This document shows positions 1 through 64,000 of a stretch of 64,000 bases of DNA, one piece after another. The position numbers were made by a program, and so were the translations under genes. The stretch comes from Candidatus Rifleibacterium amylolyticum (GTDB lineage: Bacteria; Muiribacteriota; Ozemobacteria; Ozemobacterales; Ozemobacteraceae). The stretch spans positions 124,001 through 188,000 of the forward strand of contig JAACJG010000003.1 of the NCBI GenBank assembly GCA_009917695.1, in the 5' to 3' direction. Each line of letters begins with the position of its first letter. Within the stretch, counting starts at the first letter, position 1. Under the pieces are notes generated by a model that saw nothing but the letters and a program-made list of their open reading frames with translations, was not told the origin of the DNA and made no database searches.

Positions 1-83
1 TCGAATTTTTCCATGCTTTGGCCTCAATTAAATAGCTTACACGCCTGAGGATAATGCAATTTTTGCCTGCAGACCAGAGAAAG

Positions 84-112
84 TTTAAAAATCTCGTGGT
101 TTCAGTTAAAAT
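84..112 (+). promoter_or_regulatory. Candidate promoter of the cyclase gene, leaderless type
   Basis: TTTAAA (84-89), 17-nt spacer, TAAAAT (107-112). The start codon follows only 6 nt after the -10 box and there is no Shine-Dalgarno sequence, so transcription would begin at or next to the ATG. Confidence 0.4.
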
Positions 113-118
113 CTCAGT

Positions 119-3025
119 ATGCAAATGCTGCTGGAGCGAAAAGTTCTCACCCTGCGCAATATTTTTCTGTATTTCGCAGTCGTTGTACTGCCGATTCTGG
201 TTGGTTTTCTGGCTCTGGCCAACATGGTCGAAGAGCAATATCGTGCCGGGGTGGAAACGGCAAAGCAGGATCTCGACCTGCAAAGCGCGCGCGCCCGTCT
301 TTTTTCGACAGAAAAGCATCAGATTCAAACTTTCGCAGCCGCATTGATAAAAGATCTGCAGCTGCTCGAAAAAAGCCCGCAGACTATTGCATCTTTTGTC
401 GATCACATCGATTCCTGGTATCCGGATGGCTGTAAATGGCTGTTCTGGGACGAAAACGGTCGTCTGCTCGATGTCCCTTCGCGGCATATACTGCTAGGTC
501 AGCGCAACTGGCAGTTTATGATGACCAGACTGATGGCTCAACATCGTCTTCTCGCCAGCGGCGCTGAATTGCTTAAAGACCCGGTATTTGAAAGACAGTC
601 GACCGCTGCCATGAATATTTTGCAGAAGGCCATGGGTGAACACAAAATCGAGCATGTCTCCTGGTCTCTCGATAACCCCATGCTTCTGAGCTGGCTTGGT
701 AAGCCCTGTTACTTCGTGTGGAACATGGATGTCGAATCCTATCGTGAAACAAATATTCCCGAAAAAATACGCGGCGGTTTTCTGCTGATGCTTTATCCTG
801 AAAAATTTTCTGAGCATTTCTGGATCAAACGCATGATTTATCGACGCACAAAACCGCGCTCAGGCCTGCCACACCCGATTGTGGCCGTTAATATTTCTGA
901 ACGCTCGCTGGTTGTTCAGGACCCTGTAATTAAAGACCAGAATCTCTGGCAGAGACTTGTAGACGCTTATGTTGGGCGTACCCAGAGCTCTTTTGAATTC
1001 GAAAACTATCTCGCCCGCGCCAGCGTTACCGATGAAAAAAGCCCGGTCAGAATCATATCGCTGGCCGACATTTCTGGTCTGCAGCAAACCAGATCTGCCC
1101 TGCTGTATCGCCTGTCGTATGTGGCGCTTCTGCTTCTGATTTTGAGCAGTGTCCTGCTGCCAAATATCATGCGCATGGAAAGTCTTGCCATGTCACTGCG
1201 CATGCGCATAACTGCGATTTTCGCGGTTGCCATGCTGGTGCCAATTGTCAGTCTGGTCAGCATAGGTAACAGTTTTGCCTATCATGAAGAAAACCGGCTC
1301 AAAGAATCGGCGCTGGTAAAAATGCGGGCCGGTTTTGAAGCGCTCGAACTGCGTTATCGAGATGCGCCCCGTTTGATCGAGGGCGGTCTCTACGAAGATC
1401 TGAAAAGCCGCATAAAGACACCGCTGACAAATGATGCGGTAGTAACGGCCATGCAGTCGGCTGCTGAAGAGGGTTTGTTCAAACATTACATAATTACTGA
1501 TGAGAAGGGGCGCTTTGTCACAACAAACTGGACAACCATGGATGGTGCCCTGAAAAAATCACTCGAAATGGTTGCAGCAAAAATAGTCAGAATCGACTCG
1601 AGTCTGGGTGGCCGGCCATCAGTTGTCGATGCTGCGATCGATGAAGAAGTCGAACAGTATATGCAATTAATCGGTTCCACCTTTGATTTTTCGCGACCTA
1701 CCAATTTGAATTATTTTGTGTTTCAGAGTACGCATATGTATTTCATGAGCATAATGCTTAAAATCGAAGAAAGTATCGGCAACCTTTTTATACAGCTGCC
1801 GGATTATTATCTTGAAAAGCGCTTTGCTTACGACGAATTTACCCAGAACCGTATGGCGCTTGACCATGCCGATACAGACAAAAGCGATCTGCCGGCAGAA
1901 CTGTTTTTCTATTCCAACTTCAAAGCAGAAAAAAGTATTCCCGAGAAGTCGCCGCTCTGGTCGAAACTTCGCGAAGTGTTTGAGCGTGCACATCGTCTCA
2001 AGGCCGAAGAAAACGGCATGGTAACCATCGAAGAAGAGACCTGGATATACGCGATCAAACCATTGTCTTCAATGTATACGCAAAGTTTTACGCCCTGCCT
2101 GCTGACCTCTACACGGCCGATCGAAGCGCGTCTCAACAGCGTCAAGATGGTGATAAGCGGTCTGGCTTCGGCAGCGCTTATCGGCGCCATTATTCTCAGC
2201 CTGGTGCTGACCTCGAGTCTGATCGGGCCAATCAGCCGCATCGATATCGCTGCGCAGCAGGTCGGTAGCGGCAATCTCAATGTAACTTTGCCAAACATGG
2301 GAAATGACGAGCTGGGGCGTCTGAGTGAGACTTTCAACGATATGGTAAGAGGCCTGCGCGAACGCGAAAAGATGCGGGCCTATGTTTCTGAATCAGTGCT
2401 TGAAGCGATTCAGGATCAGTCAGATGCCTCGTTGAGTGAAGGGCGCCGGGTCGAGGTCAGCGTGCTCTTTTCTGATATACGTAACTTTACCGGGCTCAGC
2501 GAAAAGAACAGCCCGGAACAAGTATTTGCCCTGCTCAACGAGTTTTTCGGCGGTGTCGAACCAATAATTCGCGCCAACCACGGTCGTGTCGATAAATTTA
2601 TCGGTGATGCGGTAATGGCGGTTTTTCATCACAGTGAGCCTGAACATCACACTTTAAGCGCAGTAAAGGCTGCCTTTGCCATGCGTCAGTTTGTCGGCGA
2701 ACTGGCGAAAAACAGCAGATTCGTAGGTAAATCAGGCATCGACATCGGCGTCGGTATAAGCACCGGAACCGTTCTGCTCGGCGATGTCGGCAGCAGTCGG
2801 CGCAAAGATCTGACGGTAATCGGCGATGAAGTCAATCTGGCTTCACGCCTCGAAACAGCTTCTAAAAAAGGTCGATATGCAAAAATCGTCGTTTCTGGCA
2901 GCACTTTCAAGCATATCGAAAGCTTTGTCGAAGCAGAACTGATGCCATTCAGCGAAATCAGAGGCAAGGAACAGTCAGTGCAGATTTATGAGCTGATCAG
3001 CCTTAAAGCATTTCAAAATGATTGA
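119..3025 (+). CDS. Membrane adenylate/guanylate cyclase with two extracytoplasmic sensor regions, HAMP and class III cyclase domain
   Basis: Probable receptor cyclase making cAMP. Order seen: TM1 about residues 12-34, a first extracytoplasmic region to about 325, TM2 (327-347) and TM3 (362-384) joined by a short basic cytoplasmic turn, a second extracytoplasmic region to about 675, TM4 (677-703), HAMP, and a catalytic domain from about 775. Catalytic residues are visible: metal-binding Asp in FSDIRNFT and FIGDAVMAVF, a Lys just before the latter (adenine-type specificity), and the Asp, Asn and Arg of VIGDEVNLASRLE. The two sensor regions do not match a ligand family that I recognise. No ribosome binding site precedes the ATG; the codon lies 6 nt after a -10-like box. 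It converges on the Hsp70 operon. Confidence 0.9.
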   Translation: MQMLLERKVLTLRNIFLYFAVVVLPILVGFLALANMVEEQYRAGVETAKQDLDLQSARARLFSTEKHQIQTFAAALIKDLQLLEKSPQTIASFVDHIDSWYPDGCKWLFWDENGRLLDVPSRHILLGQRNWQFMMTRLMAQHRLLASGAELLKDPVFERQSTAAMNILQKAMGEHKIEHVSWSLDNPMLLSWLGKPCYFVWNMDVESYRETNIPEKIRGGFLLMLYPEKFSEHFWIKRMIYRRTKPRSGLPHPIVAVNISERSLVVQDPVIKDQNLWQRLVDAYVGRTQSSFEFENYLARASVTDEKSPVRIISLADISGLQQTRSALLYRLSYVALLLLILSSVLLPNIMRMESLAMSLRMRITAIFAVAMLVPIVSLVSIGNSFAYHEENRLKESALVKMRAGFEALELRYRDAPRLIEGGLYEDLKSRIKTPLTNDAVVTAMQSAAEEGLFKHYIITDEKGRFVTTNWTTMDGALKKSLEMVAAKIVRIDSSLGGRPSVVDAAIDEEVEQYMQLIGSTFDFSRPTNLNYFVFQSTHMYFMSIMLKIEESIGNLFIQLPDYYLEKRFAYDEFTQNRMALDHADTDKSDLPAELFFYSNFKAEKSIPEKSPLWSKLREVFERAHRLKAEENGMVTIEEETWIYAIKPLSSMYTQSFTPCLLTSTRPIEARLNSVKMVISGLASAALIGAIILSLVLTSSLIGPISRIDIAAQQVGSGNLNVTLPNMGNDELGRLSETFNDMVRGLREREKMRAYVSESVLEAIQDQSDASLSEGRRVEVSVLFSDIRNFTGLSEKNSPEQVFALLNEFFGGVEPIIRANHGRVDKFIGDAVMAVFHHSEPEHHTLSAVKAAFAMRQFVGELAKNSRFVGKSGIDIGVGISTGTVLLGDVGSSRRKDLTVIGDEVNLASRLETASKKGRYAKIVVSGSTFKHIESFVEAELMPFSEIRGKEQSVQIYELISLKAFQND

Positions 3026-3075
3026 TACCCATGATTATGAAAAGAATTGTCTCTGTAAAGGTCTTCAAGCCTGAA

Positions 3076-3152
3076 CATTGCCCGTGTTCGTGCGCGTAAT
3101 CGTAATCGATCTTCTCGATTACGAGAACCGCTTCGCTGAGCACGAGAACGAA
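3076..3152. repeat. Degenerate CACGAG/TCGTAA hexamer-type intergenic repeat with hairpin
   Basis: The gap between the convergent cyclase and Hsp70 genes holds short units such as TCGTGC, TCGTAA, ACGAGA and CACGAG. TCGTAATCGA and TCGATTACGA form a 10-bp inverted repeat, so the transcript could fold as a hairpin. The units resemble the perfect hexamer tract at 53443-53542 and the remnant at 11293-11335. No clear U-tract terminator is seen. Confidence 0.5.
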
Positions 3153-3193
3153 TAATTGTCCGGGTATAATTCAGCTTGAATTGACTTAAAGCC

Positions 3194-5953
3194 TCAGCTG
3201 TCCTTGACCCAGACAAAGCCTGACGGCAGTGCTTCGCCGATAATTTCGGCAAGTTCGCGGTCTTCGAGTCGCGCAGCCTTGAGCAGTGGCTGAATAAAAG
3301 CTTTTTTGCGCACCTTCTTTTTGAAGACATCGAGAATGCCCTTGCGCAGCAGATCATCGATCTGAACCAGGCGATCGCCGGTTTTTCGACCAATTTCGCG
3401 CAGAGCCGAGTCGAGATAGGAATTGCCGGGAATCGCCTTCTTGAGCAGATGTTCAGCCCAGCCATTGGCAACCGACTGTGGCACCATGGCAGAATCGGGT
3501 GCATAAGCAAGTTCTCGGGCACCCATGCGGCCGAGAGCGTGCAGAGCCACGCTGTCTACACCGTAGCTTGGTGGTGCTTTGGCGATCCACCAGCCGATAC
3601 GCTCTTTTTCGGCGACTGGCAGACGTTCGAGATGTCCGAGCAGGCGCCAGAGCTGGTTGCGTTCGTGCTGGCCGATTTCCCGTTCTTTTTTATCGCGCCG
3701 GCGCGTCGGAAAAAGAATTGGCTCGATGCGGTTTTTGAGCGCTTCCTGGCGCTCGATCGACAGGCCGGGTGCTATGCGTTTCCACATTACCCACCAGTCA
3801 GACCAGAATTCAGGGTTTGCGTAAGGAAATTCTTCATTTACCATCTGCCAGATTTTATCGACGCGGGCAACATCGCCGGTGACACCGTAACCGGGGCGCA
3901 GACAGAAACCCAGCAGTCTGAACCAGAGGATGAGAGAACCCTGTGAGGTTCTGAACTCTTCTTCGCGCTCGACGAAAAGGTCGAACAACTGTCGCAGCAT
4001 TTCGGCATCCCAGTTTGATCGGGGTGAGCCAAGAATCTCTTCGAGCCCTTTGAAGACCGTGTTGAATTCAATCTTTTGCGCAAAGGCCTGGTCGAGCAGC
4101 TTTGCCATCTGTTTAAGCTGTGTGCTGGTAATCGGCACCCGACGTTTAGCAGGGGCTTCAGCCGCAACGCGGCTGTTTTTTTCGCTTTCGCCGAGGTCGA
4201 AGCGTAATTCCTGTGAAAAGCCGCCAGCGGTTTCGCGACAGAATACCTGTAAATAGCCGGTTTCGCGCAGTCGCGCATGAATCTCGACCTGCTTTTCACC
4301 TTTACCGGTGCGGGCTTTAACGATGCAGGGCGGCAGCGGCAGATACTTTTTTGAATTGAACCTGATCAGGCGCCCGTGTTCTTCAGCTTTTGGCGGTGAC
4401 GGCGTGTAAAACAGGTAAAAGGCTGAATCACGGCTCAGGTCGATGCCAAAGGTTTTGTCGGCGATGTGATAATCGCGTTCGGGTTCGCTGCCTTTTGGCA
4501 GCAGGCAGAGCAGCTGTTCAGGCACATGCTGCGACGAAGTCGAGCTTTTTGCCGTGCCGATGCCGAGATAAATCGAAACCGGATTGCCGCTCTGTATGCG
4601 TTGTCCGAAACCGAGCGAAACCAGCCCGTAATAAGCAGCGCCGGCGGCAACAGCCAGAGTCGGGTGCGGGTTGTCGAGAATTGCCGGCGGTCGGCCGCGC
4701 CAAAGACTGAGCACTTCGAACAGACGTTCGCGCAGGCAGTCGGCTTTCATGGTGCCGCCGTTGAAGAGAATGGCGTCAGGGTTTACTTCGTTTTCCTTGA
4801 GAAAGGCGGCAAGATGGCGGGTTACCGCGGCGTCGCGGGTGAAGGGCAGGCCGGCTTCTGACAGGCCGAGACTGTTGTCTTCATCGGGCTTTTCGCCGGC
4901 TTCGACGAGCGGGAAAAATCCATCTACCAGCAGCTGGCTGATTTTTTCGCTGTCGATGCTGACTTTGGCTGCTCCGGCGAGAACCTTGCTGCCGGCGCCG
5001 GCCAGCGTGAAGTTGACGGCGCCGCTCTGTTCACCAGAAAGCACGCGCTCTTTGACGACATGACTCTGGTTAAGCAGTGACAGCCACTGTTTGCCGGCCA
5101 GTTTGCGGCCGCGATGCTTGAATTCAGCTTCGGCGCATCTTGCCAGCGCCAGGTCAAGATTGTCGCCGCCGATCAATAAGTGCGGTCCGACGGCAAGGCG
5201 GGTGAATTCAGGGTGCTCGCGCCCGGCCGCCCAGTCGATTTTAATCAGGCTGAAGTCGGTAGTGCCGCCGCCGATATCGATGACCAGCACAGTGTCGATG
5301 CCCTTGAGCTCGGCAACCATGCTGCGCGGGTTTCGTTGCAGATAGTCGTAAAAAGCCGCCTGCGGCTCTTCGATCAAAGATACCGAATTGATGCCGGCTT
5401 TCTCGATGGCTTCAAGAGTGAGGTTGCGGGCTGACGGGTCGAATGAGGCAGGTACGGTGACGATTATCTTCTGGCGTAAAAACCTGGAGGATTCATCGCG
5501 ATTGCCGATGGTCGAATCCCACAGGTTCATGAGATAGCGCAAAAATTCAGTGGCGGCCTGTACCGGCGAAATTTTGTCGTCGACCACTTCGCTCTGCCAT
5601 GGCAGTATCGGGGACTGGCGCTCAGCCCGCGGATGACAGAGCCATGATTTGCTGCTATGTACGAAGCGGCCAGGAACTTCATAGCCCAATTCCCTGGCGT
5701 ATGCGCCGATTATATGTGGCGTATCCGCCATCCAGGCCGGGCGATTCAACTCACGCCCCTCTTCGCTGAGATAAAGCACAGATGGCAGGGTTGGCAGGTT
5801 TTCAAGCTGTCCGCCGCTTACCAGTTGCGTAATTTCAAGATTGCGAACCTTGAGTGTCTTATCTTCGAGATCGACGTAAGACAGGGCGCACTGGGTTGTG
5901 CCCAGGTCTATGCCGATTATGAAGCGACTGTCAGCTGCGCCGGCTTTGCTCAT
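3194..5953 (-). CDS. Hsp70-family protein with long C-terminal extension (DUF3731-like)
   Basis: A 919-residue DnaK-type ATPase homologue. The nucleotide-binding fold is intact: phosphate-1 loop GIDLGTTQCALS near the N-terminus and phosphate-2 motif IDIGGGTTDFSL near residue 220. From about residue 560 there is a long, mostly helical region instead of a DnaK substrate-binding domain; it resembles the DUF3731 region known from Hsp70 proteins encoded beside DUF2760 genes. There is no signal peptide, so it is cytoplasmic. Its start codon overlaps the stop of the upstream Hsp70 gene by one base (TAATG), which indicates translational coupling. Client and function are unknown; it is not the housekeeping DnaK. 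Confidence 0.85.
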   Translation of the reverse strand: MSKAGAADSRFIIGIDLGTTQCALSYVDLEDKTLKVRNLEITQLVSGGQLENLPTLPSVLYLSEEGRELNRPAWMADTPHIIGAYARELGYEVPGRFVHSSKSWLCHPRAERQSPILPWQSEVVDDKISPVQAATEFLRYLMNLWDSTIGNRDESSRFLRQKIIVTVPASFDPSARNLTLEAIEKAGINSVSLIEEPQAAFYDYLQRNPRSMVAELKGIDTVLVIDIGGGTTDFSLIKIDWAAGREHPEFTRLAVGPHLLIGGDNLDLALARCAEAEFKHRGRKLAGKQWLSLLNQSHVVKERVLSGEQSGAVNFTLAGAGSKVLAGAAKVSIDSEKISQLLVDGFFPLVEAGEKPDEDNSLGLSEAGLPFTRDAAVTRHLAAFLKENEVNPDAILFNGGTMKADCLRERLFEVLSLWRGRPPAILDNPHPTLAVAAGAAYYGLVSLGFGQRIQSGNPVSIYLGIGTAKSSTSSQHVPEQLLCLLPKGSEPERDYHIADKTFGIDLSRDSAFYLFYTPSPPKAEEHGRLIRFNSKKYLPLPPCIVKARTGKGEKQVEIHARLRETGYLQVFCRETAGGFSQELRFDLGESEKNSRVAAEAPAKRRVPITSTQLKQMAKLLDQAFAQKIEFNTVFKGLEEILGSPRSNWDAEMLRQLFDLFVEREEEFRTSQGSLILWFRLLGFCLRPGYGVTGDVARVDKIWQMVNEEFPYANPEFWSDWWVMWKRIAPGLSIERQEALKNRIEPILFPTRRRDKKEREIGQHERNQLWRLLGHLERLPVAEKERIGWWIAKAPPSYGVDSVALHALGRMGARELAYAPDSAMVPQSVANGWAEHLLKKAIPGNSYLDSALREIGRKTGDRLVQIDDLLRKGILDVFKKKVRKKAFIQPLLKAARLEDRELAEIIGEALPSGFVWVKDS

Positions 5954-7746
5954 TATTTGATGGCATCCCTGACGTTGAATTCGAGTTTCCAGCGGTGATT
6001 GCCGGATTTGGCCAGACAGTAAATCTCGAGCGTGCCGATTTCGGTTATTGCGACCTGCAGGCCGACATCGACAAGATCGCCGGCTTTCATGCCTTCATAG
6101 GCCGGCAACTCGATCATCAGCGAACTGGTGTCTTCGAAGGTTTCGTCGAGCTCATCGATCATCTGCGCGAATTCGTCGTCGCGGCGACAGTTCGATTTGA
6201 AGAATTTGAACTCGGCTGTTTTGCCGATGACCAGCCCGAAAGTGCGGCCTGGTACATCTTTGATCGTGCCTTCTTCAGTTCCCTGTTTGGCAACGCAAAG
6301 GGCTTTGAGTGGCGGTTTGAAGCCGGGAACTGCCGGCAGCGAAGATTCGATGCCGAGATAATAGGCCTGCGAAACGCCGCCGCGAATTCTGATGCCTTTG
6401 CCTTCGCGGGCAATGCCGTAGTAGGTGGCGCCGCGCGCTACTGCCTGCGAAAGTTCGATGCCTTCAAGAACTTTGATCGGTTCTTTGCCGGCATTGTTCA
6501 GCCAGCTGTTGATGACTTCGATCAGCCGATTACGGAAAATTTCAGACCTGAAAACACCACCGTTGAACAGTATGGCCTGCGGAAAGCCGTATTGCTTGTC
6601 ATTCGAATTCTGATTGCGCAGAAATTTGGCGAGGTGGCGGGTTATTGCGGCGTCGGCGGCATACATCAGACTGATTTCGCGCACGCCGCCCTCGGTGTCT
6701 TCGACCGGGTCATCGTTCATGTCACAGAACGGAAAAAAGCCATCGATCAGCGTTTTTTCGATGTCACTGCGGTCGATGCTGGTTTTCATCGAGCCACCGA
6801 TAACGCTGCTGCCCCGGCCAGAAATAACTACCGGAACAGAATCTTTGTCTGTCTCGTTGAGTAGAATTTCTTTGGCTTTGCGGCACTGGTGACTGAGCTG
6901 CACGGTTTGCCACTGTGTGACTTTTTTCTTGCTCTCTTCGAGTTTGCTGCGGGCAACGTAGGCCAGAGTCAGATCCATGTTGTCGCCGCCGAGCAGTATG
7001 TGATTCCCTACAGCTACGCGTTCGAGCGCAAGATCGCCCTCGGCTTCACTGATTTCGATAAGGCTGAAGTCGGTAGTACCGCCGCCGACGTCGACGACGA
7101 GAACGACGTCACCTTTTTTAACCTGCTGTCGCCATGGTTTGTCGCCCTGCGAAATCCATGAATAAAAAGCGGCCTGCGGCTCTTCGAGCAGGGTGACGTC
7201 GGGCAGTTCGGCCATTCTGGCAGCTTCGACGATAAGGTCGCGGGCGGCTGCGTCGAACGAGGCAGGTATGGTAACAACTACCTTCTGGTCTTCGAGTTTG
7301 TCTTTGCCGAATTCTGCGTTCCAGGCGTGGCGCACATGACGCAGAAACATCGACATGGCGGTGAGTGGCGAAACTTTGCTGTTCTCTTCGGGCGAATTCC
7401 ACGGCAAAACCGGCTGAGTGCGGTCGATGCGCGTATTGCACAGCCAGGATTTGGCCGAAGAAATCAGGCGGTCAGGCACATCGGCACCGCGTTCGCGCGC
7501 ATAATCGCCGATAATGAATTTGGATTCGTCGTCCCATTCGAGCACCGGCTTCTCTTTGAGGCGTTCGAAAATGAACGAGGGCATGACTTCGAGCTTTTCG
7601 ATTGCGCCTTTGGCGAGTTCCTGCACGATCGGCATCAGGCTGATTTCAGGATGCGCCCCTTCAGACGCCGAACTGATCGGCGTGTGGGTAACTACGATGT
7701 TGGTGGTTCCGAGGTCGATGCCTACAAGATATTTTGGTTTTGCCAT
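5953..7746 (-). CDS. Hsp70-family protein (second, shorter paralogue)
   Basis: A 597-residue Hsp70-like ATPase beginning MAKPKYLVGIDLGTT. The phosphate-2 motif VDVGGGTTDFSL is near residue 215. It is related to the longer Hsp70 encoded next to it but ends soon after the nucleotide-binding fold with a short beta-rich tail, so it lacks a normal peptide-binding/lid module. I chose the start at 7746 because a strong GAGGAG box precedes it; a longer open frame upstream reads into the DUF2760 gene. It is the middle gene of a tight three-gene operon, 11 nt after the DUF2760 stop. The two Hsp70 proteins may act as a pair, but this is inference. Confidence 0.87.
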   Translation of the reverse strand: MAKPKYLVGIDLGTTNIVVTHTPISSASEGAHPEISLMPIVQELAKGAIEKLEVMPSFIFERLKEKPVLEWDDESKFIIGDYARERGADVPDRLISSAKSWLCNTRIDRTQPVLPWNSPEENSKVSPLTAMSMFLRHVRHAWNAEFGKDKLEDQKVVVTIPASFDAAARDLIVEAARMAELPDVTLLEEPQAAFYSWISQGDKPWRQQVKKGDVVLVVDVGGGTTDFSLIEISEAEGDLALERVAVGNHILLGGDNMDLTLAYVARSKLEESKKKVTQWQTVQLSHQCRKAKEILLNETDKDSVPVVISGRGSSVIGGSMKTSIDRSDIEKTLIDGFFPFCDMNDDPVEDTEGGVREISLMYAADAAITRHLAKFLRNQNSNDKQYGFPQAILFNGGVFRSEIFRNRLIEVINSWLNNAGKEPIKVLEGIELSQAVARGATYYGIAREGKGIRIRGGVSQAYYLGIESSLPAVPGFKPPLKALCVAKQGTEEGTIKDVPGRTFGLVIGKTAEFKFFKSNCRRDDEFAQMIDELDETFEDTSSLMIELPAYEGMKAGDLVDVGLQVAITEIGTLEIYCLAKSGNHRWKLEFNVRDAIK

Positions 7747-7757
7747 GGCTGTTCTCC

Positions 7758-8927
7758 TCAGCTTATTTCGATTTCGGCCGGTGCAATCACGTTGCCTTTC
7801 CAGCCTGAGACGAGTTCGGGCAGGTTGCATTCTTTAAGCCGCCAGCCGCGATGAATGAGTTCACCTGTATAAGGGCCGCTGGCCGGCACGCTGCCAGAGA
7901 GTTTTATGGCCTCTGGATCGATTTCGTCGAGCGTGACTTCGCTGCCCTCTTCTTCGTTGAGAACGGGTTCGAGAATCAGGCGGTCTTCGAGCAGCTTGCG
8001 GCAGCCCTCGTGAATTGGCCTGATGGCGCCACCGAGAGTCTCGTCGTCGTAGCCGCTGACGTCTTCTTTGAGCAGGTCGATGAGTCGACCCTCTTTCTGG
8101 AACAGATAAAGAATCTGGTAAGCCGCCGGAGGAATCGCGTTCTTACCGCCGCGCGCGTCAGCCTGGGCTGATTTGAGCTGTTCGTTAAGTTCTTCGAGCT
8201 GTTTGCGCAGGGAAGCAATTTCTTCGGTTTTGCTGCTCAGATCGTTTTGGGCGCTCTTAAGCTGACTGGCTGCTTTTTCGGTCTCTTTCTTCGCAGCTTT
8301 ACTTTCGTTTTCAAGTTTTTCGAGTTTGTTGCGGGCCGCCGCAAATTCTTCGCTGTTTTTCTGCTGTTCGCTTTTAAGACTCGCCAGTTCTGCTTCGGCC
8401 TTTTCTGCAGCTTCAGCCCGTGATTTTGCGGTGCTCTGCAGTTTTTCGATTTCGCTTTTGAGTTCGGCCAGTTCGTCTTTTTCGCTGCTGCTGACCGAGA
8501 ATTTTTCGAGCTGGTTTTTGAGATCTTCGTTCTGGCTCAGCAGTTGATTGGCGCGGTCGCGGGTTTCGCTCATGGTCTTTTCGGCTTCGCTCAATTGCTG
8601 GCGCAACAGTTCGAGCTGCTTCTTTGCTTCGTCATTCTGGGCTGGCGGCGGCTCTACAGCAATCGGCGGCTTTTCGGCGGTGAGCTCGGCGACCTTTTTC
8701 CGCTCAAACAGAATGGCCAGCGACATCAGCAGGTTAAGCAGCCAGAAAAGTGCAATACCGGCCAGCAGTGGTGTGTGCCACTGCTCGGCGATCAAGCCTT
8801 TGCAGATGGTCAGGGCCGGTTCGACCTCGGCCATTGTCGGTGAAATGTCGTCGCGGTAGACAATGTAAACGCCAGCTGCCGCGGCAATAGAGAGAACCAG
8901 CATTATGAACGCTGTGGCTTTCTTCAT
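7758..8927 (-). CDS. DUF2760-domain membrane-anchored coiled-coil protein
   Basis: 389 residues. Two hydrophobic segments (about 4-22 and 52-74) are followed by a long, strongly charged coiled coil (about 90-265, rich in E, K, A and L) and a C-terminal globular domain. That domain carries the DUF2760 pattern: a QKEGRLIDLL stretch, SGYDDE and an IHEGCRKLLED helix. It is the first gene of the operon with two Hsp70-like proteins, a neighbourhood I recall from other bacteria. A membrane anchor or adaptor that recruits the Hsp70 pair is plausible but unproven. GAGG lies 7 nt before the ATG. Confidence 0.8.
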   Translation of the reverse strand: MKKATAFIMLVLSIAAAAGVYIVYRDDISPTMAEVEPALTICKGLIAEQWHTPLLAGIALFWLLNLLMSLAILFERKKVAELTAEKPPIAVEPPPAQNDEAKKQLELLRQQLSEAEKTMSETRDRANQLLSQNEDLKNQLEKFSVSSSEKDELAELKSEIEKLQSTAKSRAEAAEKAEAELASLKSEQQKNSEEFAAARNKLEKLENESKAAKKETEKAASQLKSAQNDLSSKTEEIASLRKQLEELNEQLKSAQADARGGKNAIPPAAYQILYLFQKEGRLIDLLKEDVSGYDDETLGGAIRPIHEGCRKLLEDRLILEPVLNEEEGSEVTLDEIDPEAIKLSGSVPASGPYTGELIHRGWRLKECNLPELVSGWKGNVIAPAEIEIS

Positions 8928-8973
8928 CTGAGAACCTCACAGTGGATAGTATAGGGCAGATAATTTCGAACGC

Positions 8974-8979
8974 ATTATA
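8974..8979 (-). promoter_or_regulatory. -10 box candidate for the DUF2760-Hsp70 operon
   Basis: The minus strand reads TATAAT about 45 nt before the DUF2760 start codon. The -35 region at the proper distance is poor (TGGCAG), so this may need an activator or be fortuitous. Confidence 0.35.
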
Positions 8980-9040
8980 CTAGATTTTGCCGCGCGCTGC
9001 CATTCAATATTCTTGCGGCAGGTCATGCGGGTTGGTTTTT

Positions 9041-9069
9041 TTGTCGGAACGCGGGTTTTCTGATAGAAT
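9041..9069 (+). promoter_or_regulatory. Sigma-70-type promoter of the tungstate transport operon
   Basis: TTGTCG (9041-9046), 17-nt spacer, TAGAAT (9064-9069). The leader of about 30 nt ends in a strong AAAGGAGAGG ribosome site before tupA. No room remains for a Moco/Tuco-type riboswitch. Confidence 0.6.
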
Positions 9070-9105
9070 CTTGAGTTGAAAGTTTAGATTAAAGGAGAGG
9101 TTACA

Positions 9106-9930
9106 ATGAAAGGATTTGGCAGAATCGCTCTGTTTATGTTTATCTGCGCAGCTTTGTTGGCAATGCCGTGTCGGGCTCAGGAAGTTCTTAAAATGTCGAC
9201 TACCACCAGTTTGCTCGATAATGGGTTGCTCGATGCACTTTTGCCGGTATTTAAGGCAGAAACAGGCATCGAGGTGCATGCAATTGCGCGTGGCACTGGG
9301 GCTGCCATACTCGATGGTCGCGACGGCAATGCCGATATAATTTTTGTGCATGCCCGCGAACTCGAAGAGCAGTTTATCGCCGATGGTTACGGAATAAAAC
9401 GCTACCCTGTCATGTATAATGACTTTGTGCTGGTCGGCCCCCAAAAGGATCCGGCTGCAATCAATGGCCTGACTGACGTTGTGCAGGCATTTGCCAAACT
9501 GGCAAGCTCGTCGGCAACTTTTGTTTCGCGCGGTGACGAGAGTGGCACGCATTTTCTTGAAATGAAACTCTGGAGTGAAGCGCAGACACGGATGCCCGCT
9601 GCTGGATATTTCAGCGGCGGCCAGGGTATGGCGCGTACACTGCTGATCGCGTTTGAAAAACAGGCCTATACTCTGGTCGATCGCGCGACCTTTTTTAATC
9701 TCAACCAGGGTGATGACTCGGCAAATTATCTGATAATACACTGCGAGGGCGATAAGAAGTTACACAATGTTTACACTTTGATGGCAGTTAACAAGGAGAT
9801 GCATCCGCATGTTAACCTTGCTGCTGCTGAAAAATTGATTGCCTGGATGAAATCTGAGAGGGCGATGCAGATTGTCAGCGATTTCAAAGTTGCCGGCGCA
9901 CGCGTCTTCTATCCAGTTAACGAGGATTGA
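9106..9930 (+). CDS. tupA: Tungstate ABC transporter, periplasmic substrate-binding protein TupA
   Basis: 274 residues with a signal peptide cut near residue 24. The mature protein begins with the STTTS oxyanion-binding motif (residues 31-35) that marks TupA-type tungstate binders, followed by the family blocks GNADIIFVHARELEE and SRGDESGTH. Length is normal for TupA. It heads a plus-strand cluster with tupB and tupC, and the facing operon encodes a tungsten-type aldehyde:ferredoxin oxidoreductase, which supports tungstate over molybdate as substrate. Phosphate- or molybdate-type binders are less likely because of the motif and the context. Confidence 0.88.
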   Translation: MKGFGRIALFMFICAALLAMPCRAQEVLKMSTTTSLLDNGLLDALLPVFKAETGIEVHAIARGTGAAILDGRDGNADIIFVHARELEEQFIADGYGIKRYPVMYNDFVLVGPQKDPAAINGLTDVVQAFAKLASSSATFVSRGDESGTHFLEMKLWSEAQTRMPAAGYFSGGQGMARTLLIAFEKQAYTLVDRATFFNLNQGDDSANYLIIHCEGDKKLHNVYTLMAVNKEMHPHVNLAAAEKLIAWMKSERAMQIVSDFKVAGARVFYPVNED

Positions 9931-9970
9931 CCGTCTTTAACCACCAAATTTGGCCTCAGGGAGAAACAGC

Positions 9971-10564
9971 ATGTCGCAATTGACCGGAACGGTTTTAATT
10001 ATCGTGTTGATCGTCGTGATCATAAGCCTGGCTGTCTCGCCGGGCGCATCTCATCCACCTGAAGACAAGAAGTCGGTGCTTGAATACACACTGGCGCTGG
10101 CGGATGGTACGCAGCAGCCCCTTGAGAGTTTTCGCGGTAAAGTGCTGTTACTGGTGAACGTGGCCAGTAAATGTGGGTTTACCGGTCAATATGAAGGACT
10201 GGAAAAACTGCAGAAGAAGTACGAGAGTGAAGGGTTTACTGTACTGGCTTTTCCGGCCAATGATTTTCTCGGGCAGGAACCGGGAACCAATGAAGAGATT
10301 GTGACTTTTTGCCGCATGAGTTATGGTGTGACATTTCCGGTATTTGCAAAAATTTCGGTTATAGGAGCCGAACAGCATCCGCTCTATCGCTTTCTCACCA
10401 ATGAAGCGACGAACCCTGGCTTTGCCGGAAAGATTTCATGGAATTTCAATAAGTTTCTTGTCGATCGAACAGGCAAGGTCGTTGCCAGATATGGCTCAAG
10501 AACAGTTCCCGAAGATACTCAGCTGATAGCTGATCTCGAAAAAGCTCTCAAGGCAAAACCCTGA
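9971..10564 (+). CDS. Glutathione peroxidase family protein, membrane-anchored
   Basis: 197 residues. An N-terminal hydrophobic segment (about 6-22) indicates export or anchoring. Thiol-peroxidase fold with peroxidatic Cys68 in VASKCGFTG (Cys, not Sec), Gln102 in GQEPG, and Trp157-Asn158 in WNFNKF. The usual second motif FPCNQFGGQEPG reads FPANDFLGQEPG, so the common resolving Cys of thioredoxin-dependent members is replaced by Ala; Cys114 could substitute. The ATG at 9971 is chosen for its AGGGAG box; a TTG at 9950 in the same frame lacks one. It sits between tupA and tupB, an unusual position, and is probably co-transcribed with them. Confidence 0.85.
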   Translation: MSQLTGTVLIIVLIVVIISLAVSPGASHPPEDKKSVLEYTLALADGTQQPLESFRGKVLLLVNVASKCGFTGQYEGLEKLQKKYESEGFTVLAFPANDFLGQEPGTNEEIVTFCRMSYGVTFPVFAKISVIGAEQHPLYRFLTNEATNPGFAGKISWNFNKFLVDRTGKVVARYGSRTVPEDTQLIADLEKALKAKP

Positions 10565-10580
10565 TACAGAAGAGGCATGC

Positions 10581-11285
10581 ATGCAATATCTGTTTGAGAG
10601 TATCGGCAAGGCGATTTCGCTGATAGTGCAGCGCGATGCCGAGCTGGCGCTCATCGTCTGGTTTTCACTTAAAGTGGCGCTGATTTCGACGCTGGCAGCT
10701 GCCGTTGTCGGAATTCCGGCCGGCTTTGCCATATATCTGAACGAGTTCAGGTTTCGCAGAGCGCTGATAACAGTTCTCAACAGTCTGCTGGCAATACCTA
10801 CCGTAGTCATCGCGCTTGTTGTATATGCCTTTTTGAGCCGCCGCAGTATTCTCGGTTCTTTCAATCTGCTGTATACGCAAAGTGCGATAATCATCGGGCA
10901 GACGATGCTGGTGATACCGATGATTGCGACATTTGTTCTGTCGGCTTTGAGTAATCTCGATATCAGATATCGCAAAACTGCGATGACATTGGGCGCAAAT
11001 CGTTTTCAGGTTGCCTGGTTGTTGCTGCACGAGACGAAATTTGGCGTGGCGGCGGCGATAGCTGCGGCTTTTGGCCGGGTCATTTCAGAAATCGGCATCA
11101 GTATGATGCTGGGCGGTAACATCAAGGGGGTTACTCGTACCATGACCACTGCGATGGCGCTCGAATATGACAAGGGCGAGTTCGTGCTGGCAGTTGCGCT
11201 GGGTCTGATTCTGATGGCGATCACCTTTGGCATAAACATTCTGATCAATTACTTTCAGGGAAATATCGACGAAAGATATGGTTAG
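10581..11285 (+). CDS. tupB: Tungstate ABC transporter permease TupB
   Basis: 234 residues, five to six hydrophobic helices, and the ABC-permease coupling (EAA) loop around RKTAMTLGANRFQVAWLLL. This architecture matches TupB/WtpB-type permeases. GAGG stands 5 nt before the ATG. The gene lies 16 nt after the glutathione peroxidase gene and ahead of the ATPase gene, so it forms the membrane part of the TupABC importer. Confidence 0.87.
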   Translation: MQYLFESIGKAISLIVQRDAELALIVWFSLKVALISTLAAAVVGIPAGFAIYLNEFRFRRALITVLNSLLAIPTVVIALVVYAFLSRRSILGSFNLLYTQSAIIIGQTMLVIPMIATFVLSALSNLDIRYRKTAMTLGANRFQVAWLLLHETKFGVAAAIAAAFGRVISEIGISMMLGGNIKGVTRTMTTAMALEYDKGEFVLAVALGLILMAITFGINILINYFQGNIDERYG

Positions 11286-11292
11286 AAGGCAA

Positions 11293-11335
11293 AGACAACG
11301 AGAAAGAATAGTGAACGATTGCGAGAACGAGTCAA
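11293..11335. repeat. Remnant of the CGAGAA/CACGAG hexamer-type repeat
   Basis: The short gap between tupB and tupC reads as imperfect ACGAGA/GCGAGA units (for example GCGAGAACGAG), like the repeats at 3076 and 53443. It also stands where the tupC ribosome site should be, and only a weak AAGAAGA is present. Confidence 0.35.
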
Positions 11336-11341
11336 GAAGAT

Positions 11342-12010
11342 ATGCTGTATGAACTCGATGGAGTGAAACGGTTACATGGTGAGCGCGCGATTGTTGATAT
11401 CGAGCAGCTTGCCATCGAAACCGGAAAAATATATGCGCTTACCGGCCCTAATGGTGCCGGTAAGACGACCCTTCTGCAGATGCTGGCTTTTCTTGAACGG
11501 CCAGATACAGGCACGATAAAATTTGCCGGCGAGTCTGTCGATTTTTGTGAAAAACATCTGCGGCCTTTGCGCCGGCGGGTTGTTCTGGTAGACCAGCAGC
11601 CGATACTTTTCAGCATGAGTGTCTTCGCCAATGTCGAACTGCCGCTGAAATTGCGCAACGTGAAAAGCGCTGAGCGCAAAGTCTCTGTTGAAAATGCATT
11701 GCGCCAGGTCGATATGCTTGCGTTTGCCGAGGCCATGGGCGGCAGGCTGTCTGGTGGAGAAATTCAGCGCGTTGCGCTGGCCCGCGCGCTGGTCTGTCGG
11801 CCCGAAGTGCTGCTTCTCGATGAGCCGACATCGAACATCGACAAGCAACACCAGCCAATAATTGAAGACCTGATTCGCATTGCCAATAGTGATTATAAAG
11901 CGACTGTCATATTTTCAACGCACAGCATGCCGCTGGTAGAAAAGCTGGCTGACTGGCATCTGTTGATGGAAGCCGGCAAATTCAACAGTCTGCGGGTAAC
12001 AGAGAGATAA
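11342..12010 (+). CDS. tupC: Tungstate ABC transporter ATP-binding protein TupC
   Basis: 222 residues. Walker A GPNGAGKT (35-42), Q-loop near VDQQPILF, ABC signature LSGGEIQR near 136, Walker B LLLLDEP near 160 and the switch His in FSTHS. It is shorter than classical ModC/PotA subunits and lacks a TOBE domain, as is usual for TupC. It follows tupB after a repeat-like gap of 56 nt and most likely energises the same importer. Confidence 0.86.
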   Translation: MLYELDGVKRLHGERAIVDIEQLAIETGKIYALTGPNGAGKTTLLQMLAFLERPDTGTIKFAGESVDFCEKHLRPLRRRVVLVDQQPILFSMSVFANVELPLKLRNVKSAERKVSVENALRQVDMLAFAEAMGGRLSGGEIQRVALARALVCRPEVLLLDEPTSNIDKQHQPIIEDLIRIANSDYKATVIFSTHSMPLVEKLADWHLLMEAGKFNSLRVTER

Positions 12011-12014
12011 CCGT

Positions 12015-12488
12015 ATGGCAAAAAAGGACCGCATCTGGTTCGTGATCGCTCTTGTTCTGCTGGCAGCTTTTTATGGCATCTGGGGAGTGGCTGAATGCTG
12101 GCTTAGTAACCGCGCGTTAGCTCAGTATGATTGGGACAGCCATGATAACAGCCCGGCGGCTCAGTTAAAACTTCGAGTTATCTGTCACCAGATTATCAGC
12201 TGCAAATTCGGAAACCACCACGATGCCTTTGTTGCTCTTATCGCCGCCGGCGATCGAGACTCGATACCTTATCTTATCAATGCTCTCAAATGGCATGAGC
12301 CGACAGATGGCAGTGATATTGTTTCCTGTGCAACTGAGCATTGCCATGAGGCTCTATGCAAGTTGACCGGCATGAATTTTGGTTACAGCTATAACGACTG
12401 GAACCATTGGTGGCAGACGGAAGGGGCGATGATGTCTTCTGCAGAGCTTGCCAGACTGGCTGCCGGTCGGGCCGCGGCTGAGCAGTAG
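12015..12488 (+). CDS. Hypothetical membrane-anchored protein with HEAT-like segment
   Basis: 157 residues, one N-terminal membrane helix (about 7-27), the rest probably outside the cytoplasm. The middle holds a helical GDRDSIPYLINAL stretch of HEAT-repeat type followed by Cys/His-rich CATEHCHEALCKLTG and NDWNHWWQTEG. I do not recognise a family beyond that. It starts 5 nt after tupC, so it is probably the last gene of the tungstate operon, and it ends 1 nt from the convergent ankyrin gene. Confidence 0.6.
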   Translation: MAKKDRIWFVIALVLLAAFYGIWGVAECWLSNRALAQYDWDSHDNSPAAQLKLRVICHQIISCKFGNHHDAFVALIAAGDRDSIPYLINALKWHEPTDGSDIVSCATEHCHEALCKLTGMNFGYSYNDWNHWWQTEGAMMSSAELARLAAGRAAAEQ

Positions 12489-12489
12489 C

Positions 12490-14406
12490 TCAGTTTTCGC
12501 CGTCCGCAAGAAGTTCGGCAGCAGAACGGCCCTGGTTGTCGAGTGTGCTGTCACTGGCGCCGAGGTGAATCAGGTAATCATATATTCTGCGGTGCCCGGC
12601 TGCGGCCGCGTCGTGCAGCGGTGTGGTGCCTCGGGCATCGAGTGCGTGAATATTGGCTTTTGCTTCGCAAAGTAATTTGACCACTTCGTAGTGCCCCATT
12701 ATGGCAGCATAATGCAGTGGCGTGCGTAGAAAATCGTTAGTTGCGTCTACTGCTGCGCCCTTGTCGATGAGCAGCCTTGTATTTGCAGCATTGCCGGCCG
12801 CGGCAGCGGCATGCGAGGGAGTTTCGCCAAGTTCAAGATTTTTTGCGTCGCGCTGTGTCGGATCTTTATCGAGAATCTTGGCAAGATCTTCGCTTTTGCC
12901 GGCGGCAGCGAGTTCAAATACCGATTTAGAGCCCTGTGCGATCTCGAAAATTCTGGCCGGACGGCCAAAGCGTCCGGTTTTTTTGAAAGCGGCAATTCGG
13001 GCTTTGTCGCCGGTCAGCCTGGCATTGACGAAGGCCGACAGTCCATCATTGTTTTTGAGGTCGATATCGGCGCCAAGCTCGAGCAGATCAGGTATGAGAC
13101 CGGGTTGGCAGAAGAACAGCGCGCTGCTGCCATCGGTGATTCGGGCATCTATTTTGGCGCCGGCCTGAATCAGCAATTTGAGCATATTAGCACTGCCATG
13201 GGCGGCGGCAATGTGCAGAGGCGTCATACCATCGTGATTGCGCAGGTTAACGTCACCGACACGCTTGAGCATGATTTCGAGAATCTTCTCATATTGAGGA
13301 TTGTTGCGATGACAGATCATGTGCAGCAGGTTGTTGCCACGAGCATCTTTACGTGTGGGACTGGCTCCGGCATTGATCATCATTCCGGCTATCTGCGGGT
13401 TAAGTGTTTCGATGGCTACGTGTAAAGGAGTCTGGCCGGCCTGATTCACCGGATCGGGGTTCTTCGAGCTTTCCAGCAGCAGTGGCAAAAGGTTGCGGTT
13501 GTTGCGCTGTGCTGCAATGTGCAGAGGAGAATTGCCTCTGGTATCTCTTTGTGTCGAGTCAGCGCCAGCTTCCAGCAAAAGGCGGGCGGCCGTGTCATTA
13601 TCGAGAGAAATAGCAAGTATCAAAGGCGTCAGGCCCTGAGTGTTTATTTCGTTAAGGAGTGGCTTTTCGCTGACCGCAGCCTGCAGAGCTGTTATATCGT
13701 TACTTGCAATCGCATTGTGCAGGCGGTTTCCAGCAGGCAGAAAGGCTGGCATAAAATTGCCCTCTCTGACCAGACTTAATGTGTGATTGATCAGCATTGG
13801 ATACCAGGCCTGCTGAAATCTTTTATCATTATGCATTTTCAGCAGCCATTGTTCGGCGTCTTCGAATCTCTGAAGCTGTCTGAGGATATCGGCAATTTTC
13901 AGGCTGATGTCAAAAAGATATTCGCTTTCGCTATCAGGCGAAGCAAGATAGTCCTGGAAAAAGCCGAGGCTTTTTTCGCGGCACTCCCTTGCTGTCTGCG
14001 GTTTATCAGAGTTTGCCCAGGCAGCCTGCAGCCATGCCAGGCCGATTTCTCTAGCATCTCGCTCGATATGCTCCAGCAGCCTGGCAAAACGCACTCGTGA
14101 ATCTGTTTTGCGGTCTGACTGCTGGCTGGTGTTCCAGACGAAATCCTGAAGCTTCTTCAGCTCGTTACTGCTCAAACTGATATTGCCAAAAACTCCGCCG
14201 CAGAGCGGGCATTCTGGCAATGGCAGAAAAACTGTGCCAAGAGGTTGCCCATCTATTGCGAGTTGATCAAAGGTGTCACTGGCGACTATTGACGGGTAGT
14301 CTATGCGGCAGACGGGGCAGGTGAACTGCGTTTCAATATCTGCTGCCATAACAACGACAGCACTTAACAGAACCATTAGTACAACAGCTGGAACGGCATG
14401 ATTCAC
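12490..14406 (-). CDS. Secreted or anchored ankyrin-repeat protein with N-terminal DUF2225-like zinc-ribbon region
   Basis: About 638 residues. A signal peptide or anchor (ending VVVMAAD) is followed by a CPVC...CPLC zinc-ribbon segment resembling DUF2225, a helical TPR-like region, and then about eleven ankyrin repeats to the C-terminus (for example GLTPLILAI, GNSPLHIAA, GMTPLHIAA, RTPLHYAA, GTTPLHDAA). The start is uncertain: GTG at 14406 (or TTG at 14409) gives a clean signal peptide and lies just after the oxidoreductase stop, whereas the ATG at 14499 would put a basic tail first and overlap that gene. It is last in the YkgJ-ferredoxin-AOR operon. Function unknown; the ankyrins point to protein binding. 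Confidence 0.75.
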   Translation of the reverse strand: MNHAVPAVVLMVLLSAVVVMAADIETQFTCPVCRIDYPSIVASDTFDQLAIDGQPLGTVFLPLPECPLCGGVFGNISLSSNELKKLQDFVWNTSQQSDRKTDSRVRFARLLEHIERDAREIGLAWLQAAWANSDKPQTARECREKSLGFFQDYLASPDSESEYLFDISLKIADILRQLQRFEDAEQWLLKMHNDKRFQQAWYPMLINHTLSLVREGNFMPAFLPAGNRLHNAIASNDITALQAAVSEKPLLNEINTQGLTPLILAISLDNDTAARLLLEAGADSTQRDTRGNSPLHIAAQRNNRNLLPLLLESSKNPDPVNQAGQTPLHVAIETLNPQIAGMMINAGASPTRKDARGNNLLHMICHRNNPQYEKILEIMLKRVGDVNLRNHDGMTPLHIAAAHGSANMLKLLIQAGAKIDARITDGSSALFFCQPGLIPDLLELGADIDLKNNDGLSAFVNARLTGDKARIAAFKKTGRFGRPARIFEIAQGSKSVFELAAAGKSEDLAKILDKDPTQRDAKNLELGETPSHAAAAAGNAANTRLLIDKGAAVDATNDFLRTPLHYAAIMGHYEVVKLLCEAKANIHALDARGTTPLHDAAAAGHRRIYDYLIHLGASDSTLDNQGRSAAELLADGEN

Positions 14407-14434
14407 CAAAATCCGCCGCTGGCGCCTGCGCGGG

Positions 14435-16198
14435 TTATTTTTGTTCAAGTTTTTGTATGTCGGCTTCAACAAGGCCTTCGAATATCTTGACCTGCTCATC
14501 GAACTGTTCGCAAGTTACGTGACCGCAGGTCGTAGCCGCCTTTTCGAGGCGTTTTGGCAGGTAAAGTTCAGAAAATTTGAACCCGAACTCTTTTTTCTGT
14601 CGGTTTTTCAAAGCGTGTATGGTTACCGCAGTTTCATTGAGGCGCTTTTCATCGAAGCCTTCATAGCCAAGCAGTTGCAGGCCTTCACAGATGATCTCCG
14701 GCGTGTATATATTGCGGGCGAACAGGCAGATAACCAGTGAGTTCAGCACCATACGCCAGACTGATTCGTCGTACATCGATTTTGTCCATTCGCTGTCGGT
14801 TTTTTTGCTGTTTATTTTTTTCTGATCGATCGAATAACCGGCGCTGTCAAGGTGTGAATGCCTTACTCCGGTGGCGTAACCAAGATATGAGTGCAGGCCG
14901 GTCATGTAACCGGGTGCTTCGTTTTTGCCAAAGGCGATGGCAAAGTCTTTACCGCCATATTTTTCAGCGCAGTAGATCGAGCCCTTTTCGAGATCGCAGT
15001 AAAATTCGTTATGGCGATGACTGATACGTTCGAGCATTTTCATGAAAGTCGTGGCATCGCCGAAATTGGCAACCAGGCCGTCCGTATGTTCGTCGGTTAT
15101 GATGCCGCGTTGATAGGCTTCGCAGACCCAGGCGAGAATGACACCCATGCTGATGGCGTCCCAGCCCTGTTTTTCGACATAATATAGAAGTTTGAGCAGG
15201 TCTTCGCTGTTGCCGATCGAGAGATTCGAGCCCCAGGCGAAAATAAGCTCGTGATCGTATGAGACTTTTATTGTCTTATACATGTGATGATCGGGGTTGA
15301 AGCATTCGCGCAGAGTTGCCATGTGAATGCAACCGCACTGGCAATGGGCGCAGGCGATCTGCTGGGCAAGATGTCTGGTCGCAAAAGTTTCGCCGCTTAT
15401 TCCCTCGGCATTTTCAAAATAGCCCTGCGAAAAATTGCGGGTCGGCAGGCCATTGAGCTTGCTGAGCGGAACTACGTTAACCGGCGTGCCGAGATCGTGG
15501 TATTTCTTCATCTGATCTGATTCGACAACGGCTTCGTAGAGTTTTTTGTAATAACTGTTGAAAGGGCCTGGATTATCTATTTTCCAGTATTTGCCGCCAG
15601 ACACTACTATGGCCTTGATGTTCTTGCTGCCAAGAACACCACCGACACCTAGTCTGCCGAAATGCCGGGATGAGTCTACGGTCGCACAGGCGATCGGTGA
15701 CAGTCGTTCGCCGGCCGGGCCAATTCTGATGATCGAGCGTTTGTAATCTGATTTGTAATGATCGCGCACGATGCGCTCGGTTGCCAGCGCCGACATGCCG
15801 CGCAGAGAAGAAGCAGAGCTCATCTTGAAGTTGTCGCCGTCTATCTCGATGGTAGAAGGGAAATGGGCTTTGCCACGAAATCTGATAACGTGGTAACCAG
15901 CACCGTACATGGCCATGGCAAGACGTCCGCCCGCATGTGATTCGCCGAGATTGCCAGAAAGCGGAGATTTAAAGACGACGACAGTCTTGGTTGCCACCGG
16001 AAATACTGAGCTGAAAGGCCCGCAGGCAAAAATTACCGGTGCTTCTGGCGACATGGGATCGATCTCGGGGTCAATTTCATCGAAAAGAGCTGTAGCAACT
16101 CCTGTTCCGCCGATATACCGTTCAAAAAGATGTGTTATATCGACTTTTTCGGTTTTTGCCGTGGTCAGATCTATGTCCAGCATATAGAAGTTTTTCAT
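14435..16198 (-). CDS. Tungsten-dependent aldehyde:ferredoxin oxidoreductase family protein
   Basis: 587 residues, normal length. It would oxidise aldehydes (or a related substrate) to acids with electrons passing to ferredoxin, using a tungstopterin and one [4Fe-4S] cluster. Cluster ligands are visible: Cys283, Cys286 and Cys290 (within CAHCQCGC) and Cys491 in LVICLFARN. The N-terminal pterin domain (ERYIGGTGVAT, ESHAGGRLA) is intact. The ATG overlaps the ferredoxin stop by 4 nt (ATGA), so the pair is translationally coupled. The tup genes beside it supply tungsten. Subfamily (AOR, FOR, GOR or other) cannot be set by eye. Confidence 0.9.
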   Translation of the reverse strand: MKNFYMLDIDLTTAKTEKVDITHLFERYIGGTGVATALFDEIDPEIDPMSPEAPVIFACGPFSSVFPVATKTVVVFKSPLSGNLGESHAGGRLAMAMYGAGYHVIRFRGKAHFPSTIEIDGDNFKMSSASSLRGMSALATERIVRDHYKSDYKRSIIRIGPAGERLSPIACATVDSSRHFGRLGVGGVLGSKNIKAIVVSGGKYWKIDNPGPFNSYYKKLYEAVVESDQMKKYHDLGTPVNVVPLSKLNGLPTRNFSQGYFENAEGISGETFATRHLAQQIACAHCQCGCIHMATLRECFNPDHHMYKTIKVSYDHELIFAWGSNLSIGNSEDLLKLLYYVEKQGWDAISMGVILAWVCEAYQRGIITDEHTDGLVANFGDATTFMKMLERISHRHNEFYCDLEKGSIYCAEKYGGKDFAIAFGKNEAPGYMTGLHSYLGYATGVRHSHLDSAGYSIDQKKINSKKTDSEWTKSMYDESVWRMVLNSLVICLFARNIYTPEIICEGLQLLGYEGFDEKRLNETAVTIHALKNRQKKEFGFKFSELYLPKRLEKAATTCGHVTCEQFDEQVKIFEGLVEADIQKLEQK

Positions 16199-16623
16199 GG
16201 TTCAACCTTTCTGCTGCGGTCGATTTCGACCATGGCAATCACCTGATTGGGGCAGAATTTTGTGCAAACGCCGCACTGGTGACAAATTAGCGGCATGCTG
16301 GTTTCATAATCCCACTGCAAAGCCTGGGAGATGCAGGCATCGACGCATTTGTGGCAGTTTACACACTTTTGTGGGTCAAATTTGACGCCGCCGCCTTCTT
16401 TTGGGGTAAGAGCTTCAACCGGACAGGCTTTGGCGCAATCAGGTTCGAGGCAACCATAACAGGGGCGTATCGAAAAAGCTCCTTCGGCGCCAGCGTAGTT
16501 TTTGACCCGTAAAGCCGCCTTTTCTATGGTAGAGGCCTTGAACCAGGTTCTGCTGCATGCATACATACAGCTGTAACAGCCAATGCACTGTTCACGTGCG
16601 ATAACTCGAAGTAATTTGCTCAT
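16195..16623 (-). CDS. 4x[4Fe-4S] ferredoxin, electron partner of the tungsten oxidoreductase
   Basis: 142 residues with sixteen cluster cysteines in four groups: CIGCYSCMYAC, CYGCLEPDCAKACP, CVNCHKCVDAC and CHQCGVCTKFCP. This polyferredoxin type (HycB/NrfC-like) often accompanies AOR-family enzymes. There is no Tat or Sec signal, so it is cytoplasmic. An AGGAG box precedes the ATG; the stop overlaps the AOR start. It probably carries electrons from the tungsten enzyme to the ferredoxin pool. Confidence 0.9.
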   Translation of the reverse strand: MSKLLRVIAREQCIGCYSCMYACSRTWFKASTIEKAALRVKNYAGAEGAFSIRPCYGCLEPDCAKACPVEALTPKEGGGVKFDPQKCVNCHKCVDACISQALQWDYETSMPLICHQCGVCTKFCPNQVIAMVEIDRSRKVEP

Positions 16624-16638
16624 GCTGGATCTCCTGTT

Positions 16639-17343
16639 TTATGGAGCGGTGGGGAGCTCTAGATGCTTATGCCAGAGCTTTGTCAGGGGCGTAGACATCG
16701 GAACAAGAATTTCTCGATATATCTGCAGCGCCCGTTCAGGCGAAAATATATAGCGGAAAAACCAGAACTCAAAAGGGAAGAAATGAATTGCTTCTTCATC
16801 TGGAAATGGTCTATAACTCTCGGAGTTTTCGAGTACCTTTGCCTGCAGACTGACGAGATAGTCCTGTGTTATCACGGTTTCCGGGCGATTGAGGTCTTTA
16901 ACTTCTTCGCATTCGCGTTTGCCGTCTTCTTTGAGCAGGCCAAAAATACGACAGGCAAATGGTCTGACCGGGTGAACAAGGCAGACTTTGCTTTCGTCAT
17001 CGCGAAAAATGCAGCGCAGGCGCTTTTCTTTGCCAGCTTCGGCCTGGCGCAGGTCGAAGCGCAAAGCAGATTGTACCAGGCGCCGCAGTCGTTCTGGTGG
17101 CCAGGTCGCCATAACTTCGCGAATCAGCCGGTGGTATTCGAGAGAAAATATTGAAACGGAATTGCAGCATCTGCCGCAATCATTGCAACTGGTTCGCGGC
17201 AGTTTTTCGTGCAGCTGGTCGAGCATCTGCATACCAAAAGACCCATGTTCAGCCGATGCTGTCAGAGCTTTCTGCAGATAGCTGTCAAGGTTTCTGGCTG
17301 CTGCTGAACTGATTTTTTGCAGCAAATCAGTATTGATCTGCAC
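16639..17343 (-). CDS. YkgJ-family Cys-cluster protein
   Basis: 234 residues, cytoplasmic. It has the family pattern: CNDCGRCC near residue 53, then CIFRDDESKVCLVHPVRPFACR. The YkgJ family (annotated as zinc/iron-chelating) is thought to bind a metal or cluster through these cysteines; its role is not known. A GTG start is used, with AGGAG 8 nt upstream. It is the first gene of the ferredoxin-AOR operon (15-nt gap), so a part in cluster assembly or metal handling for the tungsten enzyme is possible but unproven. Confidence 0.8.
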   Translation of the reverse strand: MQINTDLLQKISSAAARNLDSYLQKALTASAEHGSFGMQMLDQLHEKLPRTSCNDCGRCCNSVSIFSLEYHRLIREVMATWPPERLRRLVQSALRFDLRQAEAGKEKRLRCIFRDDESKVCLVHPVRPFACRIFGLLKEDGKRECEEVKDLNRPETVITQDYLVSLQAKVLENSESYRPFPDEEAIHFFPFEFWFFRYIFSPERALQIYREILVPMSTPLTKLWHKHLELPTAP

Positions 17344-17392
17344 TCTGGTGTCTCCTGTCGATGCTGTGTCTCTGCAGAAGCTATAAATACTG

Positions 17393-17407
17393 CCGGTTTA
17401 AAACCGG
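17393..17407. promoter_or_regulatory. Palindrome upstream of the YkgJ-ferredoxin-AOR operon, possible operator
   Basis: CCGGTTT and AAACCGG flank a single A, a perfect 7-bp inverted repeat with no room for a hairpin loop. It lies 50 nt before the GTG start of the operon and just after the RRM gene. It looks like a dimeric-regulator site rather than a terminator. Confidence 0.35.
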
Positions 17408-17428
17408 TTGATTAGGTTGTAGTTAACT

Positions 17429-17680
17429 TCAGGCCTGGTTTTTGGCCAGACTTACTGTAAGCTTGCGGCCTTCCATGGGCTGATCGTTCATGCCGTCGAC
17501 CGCTGCCTGTGCGCTGCCGGCATCGGTGAATTCGACGAAGCCATAACCGCGCGACCTTCCTGAATTGCGGTCCATGATTACCTTCGCGCTGACAATCTGG
17601 CCGAATTTTGCGAATTCTTCTTCTAGTTTACGGTTGTCGATGCTGAAAGGCAGGTTTCCTACAAAGATCTTAGATGACAT
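17429..17680 (-). CDS. RRM-domain RNA-binding protein
   Basis: 83 residues, a single RNA recognition motif: RNP2 IFVGNL (5-10) and RNP1 RGYGFVEF (44-51). Small single-RRM proteins of this type occur in cyanobacteria and many other phyla and are often cold-induced. The GGAGG ribosome site is clear. Monocistronic by position. Confidence 0.93.
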   Translation of the reverse strand: MSSKIFVGNLPFSIDNRKLEEEFAKFGQIVSAKVIMDRNSGRSRGYGFVEFTDAGSAQAAVDGMNDQPMEGRKLTVSLAKNQA

Positions 17681-17743
17681 TTTTTTCTAATCCTCCAAAC
17701 TTGACACAACTCTCTCTGTGTTAGAACAAAAGAGGTTATTTCT

Positions 17744-17772
17744 ATTGTCGCTCAGTACCAAAAAAATTTCAA
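17744..17772 (-). promoter_or_regulatory. Candidate promoter of the RRM gene
   Basis: The minus strand reads TTGAAA (17772-17767), 17-nt spacer, GACAAT (17749-17744), giving a leader of roughly 55-60 nt with a weak ACAC/GTGT inverted repeat before the GGAGG site. Confidence 0.4.
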
Positions 17773-17836
17773 GTTGATTGTAAAAAAACCAAAGCTAATG
17801 ATGCAGGTAAATATTCACGGGCTGGAATCGGCTGCG

Positions 17837-17856
17837 GGGTACAAACCATTGTACCC
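17837..17856. promoter_or_regulatory. Perfect 8-bp inverted repeat, possible operator
   Basis: GGGTACAA, loop ACCA, TTGTACCC. There is no U-run after it, so it is not a terminator. Its position 65 nt upstream of the -35 box of the sigma-54 activator gene suits a regulator site. Confidence 0.4.
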
Positions 17857-17920
17857 GGGCAGTGGCTTGGATTATGGGTTCGTTTCAGGCAAGAATTGAG
17901 TATTAGCCGCTTTTGATTTC

Positions 17921-17949
17921 TTGACAGCCGGCACTCTATATGCTACTAT
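17921..17949 (+). promoter_or_regulatory. Sigma-70 promoter of the sigma-54 activator/ComFB/STAS operon
   Basis: Consensus TTGACA (17921-17926), exactly 17 nt, TACTAT (17944-17949). The transcript would have a leader of about 115 nt of no recognised family. Confidence 0.7.
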
Positions 17950-18069
17950 CCATAGATATTGTCTGGGCGCCGGGCGGCTTGTCTGCGTTGCCGGCAACTG
18001 TGGTTAACGTGGTTGTCGTTAAGGTAGCGGTCGACTGGGTTCAAACTTATAAAGTTCTGTCAGGTTATC

Positions 18070-18993
18070 ATGAAAGCAAACATAATCGGTTCCAGCGCAG
18101 CAATTACGGATGTTCTAAACCTTGTAAGCAGGGTTGCTGGCAACGATGTTACTGTTCTGATAACTGGCGAAAGCGGAACCGGCAAAGAAATGGTTGCTGA
18201 GACCATTGTTCAGCAGAGTCCGCGCAGGGTTAAGCCGTTCCTCAAGATCAATTGTGCGGCGATACCTTCTGAGCTCCTTGAAAGTCAAATGTTTGGGCAT
18301 GAACGGGGTGCCTTTACCGGGGCGGTGAGTCGCCAGGAAGGCTGTTTTGAACGTGCCGACGGTGGGTCGCTGTTTCTCGACGAAATCGGCGATATGGCGT
18401 CGATGACTCAAACCAAGCTGCTGCGCGTGTTGCAGGAGCAGGAGTTCGAGCGCATAGGCGGAAACGAAACGATCCGCGTCGATGTGCGCCTGATTGCGGC
18501 GACCAATAAGACGTTGCTCGAAGAGATCAAGCGCGGCAAGTTCAGAGAGGACCTTTATTACCGGCTCAATGTCGTCGAAATTCATATTCCTCCTCTGCGT
18601 GAGCGCATGGAAGATGTGAATGAGCTGGTAGAGCACTTCGTAGCAGAATTCAGGCAGAAATACAACAAGCCTGATCTGGCGGTGAGCAAGCAGGGCATGC
18701 AGACGCTGCTCAACTATGGCTGGCCCGGCAATGTCAGAGAATTGCGCAACGTCATCGAACGCGCAGTGGTATTGTCGAGAACCGCTCAGATCGAGTCTGA
18801 AGACTTCCCTGAGAAGATCAGACAACCGTCATTATTGCCTGGCGACAGCAATGAAGAAGACCATATCTTCACGCTTCAGGAAATGGAGCGCATGTATGTG
18901 CGCAAAGTGCTTGAATACGCAGGTGGCAACAAATTGAAGGCTGCTCGACTATTGAACATTGATCCCAAGACATTGAGAACAAAACTAGGTTAG
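18070..18993 (+). CDS. Sigma-54 activator, AAA+ domain with Fis-type HTH and no sensor domain
   Basis: 307 residues. The AAA+ domain starts almost at the N-terminus: Walker A GESGTGKE (33-40), the sigma-54 contact loop GAFTGA (80-85), Walker B SLFLDEIGD (100-108), arginine fingers in LYYRLNV and PPLRER, and GWPGNVREL. A Fis-like helix-turn-helix forms the C-terminus (NKLKAARLLNIDPKTLRTKL). No receiver, PAS or GAF domain is present, as in PspF-type activators, so control must come from expression level or a partner. It is followed by ComFB and STAS genes. The ribosome site is weak (AGG). Confidence 0.92.
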   Translation: MKANIIGSSAAITDVLNLVSRVAGNDVTVLITGESGTGKEMVAETIVQQSPRRVKPFLKINCAAIPSELLESQMFGHERGAFTGAVSRQEGCFERADGGSLFLDEIGDMASMTQTKLLRVLQEQEFERIGGNETIRVDVRLIAATNKTLLEEIKRGKFREDLYYRLNVVEIHIPPLRERMEDVNELVEHFVAEFRQKYNKPDLAVSKQGMQTLLNYGWPGNVRELRNVIERAVVLSRTAQIESEDFPEKIRQPSLLPGDSNEEDHIFTLQEMERMYVRKVLEYAGGNKLKAARLLNIDPKTLRTKLG

Positions 18994-19007
18994 GATGGCA
19001 GGTAAGC

Positions 19008-19280
19008 ATGGAAGAAGTTATTCTGGTGAACAAGATGGAGGGTGTTGTCAAGCAGATGGCTGAAAGGATGCTGTCTGAGAGTGGCATGTGCAGCTGTCCG
19101 CGTTGCCTTCTCGATGTGCTGGCGCTCGCCCTTAATTCTCTGCCGCCGAAATACGTTGTGACGAATATTGGCAACGCAGTTACCAATGTCGATCTTGATT
19201 CGTCGCAATGGAAAGCAAACGTTACCATGGCGGTCTGTAATGCCATTAATGTTGTTAAGAGCCGACCCAGGCACAGTTGA
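19008..19280 (+). CDS. ComFB-family protein
   Basis: 90 residues. It shows the late-competence ComFB pattern: CSCPRCLLDVLALALNSLPP with Cys28, Cys30 and Cys33, then PKYVVTNIG. In Bacillus the comF operon includes such a protein; in cyanobacteria related proteins bind c-di-GMP. No competence gene is beside it here. It starts 15 nt after the sigma-54 activator and precedes a STAS protein, so a regulatory job is more likely than DNA uptake. Confidence 0.8.
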   Translation: MEEVILVNKMEGVVKQMAERMLSESGMCSCPRCLLDVLALALNSLPPKYVVTNIGNAVTNVDLDSSQWKANVTMAVCNAINVVKSRPRHS

Positions 19281-19308
19281 TTGTGTCTGATTTATCGTGG
19301 AGGACAAA

Positions 19309-19674
19309 ATGACTGACCAGAAATCAGAAAAGGAAAAACTCAGCTTTGAACGGAAGGACGCAACCAAGGGCTATATAGTCCTCTCGCTGATCGGCGACCT
19401 GGACATGTGGACGCTGCCGGTTGCCAAGGAACAGATTCAGAAGCTGATCGATGAAAACAAGGTAAAAGTGGTTCTTGATCTCGAAAGAACCAATTACATA
19501 GATTCTTCCGGTCTCGGATTCTTCATCGGAACGCTCAAGAAATTGCGTGATGCCGGCGGAGAGCTGATTCTGATCAATCTGAATGCCTATATCTACGGCA
19601 TTTTCCAGCTGATTCAGCTGCAGCACATTATCAGAACCTACGACAGTCTTGAAGAAGCGACAAAAGAATTTTAA
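19309..19674 (+). CDS. STAS-domain anti-sigma-factor antagonist
   Basis: 121 residues, a single STAS domain like SpoIIAA/RsbV: GDLDMWTLP near 29-37 and the phospho-acceptor motif YIDSSGLG with Ser66-Ser67. Such proteins bind an anti-sigma kinase when unphosphorylated; no kinase or PP2C phosphatase is encoded nearby. The ATG at 19309 is used because GTGGAGGA (19297-19304) is its ribosome site; a GTG start at 19297 would use the ribosome site itself as codons. Confidence 0.88.
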   Translation: MTDQKSEKEKLSFERKDATKGYIVLSLIGDLDMWTLPVAKEQIQKLIDENKVKVVLDLERTNYIDSSGLGFFIGTLKKLRDAGGELILINLNAYIYGIFQLIQLQHIIRTYDSLEEATKEF

Positions 19675-19695
19675 CCCCAAAGGGAGAACGCGAAA

Positions 19696-19971
19696 ATGAA
19701 ACAGAATGTCCACCCCAAAACCAACCTGATCAACGTTACCTGTGCCTGTGGCAATTCATTTGAAACCATTTCGACTGCCGCTGAAATGAAGGTCGAAGTT
19801 TGTTCTGAATGTCATCCATTTTTCACTGGCACTCAGCGCTTTGTTGATACTACCGGTCGCGTAGAACGCTTCAAGGCCAAACTGGAAACCCAGAAAAAGG
19901 TTGCCGAAGCTGCTGCTACCAAAAAGGCCAAAAAAGCTCCTAAAACCCAGACCGAAAACAAAGCCGAGTAA
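19696..19971 (+). CDS. rpmE: 50S ribosomal protein L31, zinc-binding type
   Basis: 91 residues. Begins [10 protein letters not shown] and has the zinc ligands CAC (16, 18) and CSEC (36, 39), so it is the C+ form. The C-terminal tail (about residues 65-91) is lysine/alanine-rich and somewhat longer than in Escherichia coli. GGGAG ribosome site. A strong terminator follows. Confidence 0.95.
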
Positions 19972-19989
19972 TACGGCCGATGCTCGTTG

Positions 19990-20031
19990 AAAATCTGCTG
20001 CCAGGTGAAAAGCCGCCGGCAGCAGATTTTT
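19990..20031 (+). terminator. Rho-independent terminator after rpmE
   Basis: A perfect 13-bp stem (AAAATCTGCTGCC with GGCAGCAGATTTT), 15-nt loop, then T. It closes the sigma-54 activator-rpmE operon. Confidence 0.85.
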
Positions 20032-20061
20032 GCTGCTTTAACTGATTGATGGGAGCAAGAT

Positions 20062-20790
20062 TTGACTGTTCTGTTGATGCGCAATACGCCCGATCCCGAT
20101 CGACTGGTGGCCCTGGCAGCGCGGCGCTGCTATTCTGCCCGCGCGGCCGGTGAGATCGAAGAACGTCTGTCTCTCGAAGAGATCGAGCGATTGCTCGACT
20201 TTTTGCGACAGCGCAACCATCTGTCGCCTTTCGAACATGCCGAGTTTACCTTTTCGGTCGATGGTGTTTCGCGCGCTCTGTCGCATCAGCTGGTGCGACA
20301 TCGTATGGCCTCGTATTCACAGGAAAGCCAGCGTTACGTCAATTACCTGAAAGTACAGCAACTGCCATACGTAGTGCCACCCAGCATAGCTGAAAATCCA
20401 GAAGCGGCCGAGATTTATCGACGTGCACTGGACGTTACTCTGGCAGCCTATCGCGATATGGTGAATGTCGGCGTAAAACCTGAAGACGCGCGTTATGTGT
20501 TCCCTAATGCAATCGAAACCAAGCTTATTTTTACCTTCAATGCACGTAGTCTGTTCAACTTTTTTGAGCAGCGCTGCTGTATCAAGGCACAATGGGAAAT
20601 CAGAAACCTGGCTTTTGACATGCTCAAAGCTGTGCGCAAGGTGGCCCCGCTGATTTTTAAGAGCGCCGGCGCTCCCTGTCAGTTTGCCACGGCACCTTAT
20701 TGTCGAGAGAACGATCGCGAATGCCCTTTATACAAATCCATGATGAAGAGGACAAACGAAAATGACCAGCAAAACTCTGGAAGACCTTAG
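20062..20790 (+). CDS. thyX: Flavin-dependent thymidylate synthase ThyX
   Basis: 242 residues. Makes dTMP from dUMP with FADH2 and methylene-tetrahydrofolate. The ThyX signature RHRMASYSQESQR (79-91) is complete. It starts with TTG, supported by GGGAG 7-8 nt upstream. The C-terminus overlaps the next gene by 29 nt. No thyA is in the window. Confidence 0.95.
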   Translation: MTVLLMRNTPDPDRLVALAARRCYSARAAGEIEERLSLEEIERLLDFLRQRNHLSPFEHAEFTFSVDGVSRALSHQLVRHRMASYSQESQRYVNYLKVQQLPYVVPPSIAENPEAAEIYRRALDVTLAAYRDMVNVGVKPEDARYVFPNAIETKLIFTFNARSLFNFFEQRCCIKAQWEIRNLAFDMLKAVRKVAPLIFKSAGAPCQFATAPYCRENDRECPLYKSMMKRTNENDQQNSGRP

Positions 20791-21850
20791 AAAAGACCTC
20801 GATACTATCGACAGCAAAATCGTTGAATTGCTCGATCAGCGGGCTTTAATGGCTCTTGATCTGCGGGCTGCCAAGCTGGCCGCCGGAATCGAGCATGCGT
20901 TGGTGCCGGTGCGAGAGTCGCAGGTTTTTGCCCGACTTGCAAATGCCCGGTTGAACAAGCTGACGCATCAGCAGCTCGAACAGATTTTCGTAGAGATCGT
21001 TTCTGCCTGTCGTGAGCTGCAGGCGCACAACCGCGTTTGTGTTCTCGATGAGAAGGCCGGCTGGGTTAATGCCTCTGCTGTCAATCGTTTTGGCAGTTCC
21101 TGCGAAGTGGTTGCCGCCGATACCTTTGAAGATTTTACTTCTGAACTTAATAGAGTTCCCGGAACCTTTGGTTTTGCTTCATTTACACCTGACTTTTCTT
21201 ATGAGCGCCTCAATTTTATCGATGCACTGATGTCTGAAAGGCTTTATGTCGTCGAAGAATTCAACCATTCACCAGAATTCTGTGTTGTCAGCAATACCGC
21301 CAGAGATCTTTCTGAAGCCGGAGAAATCTGCGTTACCGCTGATATGCTCAGACAGTTGCGGCAGTTCTTTATTTCGCTTTCCTATGATCTCAAGATCAGG
21401 ATATGTCGAAGTATGACTGAGGTTCTCGAAAACATGCAGAGCGTCAACCCGGTAGCGGCAGTATTGCCAGTCGAAATCGCCAAATCTGCCGAGGGTCTGA
21501 TAATACTTAGAAGCGGTCTCAAAATAGAATCCATGCCGAGAATCAGGTTTTTTACCCTCTCATCCAAGCCGATAAACGAATATGCTGCCGGATTGAAGAC
21601 GCTGCTGCTCTGTGCAATGGACGAATACAGCGACAAATTGAGTCTTGTTTTTTCAAGCCTGCGGCAGCAGAAGATCCAGGTAACCGACGTTCACAGCGTC
21701 GAGTTTTCGGGAAAACCTTTCAACAGCATCGCTGCCATCGAAATGATATTGCCGGAGAGTGAAGACAGCTTCAAAAAGGCATTGGCTGAAATCGAGTCGG
21801 CCAGCCTGCTGCTCAAAGTTTGCGGTTATTTTCCAGTGTTTCGCGAATAA
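20762..21850 (+). CDS. Divergent P-protein: chorismate mutase, degenerate prephenate-dehydratase-like region, ACT domain
   Basis: 362 residues with the layout of bifunctional PheA. Residues 1-85 form an AroQ-type chorismate mutase helix bundle (RKDLDTIDSKIVELLDQR, then RAAKLA and an ARL...L...IFVEIVSACRELQ end). Residues 90-265 fit the dehydratase fold, but the expected GPxGTxS entry motif reads VLDEKAGWVNASA and the TRF catalytic motif is absent. Residues 275-355 resemble an ACT regulatory domain. The enzyme may retain only mutase activity or have a regulatory role. Its ATG lies inside thyX (29-nt overlap), so expression is coupled to thyX. Confidence 0.75.
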   Translation: MTSKTLEDLRKDLDTIDSKIVELLDQRALMALDLRAAKLAAGIEHALVPVRESQVFARLANARLNKLTHQQLEQIFVEIVSACRELQAHNRVCVLDEKAGWVNASAVNRFGSSCEVVAADTFEDFTSELNRVPGTFGFASFTPDFSYERLNFIDALMSERLYVVEEFNHSPEFCVVSNTARDLSEAGEICVTADMLRQLRQFFISLSYDLKIRICRSMTEVLENMQSVNPVAAVLPVEIAKSAEGLIILRSGLKIESMPRIRFFTLSSKPINEYAAGLKTLLLCAMDEYSDKLSLVFSSLRQQKIQVTDVHSVEFSGKPFNSIAAIEMILPESEDSFKKALAEIESASLLLKVCGYFPVFRE

Positions 21851-21853
21851 ATC

Positions 21854-23230
21854 ATGAAAATTGTAATTTCGGGCGGAACCGAAATCGGTCTGCTGTTTGC
21901 AAAAGTTCTGGCTGACAATAACGATCTGCATGTTATCGAAAGTGATTCTGAGGCGATAAAAAAGCTCGAGCAGCTTGATCTTCAGGTCGTTAATGGTAAT
22001 CCGACCGCCCTTTCAGTTCTGCAGGAAGCAAGAATAGAGCAGGCCGACGCTTTTATCGCCTGCGCCCATTCTGATGAAGTAAACGTTATCTCATGTCTTG
22101 CCGTTAAGCAGATGAGCAAGGCCCGCACCTTCTGCTTCGTCAATCGCTCGCATTATTTCGAGACTTTTGCCGGAGAACTTGGTGAAGAGCTGATCATAGA
22201 TCGTATTATCTGGCCCGAGATGCTTCTGGGCGAATACATTGCGCAGATCATAACGGTTCCGGGTGCCATCGACGTTAAGATTTTTGAGAGTGAAGATCTC
22301 AAGCTTCTTGAATTCAGACTTAAGCCGGGCGATGCCGCTATCGGCAAACATCTGAAAGATCTCAATATTCCAACCGGAGCTCTTGCTGTTGCCCTGTTTC
22401 GCGATGAACACGTAGTTATTCCGGGTGGTATGACTAAGCTGGCAGAAGGTGACAAGATTATTTTTATCGGCCATGAAGCCAGCATGCGTAAAGTCGAACA
22501 TCGCTTCAACCCGGCGCCTGGCCGCAAAAACCAGAACGTCGTGATTGTCGGTGGTGGCAACGTTGGTTTTATTCTGGCAAAAACCCTCGAAATGAGCGGC
22601 ACCGTCAAAGTTCGTCTCATCGAATCTTCGATAAAACAATGCGAAAGTCTGGCAGACCGTCTGAGTGATAAGGTTTTGATCCTCAATGCCGATGGCACTG
22701 ATCCCGGCTTTCTGCGTGCTCAACAGGTTGCCAACTGTGACTGTCTGGTGACATTAACCGGCAATGATGAGCGTAATCTCTTTGTCTCGATGCATGCCAA
22801 GCAGCTTAATGCCAAAAAGGTAATTACCCGCGCCCACAACGTCGATAACATCGACTTTTTTGAAAGACTGGGGGTAGATGTTGCCCTGAGTTCTCAGTTT
22901 ATCGCAGTTCAGAGTGTTAACCGGCAGATTCTCGAAGAAAGTGTCGATGTATTCACTATTTTCGAAAAGGGTAAAGCCGAAATTCGTGAGATTGCGGTTC
23001 CGGCAAATTTTCCGCCGACCAAACTCATGGACCTGAAACTGCCGGAAGGTGTCATCATCGCGGCAATCCGTCGTGGCGGCCGCACCATGGTGCCATGTGG
23101 CCAGGACAAGGTAAAAGGTAAAGATAATCTTCGCGTGTTCTGCGCTTCAGACCGTGGTGAAACTCTGCTTAATTTTCTGCAGCAATACACTCAAGCTGCT
23201 GAAAAAGCTGAAGAAGAAGCAGATTCATGA
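21854..23230 (+). CDS. trkA: Trk potassium uptake system, NAD-binding subunit TrkA
   Basis: 458 residues, cytoplasmic regulator of the TrkH channel. Two RCK_N/RCK_C units: the first nucleotide loop is atypical (SGGTEIG, lacking the central Gly of GxGxxG), the second is canonical (VGGGNVG, near 233-239). Both halves carry a C-terminal TrkA_C region (FRLKPGDAAIGKHL and VPANFPPTKLMDLKLPEGV). It starts 3 nt after the preceding gene and its stop overlaps the trkH start (ATGA). Confidence 0.92.
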   Translation: MKIVISGGTEIGLLFAKVLADNNDLHVIESDSEAIKKLEQLDLQVVNGNPTALSVLQEARIEQADAFIACAHSDEVNVISCLAVKQMSKARTFCFVNRSHYFETFAGELGEELIIDRIIWPEMLLGEYIAQIITVPGAIDVKIFESEDLKLLEFRLKPGDAAIGKHLKDLNIPTGALAVALFRDEHVVIPGGMTKLAEGDKIIFIGHEASMRKVEHRFNPAPGRKNQNVVIVGGGNVGFILAKTLEMSGTVKVRLIESSIKQCESLADRLSDKVLILNADGTDPGFLRAQQVANCDCLVTLTGNDERNLFVSMHAKQLNAKKVITRAHNVDNIDFFERLGVDVALSSQFIAVQSVNRQILEESVDVFTIFEKGKAEIREIAVPANFPPTKLMDLKLPEGVIIAAIRRGGRTMVPCGQDKVKGKDNLRVFCASDRGETLLNFLQQYTQAAEKAEEEADS

Positions 23231-24687
23231 TCCGGTTCCGTATAGTTTTTTCGGTTGTCGGCATCATTGTGCAGGGTTTCGCCGCGTTGATGCTGATTCC
23301 ATTGCTTTCAGCGCTGCTGGCAAAACAGTATGATTCTGCCGGAATGTTCGTTTTGTGCAGCCTGATCGGCCTGTTTGGCGGTCAGCTCGCCTGGCGCTGT
23401 CATAAAGAAAAGAACTTCGATGACCTGACAAGAGTGGAAGGCATGGCCGCCGTGGCCTTCAGCTGGATGGGAGTGGCTCTGGTCGGCGCCGTTCCTTATC
23501 TGGGATTTGGCATAGGTTTTATCGACGCGCTTTTTGAGGCGATGAGCGGGTTCACTACAACTGGCGCAACCATTCTCAAGGACTTTTCCATTCTCAACAG
23601 CTCGATGTTTTTTTATCGCGGTTACACGCAATGGCTGGGTGGTATGGGCATTCTCGTTTTGTTCGTTGCCATTTTGCCATATCTGGCTGTATCAGGTCGC
23701 CAGCTTTTTTTTGCCGAAACTTCATCAGCCAGTAAAGAAAAGCTGACGCCGCGTGTCAGTGACACTGCCCGCCGCCTGTGGGGCTGGTATTTTTTTCTCA
23801 CAGTTCTTCAATCGGTAATTTTATTCGGTCTTGGCATGCCACTGAACGATGCCATTGCCAACTCTTTTACAACCATGGCGGCCGGCGGTTTTTCGCCGCA
23901 TCCCGAGAGTATCATGGGCTATAAGAATCCTGGCGCGGAGTGGGTCATCATAATTTTCATGTTTCTGGCCGGCGCCAACTTTACCTTGCAGGTTAAAGGA
24001 ATCAGGGGAAATCTGGGTTCGTTTTTCAACAACCCGGAACTTCGTCTTTATGTGCTGATTATTGCGGTTGCCACTGTTCTTTTGTCTTTGAATCTCTATG
24101 CTGCCGATTGTCAGACAGGTATGCTCTGCACCTTGCGAACTGCAATGTTTCAAAACATCAGTATATTGACTACCACGGGTTTTGCTACTGTCGATTTTGA
24201 GCTATGGTCAGATGGTGCCAAGGTAATTCTGCTGGTTCTGATGTTTATTGGCGGCTGTTCAGGCTCGGCTGGCGGCGGTATCAAAGTTGTCAGACTTCTG
24301 TTGATGTTGCGCTATCTTGGTTGTGTTCTCCTCAAGGCGATACACCCAAGCGCTGTTATAACCATCAAGCTCGACAAGAGAATTTTCAAGGAATTTGAAA
24401 TCCAGCCGGTTTTTTCGTTTGTCGCTTTATACTTCGCCTTTTTTGCAGTAGGTGGAACTATTGCAGCGTTGCTTGAGAACAATCTGATTGTTGGTTATAC
24501 CGGAGCGATCGCAACGCTTGGCAATATCGGCCCCGGTTTTGGCTTTATTGGCCCGATGGGGAGCTTCGCCGATCTGCATTGGCTCACCCGCAGCATTTAC
24601 ATTTTTCTGATGTGGGCCGGTCGCCTCGAAATAATGGCGGTAGCTGTTCTTTTACGCTTTGAAACCTGGAGCGATTCACGCTGGTAG
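23227..24687 (+). CDS. trkH: Trk potassium uptake system, channel subunit TrkH
   Basis: 486 residues with repeated M1-P-M2 units. Selectivity-filter-like loops are visible: SGFTTTGATI, FTTMAAGGFSP, ILTTTGFATVDF and ATLGNIGPGF, and the GGCSGSAGGGIKV loop. It forms K+ uptake with the TrkA protein encoded directly upstream (4-nt overlap). It converges on mnmA with a 1-nt gap. Confidence 0.93.
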   Translation: MIRFRIVFSVVGIIVQGFAALMLIPLLSALLAKQYDSAGMFVLCSLIGLFGGQLAWRCHKEKNFDDLTRVEGMAAVAFSWMGVALVGAVPYLGFGIGFIDALFEAMSGFTTTGATILKDFSILNSSMFFYRGYTQWLGGMGILVLFVAILPYLAVSGRQLFFAETSSASKEKLTPRVSDTARRLWGWYFFLTVLQSVILFGLGMPLNDAIANSFTTMAAGGFSPHPESIMGYKNPGAEWVIIIFMFLAGANFTLQVKGIRGNLGSFFNNPELRLYVLIIAVATVLLSLNLYAADCQTGMLCTLRTAMFQNISILTTTGFATVDFELWSDGAKVILLVLMFIGGCSGSAGGGIKVVRLLLMLRYLGCVLLKAIHPSAVITIKLDKRIFKEFEIQPVFSFVALYFAFFAVGGTIAALLENNLIVGYTGAIATLGNIGPGFGFIGPMGSFADLHWLTRSIYIFLMWAGRLEIMAVAVLLRFETWSDSRW

Positions 24688-24688
24688 A

Positions 24689-25768
24689 TTATTTCTGTAT
24701 CCAGCCGCCGCCGAGCAGCTGTGAGTCTTTGTATATTGCGAGGCGTTGCCCAGGCGTCACTGCTGCCAGGGGCTTATGCAGTTTTACCAGTGCCTTGTCG
24801 CCCTGCCGATAGACAGTTGCTGGCTGTAGAGGCTGACGGTATCTTGTCTGAATCTGGCAGTCGAGACTGTCATGCTCGAAGTCGAGCCAGTTCATGTCGT
24901 TTGCCGAGAAACTCTCGCAAAGCAGGCGGTCAGGGTCTGTGCTGACGGTTATGCGGCCTGTTTTGGCATCGATATCGGTTACATAAGCAGGCTTGCCAAG
25001 CGCTATACCAAGCTTTTTGCGCTGGCCGATGGTAAAGAATTCGATGCCTTCGTGCTCGCCAAGCACTGTGCCGTTTTCATCGACGAAGAGGCCCTTATGC
25101 GGCCTGGCGTTGAAATGGCGGCAGAGAGTCAGGGCAAAGGTTTCGCCCTTGTAGCCAAAGCAGGCATCCTGGCTTTCCTGCTTTTTTGCATTAGGCAGGC
25201 CAAGTTTTTCTGCCATGGCCCTTACCTCGGGCTTGTTCATTTCGCCAAGCGGCATGTGGCAGAAGTTGAGTTGTTTCTGAGTTAAAGCCGAAAGGAAATA
25301 GGTCTGGTCTTTTTCGTTGTCGCTGCCTTTAAAAAGTCTGGCTTTTTCAGGGTTGTCGCGGTTGATTACGGCATAATGCCCGGTGATGATGCCACTGGCT
25401 CCAATCTCTTCGGCAAAACGCTCGAGTACAGGCCCGAATTTGAGGTGATAGTTGCACAAAACACAGGGGTTGGGGGTGCGTCCGGCCTGATATTCATCGA
25501 GGGCATATTTAAGAATTTTATCGGCAAAGTCTTCTCTCACCGAGATAAAACGATGGGTAATGCCGAGTTTGTCGGCAACCTGACGGGCCTGAATGTTGTC
25601 GTCGAGGCCGCAGCAGGATTTTGTCTTTTCGCGGCTGTTATCGCAGGTCTTCATTTTGAGGGTGACGCCAACCACCTGATAACCGCGTTCAAGATAGATT
25701 GCTGCCGCAACTGATGAGTCGACGCCGCCACTCATTGCTGCGATATATATTTTTGTTTTGCCGGTCAT
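24689..25768 (-). CDS. mnmA: tRNA-specific 2-thiouridylase MnmA
   Basis: 359 residues. Thiolates U34 of tRNA for Lys, Glu and Gln. PP-loop SGGVDSS (13-19), catalytic Cys102 in PNPCVLCN and the persulfide Cys203 in ESQDACFGY are all present, as is the GQRKKLGI motif. The start at 25768 (MTGKTK) is preferred over a longer reading because it aligns with the family N-terminus; the upstream box is a weak GGGTGG. Confidence 0.94.
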   Translation of the reverse strand: MTGKTKIYIAAMSGGVDSSVAAAIYLERGYQVVGVTLKMKTCDNSREKTKSCCGLDDNIQARQVADKLGITHRFISVREDFADKILKYALDEYQAGRTPNPCVLCNYHLKFGPVLERFAEEIGASGIITGHYAVINRDNPEKARLFKGSDNEKDQTYFLSALTQKQLNFCHMPLGEMNKPEVRAMAEKLGLPNAKKQESQDACFGYKGETFALTLCRHFNARPHKGLFVDENGTVLGEHEGIEFFTIGQRKKLGIALGKPAYVTDIDAKTGRITVSTDPDRLLCESFSANDMNWLDFEHDSLDCQIQTRYRQPLQPATVYRQGDKALVKLHKPLAAVTPGQRLAIYKDSQLLGGGWIQK

Positions 25769-26100
25769 ATTGTTACCACCCGCGGTCAGACATTGTTGCG
25801 GCGTCAGCATAACTGATTGTCGGCAAAAATGCAAAAGCAGAAGAGCAATCCGCAGATTTCACAGATTTCCGCAGATTAAATTTATATAAATCTATCAAAA
25901 GCGGCTAAAAAAAAGAATCCGGGGTTATACCCGGACTGAAAAATAAGGAGGCAAACAAATCCATGCAGTTTTTCGACCGCAAATGAGGTTTTGTTAACAA
26001 TAATTTTTGCTGCATCAGCGTACAAACACAGACAATCGCAGATTCTCGGCAGCTTTGCCGTATCACACAAAACGCCAACAGAGCGAAATATTTTTACTTT
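25769..26100. other. 332-nt intergenic region
   Basis: It holds the CGCAGATTT repeats, a GGAGG-like purine run near 25948 with no convincing gene behind it, and another partial repeat unit near 26028-26046. I see no gene, RNA or strong terminator here. Confidence 0.5.
25850..25878. repeat. CGCAGATTT-type tandem intergenic repeat
   Basis: Three near-identical units in a row: CCGCAGATTT, CACAGATTT, CCGCAGATTA. Related units occur near 26028-26046 and at 39259-39290. I recall similar intergenic (CGCAGATT)n-like units from other environmental genomes. Confidence 0.5.
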
Positions 26101-26976
26101 TTAGTTTTTCTGTTCGGTTTTTTCGACAGTGACTTCACTGGTGATCGATTTATAATCTTCTTCTGATCTTATATAGTTCTGTTCTGAGAATGTCATGTCA
26201 AAGACGCTTTTTGATTTAACACTTCTTGGCCAGCCATCTTTGAGACTGATCAGCATGCTGCCTTCACGCACGAGCTTGACGTCTACCTTGACCTTGTTGC
26301 CCTGCTGCATGGCATGATCGGCTTCAGCAAAAAATTTAAAAGTTATCTCGGCTTCTTTGCCCTCATTATGTAAGCGTTTGAGCGTATATTCACCTGAGAT
26401 TTCGATATCGTAAGGAGCCTGATGAAAATCGACAGCAAGTGGTTGGATAAATTTGCGCTGCCATGAATCGCCTACTTTTACAGGGTTTTCCGGGTAATAT
26501 ACGAGGTCGTGCTGATAATACATTTTGTGCTCATCAGGAACGCCTTCGATATTGGTAACTGCACCAAGATGATTGCGACTAACTGTTATAGGCGTCTGGC
26601 GGCTGCCAAGACCACTTACCCAGAGCAGTTGATCGAGCACAGAGTCATTCATGCCCTGATTCGGCTGCCCCGGCATATAATAGTCGAGTGCGGCTGTGGC
26701 AATCTGCGATTCGGTAGTTATCGAATCACTGCCTGAGTTATTAAGCAGGCGATTGTTCTGATCTATGTTGAGTCTGAAATATGTGTCCATAGCCGGCATG
26801 AACAGCATCTGCATGCGGCTTTTTGCATGAACTTCAAGTTTTGTTTCGAACCTGCCGACTTCTGGAACGGCAAGACGCAGCAGACAGGTTTCTGGCTCGG
26901 CGGCAGTTATGACTGCAACAGTGACAAACAAATAAATACAAACAACGACAAAGCCAAACATGCTGCGCATTTTCAT
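26101..26976 (-). CDS. Secreted hypothetical protein
   Basis: 291 residues with a clear signal peptide (cut after about VITAAEP). The mature part is beta-rich with a central NPVKVGDSWQRKF motif and a EYTLKRL...KEAEITFKF stretch, reminiscent of DUF6263-type periplasmic proteins, but I cannot assign it firmly. The start at 26976 has GGAGG 8 nt upstream; an upstream TTG would use that box as codons. Stands alone. Confidence 0.65.
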   Translation of the reverse strand: MKMRSMFGFVVVCIYLFVTVAVITAAEPETCLLRLAVPEVGRFETKLEVHAKSRMQMLFMPAMDTYFRLNIDQNNRLLNNSGSDSITTESQIATAALDYYMPGQPNQGMNDSVLDQLLWVSGLGSRQTPITVSRNHLGAVTNIEGVPDEHKMYYQHDLVYYPENPVKVGDSWQRKFIQPLAVDFHQAPYDIEISGEYTLKRLHNEGKEAEITFKFFAEADHAMQQGNKVKVDVKLVREGSMLISLKDGWPRSVKSKSVFDMTFSEQNYIRSEEDYKSITSEVTVEKTEQKN

Positions 26977-27243
26977 CGGGGTGGCCTCCAGCAAAAGTGA
27001 GTTTTCTGAACAAATTTTAGCACATTGGCTACAGGTACTCCCGTAAATTTTGCAATTTTAGTAAGTGCGCAATAAGTATCTTGTTTCAGAGCTCGGGCCT
27101 TTAGCTGGAGTGCTTTTTCTTAAGTTCCAGCGGTTTTGCATGAGCTTTTGTCTCGCATGAAGCGTTAATTTTCTATGCAGCAGCAGGTGTTGTCTGTATC
27201 ATGTTGTTTGTTTGCGTATTCTAAAGTTTGTGGAGATCTGTTT

Positions 27244-29109
27244 TTGTCGTATTCTCGAAAAGTCGCGGCTATTCTGGCAGTAGTCCTTGTATATGGGTTT
27301 CTGTATCTGGGATGGTACTGGTCAACGCCGCTCGGTATGACACCGGTCCTCGATGGCGCCGAAAACATTGCTCTGGCCGATAAGATTTACCAACGAACAC
27401 TGCCGGCTGAGCCTTTTTATCGTGCCATGCTGTATCCTTTTCTGCTGGCCTGCCTGAGATTTGTCGGAATCGAAACAGATGTTATGATGTCGGCAGCTGG
27501 CCTGCTGGGGATGTTTTTTCACATTCTTACTACTTTGCTGGTTGCGCGCATTGCTTTTATATTATGGAAAACCGAGACGGCCAGCCTGCTTGCTGGCGCT
27601 TTATATGGCTTTTATCCGGTTGCCGTCTATTTTGCTGCTGATCCTCTGGATATAACGGCTGCGGCTTTTTTTCTATCTCTCGGCGTATATCTGTATCTGC
27701 AAAATTACGCGAAAGCAACCTTGAAGTCAGGAGTTGCCGCAGGTTTGGCAATAGGCACAGGCGGCCTGCTCCGGGCCAACGTGCTGGTTGTGGCGGGTTT
27801 GTTTGTGACCGATTTATTTGTCCGTGGCCATCGCCGAAAGGCTTTGGCAGCTCTTTTTGCCGTTATTGTAATGACGGTTGCCGGTGGGCTGGCCGGCTGG
27901 TGGCATTCAGGTCAGTTCAGGCTGATGCCCTGGCAGGGAGCCTTTGTCTTTTATTCAGCAAATTCGGAAACTGCCAATGGCAAGTATTTCAATCAGACTG
28001 TCATTTTGCCTGATCGTGATCTCAGCTACAACCCGGCAAGACTTGAATCTGAGATTCTTTATGCTCGTGAAACCGGTGCAAGCGGGAGTTATTCTATCGA
28101 CGATTTTAACCGGTTCTGGGTTAACAAGACTCTGCGGCATGTCGGTGATAATCCGGGACAATGGCTTGGCCTGACCCTGCGCAAGGTTTATTACCTGCTC
28201 AACAATTTTGAGCAATACAACAACAAAACCTATGCTTTTCATCGCGACATGTCGCCACAGTTGCGTTATAACCCGCTGTGCTGGGGTGTATTGCTGATAG
28301 TTGCAGTAATTGCTCTGATCAATGTTACCGAACTAAACTCTGAATTAAAAAGGATTGTGCTTATACAGTTGCTGCTGGCGGCTGGAACCACGGTTTTTCT
28401 GGTAAGTGCGCGGTTCCGATTTCTGCTGGTCCCTCTTCTGGTAGCGCTTGCGCCCGGCATTCTGCTCGTTCAAACAGTCAATCGTAGAAATCTGCTTAAA
28501 AGTCTGGCAGCTGGCTTAATCGTGGCACTGACAACATTCTCGACCTTCTTTGGCGCCGCTGATATGTCTACAGTCAATTCAGATCGTATGCTGCTTGCGC
28601 ATGCCTGCGCCCGACTTTTCGACTTCGAAGGGCAGGTCTACTGGGCCGACCAGGTTCTTCGTGAAATGCCAGACCACATTTTTGCAATTCGTGTTAAAGT
28701 CGCTGGCTTTACTAATCTTGTGCTGGAAGGTGTTAAAGGTTCTGAAGCTGACTGGGGCGCGGTAAGAAAAGAACTGGCATGGCTGGCCGAGCGCGATTTG
28801 TTGTTTTCTGATACTGCATTTTTGTCAGGCTGTTATTTCTTAAAAATTGCCGGTGATCGTGAAAAAGCCGGCAAAATATGGCAGAAGGCTCTCAGTCTAT
28901 ATCCAGAAAAAGAACTTTATCTGGCTGCACTGGTTGCAACTGGATTTAAAGAGCTGTCGACTTCACTCGACGCTTCGCCCGGCTCTCTTCTCTGGAGCAT
29001 GAAAATCAGCGAGGGGTTGCTGCCCAACGACAATCCTGAGCTTTTCAAGCAAATGCAGCGCGCCGCCCGCTTTTTCTTTGCGTCTTCAGAATTTTCCGGC
29101 GACCGCTGA
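27244..29109 (+). CDS. GT39-like (ArnT/PMT-type) membrane glycosyltransferase with TPR-like tail
   Basis: About 621 residues. Ten or more hydrophobic helices fill the first 430 residues. The first periplasmic loop has an acidic motif LDGAENIALADKI in the place where GT-C enzymes hold their catalytic Asp/Glu, followed by FYRAMLYPFLLA. The last 170 residues are soluble and helical and look TPR-like (REKAGKIWQKALSLYP). The TTG at 27244 is chosen because GGAG lies 8 nt upstream; an ATG at 27175 in the same frame lacks a ribosome site. Probably transfers sugar from a polyprenyl donor to protein or lipid; substrate unknown. Confidence 0.7.
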   Translation: MSYSRKVAAILAVVLVYGFLYLGWYWSTPLGMTPVLDGAENIALADKIYQRTLPAEPFYRAMLYPFLLACLRFVGIETDVMMSAAGLLGMFFHILTTLLVARIAFILWKTETASLLAGALYGFYPVAVYFAADPLDITAAAFFLSLGVYLYLQNYAKATLKSGVAAGLAIGTGGLLRANVLVVAGLFVTDLFVRGHRRKALAALFAVIVMTVAGGLAGWWHSGQFRLMPWQGAFVFYSANSETANGKYFNQTVILPDRDLSYNPARLESEILYARETGASGSYSIDDFNRFWVNKTLRHVGDNPGQWLGLTLRKVYYLLNNFEQYNNKTYAFHRDMSPQLRYNPLCWGVLLIVAVIALINVTELNSELKRIVLIQLLLAAGTTVFLVSARFRFLLVPLLVALAPGILLVQTVNRRNLLKSLAAGLIVALTTFSTFFGAADMSTVNSDRMLLAHACARLFDFEGQVYWADQVLREMPDHIFAIRVKVAGFTNLVLEGVKGSEADWGAVRKELAWLAERDLLFSDTAFLSGCYFLKIAGDREKAGKIWQKALSLYPEKELYLAALVATGFKELSTSLDASPGSLLWSMKISEGLLPNDNPELFKQMQRAARFFFASSEFSGDR

Positions 29110-29119
29110 CCAGTAAGAC

Positions 29120-29146
29120 AAAAGCCCCGCTGTTAACGGGGCTTTT
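29120..29146. terminator. Bidirectional Rho-independent terminator
   Basis: AAAAGCCCCG, loop CTGTTAA, CGGGGCTTTT: a perfect 10-bp stem with A-run and T-run on either side. It ends the glycosyltransferase transcript and the facing tRNA transcript. Confidence 0.85.
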
Positions 29147-29149
29147 GAT

Positions 29150-29234
29150 TGCCGGAAGTCGGGGTCGAACCGACACGCCTTTAAGGGGCGCGGGATTTTG
29201 AGTCCCGTGCGTCTGCCAATTCCGCCATTCCGGC
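29150..29234 (-). tRNA. tRNA-Leu (anticodon CAA)
   Basis: Class II tRNA with a long variable arm. The acceptor 7-mers GCCGGAA and TTCCGGC pair; the anticodon stem CGGGA/TCCCG encloses loop CTCAAAA, anticodon CAA (reads UUG). The T-arm has GGTTCGACC. The discriminator is A; CCA is not encoded. Confidence 0.95.
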
Positions 29235-29288
29235 TGATGAGGCCAGTATAGCATATTGGCAGAACAATTCGCAAGAAATTTGCTAGGG

Positions 29289-29438
29289 TCAGTCTTTTGC
29301 CAGCAGTCTGATTTTATTGTGGCATTCGGGGCAGACGGCCCAGCGTTCGCCGAACTCGTCGATGACGATGTTAACCGGTTCAAAGATGGCGCCACATGAG
29401 CACTCGATCTGAAATGAAAAGCCATTATCGATTTGCAT
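29289..29438 (-). CDS. 49-residue zinc-ribbon protein
   Basis: A small gene with a strong GGGAGG box before ATG 29438. Its protein starts MQIDNGFSFQIECSCG and holds two Cys pairs, CSC (13, 15) and CPEC (36, 39), enclosing a beta-hairpin that reads FEPVNIVIDEFGERWAV, then NKIRLLAKD. This fits a one-domain zinc ribbon. Function unknown. It lies 54 nt upstream of the tRNA-Leu gene on the same strand and may share its transcript. Confidence 0.7.
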   Translation of the reverse strand: MQIDNGFSFQIECSCGAIFEPVNIVIDEFGERWAVCPECHNKIRLLAKD

Positions 29439-29580
29439 GGTGTTGCCTCCCGGGATATGTTATTTTTTCCCCTCGCTGTAAAGGTATTCTGTACTGAAAA
29501 AAAGTAAAGATCTGTTTCTTGGAAATATCTGGCAAGATGCGGTAAACTCTTGCCAGATTGTAAATTTGCGGAGCAACAAG

Positions 29581-30822
29581 ATGAAAAGGCAAACCGGCAT
29601 ACTGCTGATTACTGTTCTAATGCTTATGATATGCGGAATCGCGCAGGCGCAGCATGATAAATATTTTTTCAGAACTCTCGAAGGACGGGCAGTATTGTCG
29701 CGCACCGGTGGTTCGACCTGGCTGGCACTGTCGCAGGTGCAACCTGTCGAAATCAGGCCTGGAGACATGGTCAGTGTCGAAGGTAATGGCCGCGGTGAAT
29801 TGCTGTTTCCCGATGGCTCAGTTGCCCGTCTCAAGAATAATGCCATGGTAACCCTGTTGCGTTATGGGCTTAACATGCGGCATGGCTATATCTGGATGAC
29901 TGTTCGTCGCAGCAGCGATATTTTCAGGGTGGTGACCCCACTTGGCTCATGCAGCGTATTAGGCACTTCGTTCGATGTTGATGTCGATCGTTTTGGCAAG
30001 ACACATGTTCGCGTATTCTCTGGAATAGTTGCTGTGCGTGCTGAAGCTGACAGCAGAAATCGCCAGCTTGTGCTGCAGCCGGGTATGCGCACGACAGTTA
30101 CCGATAAGACGAAAGTTGCAGATTATCCGGATAAGTTTTCGCATTCGACAATAGAACCAGCTTTGATAAGCGAGTGGAGTTCGCGTGCTTTCGCTCCACA
30201 AACCTCGGCAGGTATGCCAACAGCAACCATGTCTCCAGCAACGCTTGAGGCGCCAGCTCAGTCACAGGCTCCGACCATTAAAATCGAGCCGCCGCCACCG
30301 GGCCCCGGCCATGCTGCAACAACCGGTTTGCCGCCAATAAGGCCTGAGATAGAAGGCGCCCAGACCGATCTGCCGCCGGTATATGAAGTAATTGAAGGTC
30401 TCGAACCCGATAAGAGCAGCCGAAAAGGTATAATTGCGCGACAACGTTCGGCGTTCCTCGATATGCTAAGAAAGCAGCAGCTCGAGCGTGATTCGGTTAT
30501 TGGCGGCCGGTTTGAGGAAGAAGAAGAGATGCGCCGCGATCAACATGCAACAGAACTTGGGCATTATCATCGACCAGTCTCTACTGTGTCTGATAATGAG
30601 TCTCTCGATCGTGAATATTACAATCTCCGCAATAGAGTTCTCAGAGTCCAGAGTCAGATTCGTCAGACTGAGTTAGAGATCAGCACCTTGATAAATCAGG
30701 GTGTCGGTACATCTGCGCAGCGGCGGAAAGTCGCATCTCTTCAAGGTGCGCTGGTTGAGTTGCAGACGGAACAGAGGGTACTTACCCACCGACTTCACGA
30801 TCTACAGACAAAAAAAAGATAA
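29581..30822 (+). CDS. Secreted FecR-domain protein with C-terminal coiled coil
   Basis: 413 residues. A signal peptide (ends GIAQAQ) is followed by a FecR domain: EIRPGDMVSVEGNGRGELLFPDGSV type strands and FRVVTPLGSCSVLGTSFDVDV (split here for length, about residues 50-165). A Pro/Ala-rich linker (about 200-275) leads to a charged coiled coil at the end. FecR domains in such stand-alone exported proteins are not iron regulators; they are thought to bind ligand or envelope polymers. ATG 29581 has GGAG 8 nt upstream. Confidence 0.8.
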   Translation: MKRQTGILLITVLMLMICGIAQAQHDKYFFRTLEGRAVLSRTGGSTWLALSQVQPVEIRPGDMVSVEGNGRGELLFPDGSVARLKNNAMVTLLRYGLNMRHGYIWMTVRRSSDIFRVVTPLGSCSVLGTSFDVDVDRFGKTHVRVFSGIVAVRAEADSRNRQLVLQPGMRTTVTDKTKVADYPDKFSHSTIEPALISEWSSRAFAPQTSAGMPTATMSPATLEAPAQSQAPTIKIEPPPPGPGHAATTGLPPIRPEIEGAQTDLPPVYEVIEGLEPDKSSRKGIIARQRSAFLDMLRKQQLERDSVIGGRFEEEEEMRRDQHATELGHYHRPVSTVSDNESLDREYYNLRNRVLRVQSQIRQTELEISTLINQGVGTSAQRRKVASLQGALVELQTEQRVLTHRLHDLQTKKR

Positions 30823-30839
30823 CTTTTTTTCAAAAACCA

Positions 30840-30868
30840 TTGACAACAGTAAAAACAGTTGGTACGAT
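30840..30868 (+). promoter_or_regulatory. Sigma-70 promoter of the HU gene
   Basis: Consensus TTGACA (30840-30845), 17 nt, TACGAT (30863-30868), about 45 nt before the GTG start. Confidence 0.7.
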
Positions 30869-30913
30869 TAGCCTGTGTTGAGTTCTTAATAAGTTTCCAG
30901 GAGGATCACGCAA

Positions 30914-31198
30914 GTGAAAAAGATCGAACTCGTTCGCGAAATCGCAAAAACCACCAACATGACCCAGACCCAGGCTACCCAGGCTCTTGATGCCACGCTT
31001 TCTATCATCAAGAAAGCTCTCAAGAAAAAAGACGACGTACGTCTCGTAGGCTTCGGCTCTTTCAAGGTTAACGCCAGAAAAGCCAGAACCGGCATCAACC
31101 CCCAGACCAAAAAGCCGATCAAAATTCCGGCTTGTAACGTAGCCAAGTTCGTGCCAGGCAAAGAACTGCGCGAAATGATCAACAACAAGAAAAAGTAA
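30914..31198 (+). CDS. DNA-binding protein HU
   Basis: 94 residues, full HU/IHF fold: KKIELVREIAKTTNMTQTQA helices, the VRLVGFGSFKV strand, and the DNA-binding arm with GINPQTKKPIKIPA. GTG start with AGGAGG 10 nt upstream. Own promoter and terminator. Which HU paralogue it is cannot be told. Confidence 0.95.
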   Translation: MKKIELVREIAKTTNMTQTQATQALDATLSIIKKALKKKDDVRLVGFGSFKVNARKARTGINPQTKKPIKIPACNVAKFVPGKELREMINNKKK

Positions 31199-31210
31199 GA
31201 TTTCGAAAAC

Positions 31211-31244
31211 AAAAAGGGCGCTGCCAGCAGGCAGCGCCCTTTTT
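31211..31244 (+). terminator. Strong Rho-independent terminator after the HU gene
   Basis: A perfect 15-bp stem including an A-run and a T-run, with tetraloop AGCA. It is symmetrical enough to stop the convergent glycosyltransferase transcript as well. Confidence 0.9.
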
Positions 31245-31318
31245 GTTGCAGCAGAAATTGATCAGGATTGGATCGCTTTGCGAGAGTTTGAACGCGAAAC
31301 GAATGATTGGCGCCGGAG

Positions 31319-32746
31319 TTACTTTTTCAGCTTGCGGCGATAGACATACCAGTTGAACCCTGAGACTGGTGCAGAAAGCCAACAGGCTGTGAGTTCAAAC
31401 TCGCCGATGCCGGCTAATATGTGTAAAGGCACCGGGTTTGCAACCGGAGAGCGACTGTGCCCGATAAAATATTCGGGCGGGGTGTGCTGCCAGTCGCGGG
31501 CCATTACATACTGCAGTGCGCCGTGAGACTTACTGCGGCGGCTGTAATACTCGATCAGCGTGGGATTTCTGAAATCATGGTCGCTGCCGACATAAACCGG
31601 AAACTCCCGGCAGTTAGAGAGGATATGTGATATGGCGGCTGAATAATTGCCGCGACCATGAATCAGCAGTGAAAAATTGCGCTGCCAGTGTCCGATAAGC
31701 ATGGCTGCCGCCAGCAGCACCAGCAAAAAACGCAATTCTGGTCGCCGCCGCCATGAATCGGCGACAAGGTATGCCAGCATCAGATAGAAAAACGGAAAAA
31801 TCAGCAGAAAGTAACGAAAATAGAGAAAGGGTGGTCGGCTTATTATCAGCATCGCCAGAGGCGAGATTGCCAGAATTCCGGCGAAGGTGAGCCAGTTCTG
31901 AGAGTTCAGGTAAAGCCGGCGAAGACCTGCCGCCAGCAGCAGCAGAAAGATGATCGATGCCATCATGTAACCTGAATCTGAGTCTGGCAGTCCAAGCAGA
32001 TAAGTGCTGACCTGGCCGAGAACCAGACTCACCGAGAAAACCGGCCCGCCGCCGATTTCCATATCGACCAGATAGAAGTTATACCACCAGGCGAAAAAGG
32101 CGATGACCGGAAGATGTGGCAGAAGTGAGAAAAGCCGCGATTTTTCAGATGTTCTCGCATTTGATTTTTTCGAAAAAACGTCGCTGATGACCAGCCCAAA
32201 CGTAATCATGACAAAGGTTGCATGTGCCATAATTCCGATAAAAGAGGCAAGCCAGAACATGAACATGGCTGTTTTCGAGAGACTCTCATGAAATTTCTGG
32301 ATCGCTATGTATGCAATCAGGCTCATGAGTATCGCCAGCGCGTAACCGCGTGCTTCAGAAAAATAAAGAAGCAGTGGGTAAGAGCTGCCAGCCATGATCA
32401 ACACCAGCATCGCTTCTGTCTTTCGGCGTTCACGCCCGGCGATCCAGGTTAACAGCCAAAGACTGGCAATTCCCGACAAGACTGATAAGGTTCTGAATAC
32501 CATGAAATCATCGGAATGGGCCACCAGATAGAGGTATAAAGTGTTGAGCACATGGTTGTTGTCGTGCTTGAAACGTGAAAAAATATCGGAAACAGAGTTT
32601 GAATCAAGCGCAAAACCGAGACTCCAGATTTCGTCGAGCCACAGGTCGCCGCTTGCCGCTGCAACTATCAGCAGAGAAAAAGCAGACCAGAGCAGAAGCC
32701 TGCTGAAAAATCCAGTGCTGGAGTCTTGCCCCTGTTGTGAGTTCAT
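31319..32746 (-). CDS. GT39-like membrane glycosyltransferase
   Basis: About 475 residues, eleven or so hydrophobic helices. The first periplasmic loop carries LWLDEIWSLGF, the LDE motif of the PMT/ArnT (GT39-like) families. A soluble C-terminal part starts near GRGNYSAAISHIL. The start at 32746 is supported by a promoter at 32781-32810; the longer open frame would begin inside that promoter. The ribosome site is weak. Second such enzyme in 6 kb; substrate unknown. Confidence 0.75.
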   Translation of the reverse strand: MNSQQGQDSSTGFFSRLLLWSAFSLLIVAAASGDLWLDEIWSLGFALDSNSVSDIFSRFKHDNNHVLNTLYLYLVAHSDDFMVFRTLSVLSGIASLWLLTWIAGRERRKTEAMLVLIMAGSSYPLLLYFSEARGYALAILMSLIAYIAIQKFHESLSKTAMFMFWLASFIGIMAHATFVMITFGLVISDVFSKKSNARTSEKSRLFSLLPHLPVIAFFAWWYNFYLVDMEIGGGPVFSVSLVLGQVSTYLLGLPDSDSGYMMASIIFLLLLAAGLRRLYLNSQNWLTFAGILAISPLAMLIISRPPFLYFRYFLLIFPFFYLMLAYLVADSWRRRPELRFLLVLLAAAMLIGHWQRNFSLLIHGRGNYSAAISHILSNCREFPVYVGSDHDFRNPTLIEYYSRRSKSHGALQYVMARDWQHTPPEYFIGHSRSPVANPVPLHILAGIGEFELTACWLSAPVSGFNWYVYRRKLKK

Positions 32747-32780
32747 TCTTGATTCTGTCGATTCTGTTAACTTTGCGCTG

Positions 32781-32810
32781 ATTATATTGCAGTTTGCCAC
32801 TTCATGCCAA
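32781..32810 (-). promoter_or_regulatory. Promoter of the membrane glycosyltransferase gene
   Basis: The minus strand reads TTGGCA (32810-32805), 18 nt, perfect TATAAT (32786-32781), leaving a leader of about 30 nt. Confidence 0.6.
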
Positions 32811-32880
32811 GTATAAGTTCATTGGTCTGATACTATCGAGATCACCCCATTCTGATTTAAGCACGGATTTAAGATATAGC

Positions 32881-32910
32881 TTGCCTTGCCGGCGTGCTTT
32901 CGGGTAAATT
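32881..32910 (+). promoter_or_regulatory. Candidate promoter of the PilB-like gene, leaderless type
   Basis: TTGCCT (32881-32886), 18 nt, TAAATT (32905-32910). The ATG follows after 9 nt and no ribosome site is present. Confidence 0.4.
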
Positions 32911-32919
32911 ATCACTACT

Positions 32920-34578
32920 ATGAATACGCAGAAAAAACGTCTGGGCGACATACTTATAGATTGTAATCTGATAACCGATGAGCAGCTCAAGCAGGCTCTG
33001 GCTTTTCAGCGCGACAAAGGGCTCAAGCTTGGTGAGGCCCTTTCAGAGATGGGTCTGGTCACCGAAGATGACATTATCTGGGCACTGGGCAATCAGCTGA
33101 ACATTTCGTTCATTCATCTCAACCCTGATATTGTCGATAACGAAGTCGTAAAAATGGTTACGCCTGAGTTTGCACGTGATCATAAGCTGATGCCTCTTTA
33201 TAAGGCGGGAAATCAGCTTAGCGTATGCATGGTCGATCCGCTCGATTCTCGCCCGATCGAGTATCTCGAAGGCAAGTTCGGCGTTGAGGTATCAGCCTCG
33301 ATTTGTACTGCCTTCGACTTTGAACAGACATTTTCAGCGGTTTACGGGCCGGTTGACGTGCAGCAGAAAGTTGCAACCGGCGAAATCGATTCAAGCGAAA
33401 AACAGAGCATCGAGCGCGGTATTCCCAAAGGCATGGAAGGCCCGGAAAAGGTTATCAACTATATTCTGGGGCAGGCGATCATAAACAAGGTAAACCGCAT
33501 TCACTTTGAACCATCTGACAAAGGTGTGGTTATCAGGTTTCGTGCGAACAATGTTCTGTCTCGCAAGATTGAAGTTCCTGTCAAGCTGCATCATGAGATT
33601 ATCAGCCGCCTGAAAAAGCTGTCGCAGATTCCTGAAAAGGATCAGCAACGCGAAGGCTTTGTAGTTGGGCATTTTCGTGTAACTGTTTCGAGCCGTCAGA
33701 TCAATATTCAATCGATCTTTTTTCCGACGGTTAATGGCGAAATGGTCATTCTTAAGCTCAGCGATTTCAGCAGTATTTTCGAACAGCTTGGCAAAAGTGG
33801 CAAAGCGGCGATCGAAGAGCTTGTTGCTGCAGTCAAAACAACGCATGGTGTTTTGTATGTCAGCGGACCTCGTGAATCAGGGCGCACTACCACACAATAC
33901 TGCATTATGAGCAGCTATGACGCTGAAACCCGTAAGCTGATAACGGTAGAAGATCCAGTATTAGCTACTTTGCCACAGGTTACGCAGATTCAGGTTGGCA
34001 GCGGCGGTATCAACAGCTCGATGGCAGGCCTGAAGCTTGCACTTTTGCTCGATGCTGACGTTGTTTATCTTGACCATCTCGGCACCAGAGAACTGGCCGA
34101 AGAAGTCGCGTTCGCCGGGCTTGGCGGCAAAACAGTTCTTACTTCCTATCTGGCGCATGATGCTTCAAGCAGTATTGTAAAGCTTCTTGCAACCGGAGCT
34201 GACCCGGTTATTATCGCTTCTTCTCTGTGTGGTTTCGTGTGCCAGCGCCTGGTGCGCCTGCTCTGCCCGAAATGCAGAATAGAGAGCGAGATTCCGGCGG
34301 CAATGAGCGAACTGATACCCGAAGACAGCAGAGGCAAAAAGCTTTTTGCGGCAAAAGGCTGCGATGTCTGCAATAACACCGGATACATCGGGCGATCGCT
34401 GATTACCGAGTATCTGCCGGCCAGCCCGACTCTGCGCCAGATGATCATTAATCGGCAGAATTACCAGGATTTTAACAGCTTTGCCCGCAAACAGGGAATT
34501 GTAAGCCTTGAAGAAAAAGCTCTGGCAATGGTTCTGAATGGCGAAACCAGTGCCGATGAATTCATGAGGCTGTTTTAA
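32920..34578 (+). CDS. PilB/GspE-like ATPase with degenerate catalytic motifs
   Basis: 552 residues with the full GspE/PilB layout: an N-terminal MshEN/T2SSE_N region (about 1-150, GDILIDCNLITDEQLKQAL) and a RecA-like ATPase region. Walker A reads GPRESGRT (316-323), with Arg for the Lys of GxxxxGK[ST]. The Walker B region reads VVYLDHLGTRELAE instead of IIMVGEIRD. The His box TGHLVLSTLHT is replaced by GGKTVLTSYLA. The zinc-binding cysteines remain (449, 452, 481, 484). The fold is kept but ATP turnover is doubtful. It lies 2 nt from an intact pilT, so it may be a structural or regulatory partner of pilus motors. Confidence 0.85.
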   Translation: MNTQKKRLGDILIDCNLITDEQLKQALAFQRDKGLKLGEALSEMGLVTEDDIIWALGNQLNISFIHLNPDIVDNEVVKMVTPEFARDHKLMPLYKAGNQLSVCMVDPLDSRPIEYLEGKFGVEVSASICTAFDFEQTFSAVYGPVDVQQKVATGEIDSSEKQSIERGIPKGMEGPEKVINYILGQAIINKVNRIHFEPSDKGVVIRFRANNVLSRKIEVPVKLHHEIISRLKKLSQIPEKDQQREGFVVGHFRVTVSSRQINIQSIFFPTVNGEMVILKLSDFSSIFEQLGKSGKAAIEELVAAVKTTHGVLYVSGPRESGRTTTQYCIMSSYDAETRKLITVEDPVLATLPQVTQIQVGSGGINSSMAGLKLALLLDADVVYLDHLGTRELAEEVAFAGLGGKTVLTSYLAHDASSSIVKLLATGADPVIIASSLCGFVCQRLVRLLCPKCRIESEIPAAMSELIPEDSRGKKLFAAKGCDVCNNTGYIGRSLITEYLPASPTLRQMIINRQNYQDFNSFARKQGIVSLEEKALAMVLNGETSADEFMRLF

Positions 34579-34580
34579 GC

Positions 34581-36041
34581 ATGAGCGACAATTTTTTTGG
34601 AAAACTTTTTGGCGGTAATTCAGATTCATCTGACGATGATAAAAAACCGCGTTCGCCGCAGAGCGCAGACACGCCGGCCCGGCCGACCGCTCCGCCTGCG
34701 CGTCCGGTAGCGCCGGCTCAGCCTCCGACCAGACCGGCCGGCCCGCCGGCATCTGCTCCGCCCCGGCCCGCTGAACCGACACCTGGTGCTCCAGCCCGCC
34801 CGACTGCACCACCATCCGGCGCTCCCGCCGCTCGTCCGCCGGCAGCCGGCCCGGCCTCGCCCGCACGCCCGGCTCAGCCTGCCAGGCCAACCGGTATTCC
34901 GATGTCACCAGCTGGCGGCACTGCCAATCGCCCGGCGCAGTCAAGCGCTTCTGCCGGAAGTCAGGAAGACGCGGAAGAAATAATTATCGACGATCTGCTC
35001 AGACTGATTGTCGATAAACAGGGATCTGACCTTCATCTTACAGTCGGCTCTCCGCCGATGTTGCGTTTGCAGGGAAAACTCTGGCCAACTGATCTGCCGG
35101 TGCTCACTGCCAAGGAAACGCGTCGACTCGTCTACCAGTTTCTCAACAACGACCAGCGCGAGCGTTTTGAGCGCGACCTCGAACTCGATATATCGTATGA
35201 ACTCGAGAGAGTCGCACGTTACCGCTGTAATATTTTCTTAAGCAGACTTGGTATTGGCGCTGTTTTCAGGGTTATTCCAACTGAAATCAAAACCTTGCAG
35301 GATCTGAGATTGCCACCGGTTCTTGGCGATCTGGCGCGTCGTAACAAGGGCCTGATTCTGGTTACCGGTCCCACCGGTTCAGGTAAATCGACGACTCTGG
35401 CAGCCATGGTCGATCAGGTCAACAACGAGCGCCAGGACCACATCCTGACCATTGAAGACCCGATAGAATTCGTGCATAGACACAAATCATGTATCGTCAA
35501 TCAGCGCGAAATAGGTCCGAATACCAAGTCATTCTCTAATGCCCTTAGATCTGCCCTGCGCGAAGACCCTGATATCATTCTGGTCGGTGAAATGCGCGAC
35601 TACGAAACAATTTCTCTCGCCGTCACCGCTGCCGAAACCGGTCACCTGGTATTTGCCACTTTGCATACGCCATCGGCGGCGCAGTCTGTCGATCGTATCG
35701 TTGACGTTTTCCCGGCCCACCAGCAGGATCAGATTCGAACTCAGCTTGCCGATGCACTTCAGGGAATTATAGCGCAGCAGCTTATTCCGACTGTTGATGG
35801 CATGAGTCGCGCGGTCGCTCTCGAAATATTGATCAACACGCCGGCAGTCGCCAACCTGATTCGCGATAACAAAACATTTCAGCTGCCTTCAATCATGCAG
35901 ACCAGCAAGCAGGCTGGCATGCAGACCATGGATCAATCGCTTCTCGACCTGGTCAAGCAGCGCAAGATTTCGCCACAGGAAGCCTACCGGCGCGCCTTCG
36001 ACAAGAAATCTTTCGAGCAGTACAAGCCGCGAGAATATTGA
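34581..36041 (+). CDS. pilT: Type IV pilus retraction ATPase PilT with Pro/Ala-rich N-terminal extension
   Basis: 486 residues; usual PilT is about 350. Residues 1-20 are acidic, 22-125 are a low-complexity Pro/Ala/Arg linker, and the PilT core follows (LLRLIVDKQGSDLHL). Core motifs are canonical: Walker A GPTGSGKST (263-271), Asp box EDPIEF, Walker B ILVGEMRD, His box GHLVFATLHT and the PilT-type AVANLIRDNK near 423-432. It drives pilus retraction or twitching. The linker could tether the motor or bind the adjacent degenerate PilB. Same operon as the PilB-like gene. Confidence 0.93.
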   Translation: MSDNFFGKLFGGNSDSSDDDKKPRSPQSADTPARPTAPPARPVAPAQPPTRPAGPPASAPPRPAEPTPGAPARPTAPPSGAPAARPPAAGPASPARPAQPARPTGIPMSPAGGTANRPAQSSASAGSQEDAEEIIIDDLLRLIVDKQGSDLHLTVGSPPMLRLQGKLWPTDLPVLTAKETRRLVYQFLNNDQRERFERDLELDISYELERVARYRCNIFLSRLGIGAVFRVIPTEIKTLQDLRLPPVLGDLARRNKGLILVTGPTGSGKSTTLAAMVDQVNNERQDHILTIEDPIEFVHRHKSCIVNQREIGPNTKSFSNALRSALREDPDIILVGEMRDYETISLAVTAAETGHLVFATLHTPSAAQSVDRIVDVFPAHQQDQIRTQLADALQGIIAQQLIPTVDGMSRAVALEILINTPAVANLIRDNKTFQLPSIMQTSKQAGMQTMDQSLLDLVKQRKISPQEAYRRAFDKKSFEQYKPREY

Positions 36042-36080
36042 TTTCCTGAGACTGCCCACTGAGAGGGCGTGAAATAGCTC

Positions 36081-36109
36081 TTGCATGTACAGCGGGTTTG
36101 GGGTACAAT
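36081..36109 (+). promoter_or_regulatory. Sigma-70 promoter of bipA
   Basis: TTGCAT (36081-36086), 17 nt, TACAAT (36104-36109), about 46 nt before the GTG start. Confidence 0.6.
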
Positions 36110-36154
36110 ACCTGCCTGCAGAATGAGGCTGACTTTTTTGCCGGAGTATTTCAA

Positions 36155-37981
36155 GTGAAAGCACACAGACACATCACCCCACCCGAAATGATTCGCAATG
36201 TCGCGATCATAGCACACGTCGACCATGGCAAGACGACTCTGGTCGATGCGCTTATCAAGCAATCAGGACTTTTTCGCGAGAACCAGCGCGTTGAAGAATG
36301 TTTTATGGACAGTAACGCCCTCGAACGCGAGCGCGGCATCACTATTCTCTCAAAGAATCTGTCGCTGCAGTTCATGGACTATCGCATCAATCTCGTCGAT
36401 ACGCCAGGTCACGTCGATTTTGCCGGCGAAGTTGAACGCGTGCTGCAGATGGCTAATGGCTGCCTGCTCCTGGTTGATTCATTCGAAGGCCCGATGCCAC
36501 AGACCAGATTTGTTCTTAAAAAGGCTTTGGCTGCTGGTTTGCGCCCGGTGGTGGTTATCAACAAGATAGATCGCCCGGACGCGCGCGTTTCTGAAGTCGA
36601 AGACGAAATTCTCGATCTGTTTATTGATGTCGGTGCTGATGAAGGCTCTCTTGATTACCCGATTCTCTATGCTTCTGGCCGTGGCGGCTATGCCGTGCGC
36701 AGCATGGAAGACGAAAGGGTCGATATCAGGCCTCTTCTCGAAGAAATTGTCAAGCAGGTGCCACCACCTCCCGGCGATCTTGATAAACCTGCCAAACTTC
36801 TCATTACCAGCCTCGATTATAATGACTATGTCGGCCGTATTGGCGTTGGTCGCATTCTTGACGGTGTTTTTACCGGGCGGTCAGATGTTTTTCGCATTCA
36901 CCCTGATGAAGTGCCCGAAAAGAACAAGATTCTGCGGCTTTACTCATTTCGCGGTATTCAGCGCGTAGAGGTTGAAGAAGCTGGTGCCGGCGATGTCGTA
37001 GCTATCTGCGGTATAGAAAATATTTCGATCGGCGATACGATCAGTGTCGAACTCTGTGACCCTGAACCGGTAATCGCAGTCGATCAGCCGGTCATTTCGA
37101 TGACTTTTGCCGCTAATACCAGTCCTTTTTCCGGTCGTTCCGGCAAATTTCTGACCTCGCGCCAGATTCGTACGCGACTCGACCGCGAACTCGAAACCAA
37201 CGTGGCAATGCGCGTAGAAACCGCTGGTGACGAACGTGATGCCTTTCTTGTCTCCGGTCGCGGCGAACTGCATCTTGGTATTCTGATCGAAACCATGCGC
37301 CGTGAAGGTTATGAACTTCAGGTCAGCAAGCCAGTTGCCATCTTTAAAAGAGGCGAAAACGGCGAACTGCTTGAACCGGTTGAAGAGCTGGCGGTCGATA
37401 TTCCTGACTCTTACATGGGCATCGTCATGGAAGTACTTGGTCCACGTCGCGCGCTGCTGGAGTCTTCCAAGCGTCTGCTCGATAATTATCTGCGTCTGAT
37501 TTTTTCAGTTCCGGCCCGCGGTCTGCTTGGTTTCAGGTCGATGTTTCTCAATATGACCAACGGAACAGGTATCATGAACCAGTGCTTCAGAGCTTACGAA
37601 CCCTATCGTGGCGATATTCCCGAGAGCCGTAACGGTGTTATGGTCGCAACTGACCCTGGTGTCGCTACTGGCTATGCAATCAAGAATCTATCTGAGCGCG
37701 GAACTCTGTTTTACGGCCCCGGCGAAGAAATTTACGAAGGTCTGGTCGTGGGTGAACGCCCTCTCAGCGGCGATCTCAAAGTAAACATCGTTAAAAAGCG
37801 CCATGTTACCAACCATCGAAGCGCTACATCGGAAGAGCTTGAAAAATTGCAGGCGCCAAGGCGAATGACCCTTGATCAGGCACTCGAATACGTCGCTGAA
37901 GATGAGTGGGTTGAAGTGACCCCGGATGCGATAAGATTGCGCAAGAAGGGTGAAGTTAAACTCGGCCGTAAAAGCGTTTAA
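36155..37981 (+). CDS. typA: Translational GTPase TypA/BipA
   Basis: 608 residues, normal length. G1 AHVDHGKTT (about 20-28), G2 ERERGITI, G3 DTPGHVDF, G4 NKID, then the EF-G-like domains and the BipA C-terminal domain. It acts on the 50S subunit in assembly and stress adaptation. The GTG at 36155 is used because GGAG lies 8 nt upstream and the length matches the family; an earlier ATG (36098) overlaps the -10 region. It is followed after 2 nt by a polysaccharide deacetylase gene. Confidence 0.95.
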
Positions 37982-37983
37982 AT

Positions 37984-39243
37984 ATGAATTTGGTCAGAAC
38001 AGCCAGAACAGTGATACTGCTGGCTGTTTTTTGTTATCTGGCGGTCCTGCTCTCGGCACAGACCAGTATCGAGGCGCTTGCAGCTGCGTATCCGAACAAC
38101 CCTGAAGTTCTCAATTCATACGGTATCGAGCTTGCCAACCGCGGAGATTTGATGGGCGCAATCTCGACCTGGCGTCGGGCACTTGATTACGACCGTAAAA
38201 ATGTTCATCTCTATAACAACATTGGCAGCGCACTCAAACGTCTTGGTCATGACAGGCATGCCTATGCCTGGTATACTGCGGCTCTTCAGATAAAACAGGT
38301 ATACTGGACTTATTACAATCTCGCCATTCTTTATCGCGACTGCGGTCAGACAAAGGAAGCCGGCTGGGCACTCGATCAGGCGCTTCGGCTCAACCCGCAG
38401 TTCACTCAGGCGATAGAAATGCGCGAACGTATCGGCCTGGCGCCGCAGATAGCTGCACAGTCGGCGGTCAAGACACCCGAAAGTTTTCCGGCTTCGACTA
38501 TGATAAGCCAGAATGAACAGGAAAGAGTCGTCACGGTGCCATCGTTTGTGCCTGAAATTGAAGAGCTTGCACCGACCCGCCCGCTGGCGACAGTTCAAAA
38601 GCCGGTGAAACAGAAAAAGCGGCCAGCAGCTGATATTTCGCCATTACCTGTTGACGCCGGCGGTCAGGTTTTTTTGACTTTCGACGGCGGTGCCACCGAC
38701 GCCGGCTTCGATTCTATTGTTGATTCTCTGCGGCGCTATGGCGTCAGATGCACATTTTTTCTGACCGGAAAATTTGCCGAAAAATATCCGGAAAAATGCC
38801 GCCGGCTGCTGACAGAAGGTCATGAAATAGCCAATCACAGCATGAACCACCCGAATATGAAAAGCTTTTCGAAAGATAAGATCGCCGCCGAAATCGGAGC
38901 AGCCGAACAGGCTTTTATCAAGGTGCTTGGCCGGCGTGGCGCGCCGTTTTTCAGGTTTCCATTCGGAGCTCAGAACAAAAAGGTCGAGCAGATAGTCGAA
39001 GAGTTGGGTTATCACCCGGTTTACTGGCATATCGATACTATCGACTGGCGCGAAGACCCGGTAAACACTATAATCAGCCGGGTTGACAACAAACTGCGTC
39101 GAAACGCCGTCATTCTGATGCATCTCGGCAGCAGAAACGGCGCAAAGGCACTCGACAGAATTCTCGACATAATCACCGGCCGTGGCTACACGCTCGCACG
39201 TCTCAGTGATCTTGACGCATCTCAGCTTGCCGCTCTGCCCTGA
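37984..39243 (+). CDS. Exported TPR / polysaccharide deacetylase (NodB) fusion
   Basis: 419 residues. Signal peptide (about 1-25), TPR repeats (about 30-150: VLNSYGIELANRGDLMGAI, VHLYNNIGSALKRLGH), a linker, and a NodB domain from about 225. The NodB metal motif is HSMNH (His285, His289). Motif 1 reads TFDGG (233-236), where TFDDG is usual, so a metal-ligand Asp is missing, as in the FDAG/FDGG subgroup. RFPFG and the late catalytic region (MHLGS) are present. It probably de-N-acetylates a cell-wall or extracellular glycan. Operon with bipA. Confidence 0.85.
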   Translation: MNLVRTARTVILLAVFCYLAVLLSAQTSIEALAAAYPNNPEVLNSYGIELANRGDLMGAISTWRRALDYDRKNVHLYNNIGSALKRLGHDRHAYAWYTAALQIKQVYWTYYNLAILYRDCGQTKEAGWALDQALRLNPQFTQAIEMRERIGLAPQIAAQSAVKTPESFPASTMISQNEQERVVTVPSFVPEIEELAPTRPLATVQKPVKQKKRPAADISPLPVDAGGQVFLTFDGGATDAGFDSIVDSLRRYGVRCTFFLTGKFAEKYPEKCRRLLTEGHEIANHSMNHPNMKSFSKDKIAAEIGAAEQAFIKVLGRRGAPFFRFPFGAQNKKVEQIVEELGYHPVYWHIDTIDWREDPVNTIISRVDNKLRRNAVILMHLGSRNGAKALDRILDIITGRGYTLARLSDLDASQLAALP

Positions 39244-39258
39244 ATCTTGCAGAGAGAA

Positions 39259-39290
39259 ATCCACAGATTGCGCCGATCATCGCAGATTTT
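39259..39290. repeat. CGCAGATTT-type intergenic repeat
   Basis: ATCCACAGATT and ATCGCAGATTTT, units of the family seen at 25850-25878, placed just after the deacetylase stop. Confidence 0.4.
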
Positions 39291-39357
39291 TTCAAAAGTC
39301 ATTATATATTCATGAACAGTGATTTGTATGGATCTTTCTACCGATAAGCTGGTGACT

Positions 39358-39385
39358 GTCATCCTGCGCGCAGTTGCAGGATCCA
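39358..39385. repeat. GTCATCCTGC-type dispersed hairpin repeat
   Basis: ATCCTGC and GCAGGAT (7-bp stem around GCGCAGTT) inside a GTCATCCTGCGCGCAG...GGATCCAGG context. I recall nearly identical intergenic elements from many unrelated bacterial genomes. Confidence 0.5.
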
Positions 39386-39427
39386 GGCCCGCTTTTCCCG
39401 GAAATTACTGCAAAAGCCTGGCAGGGG

Positions 39428-39455
39428 TTGCGCAGTCGATCTATTTATGTACAAT
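39428..39455 (+). promoter_or_regulatory. Candidate promoter of the 39489 gene
   Basis: TTGCGC (39428-39433), 16 nt, TACAAT (39450-39455). Just downstream TGTAT and ATACA form a small inverted repeat around the start region. Confidence 0.4.
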
Positions 39456-39488
39456 GTATAAATAATACATGTTATGTGAGGTTGAACT

Positions 39489-40217
39489 ATGCCTGTCAAA
39501 AGACTGATTCTGATGATAGCACTGCTGGTGCTGGTCTCTGGTATGAATAATATGGTGAAAGCTTCAGAAGAAGCTGTTTATGGTCGTATTCAGTTCGAAG
39601 TTGAGCATTCTGGCGACCCTGAAGTCCGTCAGGCTGCTGAAGTTCTTATAAAAAAGGGCATCCTCAAGCCGAACCGGCGTTCAGCTCGACCAGGTGCAGG
39701 TGAAACCAACGGTGCCGGTTCAGACTGCTTCGTGTCTTTCAATCAGCGTTTTTTGAGCAATATTCTTGAACAGGATCAGGTAAGCAAACAGCTGCCGTCT
39801 GATCTGCGCGAACTAAATGTTGTGCTGGCTGAATCCTGTATCAACATCAGTGGTCGTCTCGATGGTCCGGCGTTTGTTAACCCTAAGTTCGCCGCCCGCC
39901 TTGATCTTGGCTATTTCGGCCCAAACTGTTTCAAAGTCAGGGTCAGTGAAATCAAGCTGGCCGGTTTCGGCGCTTCTCTGTTTACACGCCTGATCAGCGG
40001 CTATATCGAAGATGCGGTCAAACGGGCTTTTCCGAAGAACTGTGCAACAAAAGTTCAGACCCGCTCGGGTGGCATTATCGATATAGACGTTAAAGTTGAT
40101 CCTGAAGGCTTTGTTCCAGGTATCAGTAAAATTGGCTTCTTATCTGATGCAGGTATTCGCGAAAACAAGATATTTTTCTGCTTTTCGATTCCTCAGCAAA
40201 AGAGGGGGCGTCGCTAG
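39489..40217 (+). CDS. Secreted hypothetical protein, possible lipid-binding fold
   Basis: 242 residues, signal peptide cut near VKAS. The rest alternates beta strands and amphipathic segments: LNVVLAESCINISGRLDG, RLDLGYFGPNCFKVRVSEIK, GYIEDAVKRAFPKN. The pattern (a strand-turn-strand array with a helix that could line a groove) recalls DUF2993/LmeA-like lipid-binding proteins, but this is a weak guess. GAGG before the ATG; own promoter and terminator. Confidence 0.55.
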   Translation: MPVKRLILMIALLVLVSGMNNMVKASEEAVYGRIQFEVEHSGDPEVRQAAEVLIKKGILKPNRRSARPGAGETNGAGSDCFVSFNQRFLSNILEQDQVSKQLPSDLRELNVVLAESCINISGRLDGPAFVNPKFAARLDLGYFGPNCFKVRVSEIKLAGFGASLFTRLISGYIEDAVKRAFPKNCATKVQTRSGGIIDIDVKVDPEGFVPGISKIGFLSDAGIRENKIFFCFSIPQQKRGRR

Positions 40218-40245
40218 GAGCTTCGCCCTTTAAAACCTTTTAAAC

Positions 40246-40276
40246 AGCCGCCTTGCCCAGGCGGTTATATTTTTTT
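40246..40276 (+). terminator. Rho-independent terminator
   Basis: AGCCGCC, loop TTGCCCA, GGCGGTT (7 bp with one G-U), then TATATTTTTTT. It ends the secreted-protein transcript before the sigma-factor operon. Confidence 0.75.
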
Positions 40277-40339
40277 AGAAAAATTTTCAACTGTTTAAAT
40301 AAAAATCGGGGTATTTTGGCTCTTATTTATTGAAAGCCA

Positions 40340-40858
40340 ATGAAAAGCGAAAATACCAACGAAAATCTGATGAATGAATATGCAAAAGACCCGAAACACG
40401 GGTTTGAGCAGATCTATCGCACCTTTGCCGATCGTCTGGTGCAATATGCCGTTCATTCGTTCAGATTTGGCGCCGAAGAAGCCGAAGATGCCGTGCATGA
40501 GGCGCTGCTGCCCTGGGTGCAGAACCCGGTAAAGATGCGTGAAGTGAAGAATCTGAAGGCCTATCTCTATGCTTCATTACGAAATGCCTGTCTGAAAAGA
40601 ACTGGATCAGTCCGCAACGCTGCAATGCCTGATGATATGGCAGCAGTTGAAGGCCCGGATCCTCATCTTCAGGCAGATGTGGCGAGCGCACTGACTCGTC
40701 TGCCTGAAGACCAGTGCGAAACAGTTTATCTGAAGATCTGGGGCGATCTGACTTTCGCCGAAATAGCAGAACTTCAGAATGTGAGCCTGCAGACTGTGGC
40801 ATCGCGTTATCGTTACGCTCTGGCCAAACTTAAGGAGATTCTGCAATGGAATCCATGA
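40340..40858 (+). CDS. ECF-type RNA polymerase sigma factor
   Basis: 172 residues: region 2 (FEQIYRTFADRLVQYAV ... EEAEDAVHEALL) and region 4 with a helix-turn-helix (LPEDQCETVYLKIWGDL TFAEIAELQNVSLQTVASRYRYAL, split here). No region 3 and no extension. The stop region overlaps the next gene by 13 nt. That gene encodes a one-helix membrane protein that would suit an anti-sigma factor. Target promoters cannot be read. Confidence 0.88.
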   Translation: MKSENTNENLMNEYAKDPKHGFEQIYRTFADRLVQYAVHSFRFGAEEAEDAVHEALLPWVQNPVKMREVKNLKAYLYASLRNACLKRTGSVRNAAMPDDMAAVEGPDPHLQADVASALTRLPEDQCETVYLKIWGDLTFAEIAELQNVSLQTVASRYRYALAKLKEILQWNP

Positions 40859-41271
40859 ACAATAAAGATCCGTTCGAAACTTTTCTTGAAAAGCAGAGTT
40901 TCAGCGAAAAGGCTTCGGAGTCATTACGCAGCAGGCTCGAAAGCAGTGCAAGCTGGAACCGCCCGTGGTGGAAAAAACCGACAACTGTTGCGTTACTTAT
41001 CGCCTGCCTGGTTATTGTCACCTCATATCTGCTGTTGCTTGTTGCCAGATCTCAGATTAAACCAGCAGTTGTTCCTGTCGCTGAACAGATGCCGGTTTTC
41101 GAAGAACCGCTGACAGCACCACCACAGGTAATTGCTCAGAATGGCAAAGAATCACTGTTGTCGCCGTTCCAGCGCCGCCTGGCCGAAAACGAGCCAGAAT
41201 TCAATTTGTCTTTCATTGACCGGCCGGTCAACTATCTTGAAGCACGCCGTGAATATTCTGACCTCATTTGA
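40846..41271 (+). CDS. Single-pass membrane protein, putative anti-sigma factor
   Basis: 141 residues: a charged cytoplasmic N-terminus of about 45 residues (KDPFETFLEKQSFSEKASESL), one membrane helix (about 46-68) and a periplasmic tail ending in FQRRLAENEPEFNLSF. No zinc motif HxxxCxxC of classical anti-sigma domains is present, so the role is inferred from gene order: it overlaps the sigma gene by 13 nt. Confidence 0.6.
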   Translation: MESMNNKDPFETFLEKQSFSEKASESLRSRLESSASWNRPWWKKPTTVALLIACLVIVTSYLLLLVARSQIKPAVVPVAEQMPVFEEPLTAPPQVIAQNGKESLLSPFQRRLAENEPEFNLSFIDRPVNYLEARREYSDLI

Positions 41272-41291
41272 TTATCAACAAGGAGATTGTT

Positions 41292-42596
41292 ATGGGAAAA
41301 ATTATCGTTAGCCTTCTCATGGTGCTGATGTTCGCTTCTCTTGGCGCGACTCAACCGGCAAAGTTCGTTGATGACAATGCAGCGCTGCGCTATCTCATGG
41401 CTATGGGCTACATGCCGCAGATTTCATCGAAAACTGCCGACAAGCTGGCGGAAATTCGCGATCTGGACTCTTTCAAAAAGCTCACCAAGGACAATTTGAA
41501 GGAATTGAATTCAGCCTCAGGCTTTCTGCACACCGTAACACGCCTGCTCGATCTTGCCGCTGACTGTTCGAAATGCACCTTTATCGTCGATAAGAAACTG
41601 GATTTCGATACTATCGTGCCGCCATACCGTTCGGTAAGAATGTTTGCCAGATACATCAATGCCCAGGGTTGGCAGAATGCCGAAAATGGAGCATACGCTG
41701 AAGCAGCCAGAAAGTTCTGCCATGTATTCAGACTGGGGCTGAATGTCAGTCGTGACGGATTCGCAATAAATGGTTCGTTCGGGATTGCAATTCAGAAAAT
41801 GGCAGTCGAATCGATCAACAATCTGCTTGCTCTGAACAGCGAGGAAAAGGTGAAAAAGATTCTGGCAGATTGTTTTACGAATTTGCCAAAGCCGCTTGTT
41901 GACAGCAGGGTACACATAGACTACGAAAGGCTCTTTATCGTCAACTCTCTGATACGCGCAGAAAAAGAGCCCGCAATGTTCGGTCATATGGAACTTTTCA
42001 AAGATGAGTCTCAGAAGACTGAGCCGAAAATAGTTGCGCCGGATAAAGCCTGCGCAGCCAATCAGCGTGTGCTGATGGGCGCACTCGAAATGTATTTTAT
42101 GGACAACGAATTTGCACCGCTGGCATCAGACTCAGAAACAGTGATAAAAACGCTTGTCGATCAACAATACCTGAAAGCTGCCCCTGTGTGCCCAAACAAG
42201 GGCAAATACATTTTCACTCTGGTAGAAGGCGAAGAGTACTACGATGTTTCTTGTAGTTGTGGAGTTGATCCTGACCAGCAGCCTGCTGCGACGGATGAAA
42301 CCAAAGAGAAAGAGCCGGAATTTTCTCCTGAAGTGATGAAAAAGATAGATGAGTACATCAAGTCTGAAGCCTATGTCGGAGATAAAAAAGAAATCAACGT
42401 AATATTCGATGAAATGCTCAAAATCGACCCTTATACTGCTGCAGGTGACGAAGCTGCCGGCAAACTGGCTGAACGAATCGAAAATAATAAAAGTGCACTT
42501 GTTCAGTATCTGATGATGAATCCCCAGAGTTTTTACAAAACTCTGCGTGAAAATCAGCAGCGGGTTGATGATCTTGTTGCCCGACTGACAAAGTGA
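41292..42596 (+). CDS. Secreted protein with pilin/type II secretion G-like C-terminal segment
   Basis: 434 residues, signal peptide (ends SLGATQP). A helical N-terminal half (about 25-240) is followed by CAANQRVLMGALEMYFMDN ... LVDQQYLKAAPVCPNKGKYIF, a segment very like the conserved C-terminal part of GspG/type IV pilins although the N-terminal pilin helix is absent. The tail is acidic and helical. AAGGAGA precedes the ATG at 41292. Third gene of the sigma operon and probably its effector or a surface-sensed partner; function unknown. Confidence 0.6.
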   Translation: MGKIIVSLLMVLMFASLGATQPAKFVDDNAALRYLMAMGYMPQISSKTADKLAEIRDLDSFKKLTKDNLKELNSASGFLHTVTRLLDLAADCSKCTFIVDKKLDFDTIVPPYRSVRMFARYINAQGWQNAENGAYAEAARKFCHVFRLGLNVSRDGFAINGSFGIAIQKMAVESINNLLALNSEEKVKKILADCFTNLPKPLVDSRVHIDYERLFIVNSLIRAEKEPAMFGHMELFKDESQKTEPKIVAPDKACAANQRVLMGALEMYFMDNEFAPLASDSETVIKTLVDQQYLKAAPVCPNKGKYIFTLVEGEEYYDVSCSCGVDPDQQPAATDETKEKEPEFSPEVMKKIDEYIKSEAYVGDKKEINVIFDEMLKIDPYTAAGDEAAGKLAERIENNKSALVQYLMMNPQSFYKTLRENQQRVDDLVARLTK

Positions 42597-42605
42597 TCTG
42601 ATAAC

Positions 42606-42650
42606 AACCCGGGGTGACCTCTGCATTCGCGGTCACCCCGGGTTTGTTTT
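42606..42650. terminator. Rho-independent terminator
   Basis: AACCCGGGGTGACC and GGTCACCCCGGGTT form a perfect 14-bp stem with an 11-nt loop, followed by TGTTTT. It ends the sigma operon and may also serve the facing LOG gene. Confidence 0.85.
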
Positions 42651-42659
42651 ATTCAGGTA

Positions 42660-43241
42660 TTAAGAAAGAGTGCGGGCAAGTGCCAGATTTCTGATGCTTT
42701 TCAGCAGTTCATCGGGACTGGCGCAGGACTTGAACAGATCGAGATGCTCAGCCTTGATGGTCTTCTGCTCGATTCCGTGTTTGAACAAAGCCAGCAGCGG
42801 GGTGAAATAACCGTCGGTATCGAGCAGAAACATCGGTTTGTCGTGGCGTTTGAGCTGCTTGAGAGTCAGCAGGTCGAAAAATTCGTCGTAAGTGCCGATT
42901 CCACCGGGCAGCGCAACTATATAGTCTGATTTTTCGAGCATGGCCTGCTTGCGTGGGCGCAGATCTTCGACTGTGTGCAGTTCATCGAGGTCGGGATGAT
43001 TTATGCCGCGCTCGATCATGTAACTGGGAATAACGCCGATCAGCCTGCCGCCCGCCTGTTTGTGGGCGTCGGCAACTATTTTCATCAGCCCGCAGGTGGT
43101 GCCGCCATAAAGCAGAGCAAAGCCGTTTTCGGCGAGCAACCGCCCGAATTCTGCGCCGGCAGCTTTGATCGAGTCGCTGACCTCGGTGCTCGAAGAACAG
43201 AAAACACAGACAACCGGTTTATTATTATCAGATTTATTCAT
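42660..43241 (-). CDS. LOG-family nucleotide 5'-monophosphate phosphoribohydrolase
   Basis: 193 residues, TIGR00730 / lysine-decarboxylase-like Rossmann fold. Motifs: FCSSS at the start, GGTTCGLM, RKQAM and PGGIGTYDEFFD (about 108-119), the signature of LOG nucleosidases that split base from nucleoside monophosphates. True lysine decarboxylase activity is not expected. The -10 box TATAAT lies 8 nt before the ATG and there is no ribosome site, suggesting a leaderless mRNA. Confidence 0.88.
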   Translation of the reverse strand: MNKSDNNKPVVCVFCSSSTEVSDSIKAAGAEFGRLLAENGFALLYGGTTCGLMKIVADAHKQAGGRLIGVIPSYMIERGINHPDLDELHTVEDLRPRKQAMLEKSDYIVALPGGIGTYDEFFDLLTLKQLKRHDKPMFLLDTDGYFTPLLALFKHGIEQKTIKAEHLDLFKSCASPDELLKSIRNLALARTLS

Positions 43242-43249
43242 AATGCCCG

Positions 43250-43279
43250 ATTATAGCACTTTTACAGTAATTGTGTCCT
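43250..43279 (-). promoter_or_regulatory. Promoter of the LOG gene, leaderless type
   Basis: The minus strand reads AGGACA (43279-43274), 18 nt, perfect TATAAT (43255-43250), then CGGGCATT and the ATG. A start site 6-8 nt after the -10 box would coincide with the start codon. Confidence 0.55.
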
Positions 43280-43335
43280 AAAACCGTGCTTAGCATAGCG
43301 GCAATCGGTATAAGCAAAATCACTCAGATTGAACA

Positions 43336-43385
43336 CTTAAGCTCTTATGTGCCAGAGGAATAGTCGTCTGGCACATTTGAATGTA
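43336..43385. repeat. CTCTTATGTG hairpin element (copy A)
   Basis: TGTGCCAGA and TCTGGCACA (43348-43356, 43367-43375) form a perfect 9-bp stem with a 10-nt loop. The left part CTTAAGCTCTTATGTG... recurs at 53364-53390 with 23 of 27 bases the same, and the right part TCTGGCACATTTGAAT recurs at 53103-53118 with 15 of 16 the same. Confidence 0.5.
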
Positions 43386-43397
43386 GGTTTAAAAACT

Positions 43398-43468
43398 GTC
43401 ATTGCGAGGAGCGCAGCGACGAAGTAATCTCTCTGACCATGAGATTGCTTCGCTTCGCTCGCAATGAC
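43398..43468. repeat. GTCATTGCGAG palindromic dispersed repeat (REP/MITE-like)
   Basis: 71 bp bounded by GTCATTGCGAG and CTCGCAATGAC (11-bp perfect ends) with inner GCGACGAAGTAATCT and AGATTGCTTCGCTTCGC arms. Elements with this sequence are, to my knowledge, spread through the intergenic regions of many unrelated bacteria. Only one copy is in this window. Confidence 0.75.
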
Positions 43469-43578
43469 ATATAACTCGCAGATTCAATGTTGACAGAGGA
43501 ATAGTTGAAACAGTTGGTTGTCTTTTTGAGAAGTCTGAATATTTTGTAGATAAGATAAAAAAATAAGGAGGAAATAAG

Positions 43579-44364
43579 ATGTATTTGCGTTTATTGCTGA
43601 TAGTTGCACTGGTTATTACATTGTCGCCGCTGATGGCGGCAATTCAGGAAAAGACCGTCGAGTATTCGATAGATGGTGTCATTCACGAAGGCTTTATGGC
43701 CTATGATGATGCGGTTACCGGTAAGCTGCCCGGCATTCTGGTTATTCACGAATGGAAAGGTATCAGCGACCACGTGCGCGAGAGCTGCCGAAAGCTGGCC
43801 GAACTCGGTTATCTGGCGTTTGCCGCCGACATCTATGGCAAAGGCGTGCGCCCTGAAACCAGCGCCGAGGCCGCCAAACTTTCGGGCAGCTATAAAAAAG
43901 ACCGGCCAGCTTTGCGAGCCAAGGTCATTGCCGGTTTCGAAGAGATGAAAAAGCAGGAACAGGTCGCTGTCGATAAAACCGCAGCCATTGGCTACTGTTT
44001 TGGCGGCACCACCGTGCTCGAACTGGCGCGCAGCGGCGCTGACGTGTCTGGCGTAGTCAGCTTTCACGGTGGCCTCGACAGCCCGAAACCTGAAGATGCA
44101 AAGAATATCAAGGCTAAGGTGCTGGTTCTGCACGGCGCCATCGATCCGCATGTTCCCGACAGTGAAGTTGCCGCTTTTATCAAAGAAATGCGCGATGCAA
44201 AAGTAGACTGGCAGATGATTCACTACGGTGATGCCGTTCACAGCTTTACCAGCAAAGCTGCCGGCGACGATCCCAGTAAAGGTGCGGCTTATCATGAATT
44301 AACCGCCCAGCGCTCCTGGAAAGCCATGAAATCTTTCTTCAAAGAACTCTTTCCAAAACAGTAA
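43579..44364 (+). CDS. Exported dienelactone hydrolase family protein
   Basis: 261 residues, alpha/beta hydrolase with a signal peptide (ends PLMAA). The catalytic triad is Cys140 in GYCFGG, Asp189 in HGAIDPHVP and His221 in DAVHSFT; the nucleophile Cys is typical of the dienelactone hydrolase family. Export is unusual for catabolic dienelactone hydrolase, so a periplasmic esterase role is likely. A strong GGAGG precedes the ATG. It is flanked by dispersed repeats upstream. Confidence 0.88.
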
Positions 44365-44453
44365 ACCAACCAATATCCTTAGCAACAGCCACTTTCGTGT
44401 AAGCACGACAGTGGCTGTTCGTTTTGCGCATGAAACCTGGCGGTGGCGGTTTA

Positions 44454-44482
44454 TTGCAATTACAGCGTCGGCAGATTATAAT
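44454..44482 (+). promoter_or_regulatory. Sigma-70 promoter of the glycyl-tRNA synthetase gene
   Basis: TTGCAA (44454-44459), 17 nt, perfect TATAAT (44477-44482). The leader is about 35 nt, too short for a T-box. Confidence 0.75.
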
Positions 44483-44521
44483 TGCGACGCAACAGCAACT
44501 ATTCACCGACGGGAGAAGCAG

Positions 44522-45901
44522 ATGGTAGATCTCGAAAAAATCATTTCGTTGTGCAAGCGCCGTGGCTTTATTTTTCAGGGCAGTGACCAGTATGGTGGTC
44601 TGCAGGGCACCTGGGACTACGGCCCGCTCGGCGTCGAGCTCAAAAATAATGTCAAGCGCGCATGGTGGCGCCGTATCGTTTATGAACGCGACGACATGGA
44701 AGGCCTCGATTGCGCAATCATGATGAACCGTCTGGTTCTCAAATATTCCGGACACGAAGAAACCTTCTCAGATCCGATGGTAGACTGCCGTAAGTGCAAA
44801 AAACGCTTTCGCGCCGACCAGGTTGACCCCAATGAAAAGTGCGCTGAAGGCGACAAGCACGATCTGACCGAACCGCGTCCGTTCAACCTGATGTTCAAAA
44901 CTACGGTTGGCCCGGTTGCCGATGAGAACAATATTGCCTATCTGCGCCCCGAAACCGCTCAGGGCATCTTTGTTAACTTCAAAAACGTGCTTGATTCAAC
45001 CAATCGCAAGCTGCCTTTTGGTATTGCCCAGATCGGCAAGTCTTATCGCAACGAAATCACGCCGCGTAACTTCATTTTCAGGGTAAGAGAATTCGAACAG
45101 ATGGAAATCGAATTTTTCGTAAAACCCGGCACCGACGAAGAATGGCATAAAAAGTGGGTTGAAGATCGCTATAACTGGTATGTATCACTCGGCATCAAAC
45201 CCGAAAATCTTCGCAAATATGAGCAGAAGAAAGAAGAATTAGCGCACTACGCCAAGGCAACCGTCGACCTGCTCTATCGCTTTTTCCCAGAACGTGAAGA
45301 TGAAAACAAGCAGTTCGACGAAGTCGAAGGCATCGCCAATCGCACCGACTTCGACCTGCAGTGCCACACCAAAGGCGGAAAACTGGTTCTCGCCGATGGC
45401 CGCGAGATTCCCAACCAGCACGCAGTCAACAAACTGACCTATTTTGACCATGAAACCAATCAGCACATTCTTCCCTACGTCGTTGAGCCTTCTGCCGGTG
45501 TTGATCGTGCTACACTCGCATTTTTGATGGACTCTTATTTTGAAGAAACCGTTAAAGATGACCAGCGCATCGTGTTGCGCCTGCACCCCGAGCTGGCTCC
45601 GATCAAGGTCGCCGTGCTGCCGCTCAAGAAGAACAACGAAGCGATCCGCAACACCGCAATTCAGATCAAGAATACTCTGATGAAGAAGAGCGGCTGGCGC
45701 ACCGTTTATGATGATACTGCCGGAATCGGCAAGCTGTATCGCCGCCAGGACGAAATCGGTACGCCGTTCTGCGTTACCGTCGATTTCGATACGCTCGAAG
45801 ATCAGTCGGTAACTGTGCGCGACCGCGATACCATGTCTCAGGAACGCGTCAAGATCGATGCGCTGCAGGAATATCTCGCCGCAAAACTCGGCAACTGCTG
45901 A
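44522..45901 (+). CDS. glyQS: Glycyl-tRNA synthetase, single-chain (alpha2, class II) type
   Basis: 459 residues. Charges tRNA-Gly. Class II motifs: motif 1 region near [12 protein letters not shown], motif 2 [14 protein letters not shown] and motif 3 [10 protein letters not shown]. The N-terminal [18 protein letters not shown] and a CRKC zinc-type insertion are typical of the alpha2 enzyme, not of the GlyQ/GlyS tetramer. The ATG at 44522 has GGGAG upstream and lies downstream of the promoter. Confidence 0.95.
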
Positions 45902-45909
45902 GGCAATAA

Positions 45910-46746
45910 TTGTCTACAGAACCTGTTAACAGGCTGTTCAGAGGCGACATGTTGCATGTCGCCTCTTTGCTTGTGCCTGGCAGCTTTCGCCTGATTTATC
46001 TTGATCCGCCTTTTCTGACCGGGCGCGAGATGGTTGGCAGCAAAAAGCACCTTTCTTACGATGATCGCTGGGAAGGTGAATTGGACAGCTACCTGCCATG
46101 GCTGAAAGAACGCCTGCAGGCCATGTTTTCATTGCTCATGGTCGATGGCAGCCTGGTTCTGCACCTTGACTGGCGGGCCTCGCATTACGCGCGGGTCATG
46201 CTTGACGAAATCTTTGGCCGACAGGGCTTCATCAACGAAATCATCTGGCATTACACCGGTGGCGGCCGCTCAAAAACCAGATTTTCATGCAAACACGACA
46301 CATTGCTCTGGTACAGCCGCAGCGCCCGCCCGGTTTTTAATATCGACGCAGTGCGGGTGCCGTATAAGAAAACATCGGGCTACGCTAAATCTGGTATTGT
46401 CGCAGCCAGTGGCAGACATTACAAGCCAGATCCCCGTGGGACCCCGGTAGATGACGTCTGGGATATCCCGATCATAAATCCGCTGGCGGCTGAACGGGTC
46501 GGCTATCCGACCCAAAAACCGCTGGCTCTTATACAGAGGCTGATTGTTGCTCTGAGTAACCCGGGCGAGCTGATCGGCGACTTCTGCTGCGGCAGCGGCA
46601 CCACTCTGGTCGCAGCCCAAAAACTTGGCCGCAGCTGTGTCGGCAGCGATATTTCTCAGGCAGCGACCGCCTGCGCAGCTGCCCGACTACGTAATGAATG
46701 CGGTTTCGCAGAAGTCAGTGTGACAGAAGTCGGCGGCAGTAGATGA
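45910..46746 (+). CDS. Solitary DNA methyltransferase (N6-adenine or N4-cytosine, beta-type)
   Basis: 278 residues. Motif IV DPPF (32-35) comes first and the SAM motif I DFCCGSGTT (224-232) near the end, the beta-class order. The TRD lies between (GGGRSKTRF ... KTSGYAKSG). A TTG start is used: GAGG overlapping the glyQS stop stands 6 nt before it, so the gene is coupled to glyQS. No restriction enzyme is next to it, so it is an orphan; specificity unknown. Its ending AARLRNECGF is normal. Confidence 0.88.
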   Translation: MSTEPVNRLFRGDMLHVASLLVPGSFRLIYLDPPFLTGREMVGSKKHLSYDDRWEGELDSYLPWLKERLQAMFSLLMVDGSLVLHLDWRASHYARVMLDEIFGRQGFINEIIWHYTGGGRSKTRFSCKHDTLLWYSRSARPVFNIDAVRVPYKKTSGYAKSGIVAASGRHYKPDPRGTPVDDVWDIPIINPLAAERVGYPTQKPLALIQRLIVALSNPGELIGDFCCGSGTTLVAAQKLGRSCVGSDISQAATACAAARLRNECGFAEVSVTEVGGSR

Positions 46747-46749
46747 GTT

Positions 46750-46876
46750 AAGATTCAGTCACGAGTGGAATCATTATTGTGAGTGCGCAGACCCTGTCGA
46801 GAGCACGGATAAAAAAGGCATATCTTGTTGCTGCAAATCTACGCAATAAAGGCAATCCCACCTAAGACTGAATCTT
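46750..46876. repeat. 127-bp element with 11-bp terminal inverted repeats
   Basis: AAGATTCAGTC (46750-46760) and GACTGAATCTT (46866-46876) are exact reverse complements and enclose 105 nt without a gene. It could be a small MITE-like element or the closing stem of an untranslated RNA. No target-site duplication is obvious. Confidence 0.4.
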
Positions 46877-46966
46877 TACGCAGATAAACCATGTGCTATT
46901 GCAGTTTTGTTGCGCTGAGATTATCATGTACGGGTATGAGATAACCGTTTCAATATGGAGGTAAGC

Positions 46967-48175
46967 ATGTCTGACGCTCGAAAAATGATCTTGAATATGC
47001 TCGCAGAGGGGAAAATAACGGTAGAAGAATCTGAAAAACTGCTGGCCGCGCTCAATGAAGAAAAAGAGCAGGCCCGCGAAGAAGTATCGCGCAGTCGCGA
47101 AAACGAGCGTGAACGTGAGAGAGAAAGAGATTCTGATTATGACGACCGTCAGCGCGGCCGTGAAGACGATGATTTTTTCAATCCTTTTGGTGGTGCCGGC
47201 AAACTTGGTTTTGACCTGAAAAACCTGGCGCAGAACATTCAAAATACCGTGCAACAGGCCATGAAAAAGGCCGAACCGCGTCGCCGCGAATTCAAAGATA
47301 AAATGAAAGAATTTGGCAACTGGATGCAGGATCTGGCCAGCACCATGGCTACTGAACTGGTAAGCAACAAAAGTGATCTGGTAGATGGTGTTCCGGTTGA
47401 TTTTGTCGCCACCCCGCCTGATTACGTTAATGAATGCGATACATTTGTGTTCGAAAATGTTTTTGGCGAAGTTCGTATTCATGAAGGCGATGAATTCAAG
47501 CTTCATGTAAACGGCCGCGTCAGCCGCGCTACATTGGGTGAGTATCAGCCGGTGCAGTGGTTCGCGAAATACGGTATGCGCGTTGACGGGCATACGCTTT
47601 ATGTGGGTTTTGACCGCAACCAGCCGGTGAAGGCAATAATCGATATGGAAATAACCTTGCCGGCAGATATGACGGTGAATTGCCGAACCGTATCTGGTGG
47701 CATGCGAATTCGCGGCAATTACAAGGTGGCCGAGCTCAAAACCGTCAGCGGCAATATCAGAATTCAGGGCGCAATTCTCAGACAGTCTTTGATCGAGACA
47801 GTCAGCGGTGCCGTGCAGGTCGAAGGCGGCGAAGTGGCTATGCAGATCAAGTCTACTTCAGGCGATTTCCTGGTGCGCGACTCGAAAATCGAAGAACTCA
47901 AGATCAATTCGGTTTCTGGTGACATAATGCTGACCGAAGCCAGCATCACCGAAGCGACCGACGTCAGGCTGGTTACTACCTCAGGCGATATCATCGTCGA
48001 AAAGATGAGTGGCCCCTGGAAAGCTGTCGAAGCGATAACCCGCAGCGGCGATGTCGTTCTTGACTGGAAAGGCGATGTTACACCGCTCAACAATCAGGGC
48101 ACCTGCCTGAAGTCTGGTGGCGAAGGCGCCAATTTCAGGGCAGAGTCAGTAAGTGGCGACATTCAATTTACCTGA
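46967..48175 (+). CDS. DUF4097-type beta-repeat protein with SHOCT-like N-terminus
   Basis: 402 residues, no signal peptide. An N-terminal helical pair KMILNMLAEGKITVEESEKLL (split: about 5-25) resembles the SHOCT/YvlB N-terminal motif. A strongly charged linker (ERERERERDSDYDDRQ) follows, then a region of eight beta-strand repeats centred on the turn SG, such as KTVSGNIRI, NSVSGDIML, VTTSGDIIV, ITRSGDVVL and ESVSGDIQF, a short beta-helix. Proteins of this family are often tied to envelope stress systems. GGAGG precedes ATG 46967. Confidence 0.82.
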   Translation: MSDARKMILNMLAEGKITVEESEKLLAALNEEKEQAREEVSRSRENERERERERDSDYDDRQRGREDDDFFNPFGGAGKLGFDLKNLAQNIQNTVQQAMKKAEPRRREFKDKMKEFGNWMQDLASTMATELVSNKSDLVDGVPVDFVATPPDYVNECDTFVFENVFGEVRIHEGDEFKLHVNGRVSRATLGEYQPVQWFAKYGMRVDGHTLYVGFDRNQPVKAIIDMEITLPADMTVNCRTVSGGMRIRGNYKVAELKTVSGNIRIQGAILRQSLIETVSGAVQVEGGEVAMQIKSTSGDFLVRDSKIEELKINSVSGDIMLTEASITEATDVRLVTTSGDIIVEKMSGPWKAVEAITRSGDVVLDWKGDVTPLNNQGTCLKSGGEGANFRAESVSGDIQFT

Positions 48176-48188
48176 AGCAGATGGTGAA

Positions 48189-48214
48189 CGCGGGCCTGCC
48201 TGATCGGGCCCGCG
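48189..48214 (+). promoter_or_regulatory. GC-rich hairpin between two genes
   Basis: CGCGGGCC and GGCCCGCG form an 8-bp stem with a 10-nt loop. There is no U-run, so it is more likely a processing or attenuation structure than a terminator. It lies 19 nt before the coiled-coil gene start. Confidence 0.4.
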
Positions 48215-48232
48215 CCCCACGGAGAAACATTC

Positions 48233-48847
48233 ATGGAAGCAATTCAAGTTATCGGTCTCATTTTAATTATCACAGCACTGTTCGCACTTGGTGGCAAGAT
48301 TGTTCTATACCTCAAAAAGCGTGAGCTCGATCAGACAATAGCGCGTTATGAGCTGCAGATCACCGAGCTCAAGAAAGAGATCGAGCTCGACCGCGCCAAG
48401 ATTGCCGAAAGCGGCAACAAGGTTTTGCGCATGACCGAAGACAATTATCAGCGCAAACTCAACGATAAAGACCAGCAGATCGAAGATCTCGTCAGTGAGA
48501 TCGAAGGTCTCAAAGCCTGGAAGGAAGAAATGGGCCTGATGCTCGCCAAGTTCGAAGGCGCCAGTCATGGTAACGAGCGCATTCTCTTTAAACTTTTCGA
48601 ACATAACCAGAAGCTTAACCGCGCGCTCAACGCCAAGTGGCATGCGGTCGAAGAAAATTTGAGCCGTGAGCTCAGTCTGACTCTCGAAAAGATAAAAGGC
48701 ATGTTCAGTGATGCCGAAAAGCTTCATCAGGACGGCATCGAGATTATTTCTGAATACGAAGCGCGCCTGCCCGAAGATTTTAAACGCAAGGTGCATGAAG
48801 AGCTTTTGCAGCTGCCAGACTCAACTGGCATCAAGGCGAAAAACTGA
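48233..48847 (+). CDS. Membrane-anchored coiled-coil protein
   Basis: 204 residues: an N-terminal membrane helix (about 5-25) and a long coiled coil (about 28-130) rich in Glu/Lys/Leu, then a helical tail. Not assigned to a family. GGAG precedes the ATG. It is likely co-transcribed with the DUF4097 gene through the hairpin gap. Its stop abuts the stop of the convergent exoribonuclease gene. Confidence 0.65.
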   Translation: MEAIQVIGLILIITALFALGGKIVLYLKKRELDQTIARYELQITELKKEIELDRAKIAESGNKVLRMTEDNYQRKLNDKDQQIEDLVSEIEGLKAWKEEMGLMLAKFEGASHGNERILFKLFEHNQKLNRALNAKWHAVEENLSRELSLTLEKIKGMFSDAEKLHQDGIEIISEYEARLPEDFKRKVHEELLQLPDSTGIKAKN

Positions 48848-50842
48848 TTATTTCTGGCGCAGATCGAAGCGTATGGTGCCGTCGAACAGATCGATCTGAG
48901 TAACCTTAACCAGCACCTGCTGCCCGACCGCAATATCAAAAGACGGGCGGCGGCAGTGTTTGAACGAGCATAAAAAGTCGACATAAAAGACAGCTTCGCT
49001 CAGTCCAACTTCAACAATCGTGCCGTCGAAAACGACTTCGCCAGTTTTCTGCTGCTGTTTAAGATACTTGTGCAGAAAATAGCGGTCGCGGTTGCGCATG
49101 ATTTCTTCGGCCCGGCTTACCGCAGAATCTGATATCAAAACCGCCTGTGCCAGATCGTTATCGTTGTATTCTGGCGACCTGCCGTTTATCACAGCCTTGA
49201 TCTGACGATGCACCAGCAGGTCTGAATAGCGTCGCAACGGCGAAGTTGCCTGGGTATAAGAGCTCAGGCCGAGGGAATAGTGGCGGCCGGCAGTCTGACT
49301 GACTGTGGTTTTGCGAAAGGTTTTTATCGCCGCAAAAAACTGCACGGGGTCGAAACTGTCGCCAAATTCAGGGCGGTTTTCGTCGCCTTCCTGCACGCGA
49401 TAGAGGCAGGGGATCGAGTTTTTGCGGCAGTATTCGGCAGCGGCATGATTGGCCCAGATCATGAATTCAGCTATCATTCCCTGGGTCAGGTCGTCGCGAT
49501 TGCGCTGTTCAACAATTATATCATCATCTCTAACTTTGACTGAAAGCTCGGGTTGCCGTGGAAACATAACGGCACCCATCTTTTCGCGGCACTTTTTGAG
49601 GCGTTCGGCCAGATCGAGCGCCTGCTGCAGCCACTGGTTTTCGGCGAGCATGCTGTCAGCGGTGTCGTAGTCTACGGCATGTTCGATATGTATGAGAGAC
49701 TCGAATATTTCGACTTCGCGCAGCTCGCATTCTGGTGAGAAGAGCAGCGAAAAGGTCAGAGCCATACGGTTCTCTTCATGGTTCAGACTGAAAAGTTCTT
49801 CGGAAATCTCGGTCGGCAGCATGTGAATGCGCTGATCTGGCATATAAACCGAACTGCCGCGGCGGGCGGCTTCTTTATCAAGAAGAGAACCGGGTTTTAT
49901 CAGTTCAGCCGGGTCGGCGACATGCACCTGTAGCCTGTTGCAGCCGTCTGGCAGTGTTTCGAAAGAAAAGGCATCATCACGGTCGCGGGTTTCTGGCGTA
50001 TCTATGGCCCAGGTGCGTTGCGCGGTCAGATCGCGGCGCCCGTTGACGGCGGGAGTAATGCTGGCGACAGCGGCGGCTTCAGCCAGGATTTCCGGGGCAA
50101 ATTCTACCGGCAGCTTGAATCTGATGATATCGAGATTCTCGTCGGCATTAAAAATGCCGGCTTTAACCATGGCCTGAAAGAGCTTGCGTTGATTGTTAAG
50201 ATCAGCGCGGTCGAGAGCGTTGCTGAGGCGTTTTGACAATTTGGCTTCTTCGCCGCAGGCAGCAAGACTTTTGAGATCATTAAGGTGCGCATTGAGAACT
50301 TCTGCGACTGCACCAGACTTTTCCAGCTGTTTGAGGGCTTCGGCCAGGTTATTTTCTTCTTCTTCCTGGGCCTGTTTGCGGGCAAGCTGTTCGCGGGCGA
50401 CGGCGAGGTCTTCGAGCGAAACTGGCTGATAACCTTCGTTTTTGTCCTTAAAATAAAGCTTGTCGGTGCAGAGCGCGCGCAGCAGTGCCGCGGCCGAATC
50501 ATCGTCATCAGGGTCGAAAAGAAAGCCGGCCAGTTCTTCTATCTTGAATATGCGCTGCTCTTCATACAGCAGTGCATGCAATTCTTCGAGGTTGATAGTT
50601 TCGGCTATGCATTTGCGCCGCTCGTTAGTTTTGACAAGATTCTGCCGACAGGCTTCGCGATCGGCAACGCCGGTTGCTGCTCTGGCTGTAGCATGCATGA
50701 TCTTTTTTTCAGTAACGGTAGTTTCTTTGCCGTTGCTCAGAAGAAGTCTGACGTTGCCGCCGGCAACGCTCATCACTACAGCAATATCCGGGTGACTGCC
50801 CTTTGCCGAAAACTCGACGATACAACCGACCGAAAGGTTCAT
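48848..50842 (-). CDS. RNB-domain exoribonuclease (RNase II/R family)
   Basis: 664 residues. The RNB catalytic Asp cluster is seen in AIDTPETRDRDDAF (Asp281, 287, 289, 290), and the active-site Arg motif in YTQATSPLRRYSDLLVHRQI. A short N-terminal cold-shock-like region and a C-terminal S1 part (GTIVEVGLSEAVFYV, VLVKVTQIDLFDGTI) are present. It lacks the long N-terminal helical domain of RNase R. Degrades mRNA 3'-5'. The start at 50842 follows GGAG; a TTG at 50854 would use that box as codons. Confidence 0.93.
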   Translation of the reverse strand: MNLSVGCIVEFSAKGSHPDIAVVMSVAGGNVRLLLSNGKETTVTEKKIMHATARAATGVADREACRQNLVKTNERRKCIAETINLEELHALLYEEQRIFKIEELAGFLFDPDDDDSAAALLRALCTDKLYFKDKNEGYQPVSLEDLAVAREQLARKQAQEEEENNLAEALKQLEKSGAVAEVLNAHLNDLKSLAACGEEAKLSKRLSNALDRADLNNQRKLFQAMVKAGIFNADENLDIIRFKLPVEFAPEILAEAAAVASITPAVNGRRDLTAQRTWAIDTPETRDRDDAFSFETLPDGCNRLQVHVADPAELIKPGSLLDKEAARRGSSVYMPDQRIHMLPTEISEELFSLNHEENRMALTFSLLFSPECELREVEIFESLIHIEHAVDYDTADSMLAENQWLQQALDLAERLKKCREKMGAVMFPRQPELSVKVRDDDIIVEQRNRDDLTQGMIAEFMIWANHAAAEYCRKNSIPCLYRVQEGDENRPEFGDSFDPVQFFAAIKTFRKTTVSQTAGRHYSLGLSSYTQATSPLRRYSDLLVHRQIKAVINGRSPEYNDNDLAQAVLISDSAVSRAEEIMRNRDRYFLHKYLKQQQKTGEVVFDGTIVEVGLSEAVFYVDFLCSFKHCRRPSFDIAVGQQVLVKVTQIDLFDGTIRFDLRQK

Positions 50843-50891
50843 TGCGCTCTCCAATGCTTTGACTGCTGGCAGACGCCAGATTGTGCAATAT

Positions 50892-51971
50892 TCAATATGA
50901 ATTATACGTGTTTTTGCCCTTGATTTCAGCCGGTTTTTTATCAGGTATCAGGTTTTCGAGCCAGTGACTGACTTCTCCTGCTACCTGGGCAAAAACCTCT
51001 ATTGTCACGCTGTCGGTAATAGTGGTAACTGGCTCGTTCCAGTCGGCAGCATCTTCGGCCACATTCAGATTTTCGACCGGCCGGCCAAGCAGTTGCAGCA
51101 GAATATCAGGCTCTTCGCCGTAGGGTGCCGCCTCTTCGGCGACAAGTGAGGTTTTTATAAAATCGTTTCTGGTGCTTTTCATGCTGTTCAAAAGCTTTTC
51201 GGCAACGGCCAGATTAGCCAGAGACTGCGGCTGGCGGCGATCGATGTTTTCGCGCCATTCTGACAGCTGCTGACGTTCGCTTTCGAGTTCGCTGCCGATC
51301 TCGGCTGGTGCAATGTTGATCAGACGCCAGGCGAGATGACTGCGCTCACCGCTGCTCCAGCTCATGATTTCGCTGAAATCACCATTTTGCAGCGTTGCCA
51401 GTTCATTGCGCAGATTGCGGTTAAAATTCTGATGCCGCTTTTTATCGCATTCTATTCGAGTATTTTCATCTTCGCCGTTGTGTTCAGCGGTAAGTCTGCT
51501 GATCCAGCGAATCTCAGGATAAACATGAATAAAGAGAAACTCGAGCCGTGCCGTCTCGTAATCATGCCAGCCGAGCAGAGAACGCCGCACAATTACAAAA
51601 ATTTCTTCGGCCAGCCGCAGCCGTTCAGGCGAAAAATTGCAACGGCCACTTTCCAGTTCGTCGCAATTATCGATTAAGACAAGGCGTCTTTTATATTCTG
51701 GCCGGGTCAGCCGCATAATTTTTGTCTGCAGGTAAGACAGCACCGAATTCGGGTGAGAGATTCTGGTCGGGTCAAAGTCTTCGAGCAGAATCAACAGAAT
51801 TTCGCTCATGATTTCACGCATTTTGTCGGAAAGGCTGAGCGCAGGTTCGCGCCAGCGCATGGCCTGGCGGCAGATAAAGTCGCGGCAGCTGGTTATCAGC
51901 CTTAAAGCCGAATCTGCTCCGGGTTTTCGCGTAAAATTTTCAAGAGCCGCAGCAAATTGCTCATCACTCAT
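50892..51971 (-). CDS. Hypothetical protein, distant sigma-70-like N-terminal half
   Basis: 359 residues, cytoplasmic, mostly helical. The first 120 residues (DFICRQAMRWREPALSLSDKMREIMSEILL, split; then DFDPTRISHPNSVLSYLQTKIMRLTR) have the spacing of sigma region 2: a helix, an acidic turn, and a basic helix after FDP. A later stretch ISRLTAEHNGEDENTRIECDKK resembles region-4-like helices only weakly. The last third (about 290-359) is acidic. No family is recognised with certainty. AAGGA precedes the ATG. Single gene between the exoribonuclease and the Cys-rich pair. Confidence 0.5.
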   Translation of the reverse strand: MSDEQFAAALENFTRKPGADSALRLITSCRDFICRQAMRWREPALSLSDKMREIMSEILLILLEDFDPTRISHPNSVLSYLQTKIMRLTRPEYKRRLVLIDNCDELESGRCNFSPERLRLAEEIFVIVRRSLLGWHDYETARLEFLFIHVYPEIRWISRLTAEHNGEDENTRIECDKKRHQNFNRNLRNELATLQNGDFSEIMSWSSGERSHLAWRLINIAPAEIGSELESERQQLSEWRENIDRRQPQSLANLAVAEKLLNSMKSTRNDFIKTSLVAEEAAPYGEEPDILLQLLGRPVENLNVAEDAADWNEPVTTITDSVTIEVFAQVAGEVSHWLENLIPDKKPAEIKGKNTYNSY

Positions 51972-52117
51972 CAGTTAATCCTTGTCGGGTTATCTAATTC
52001 TGCTCAAATCACATTAGAACAGCATAGCAGCAGTCATCTGAAAATTTCACGAAATATTTTTTCCCCAAATCGTTTTTCGGCTGATTAACAGATGAGACCA
52101 AAAAACGAGGTGAATTT

Positions 52118-52606
52118 ATGATGTGTTGCCAGAAGTGCCCTTTTAATCCGGTTTCTGGTTCGGCTGAGCAGCGTTGTCGCCAGCCGATATGCAGCAGTCA
52201 GAGGCATGATTGCAGCAGCGGCATCTGCGCCGCCAATATCGGCAGTCGCTGCTTTCAGGACTATTACGTGATCGAGCGTCTGTATCAGCAGGATGCGCTG
52301 GCCGAGGAACTGGTTCATCACAGCCTTAAAACGGCACTGACCGGTCGCGATCGTGCCTTGCTGCTTTCATTGTTTCAGGCGGCCAGCGATCGAATCAGAT
52401 TGCAGCTGTGGCATTGGCTCGAAATCTATGAACCGCGCAGTCTCTGGTTGCTCAACCCGATTTTTGCCGCTGTCGGCCTGTTGCCTCTCGATACCATGAT
52501 CGGTGTCGGCAGTCGGCGCGAACAATATATTGGGGCCATTATGGCAAATCCTTACAGTGGCAGTCGTTACCGCCCCGTTCTGACAACCCGCCAGGAAGGA
52601 GTCTGA
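52118..52606 (+). CDS. Cys-rich hypothetical protein, paralogue A
   Basis: 162 residues with eight cysteines in the first 45 (positions 3, 4, 7, 20, 25, 32, 37, 45). The beginning MMCCQKCPFN matches MSCKKCPLN of the next gene, and the C-terminal halves also align: RIRLQLWHWLEIYEPRSLW ... LLPLD with TRRDLWARMVKNYPDRLYM ... LPPAD. I do not know the family. The N-terminal cysteines suggest a metal or cluster site. GAGGTG ribosome site. Its stop is 1 nt from the next start, so both are one operon. Confidence 0.6.
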   Translation: MMCCQKCPFNPVSGSAEQRCRQPICSSQRHDCSSGICAANIGSRCFQDYYVIERLYQQDALAEELVHHSLKTALTGRDRALLLSLFQAASDRIRLQLWHWLEIYEPRSLWLLNPIFAAVGLLPLDTMIGVGSRREQYIGAIMANPYSGSRYRPVLTTRQEGV

Positions 52607-52607
52607 T

Positions 52608-53087
52608 ATGAGCTGCAAAAAATGCCCGCTTAACATCGCCTCTGAAAATTTTTCGGCAAAAATGTTCGAGAAAATGCCGTTGCATGCAAAGGCTCTGTTT
52701 GTTTGCAGAAGTGGCCAGAGCAGCAGTAGTAGCCTGTTCAGCGCCAGGCAGCTTTGTGCGCGGGATTTGTGGGTTCTCGCATTCATTGGCAGCGGCGACA
52801 GTTTTGCTATGGAAAAAGCCGGCGAGACCCTCGATCGTCTGGTTGCCGCAGGCCATTCAGAGCTTTTATGTCATGTGTTTGAGAATGCCGGTTACGAAAC
52901 GCGGCGCGATCTCTGGGCGCGTATGGTTAAAAACTACCCTGACCGGTTGTACATGTTCGATGCCCTGTTCGAAAAAGACTGCCTGCCCCCGGCTGACAGC
53001 GTCGAAATGGCTGAAAATCTGCATATCTATCGCCACAGTTTGCTCTACGGACGCGGTCAGGCCAATGCTTTCGTAAAAGACTTCTAA
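52608..53087 (+). CDS. Cys-rich hypothetical protein, paralogue B
   Basis: 159 residues. It shares the MxCxKCPxN start and the C-terminal LW...P...L...LPxxD pattern with paralogue A. Cysteines at 3 and 6, then 33 and 50. A serine run (SSSSS, 38-42) marks the middle; the second half is helical. There is no signal or membrane segment. AAGGAG lies before the ATG. Function unknown; the pair looks like a recent duplication. Confidence 0.6.
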   Translation: MSCKKCPLNIASENFSAKMFEKMPLHAKALFVCRSGQSSSSSLFSARQLCARDLWVLAFIGSGDSFAMEKAGETLDRLVAAGHSELLCHVFENAGYETRRDLWARMVKNYPDRLYMFDALFEKDCLPPADSVEMAENLHIYRHSLLYGRGQANAFVKDF

Positions 53088-53261
53088 GCCGCTGCCGTAA
53101 CCTCTGTCACATTTGAATTATAGTGTAGATTGGTAAGAGTTTATGCCTGGTAAAAAATCATACAAGGGCGCAGGCGGGTTTCTCAGGCGCGGAAACTTCG
53201 AGCCAGGCAACTTTGACGCAGAGCCATAGCTATTAAACAATACTCCCGTCTGGTGAGAGTT

Positions 53262-53330
53262 GAAGCGAATGAGGGCAAGCCATCCGCATTTCTAACGGCT
53301 GAAGCCGTAAGAACTGCCTAATTCCGCCGA
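53262..53330. repeat. Hairpin-bearing dispersed repeat (ACGGCTGAAGCCGT)
   Basis: ACGGC, loop TGAA, GCCGT (53295-53308) within a TTCTAACGGCTGAAGCCG setting, a form I recall from intergenic repeats in other environmental genomes. Single copy here. Confidence 0.3.
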
Positions 53331-53363
53331 GAGCCCGAATAATAAGAATAAGCATAGATAGAA

Positions 53364-53390
53364 TCTTAAACTCTTATGTGGCATAGGAGT
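53364..53390. repeat. CTCTTATGTG element (copy B, left part)
   Basis: CTTAAACTCTTATGTGGCAT... matches 43336-43363 at 23 of 27 bases. The right part of the element is at 53103-53118, so the two halves are separated and in the reverse order compared with copy A. Confidence 0.45.
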
Positions 53391-53441
53391 ATGTTATAAG
53401 GCGTTGCACTGCGATCCTGCGGTGAGTTAAAATTTTTTAAA

Positions 53442-53542
<101 letters not shown>

Positions 53543-53553
53543 AAGTATGTTAT

Positions 53554-54078
53554 ATGACTGATAAATATGCACTGGCGATGCTGATTTCGGGTGGGCAGAC
53601 CGGAGTTGACCGGGCCGCTCTCGATTTTGCCATCGCCAATGGCCTGGCACATGGTGGCTGGTGCCCGCGCGGTCGGCGGGCTGAGGATGGGGTGATTCCG
53701 AAGCAGTATTGTCTTATCGAGGCAGATACGCCGCTATACCAGCAGAGAACGCGGCTTAATGTGCGCGATTCACAGGCTACTCTTATATTCTGCGATCTCA
53801 AGCGGCGTTCGCGTGGTACCGCCCTTACCATAAAGTGCGCCGAAACAATGCAAAAGCCATATCTGGTCGTTGATATCGACAGTTACGACTGCCGGAAGAT
53901 TCTAAAATGGCTGCGGCGGGTACAGCCGCAGATACTGAATGTTGCCGGGCCACGGGCGGGCGAGAGCGATCGCGCTTCGCTTGTGGTCGAGAACGTGCTT
54001 TCGGCGGTAATCTGCGCCGATAACGAGACGATTGTTGACTGGCCGCCAAAGAAGCCTGTTACTCCAGATCTCTTCTAA
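53554..54078 (+). CDS. Putative molybdenum carrier family protein (PF12694, SLOG/YpsA-like)
   Basis: 174 residues. Starts LMISGGQTGVDRAALDFA-like (residues 9-25), then GGWCPRGRRAEDG, and SRGTALTIKCAE near 90-100: the pattern of the putative MoCo-carrier family, a Rossmann-like nucleotide-binding fold. The family name comes from a plant protein; its role in bacteria is not shown. No ribosome site is visible in the 11 nt between the hexamer tract and the ATG. Not near the other metal genes. Confidence 0.75.
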   Translation: MTDKYALAMLISGGQTGVDRAALDFAIANGLAHGGWCPRGRRAEDGVIPKQYCLIEADTPLYQQRTRLNVRDSQATLIFCDLKRRSRGTALTIKCAETMQKPYLVVDIDSYDCRKILKWLRRVQPQILNVAGPRAGESDRASLVVENVLSAVICADNETIVDWPPKKPVTPDLF

Positions 54079-54079
54079 A

Positions 54080-54116
54080 ACAGCACCGGCATCGTTGTGG
54101 ACGATGCCGGTGCTGT
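54080..54116. terminator. Strong hairpin between convergent genes
   Basis: ACAGCACCGGCATCGT and ACGATGCCGGTGCTGT form a perfect 16-bp stem with loop TGTGG. There is only a weak T-run, but it lies just after the stop of one gene and before the other, so a bidirectional terminator is likely. Confidence 0.75.
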
Positions 54117-54138
54117 AGAACGGGGGGAATTTCGTTTG

Positions 54139-55434
54139 TCAGTAGTGATACTGCAGCAGACCCTGCAGGCGGTAGTCGTAACCGAAGAACATGTCGTTAC
54201 TCAGTGCTATTGGCGAAGCCAGAGTCAGTGACATACCCGGTTTTACGTGATAACGCATGCCAAGAACCAGGTCGGTGCTGCGACCGTTGTTAACCCGGTT
54301 ATAGAAGTTGATTTCGCCCATAAAGGTGAACGAATCATTTGGGTCGTATTCGAAGCCAGCATTTACAAACACGCCTTCGTGGGTTGTGTTGCCATCGCCG
54401 GCCTGATAACCGCCGTTGACATGAAAGTTGCCGCCTTCTTTGCGCTTGCTCGATAGACCGGCAAAGACTTCCCAGGCATTGTCGTTTTCGGTGTTGCCGA
54501 TAGTGATATCGCTGGTCGGGAAGATTGCGCCGAGGCCGAGACATGATGCCATGTCGTCGTTCTGCGAAGTAAATTTGAGGCGAAGCTGGGCGTCGCCCAT
54601 TCCTGAATCGGTGCCATCGCGGAAATTATAGGTGATCGGCGCAAATACATCGTAAGACTCGAACGGAAGCTTGAAAGCTACTTCAAAGTTCTCGCCGGCA
54701 TAGGTCATGAGAATCGGGAATTCCCAAAAATCACCATCTTCGCCATTTTCGAGGCGCTGGCCGTCGCGGCGGGTGATTTTGTTCCAGACCATTCCGAATG
54801 CGGTCGAAAACAGGTTGTCGCCAAGCGGATAGGCGGCAAAAGTATTGACCAGACCGGTCAAACCATTGAATGAGACATGATAGTCATCATCTTTGCGCTT
54901 TTTAACTTCTCCGGGCAGTATTATCTGAGGAAGTCCGGCGTCAGAATACAATACGGCATCGTCACTCTGGGTAACCGGCGGCAGTGGCAGCGCAGTTGTC
55001 GGCGCTGGCGCGGTTGTCGGCGGCGACGAGATGTACCTGGTGCGCTGCCGATAAGTCACTCCCTGGCCTCTTTCGTAGTCAGTCGATGGAATCTCAAGAA
55101 CCTGCCCGACCTTGATTCTGGTCGCATCGGTGATACGATTGGCAGCAGCGATCTTTTTCCACTGCTGGGTGGTTCCGTAGAATTTTTTCGAAATCGAGCC
55201 GAGAGTATCGCCTTTGCGGATGGTGTATGTCTGATACCCGGTGGTGGTATCTTCTTCGAGCCAGCTGCTGTCGGCGTTGACCGATGTCGTTTCTGAATAC
55301 AGGTGTTGCTGCATGGGCGGAGCCATGGAGTATCCATCCGGTACGTAACTCTCGTAATACTGAGCAGCAGCGCTTGTAGCCATGCCCAGAATCAGAAACC
55401 CGGTCAGAAGGTATGAATGATGCCGTTTATTCAT
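54139..55434 (-). CDS. LysM-domain outer-membrane beta-barrel-like protein
   Basis: 431 residues. Signal peptide (ends SAAAQY). A LysM domain (about 70-115: TYTIRKGDTLGSISKKFYG ... KVGQVLEIP) would bind peptidoglycan. A Pro-rich linker leads to a C-terminal region of about 230 residues of alternating strands ending in LLQYHY, which resembles a barrel with a terminal aromatic. It would tie the outer membrane to the wall, good evidence for a diderm cell. The start has AAGGAAC upstream; a small AAGAAAC/GTTTCTT hairpin lies in the leader. Confidence 0.8.
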   Translation of the reverse strand: MNKRHHSYLLTGFLILGMATSAAAQYYESYVPDGYSMAPPMQQHLYSETTSVNADSSWLEEDTTTGYQTYTIRKGDTLGSISKKFYGTTQQWKKIAAANRITDATRIKVGQVLEIPSTDYERGQGVTYRQRTRYISSPPTTAPAPTTALPLPPVTQSDDAVLYSDAGLPQIILPGEVKKRKDDDYHVSFNGLTGLVNTFAAYPLGDNLFSTAFGMVWNKITRRDGQRLENGEDGDFWEFPILMTYAGENFEVAFKLPFESYDVFAPITYNFRDGTDSGMGDAQLRLKFTSQNDDMASCLGLGAIFPTSDITIGNTENDNAWEVFAGLSSKRKEGGNFHVNGGYQAGDGNTTHEGVFVNAGFEYDPNDSFTFMGEINFYNRVNNGRSTDLVLGMRYHVKPGMSLTLASPIALSNDMFFGYDYRLQGLLQYHY

Positions 55435-55597
55435 GGAACTTCTGTTCCTTTCAGTGTTAGAAGAAACTCGCGTTTCTTGTAGAATCAGGAAGTTATATTT
55501 TCCCGAGGTCTGTTATCGGAAGGTTTCGCCAAATCCTTAAGCTAACTTATAAAAAAAGCAGGCAGCAGTAGCAGTCGCGTTCGAACGGTCATAAGGT

Positions 55598-55626
55598 TTG
55601 ACACATTTGCTGAGCCTGTGCTAAGT
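55598..55626 (+). promoter_or_regulatory. Candidate promoter of the PhoH-PIN operon
   Basis: Perfect TTGACA (55598-55603), 17 nt, weak CTAAGT (55621-55626), about 42 nt before the ATG. Confidence 0.45.
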
Positions 55627-55667
55627 TCATCGGGTTAGAGCTTAATCTTAAGGCAGGAAACTTGCTG

Positions 55668-56987
55668 ATGAAAAAAACCTTCGTGGTTGATACCAATGTC
55701 ATTCTACACAGCCATCAGGCTCTGTTTTCTTTTCAGGAACACGATGTGGTCGTGCCACTTGGGGTAATCGAAGAACTTGATCGTTTTAAGGGATTCAACG
55801 ATGAGCGCGGTCGTGAAGCTCGCCAGGCATCGCGTGAGCTCGATCGTCTGCGTGAGCGCGGCACTCTGGCCCGCGGCGTTCCCCTCGACAGCGGTGGTAC
55901 ATTGCAGATCATGATCGATTCTGAGATCGAAATTCCGCATGGCTTCGGGCTTGACTCACATAAGGTTGACAACCGCATTCTTGCCTGCGCTCTCAGTCTT
56001 AAAAAAGACGGCCGCAATGTCGTTCTGATCAGCAAAGACATCAACTGCCGCATCAAAGCAGATGCTCTCGGCATAAACACCGAAGATTTCGAAACCAACA
56101 AGGTTGATATCGACGAACTATATACTGGCTGGCGTGAACTGGTAATGCCGGTCAGCCGAATCGAAACCTTTTTGCGCGAAGAAGGCGTCGAATATCACGA
56201 AGACGACCTCTTCAAAAACGAATTTGTACTGCTCAAAGCCGCCGAAAACGAAAACAAGACGGCCCTGGCCAAGTATGATGGCCTGCAAAAGAGGTTGCTG
56301 CCGTTATTTCACTACAATTCGCGACCCTGGGGCGTTGAAGCGCTGAATCTGCAACAGAAGTTCGCTATCGAACTGCTGCTGTGTAACGAAATTCAGCTGG
56401 TAACGCTGGTTGGCCGCGCCGGTACCGGCAAAACGCTTCTCGCACTCGCCTGCGGTCTGCAGAAAACAATCGACGAGCATCTTTTCCGCAAGCTGCTGGT
56501 CAGCCGCCCGATCATGCCTCTTGGTAAAGACATCGGCTATCTGCCCGGCTCGAAAGATGAAAAGCTCAGTCACTGGATGCAGCCGATTTTTGACAATCTC
56601 GAGTTTGTCATGGACCGCCTCTACAAGAATTCAGATGACGTCGATAAGAAGATCAGGTTTCTCATTGAATCGCAGAAGGTTCAGATCGAGGCGATCACCT
56701 ACATCAGAGGCCGCAGCATACCCAAACAGTATCTGATCGTTGATGAAGCCCAGAACCTGACTCCGCACGAAGTCAAGACGATCATCAGCCGCGCCGGCGA
56801 AGGCACCAAGGTCGTGCTGACCGGTGACCCATACCAGATCGATAACCCCTATCTCGACAGTTCTTCGAACGGTCTGAACTTTGTTATCGAAAAGTTCAAG
56901 GATCATAACCTTTTCGGACATATCATACTGCATAAGTCCGAACGCTCGTCTCTTTCTGCGCTCGCTTCCGAATTGCTGCAAAGCTGA
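55668..56987 (+). CDS. PhoH-family ATPase with N-terminal PIN domain (PhoH2/YlaK type)
   Basis: 439 residues: PIN-domain nuclease (about 1-135; Asp6 in FVVDTNV, EELDRF, DNRILA) joined to a PhoH ATPase (about 225-435; Walker A GRAGTGKT 249-256, LIVDEAQNL Walker B, TGDPYQID). PhoH2 proteins act as RNA helicase/RNase. The full set of acidic PIN residues appears intact. The ATG at 55668 is preferred to a TTG at 55662 because of its better spacing to AGGAAA. It heads the pseudopilin-uvrA-radA gene run. Confidence 0.92.
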   Translation: MKKTFVVDTNVILHSHQALFSFQEHDVVVPLGVIEELDRFKGFNDERGREARQASRELDRLRERGTLARGVPLDSGGTLQIMIDSEIEIPHGFGLDSHKVDNRILACALSLKKDGRNVVLISKDINCRIKADALGINTEDFETNKVDIDELYTGWRELVMPVSRIETFLREEGVEYHEDDLFKNEFVLLKAAENENKTALAKYDGLQKRLLPLFHYNSRPWGVEALNLQQKFAIELLLCNEIQLVTLVGRAGTGKTLLALACGLQKTIDEHLFRKLLVSRPIMPLGKDIGYLPGSKDEKLSHWMQPIFDNLEFVMDRLYKNSDDVDKKIRFLIESQKVQIEAITYIRGRSIPKQYLIVDEAQNLTPHEVKTIISRAGEGTKVVLTGDPYQIDNPYLDSSSNGLNFVIEKFKDHNLFGHIILHKSERSSLSALASELLQS

Positions 56988-57003
56988 TTTTTCGAGGTTG
57001 AAG

Positions 57004-57906
57004 ATGGTATTTAAGAATCGCAGGGCGGTAACTTTTATCGAAATAGTTATTGCTGTCGGTATTCTGGCCGTGGCCATGATTCCTTTGTTCGGGCTTATGA
57101 GCCGACAGACGGTCGATACCGACCGCAACGCTTCACAGGCTTTTGCAATGAACAAAGCCTCTGAAATTCTCAACACGATTCTCGACAACGTTCCTTTTGC
57201 CGCGCTGAGACAGGGCAATCCCGGGTTCATCCGGGTCGATGATCTGTCGGGCAAAAGCAAATACCGTCGCTTTAACGAAGACTGGGCGCGCAAGATGATG
57301 CCGGTTCTTTTTCATGGCTCAGAAAAGCAGGGGGCTGGCTGGCCGTGCCGTGGCATATTTACCGATTCTCGCGGCATACATTATCTTGTGCACCTGCGCG
57401 TCGAAGATGTCGCTTCTGAGCAGAAACCACCGCGGCCTGAGCGCATAAAAATCGGTAACAGTTTTCCCGGAGGTTCTCCGGTAAGCTTTGCCGAGACCAG
57501 CGAGCTGACCTTTTCTTATCTGCGTAATCCCGCCCTTTTGTCTGATGGTAACTGGATACAGGAATATGTGCGCGATGCCGCGCAGCGGCCTTTCGCCGAA
57601 GTTGATCTCGGCGCCGGTCGTGGCGTTGCCGAATCGCCCCAGAACATCTATCAGGACGAAGGCATGGAAGTCTGCGGCCCGGATGAGCCGCGTTATCTCG
57701 ACCCGACCGCCGAACGTTATACCGCTAAAATGGTCGCCGAAAAGGTTCCTTATGAGACCTCAGATAAATTTGGCTGGTGCCTGATGAAAAAGCTCCTGAT
57801 CCAGGTGCAGTGGAACCTCGACCAGAAGAATTTTCAGAATCCCGAAGCCAGCGATGGGCGCGTGCAGCGTATTCACCTGATGACAGTAAAGGGGGATATC
57901 GACTGA
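57004..57906 (+). CDS. Type II secretion/type IV pilus minor pseudopilin (prepilin N-terminal motif)
   Basis: 300 residues. Prepilin signal: basic leader MVFKNRRA, then VTFIEIVIAVGILAVAMIPLF with Glu at +5. The residue before the cut is Ala, where Gly is usual. The rest is a globular pseudopilin domain with a WCLMKKLLIQVQW strand. GAGG precedes the ATG. It overlaps the next gene by 1 nt (TGATG). Probably a GspI/PilV-type minor pilin. Confidence 0.8.
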   Translation: MVFKNRRAVTFIEIVIAVGILAVAMIPLFGLMSRQTVDTDRNASQAFAMNKASEILNTILDNVPFAALRQGNPGFIRVDDLSGKSKYRRFNEDWARKMMPVLFHGSEKQGAGWPCRGIFTDSRGIHYLVHLRVEDVASEQKPPRPERIKIGNSFPGGSPVSFAETSELTFSYLRNPALLSDGNWIQEYVRDAAQRPFAEVDLGAGRGVAESPQNIYQDEGMEVCGPDEPRYLDPTAERYTAKMVAEKVPYETSDKFGWCLMKKLLIQVQWNLDQKNFQNPEASDGRVQRIHLMTVKGDID

Positions 57907-58766
57907 TGAAGACTAATCTGCGCAAAAACAGCGGTATCGCAATTGTCGTGGCGGTTTTCTTTGCCTTTTGTATGCTGATTCTCTTTGTCGCCATGATGTT
58001 CAGGCAGTCAAGCACGTCGCTGCACAACCAGCTGTCGATCGATGAGCGCCAGGCATTTTTCGCAGCGCGCGCCGCCATGCAGCACTTTCTGCTCAAGGCC
58101 AAGCTTTTTCCGACAGAACTGTACGACGCTGTCGAAATCTCGCAGGGCAAAAACCCGCTGTGCGCCTTTGCCGAGTTCGAAGGCAGCACCGAAGACGGGC
58201 AGCCTGCTTTTGAGCCGATGGCGAACCGCTCAGATCTTTACGTGCGCGTGCGCCCCGAGCGCGAGCTCGATATCAACCAGCAGCCGAAGTATTTTTATTA
58301 CCCGTTGCCCGGCAAAGATGCCTTTATCAGACTGGGCAGCTATCACAACCCCGACTACCGTTATCTGGCGCCTGGTCTGGCCAAAAGCGAGCCCGAAGAC
58401 CGCTATACCAAACCCGCGCCGCCACCAGCTTCGGCCAATGCCGAAAAATATCTTGCCTACTATATCCGCGACTGCAGCAATATGCTGATGGATGGCGCCC
58501 GCATGCAGCCAGGGCTCGAAGTCGTTATTTCGCCGGAAGTCAAGAATATCAACGAATGGGATGCCGCGACCAAAGATGGCTACCCTTATACCATGAGCTA
58601 CAAGGTTACTGACGTTAAGATTCAGTCGATCAAGGGCCTTCGCAAGTATGGGGAAGAAGCCATCGAAGTCAGCGTCGAAGGTGCCGTAAAGAATTTTCAG
58701 GGTAAGCTGATTCCGCAGACCCAGAAGCGTGTTCAGCGTATAACCAGAACAGGGGCGGTAGATTGA
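57906..58766 (+). CDS. PilX/GspK-like pilus-assembly protein
   Basis: 286 residues. Starts MKTNLRKNSGIAIVVAVFF with a membrane helix (about 9-31) and then SSTSLHNQLSIDERQAFFAARAAMQ (split), the PilX_N pattern in which an early Glu/Asp aligns with pilin packing. A large exported domain follows. Its start overlaps the previous stop by 1 nt and its end overlaps the next TTG start by 4 nt. It would initiate the pseudopilus together with the neighbouring genes. Confidence 0.7.
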   Translation: MKTNLRKNSGIAIVVAVFFAFCMLILFVAMMFRQSSTSLHNQLSIDERQAFFAARAAMQHFLLKAKLFPTELYDAVEISQGKNPLCAFAEFEGSTEDGQPAFEPMANRSDLYVRVRPERELDINQQPKYFYYPLPGKDAFIRLGSYHNPDYRYLAPGLAKSEPEDRYTKPAPPPASANAEKYLAYYIRDCSNMLMDGARMQPGLEVVISPEVKNINEWDAATKDGYPYTMSYKVTDVKIQSIKGLRKYGEEAIEVSVEGAVKNFQGKLIPQTQKRVQRITRTGAVD

Positions 58767-59509
58767 AGTATTTGAAGTCTGACAGAAGGGCCTTCACTCT
58801 GGTCGAAATCATCGTAGCCTGCGTCGTGCTGGCAATGTTCATGATTGGTGTTTATCAGCTTTTTATCGGCGGCAGCAAGACGGCCGGCCGCGCGCAATGG
58901 ATCAGCGGCACGGTCGATCAGATGCGTAATGCCCTGCAGATAATCAGTCGCGACATTCGCAGCGCAACATATCCGACGACTCTATTTACTGATACTTTTT
59001 TCGATCCCTGCGACAACCCCGATATTTCTGTGCCGGCACAATATTACCTGCGGATTCTCAAAGATGGTGAGCAGATCAAGGCGCCTCCCAGCGGCGAACT
59101 CAAAGTAATGAGCTGGGTAATGTGCGAACCCGAAAAACCGCCAACGCAGCCGGGTAAGCTGGTGCGCAACGAGATATGGCTCGATCATGCAATCGACACT
59201 CCGGGTGGCCCGGTCGCCAATCTGCGCATCAAAACCGAGGCTTTTTCCTACACGACCAACGCTCAGGGTTCTTATGCCAAATCAGGAAACCTCAGTTTAA
59301 GCCCGATTCCCGAAGAATCACGCAACCGTGTTTTTGTTAATGACGTTGAATATATAGAATTTTCGGTCGCCGGAACCATACCACCCGAAAAACCTGTGGA
59401 CTTTTTCCCGATTTCCGTTAAAATACGTACCCTGTATCCCAAAGACGAGAAAGTCTTTAAGGAAAATTCGATAATGGCGACTCCGCAGGTCGGTATTGAT
59501 ACATTTTAA
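58763..59509 (+). CDS. Minor pseudopilin (GspJ/PilW type, prepilin N-terminal motif)
   Basis: 248 residues. Prepilin signal MKYLKSDRRA then FTLVEIIVACVVLAMFMIG, Glu at +5, again Ala instead of Gly before the cut. The long globular part is as in GspJ. It uses a TTG start that overlaps the previous stop as TTGA. AGGGGCGG lies upstream. Confidence 0.8.
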   Translation: MKYLKSDRRAFTLVEIIVACVVLAMFMIGVYQLFIGGSKTAGRAQWISGTVDQMRNALQIISRDIRSATYPTTLFTDTFFDPCDNPDISVPAQYYLRILKDGEQIKAPPSGELKVMSWVMCEPEKPPTQPGKLVRNEIWLDHAIDTPGGPVANLRIKTEAFSYTTNAQGSYAKSGNLSLSPIPEESRNRVFVNDVEYIEFSVAGTIPPEKPVDFFPISVKIRTLYPKDEKVFKENSIMATPQVGIDTF

Positions 59510-59524
59510 AAATAACTGTATAGT
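59496..59524 (+). promoter_or_regulatory. Promoter of the 59533 gene, leaderless type
   Basis: TTGATA (59496-59501), 17 nt, TATAGT (59519-59524), both near consensus; the ATG follows after 8 nt and there is no ribosome site. It overlaps the end of the pseudopilin gene and could drive uvrA and radA as well. Confidence 0.6.
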
Positions 59525-59532
59525 GTTACACC

Positions 59533-60291
59533 ATGTCTAAAAAATGGCATCAACTAGAGAAACTTGACCACAAGGCTCTCAAAAAGCTTCAGGCCGAGCG
59601 CGAGAAGGCGGCGAAGCAGGCCCAGGAGGCCGAAGAGAAGAAGCGTCGAATGGTAATCGGCGGCGCGGTTCTTTTCGGCATCGTCGTTTTATTGATCTTC
59701 GTTCAGATCATGCGCAGCCGATCAGCTGCTCTGGCCCGCCAGGAAGAACGCGCCAAAATGCTGTTCTCGCGTATTTCCGATTTCAGCGGCAAGGTCGAGC
59801 ATCGCAATATCGGCACCTGGGATAAACTCAACGAAAAGTTCGAGTTCGACAAGGAATATACCTATAAAACCGGCGAAGAATCGACGGTCACCGTGCAGAT
59901 GCAGCTCGATAACCAGGTCAAGCTGTTTCCGTTGTCAGAAATGACTGTCTACCCGCCGACTTTGCATGAGACCGAAAACAAAATCGAAAAAGAGCCGGTG
60001 CTTCTCACGCGCGGCGAGCTTACTGCCGCCATTTCTCTCGATGGCCGCGGGGTACTCGAAATCGAAGTGGCCGACGTCGTTGTTGTAGGCGCCTCGGGTC
60101 TGTTCAAGGTTATCTATGATGCCGAAAAAGGCAAGGGCGAAGTAGTTGTCAAGAACGGCCTCGTCGAAGTCGGCAAAAAGCGTGGCGGTGGCCGACCGGT
60201 AAAAGTTTCGGGCTTCTACAAGATTACTTTCGGCGAAGGCGATATCAGCACTCCAACTCAGGCGAGCGTTATTCAATACGACTGGCGCTGA
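59533..60291 (+). CDS. Membrane-anchored FecR-like protein
   Basis: 252 residues: a lysine/alanine-rich cytoplasmic helix (about 1-40), one membrane helix (41-61) and an exported beta domain. The stretch VVGASGLFKVIYDAEKGKG then EVVVKNGLVEVGKK fits the FecR motif (xGTxFxVxxx...GxVxV). The start follows a strong promoter by 8 nt without a ribosome site. Last before uvrA; function unknown. Confidence 0.7.
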   Translation: MSKKWHQLEKLDHKALKKLQAEREKAAKQAQEAEEKKRRMVIGGAVLFGIVVLLIFVQIMRSRSAALARQEERAKMLFSRISDFSGKVEHRNIGTWDKLNEKFEFDKEYTYKTGEESTVTVQMQLDNQVKLFPLSEMTVYPPTLHETENKIEKEPVLLTRGELTAAISLDGRGVLEIEVADVVVVGASGLFKVIYDAEKGKGEVVVKNGLVEVGKKRGGGRPVKVSGFYKITFGEGDISTPTQASVIQYDWR

Positions 60292-60300
60292 CACCCTCAT

Positions 60301-63180
60301 ATGATCAAGATTGTTAAAGCACGGGTGCATAACCTGAAAGACCTCAGTCTCTCCATTCCTGACGGCAAACTGACCGTCATTACCGGTGTTTCAGGCTCTG
60401 GCAAGTCTTCTCTGGCGTTCGACACAATTCATGCCGAAGGCCAGCGCCGTTACATGGAATCGCTGTCTTCTTATGCCCGCCAGTTCCTGCAGCAGATGGA
60501 AAAGCCCGATGTCGAAAGCATCGAAGGTCTGTCGCCAACTATTGCTATTCAGCAAAAATCGACATCGCGCAATCCACGCTCGACGGTTGGCACCATTACC
60601 GAGCTTTATGACTATTTCAGGTTGCTTTTTGCCGCTATCGGCCAGCCACACTGCCCAGAATGCGGTGAAAAGGTCGAGAGCGCCAGCGTTGCCCAGATAG
60701 TTGATGCGCTGCTGCATTACCCCGACGAGACCAGAATCACTCTGCTGGCTCCGGTAGTTCGCAGCCGCAAGGGCGAATACGGCAAGGTATTCGAGGAACT
60801 GCGCCGCGAAGGTCTGTCGCGCGTGCGTGTCGACGGCGACATGTGGGCGCTCGATGACGAAATTCCCGAACTCGACCGCAATAAAAAGCATGATATCGAA
60901 GTGGCAGTCGACCGCATAAAGCTTGGCAGCGCCGATCGCGAGCAGACTGCCGCCCGTCTCAACGAAGCGGTCGAACTCTGTTTTAAACTGGCTGATGGGC
61001 AGCTTCTTGTCGTAATTGATGCCGGTAAGCCGGTCGAAAAACTGTTCAGCGAGAATCTGCGTTGCGCGCACTGCGATGTTTCGCTGCCCGAAATCAAGCC
61101 GCGCCTGTTTTCATTCAATGCGCCTTATGGCTCATGTCAGGCCTGTTCCGGCCTGGGTTTTCAGCTGATAGTCGATCCTGATCTGGTCGTGCCCGACCCC
61201 GATCTCTCGATTTCAGAGGGTGCAATTGCCTCAGAAAATTTTACCGACTCGACCTTTTCGCGGCAATGGATGGAAGGTCTCGCGCAGCACTACAAATTTT
61301 CACTCAATGCCCCTTTTAAAAGTCTTTCGCCAGAAGTAAAAGAAATTATTCTGCATGGCTCCGGCAACAAGGTGCTCAAAGTCAACTACAAGGGTCGCAC
61401 CATGGCTGGTTCGCTTACCAAGCCATTTGAGGGTGTTATTCCAACGCTTTCGCGACGTTATCGGGAGACGAGATCAGAAGGCGCCCGTAATTTTTACGAG
61501 CGCTTCATGCGCACGCTGCCATGTCCTGATTGTCAGGGGCGCCGCCTCAACCCGATTGCGCTTTCGGTGCGAATCAAAGGCGAAAACATTCATGAACTGT
61601 CACAGCACGCAGTTGGCGACCTGGTCGATTTCTTTGCCGGTCTCGAACTCACCGAGCGTGAGCGGTTTATCTGCAAAAAAATTCTAGAACAGATCAACAA
61701 TCGCTTGAGGTTTTTAAAAGATGTCGGGCTCGATTATCTCGACCTGTCGCGTGCCGCGCATACGCTTTCTGGCGGAGAAGCTCAGCGAATCAGGCTGGCG
61801 ACCCAGATCGGTTCGGCGCTGGTCGGCATCACATACGTTCTCGATGAGCCAAGTATCGGGTTGCATCCGCGTGATAACCGCAGGCTGATCGATACTCTAA
61901 AAAAATTGCGTGATATTGGTAATACCGTGCTGGTTGTCGAACATGACCGTGAAATCATGCAGGAAGCCGACCACCTCATCGATCTTGGACCCGGCGCCGG
62001 TGTGGAAGGCGGTACTCTGGTTGCTGCCGGCCCGCCAGAAACGGTCATTGCCGATAAGCTTAGCATGACCGGCAAGTTTCTTGGCGGCAGCGAGTTTATT
62101 CCCACTCCGTTGGCGCGCCGCGAAGGCAATGGTCGCTGGCTGACTCTCAAGGGCGCCACTCACAACAATCTCAAGAATATCGATGTTTCGATTCCGCTTG
62201 GCAAGCTGGTTGTTGTTACCGGCGTCTCAGGCTCGGGCAAATCAAGTCTGGTCAGTGACACTCTTTTTCCGCTTCTCAACAATCAGATCAATCGTTCACG
62301 TCTCGAAGTCGGCACTTATCGCAAACTCGAAGGCATAGAGCACATAGATAAGGTCGTTAACATCGACCAGGACCCGATTGGCCGTTCGCCCCGCTCGAAC
62401 CCGGCTACTTATACCGGCATTTTCACTCCGATCCGCGATCTTTTTTCGCAGACGGTCGAAGCAAAGACCCGCGGTTATGCGCCAGGTCGTTTCAGCTTCA
62501 ACGTCAAGGGCGGTCGTTGCGAAGTTTGCGAAGGTTCCGGCCAGATTCAGATAGAAATGCACTTTTTACCCGATGTTTACGTGACCTGCGACCAGTGCAA
62601 AGGTCAGCGTTTTAACGATGAGACGCTCAAAGTCAGGTTCAAAGGGCTCAATATCGCCCAGGTTCTCGATTTAAGCGTTAACGATGCATTACCGTTTTTC
62701 GAAGCTTTTACCGCAATAAGACGGCGTTTGCAGACGCTCGTCGATGTCGGTCTGGGTTATATAACGCTCGGTCAGGCGAGCACGACGCTTTCTGGTGGCG
62801 AGGCTCAGCGCGTCAAGCTGGCGACCGAGCTGTCGAAAGTCGCTACCGGCTCGACCTTTTATCTGCTCGATGAACCGACGACCGGTCTGCATTTTCAGGA
62901 TGTCCACTGTCTGCTCGATGTGCTGGCGCGGCTTGTCGATAAAGGCAACACTGTGCTGGTAGTCGAGCACAATCTCGATGTCATCAAGACCGCCGATTAT
63001 ATTATAGATCTTGGCCCCGAGGGCGGTGAGCGCGGCGGTTCGATCGTTGCCACCGGTACTCCCGAAGAAGTAGCTGCCGTCAAAGATTCGCTTACCGGCC
63101 GTTTTATCGCTGAAGACATGCAGCGCACGGCCGGACTGGGCAAAAACGGCAAAGGCGGCAGGAGAAGATTATATGGCTAA
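60301..63180 (+). CDS. uvrA: Excinuclease ABC subunit A UvrA
   Basis: 959 residues, full length. Two ABC modules: Walker A GVSGSGKS at 29-36 and GVSGSGKSS near 641, signatures LSGGEAQRIRLA and LSGGEAQRVKLA, zinc fingers around CAHC...CQAC and CEVC...CDQC. Recognises bulky DNA lesions with UvrB. No ribosome site is seen 9 nt after the previous stop, so it may be read by coupling. It overlaps radA by 8 nt. Confidence 0.97.
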   Translation: MIKIVKARVHNLKDLSLSIPDGKLTVITGVSGSGKSSLAFDTIHAEGQRRYMESLSSYARQFLQQMEKPDVESIEGLSPTIAIQQKSTSRNPRSTVGTITELYDYFRLLFAAIGQPHCPECGEKVESASVAQIVDALLHYPDETRITLLAPVVRSRKGEYGKVFEELRREGLSRVRVDGDMWALDDEIPELDRNKKHDIEVAVDRIKLGSADREQTAARLNEAVELCFKLADGQLLVVIDAGKPVEKLFSENLRCAHCDVSLPEIKPRLFSFNAPYGSCQACSGLGFQLIVDPDLVVPDPDLSISEGAIASENFTDSTFSRQWMEGLAQHYKFSLNAPFKSLSPEVKEIILHGSGNKVLKVNYKGRTMAGSLTKPFEGVIPTLSRRYRETRSEGARNFYERFMRTLPCPDCQGRRLNPIALSVRIKGENIHELSQHAVGDLVDFFAGLELTERERFICKKILEQINNRLRFLKDVGLDYLDLSRAAHTLSGGEAQRIRLATQIGSALVGITYVLDEPSIGLHPRDNRRLIDTLKKLRDIGNTVLVVEHDREIMQEADHLIDLGPGAGVEGGTLVAAGPPETVIADKLSMTGKFLGGSEFIPTPLARREGNGRWLTLKGATHNNLKNIDVSIPLGKLVVVTGVSGSGKSSLVSDTLFPLLNNQINRSRLEVGTYRKLEGIEHIDKVVNIDQDPIGRSPRSNPATYTGIFTPIRDLFSQTVEAKTRGYAPGRFSFNVKGGRCEVCEGSGQIQIEMHFLPDVYVTCDQCKGQRFNDETLKVRFKGLNIAQVLDLSVNDALPFFEAFTAIRRRLQTLVDVGLGYITLGQASTTLSGGEAQRVKLATELSKVATGSTFYLLDEPTTGLHFQDVHCLLDVLARLVDKGNTVLVVEHNLDVIKTADYIIDLGPEGGERGGSIVATGTPEEVAAVKDSLTGRFIAEDMQRTAGLGKNGKGGRRRLYG

Positions 63181-64000
63181 GGCGCGCATTCGGTTCGTCT
63201 GTCAGTCTTGCGGGCAGGTCTTTACCAAGTGGCAGGGGCAATGCACCGCCTGCCAGGAATGGAACACCATCGAGCAGGAAGCAGATGCTGCCGAAGCCCG
63301 CCGCGTGCCGATGCAGAACCCGGGCGGCAGTCTCGCGATAATTCAGACTCTCGAAGACGTCGCCATGGAAAACTCAACGCGTTGGCCGACCGGCGTCGAT
63401 ATATTCGACGAACTGATCGGTGGTGGCCTGGTTCCTGGAGGTATCACGCTTATCGGCGGTGAGCCTGGCGTTGGCAAATCGACTTTTATGCTGCAGCTGG
63501 TGTCGCGGCTTGGAGTTACCATCAAGCCACTTGCATATATTTCCGGCGAAGAATCGGCGACGCAGATCAAGCTTCGGGCTGAGCGCCTGCGTATCGGCAA
63601 CGGCAGCGATATCATACTGGTTTCTGAGCAGAATCTCGATTCAGCGCTTAACGGGCTGGCTTCATATCTGCCGCGCCTTCTGGTTGTCGATTCGATTCAG
63701 ACCGTTTATACGCCACAGATGGAAGCAACGCCCGGTTCGGTCACTCAGATTCGTGAGTGCGCAGCTATTCTGACCAAGTTTGGCAAAGATCGTGGTCTGC
63801 CGATTTTTATCATCGGTCATGTCACCAAAGATGGCGCTATTGCCGGGCCCAAGATTCTCGAACACATGGTCGATACAGTGCTCTATTTCGAAGGCGATGT
63901 GAACTCGAATTTCAGAATTCTGCGCGTGTTCAAGAATCGTTACGGCGCGACCGGCGAGGTTGCGGTGTTTCAGATGACCGACAAGGGCCTGAGTCCGGTA
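63173..64000 (+). CDS. radA: DNA repair protein RadA, 5' part (runs off the window)
   Basis: 276 codons are visible and the frame is open to the last base. N-terminal zinc finger Cys10, Cys13, Cys24, Cys27; Walker A GGEPGVGKST; Walker B LLVVDSIQT; the RadA motif reads KNRYG where KNRFG is usual. The C-terminal Lon-like domain is beyond the window. AGGAGAAG precedes the ATG, which lies inside the uvrA stop region (8-nt overlap). It acts in branch migration in recombination. Confidence 0.96.
   Translation, partial: MAKARIRFVCQSCGQVFTKWQGQCTACQEWNTIEQEADAAEARRVPMQNPGGSLAIIQTLEDVAMENSTRWPTGVDIFDELIGGGLVPGGITLIGGEPGVGKSTFMLQLVSRLGVTIKPLAYISGEESATQIKLRAERLRIGNGSDIILVSEQNLDSALNGLASYLPRLLVVDSIQTVYTPQMEATPGSVTQIRECAAILTKFGKDRGLPIFIIGHVTKDGAIAGPKILEHMVDTVLYFEGDVNSNFRILRVFKNRYGATGEVAVFQMTDKGLSPV

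Follow-up and report, generated by a model that had tools for sequence, protein, structure and literature searches.

Analysis of a 64,000-nucleotide stretch of the Candidatus Rifleibacterium amylolyticum genome (the window) revealed a PilB/GspE-like gene, here called PilB*, whose product is, as judged from its residues, a hydrolysis-incompetent PilB paralogue. Strong purifying selection acts on the gene, and the protein is probably a c-di-GMP-responsive partner of the retraction ATPase PilT encoded directly behind it. The same pairing of MshEN with PilT recurs in numerous bacteria that are not related to this one, suggesting that pilus retraction is widely steered in a way not yet described. 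Feature positions are collected in Table 1.

Table 1. Positions of PilB*, PilT and their motifs in the window, and of two MshEN fusions in other genomes (residue changes are given as Geobacter metallireducens PilB→PilB*)
Feature	Position	Strand	Basis
PilB* (552 aa), PilB/GspE-like pseudo-ATPase with MshEN domain	32920..34578	+	Pfam, match to solved PilB, 21 orthologues
Tandem 24+5+24-residue c-di-GMP motif, residues 7-59 (RLGDILIDCNLITDEQLKQALAFQ / KLGEALSEMGLVTEDDIIWALGNQ)	32938..33096	+	NF053729
Former Arg-finger positions, R271→Q264, R286→K279	33709..33756	+	mapping on PilB
Altered Walker A GPRESGRT, residues 316-323, K331→R322	33865..33888	+	mapping on PilB
Altered Asp box TVEDPVL, residues 342-348, Mg-binding E357→L348	33943..33963	+	mapping on PilB
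Altered Walker B DADVVYLDH, residues 378-386, catalytic E395→H386, invariant D385	34051..34077	+	mapping on PilB
Altered His box GGKTVLTSYL, residues 402-411, H413→K404, H420→L411	34123..34152	+	mapping on PilB
Zinc Cys region (C449, C452, C481, C484), intact	34264..34371	+	invariant in 21 orthologues
PilT (486 aa), intact retraction ATPase with N-terminal extension	34581..36041	+	TIGR01420, 492 bits (cut-off 319)
Conserved N-terminal PilT peptide MSDNFFGKLFGG, candidate docking peptide	34581..34616	+	family conservation
Pro/Ala-rich, fast-changing PilT linker	34617..34973	+	15-32% Pro in first 130 residues of the family's PilTs
MshEN-GxxExxY/PDDEXK_3 fusion directly upstream of PilT	L118:5720-6523	+
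MshEN-GxxExxY/PDDEXK_3 fusion directly upstream of PilT	L119:5307-6086	-

Domain architecture and catalytic residues of PilB*

Pfam analysis matched PilB* to MshEN (45 bits) and T2SSE (191.5 bits), and alignment of the orthologue profile with a solved PilB gave a match over the full length (295 bits). The NCBIfam scores of 258-265 bits lay far under the PilB/GspE equivalog cut-offs of 630-676 (TIGR02538, TIGR02533). A sequence-only reading of this DNA had described a 552-residue protein starting at 32920 with an MshEN region, a RecA-like frame and the zinc cysteines, all of which were recovered by Pfam and the alignment; the comparison with PilB/GspE that it had proposed yielded homology across the whole of PilB together with missed equivalog cut-offs. 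An AlphaFold model built from eight sequences had a pLDDT of 46.5 and a pTM of 0.27.

The domain order of PilB*, with MshEN followed by N2D and a RecA-like domain carrying the zinc Cys, is that of PilB/GspE (TIGR02538, TIGR02533), whereas all of the tested catalytic residues are lost. Residues were mapped onto Geobacter metallireducens PilB by profile alignment of the orthologues with solved PilBs, using the catalytic roles named in the structure paper of that protein (PMC5424180), and seven catalytic residues were found to be replaced (Table 1). The Walker A motif without its Lys, the missing Walker B Glu and the changed His box had been noticed from the sequence; the alignment bore out all three, placing Arg322 and His386 at the Lys and Glu positions, and extended the losses to the Mg-binding Glu of the Asp box and both Arg fingers. 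Residues T323, the inter-chain R446, the four zinc Cys and D385 were kept in 21/21 orthologues, the last being a family-invariant Asp at the site of the atypical Walker B Gly of PilT-like ATPases. The first Asp-box Glu (E344) and the Gly/Thr frame of the P-loop were also invariant. Because the defining residues were tested and are absent, PilB* is, by these residues, set apart from the active PilB/GspE family and not one of its members.

Orthologues, selection and the adjoining PilT

Orthologues of PilB* were found in 21 of the 24 genomes examined from its Riflebacteria family (46-100% identity; family-profile scores of 821-1032 bits), and the three genomes without one are 64-82% complete. Elsewhere in the phylum, 16 genomes were searched and had no orthologue; their next matches reached at most 363 bits, like canonical PilBs. 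The Walker A Arg was present in 20 of the 21 orthologues, with Lys in L041 alone; the catalytic Glu was missing from all of them, its place taken by H, K, Q, Y, N or C, and all had GGKT in the His box. The altered motifs, for which a search in related genomes had been proposed, are therefore common to the family, and no set with intact motifs was seen. L041, the most divergent orthologue, keeps the Walker A Lys and the Asp-box Glu and lacks the catalytic Glu, the Arg fingers and the His box, a pattern that would fit a loss of hydrolysis earlier than of nucleotide contacts; since the Lys and Asp-box Glu are kept, this orthologue may still bind nucleotide.

Reading frames were intact in all 21 genomes. 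Pairwise dN/dS ranged from 0.036 to 0.095, low in each domain and similar to that of the adjoining PilT, although these values are rough because dS is high in several pairs. Sequencing error and a pseudogene were ruled out by the 21 orthologues and the low dN/dS; conservation of the altered motifs over 46-100% identity in separate assemblies excludes chance as well. In the tree, the stem of the PilB* clade among the PilB subfamilies measured 2.19 changes per site. The search for an intact PilB elsewhere in the genome, another check proposed earlier, returned eight besides PilB*, so the pilus machine needs no PilB* as a motor; the idea that PilB* is the only extension ATPase of the genome was rejected on the same grounds.

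The stop codon of PilB* is followed by 2 nt and then the ATG of PilT on the same strand, and the TIGR01420 score of this PilT is above the cut-off, marking it as an ordinary PilT family member, in agreement with the intact, extended PilT of the sequence-only reading. Its motor motifs were all intact in 18 orthologues. PilT lay next to PilB* in 19/19 contigs extending far enough, and the remaining neighbours varied between genera. The family's PilTs share an N-terminal peptide, DN-FFGKLFG, whose coding pattern occurs once in the genome and which may serve as a docking peptide. A general docking signal was rejected for this peptide, which is conserved only within the family and differs in G028, a genome from another family of the phylum.

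Upstream of PilB*, a gene for a FecR-domain protein (window 29566-30822, +) is found in most family genomes whose contig reaches there and forms a partly conserved neighbourhood. The only tRNA gene of the window, tRNA-Leu (CAA), lies at 29150-29234 (-).

The MshEN domain and its pairing with PilT outside the family

The MshEN motif is defined as two 24-residue motifs separated by a 5-residue spacer, and the MshEN of MshE binds c-di-GMP (PMC5013675). PilB* scored 62.4 bits with the motif model NF053729 (cut-off 38), and both motifs were matched in 20/21 orthologues. The motif of PilB* is imperfect, with Asn16 for Gly and Lys36 for Arg. All six relatives tested were above the cut-off of the model, and the Arg of the first motif was absent from several further relatives, in other phyla; given the imperfect motif and this missing Arg, some of these proteins may not bind c-di-GMP. 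The genome itself contains 19 GGDEF matches over the cut-off, which makes c-di-GMP signalling likely in this bacterium. We infer that the MshEN of PilB* binds c-di-GMP.

In G028, which has the nearest PilT outside the family (60% identity), the gene before this PilT overlaps it by 1 nt and encodes a 200-aa MshEN-only protein lacking the ATPase half. Among all MshEN proteins of the phylum this protein is the closest to the PilB* N-termini, and it grouped with them at 99/98 in the tree. Beyond the phylum, the best MshEN and short-frame matches yielded three more MshEN-only proteins and one full-length P-loop-less protein, all located directly before PilT. PilTs were further ranked with a PilT profile irrespective of the upstream gene, and the next 40 loci were inspected. 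A P-loop-less MshEN protein was upstream of PilT in 12 of the 40; neither this proportion nor 17/45 is a frequency, because the profile was built from partner-bearing PilTs and favours their relatives. Eleven of these 12 genes were adjacent to PilT and one (G281) lay about 280 nt upstream, while an intact PilB directly upstream of PilT was found at 0/40 loci. Altogether, a P-loop-less MshEN protein preceded PilT at 16 loci outside the phylum, representing 13 families, and many PilTs of the PilB*-partner type had no such gene directly upstream.

All 25 PilT-partner MshENs of the tree grouped in a single clade that excluded 22 canonical PilBs (SH-aLRT 99), and Trp54 was present in 21/25 of the former versus 0/22 of the latter. 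The C-terminal half of the partners was either full-length and P-loop-less, shortened to a total of 433-459 aa, or absent, with four relatives showing MshEN before PilT without any ATPase half. In two genomes of one family of another phylum, a GxxExxY/PDDEXK_3 domain fused to MshEN replaced the C-terminal half. Partner presence could be explained by nine changes on the PilT tree, whereas shuffling gave a mean of 16.7; it is therefore clustered, yet with several gains or losses. These comparisons support MshEN, the putative c-di-GMP receptor domain, plus PilT as the conserved unit.

Proposed role, alternatives and related systems

In PilB/GspE, the presumed contact of the N1/MshEN domain is the stator at the base of the pilus (review PMC11656802). 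PilT has no MshEN stator-docking domain, so PilB* would supply a signal-controlled docking module. In the proposed mechanism, the MshEN of PilB* would sense c-di-GMP, and PilB* would recruit or hold PilT at the pilus base or, alternatively, occupy the seat of PilB without turning; by either route it would set the timing of pilus retraction, whether as an activator or as an inhibitor. Retraction control is the likely output of PilB*, and a contact with PilT is presumed from the gene pairing. More tentatively, the PilT partners may constitute one ancient PilB-derived family of pseudo-motor c-di-GMP receptors that serves a widespread PilT subtype as its dedicated switch and whose ATPase half has been decaying separately in many phyla, in the extreme leaving MshEN by itself or with a swapped C-terminal domain.

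The sequence-only reading had proposed a dead or alternative motor acting as a regulator or as a mixed-hexamer partner. Its first part, a dead motor with a changed function and possibly a regulator, is supported; the mixed hexamer is weakened, because four relatives lack the ATPase half and still have MshEN before PilT. Such a partnership, with PilB* forming a hetero-hexamer or stacked rings with PilT or an intact PilB and modulating turnover, is now unlikely. The inter-chain Arg446, the zinc Cys and N2D conserved in PilB* would suit it, as would the behaviour of PilU, which depends on PilT and can work with an inactive PilT (PMC6762196). However, with the ATPase half missing from these relatives and shortened in others, ring membership is not the general function, although it may hold inside the PilB* family.

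Second among the unlikely readings is a signalling hub outside the pilus motor, in which PilB* would act on exopolysaccharide or another output and its linkage to PilT would reflect shared regulation. A Walker A-mutant PilB of Myxococcus xanthus does change exopolysaccharide production (review PMC11656802), but PilT is the constant neighbour across phyla while the other neighbours vary. A residual or unusual ATPase, binding or slowly hydrolysing ATP at a non-canonical site formed by Arg322 and the invariant Asp385, is improbable: the invariant P-loop Gly/Thr frame, E344 and Asp385 could serve such a site, but the protein has jointly lost the catalytic and the Mg-binding Glu, the two Arg fingers and the two His of the His box, and the P-loop is altogether absent from the relatives. 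Loss of catalytic residues is also what relaxed selection would produce, but a decaying relic without function is scarcely credible and already contradicted by the intact frames, the low dN/dS in every domain and the unbroken synteny with PilT.

The preferred reading, a c-di-GMP-responsive PilT partner, has partial counterparts among known systems. ArlH/FlaH of the archaellum, a RecA-fold non-motor partner of a motor ATPase, resembles PilB*, but it is KaiC-like, belongs to an unrelated subfamily and lacks MshEN. PilU acts through PilT as a second motor-type protein (PMC6762196), as proposed for PilB*, but it is PilT-like, active and without MshEN. The tandem MshEN motif is shared with MshE of Vibrio cholerae, which is an active motor, whereas PilB* is inactive by sequence and genomically tied to PilT; in Vibrio, how far extension or PilT-driven retraction prevails depends on the state of MshE and on c-di-GMP (PMC7096442). 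In Geobacter, mshE lies directly upstream of pilT3, an arrangement conserved in three Geobacter species, and Geobacter PilT3 is able to retract pili in Pseudomonas (PMC5065972). Compared by gene order, this pair resembles PilB*-PilT in having an MshE-type gene directly upstream of PilT, and it is possibly a member of the PilT-paired pseudo-PilB/MshEN family.

We found no matching description of catalytically dead PilB paralogues paired with PilT in the open-access literature. The c-di-GMP receptors that we found described for type IV pili (MshE, FimX/PilZ) target the extension motor, and a catalytically dead PilB paralogue kept beside PilT in many phyla would give the messenger a direct way to reach retraction. 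A retraction motor without MshEN would thereby gain a detachable second-messenger input. The partners also form a natural series, from a nearly intact to a fully deleted ATPase, for separating the role of MshEN from that of the motor ring, and Geobacter mshE-pilT3 may make the idea testable in a genetically tractable strain.

Other pilus-motor fusions were also observed. The same genome encodes a 617-aa frame (L014:712-2562, +; G000:C17) that joins an intact PilT motor to a cyclic-nucleotide-binding domain and the C-terminal part of MshEN; the frame thereby connects PilT to a sensor domain and an MshEN element and may be a variation on the PilB*-PilT theme with an exchanged sensor. Frames of similar length occur in related genomes. 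Two further fusions in this genome are a 1024-aa MshEN-PilB with a C-terminal histidine-kinase-type ATPase domain (HATPase_c; L004:514-3585, +; G000:C21), an extension motor joined to a kinase-like module, and a 510-aa T2SSF (PilC-like) stretch fused to a divergent T2SSE domain (L105:8621-10153, -; G000:C10), which keeps the Walker A Lys and has a changed His box. In another genome of the phylum (G034), a 915-aa frame combines HEAT repeats with a PilT motor (L101:4864-7611, +), and frames of the same size are present in two related genomes.
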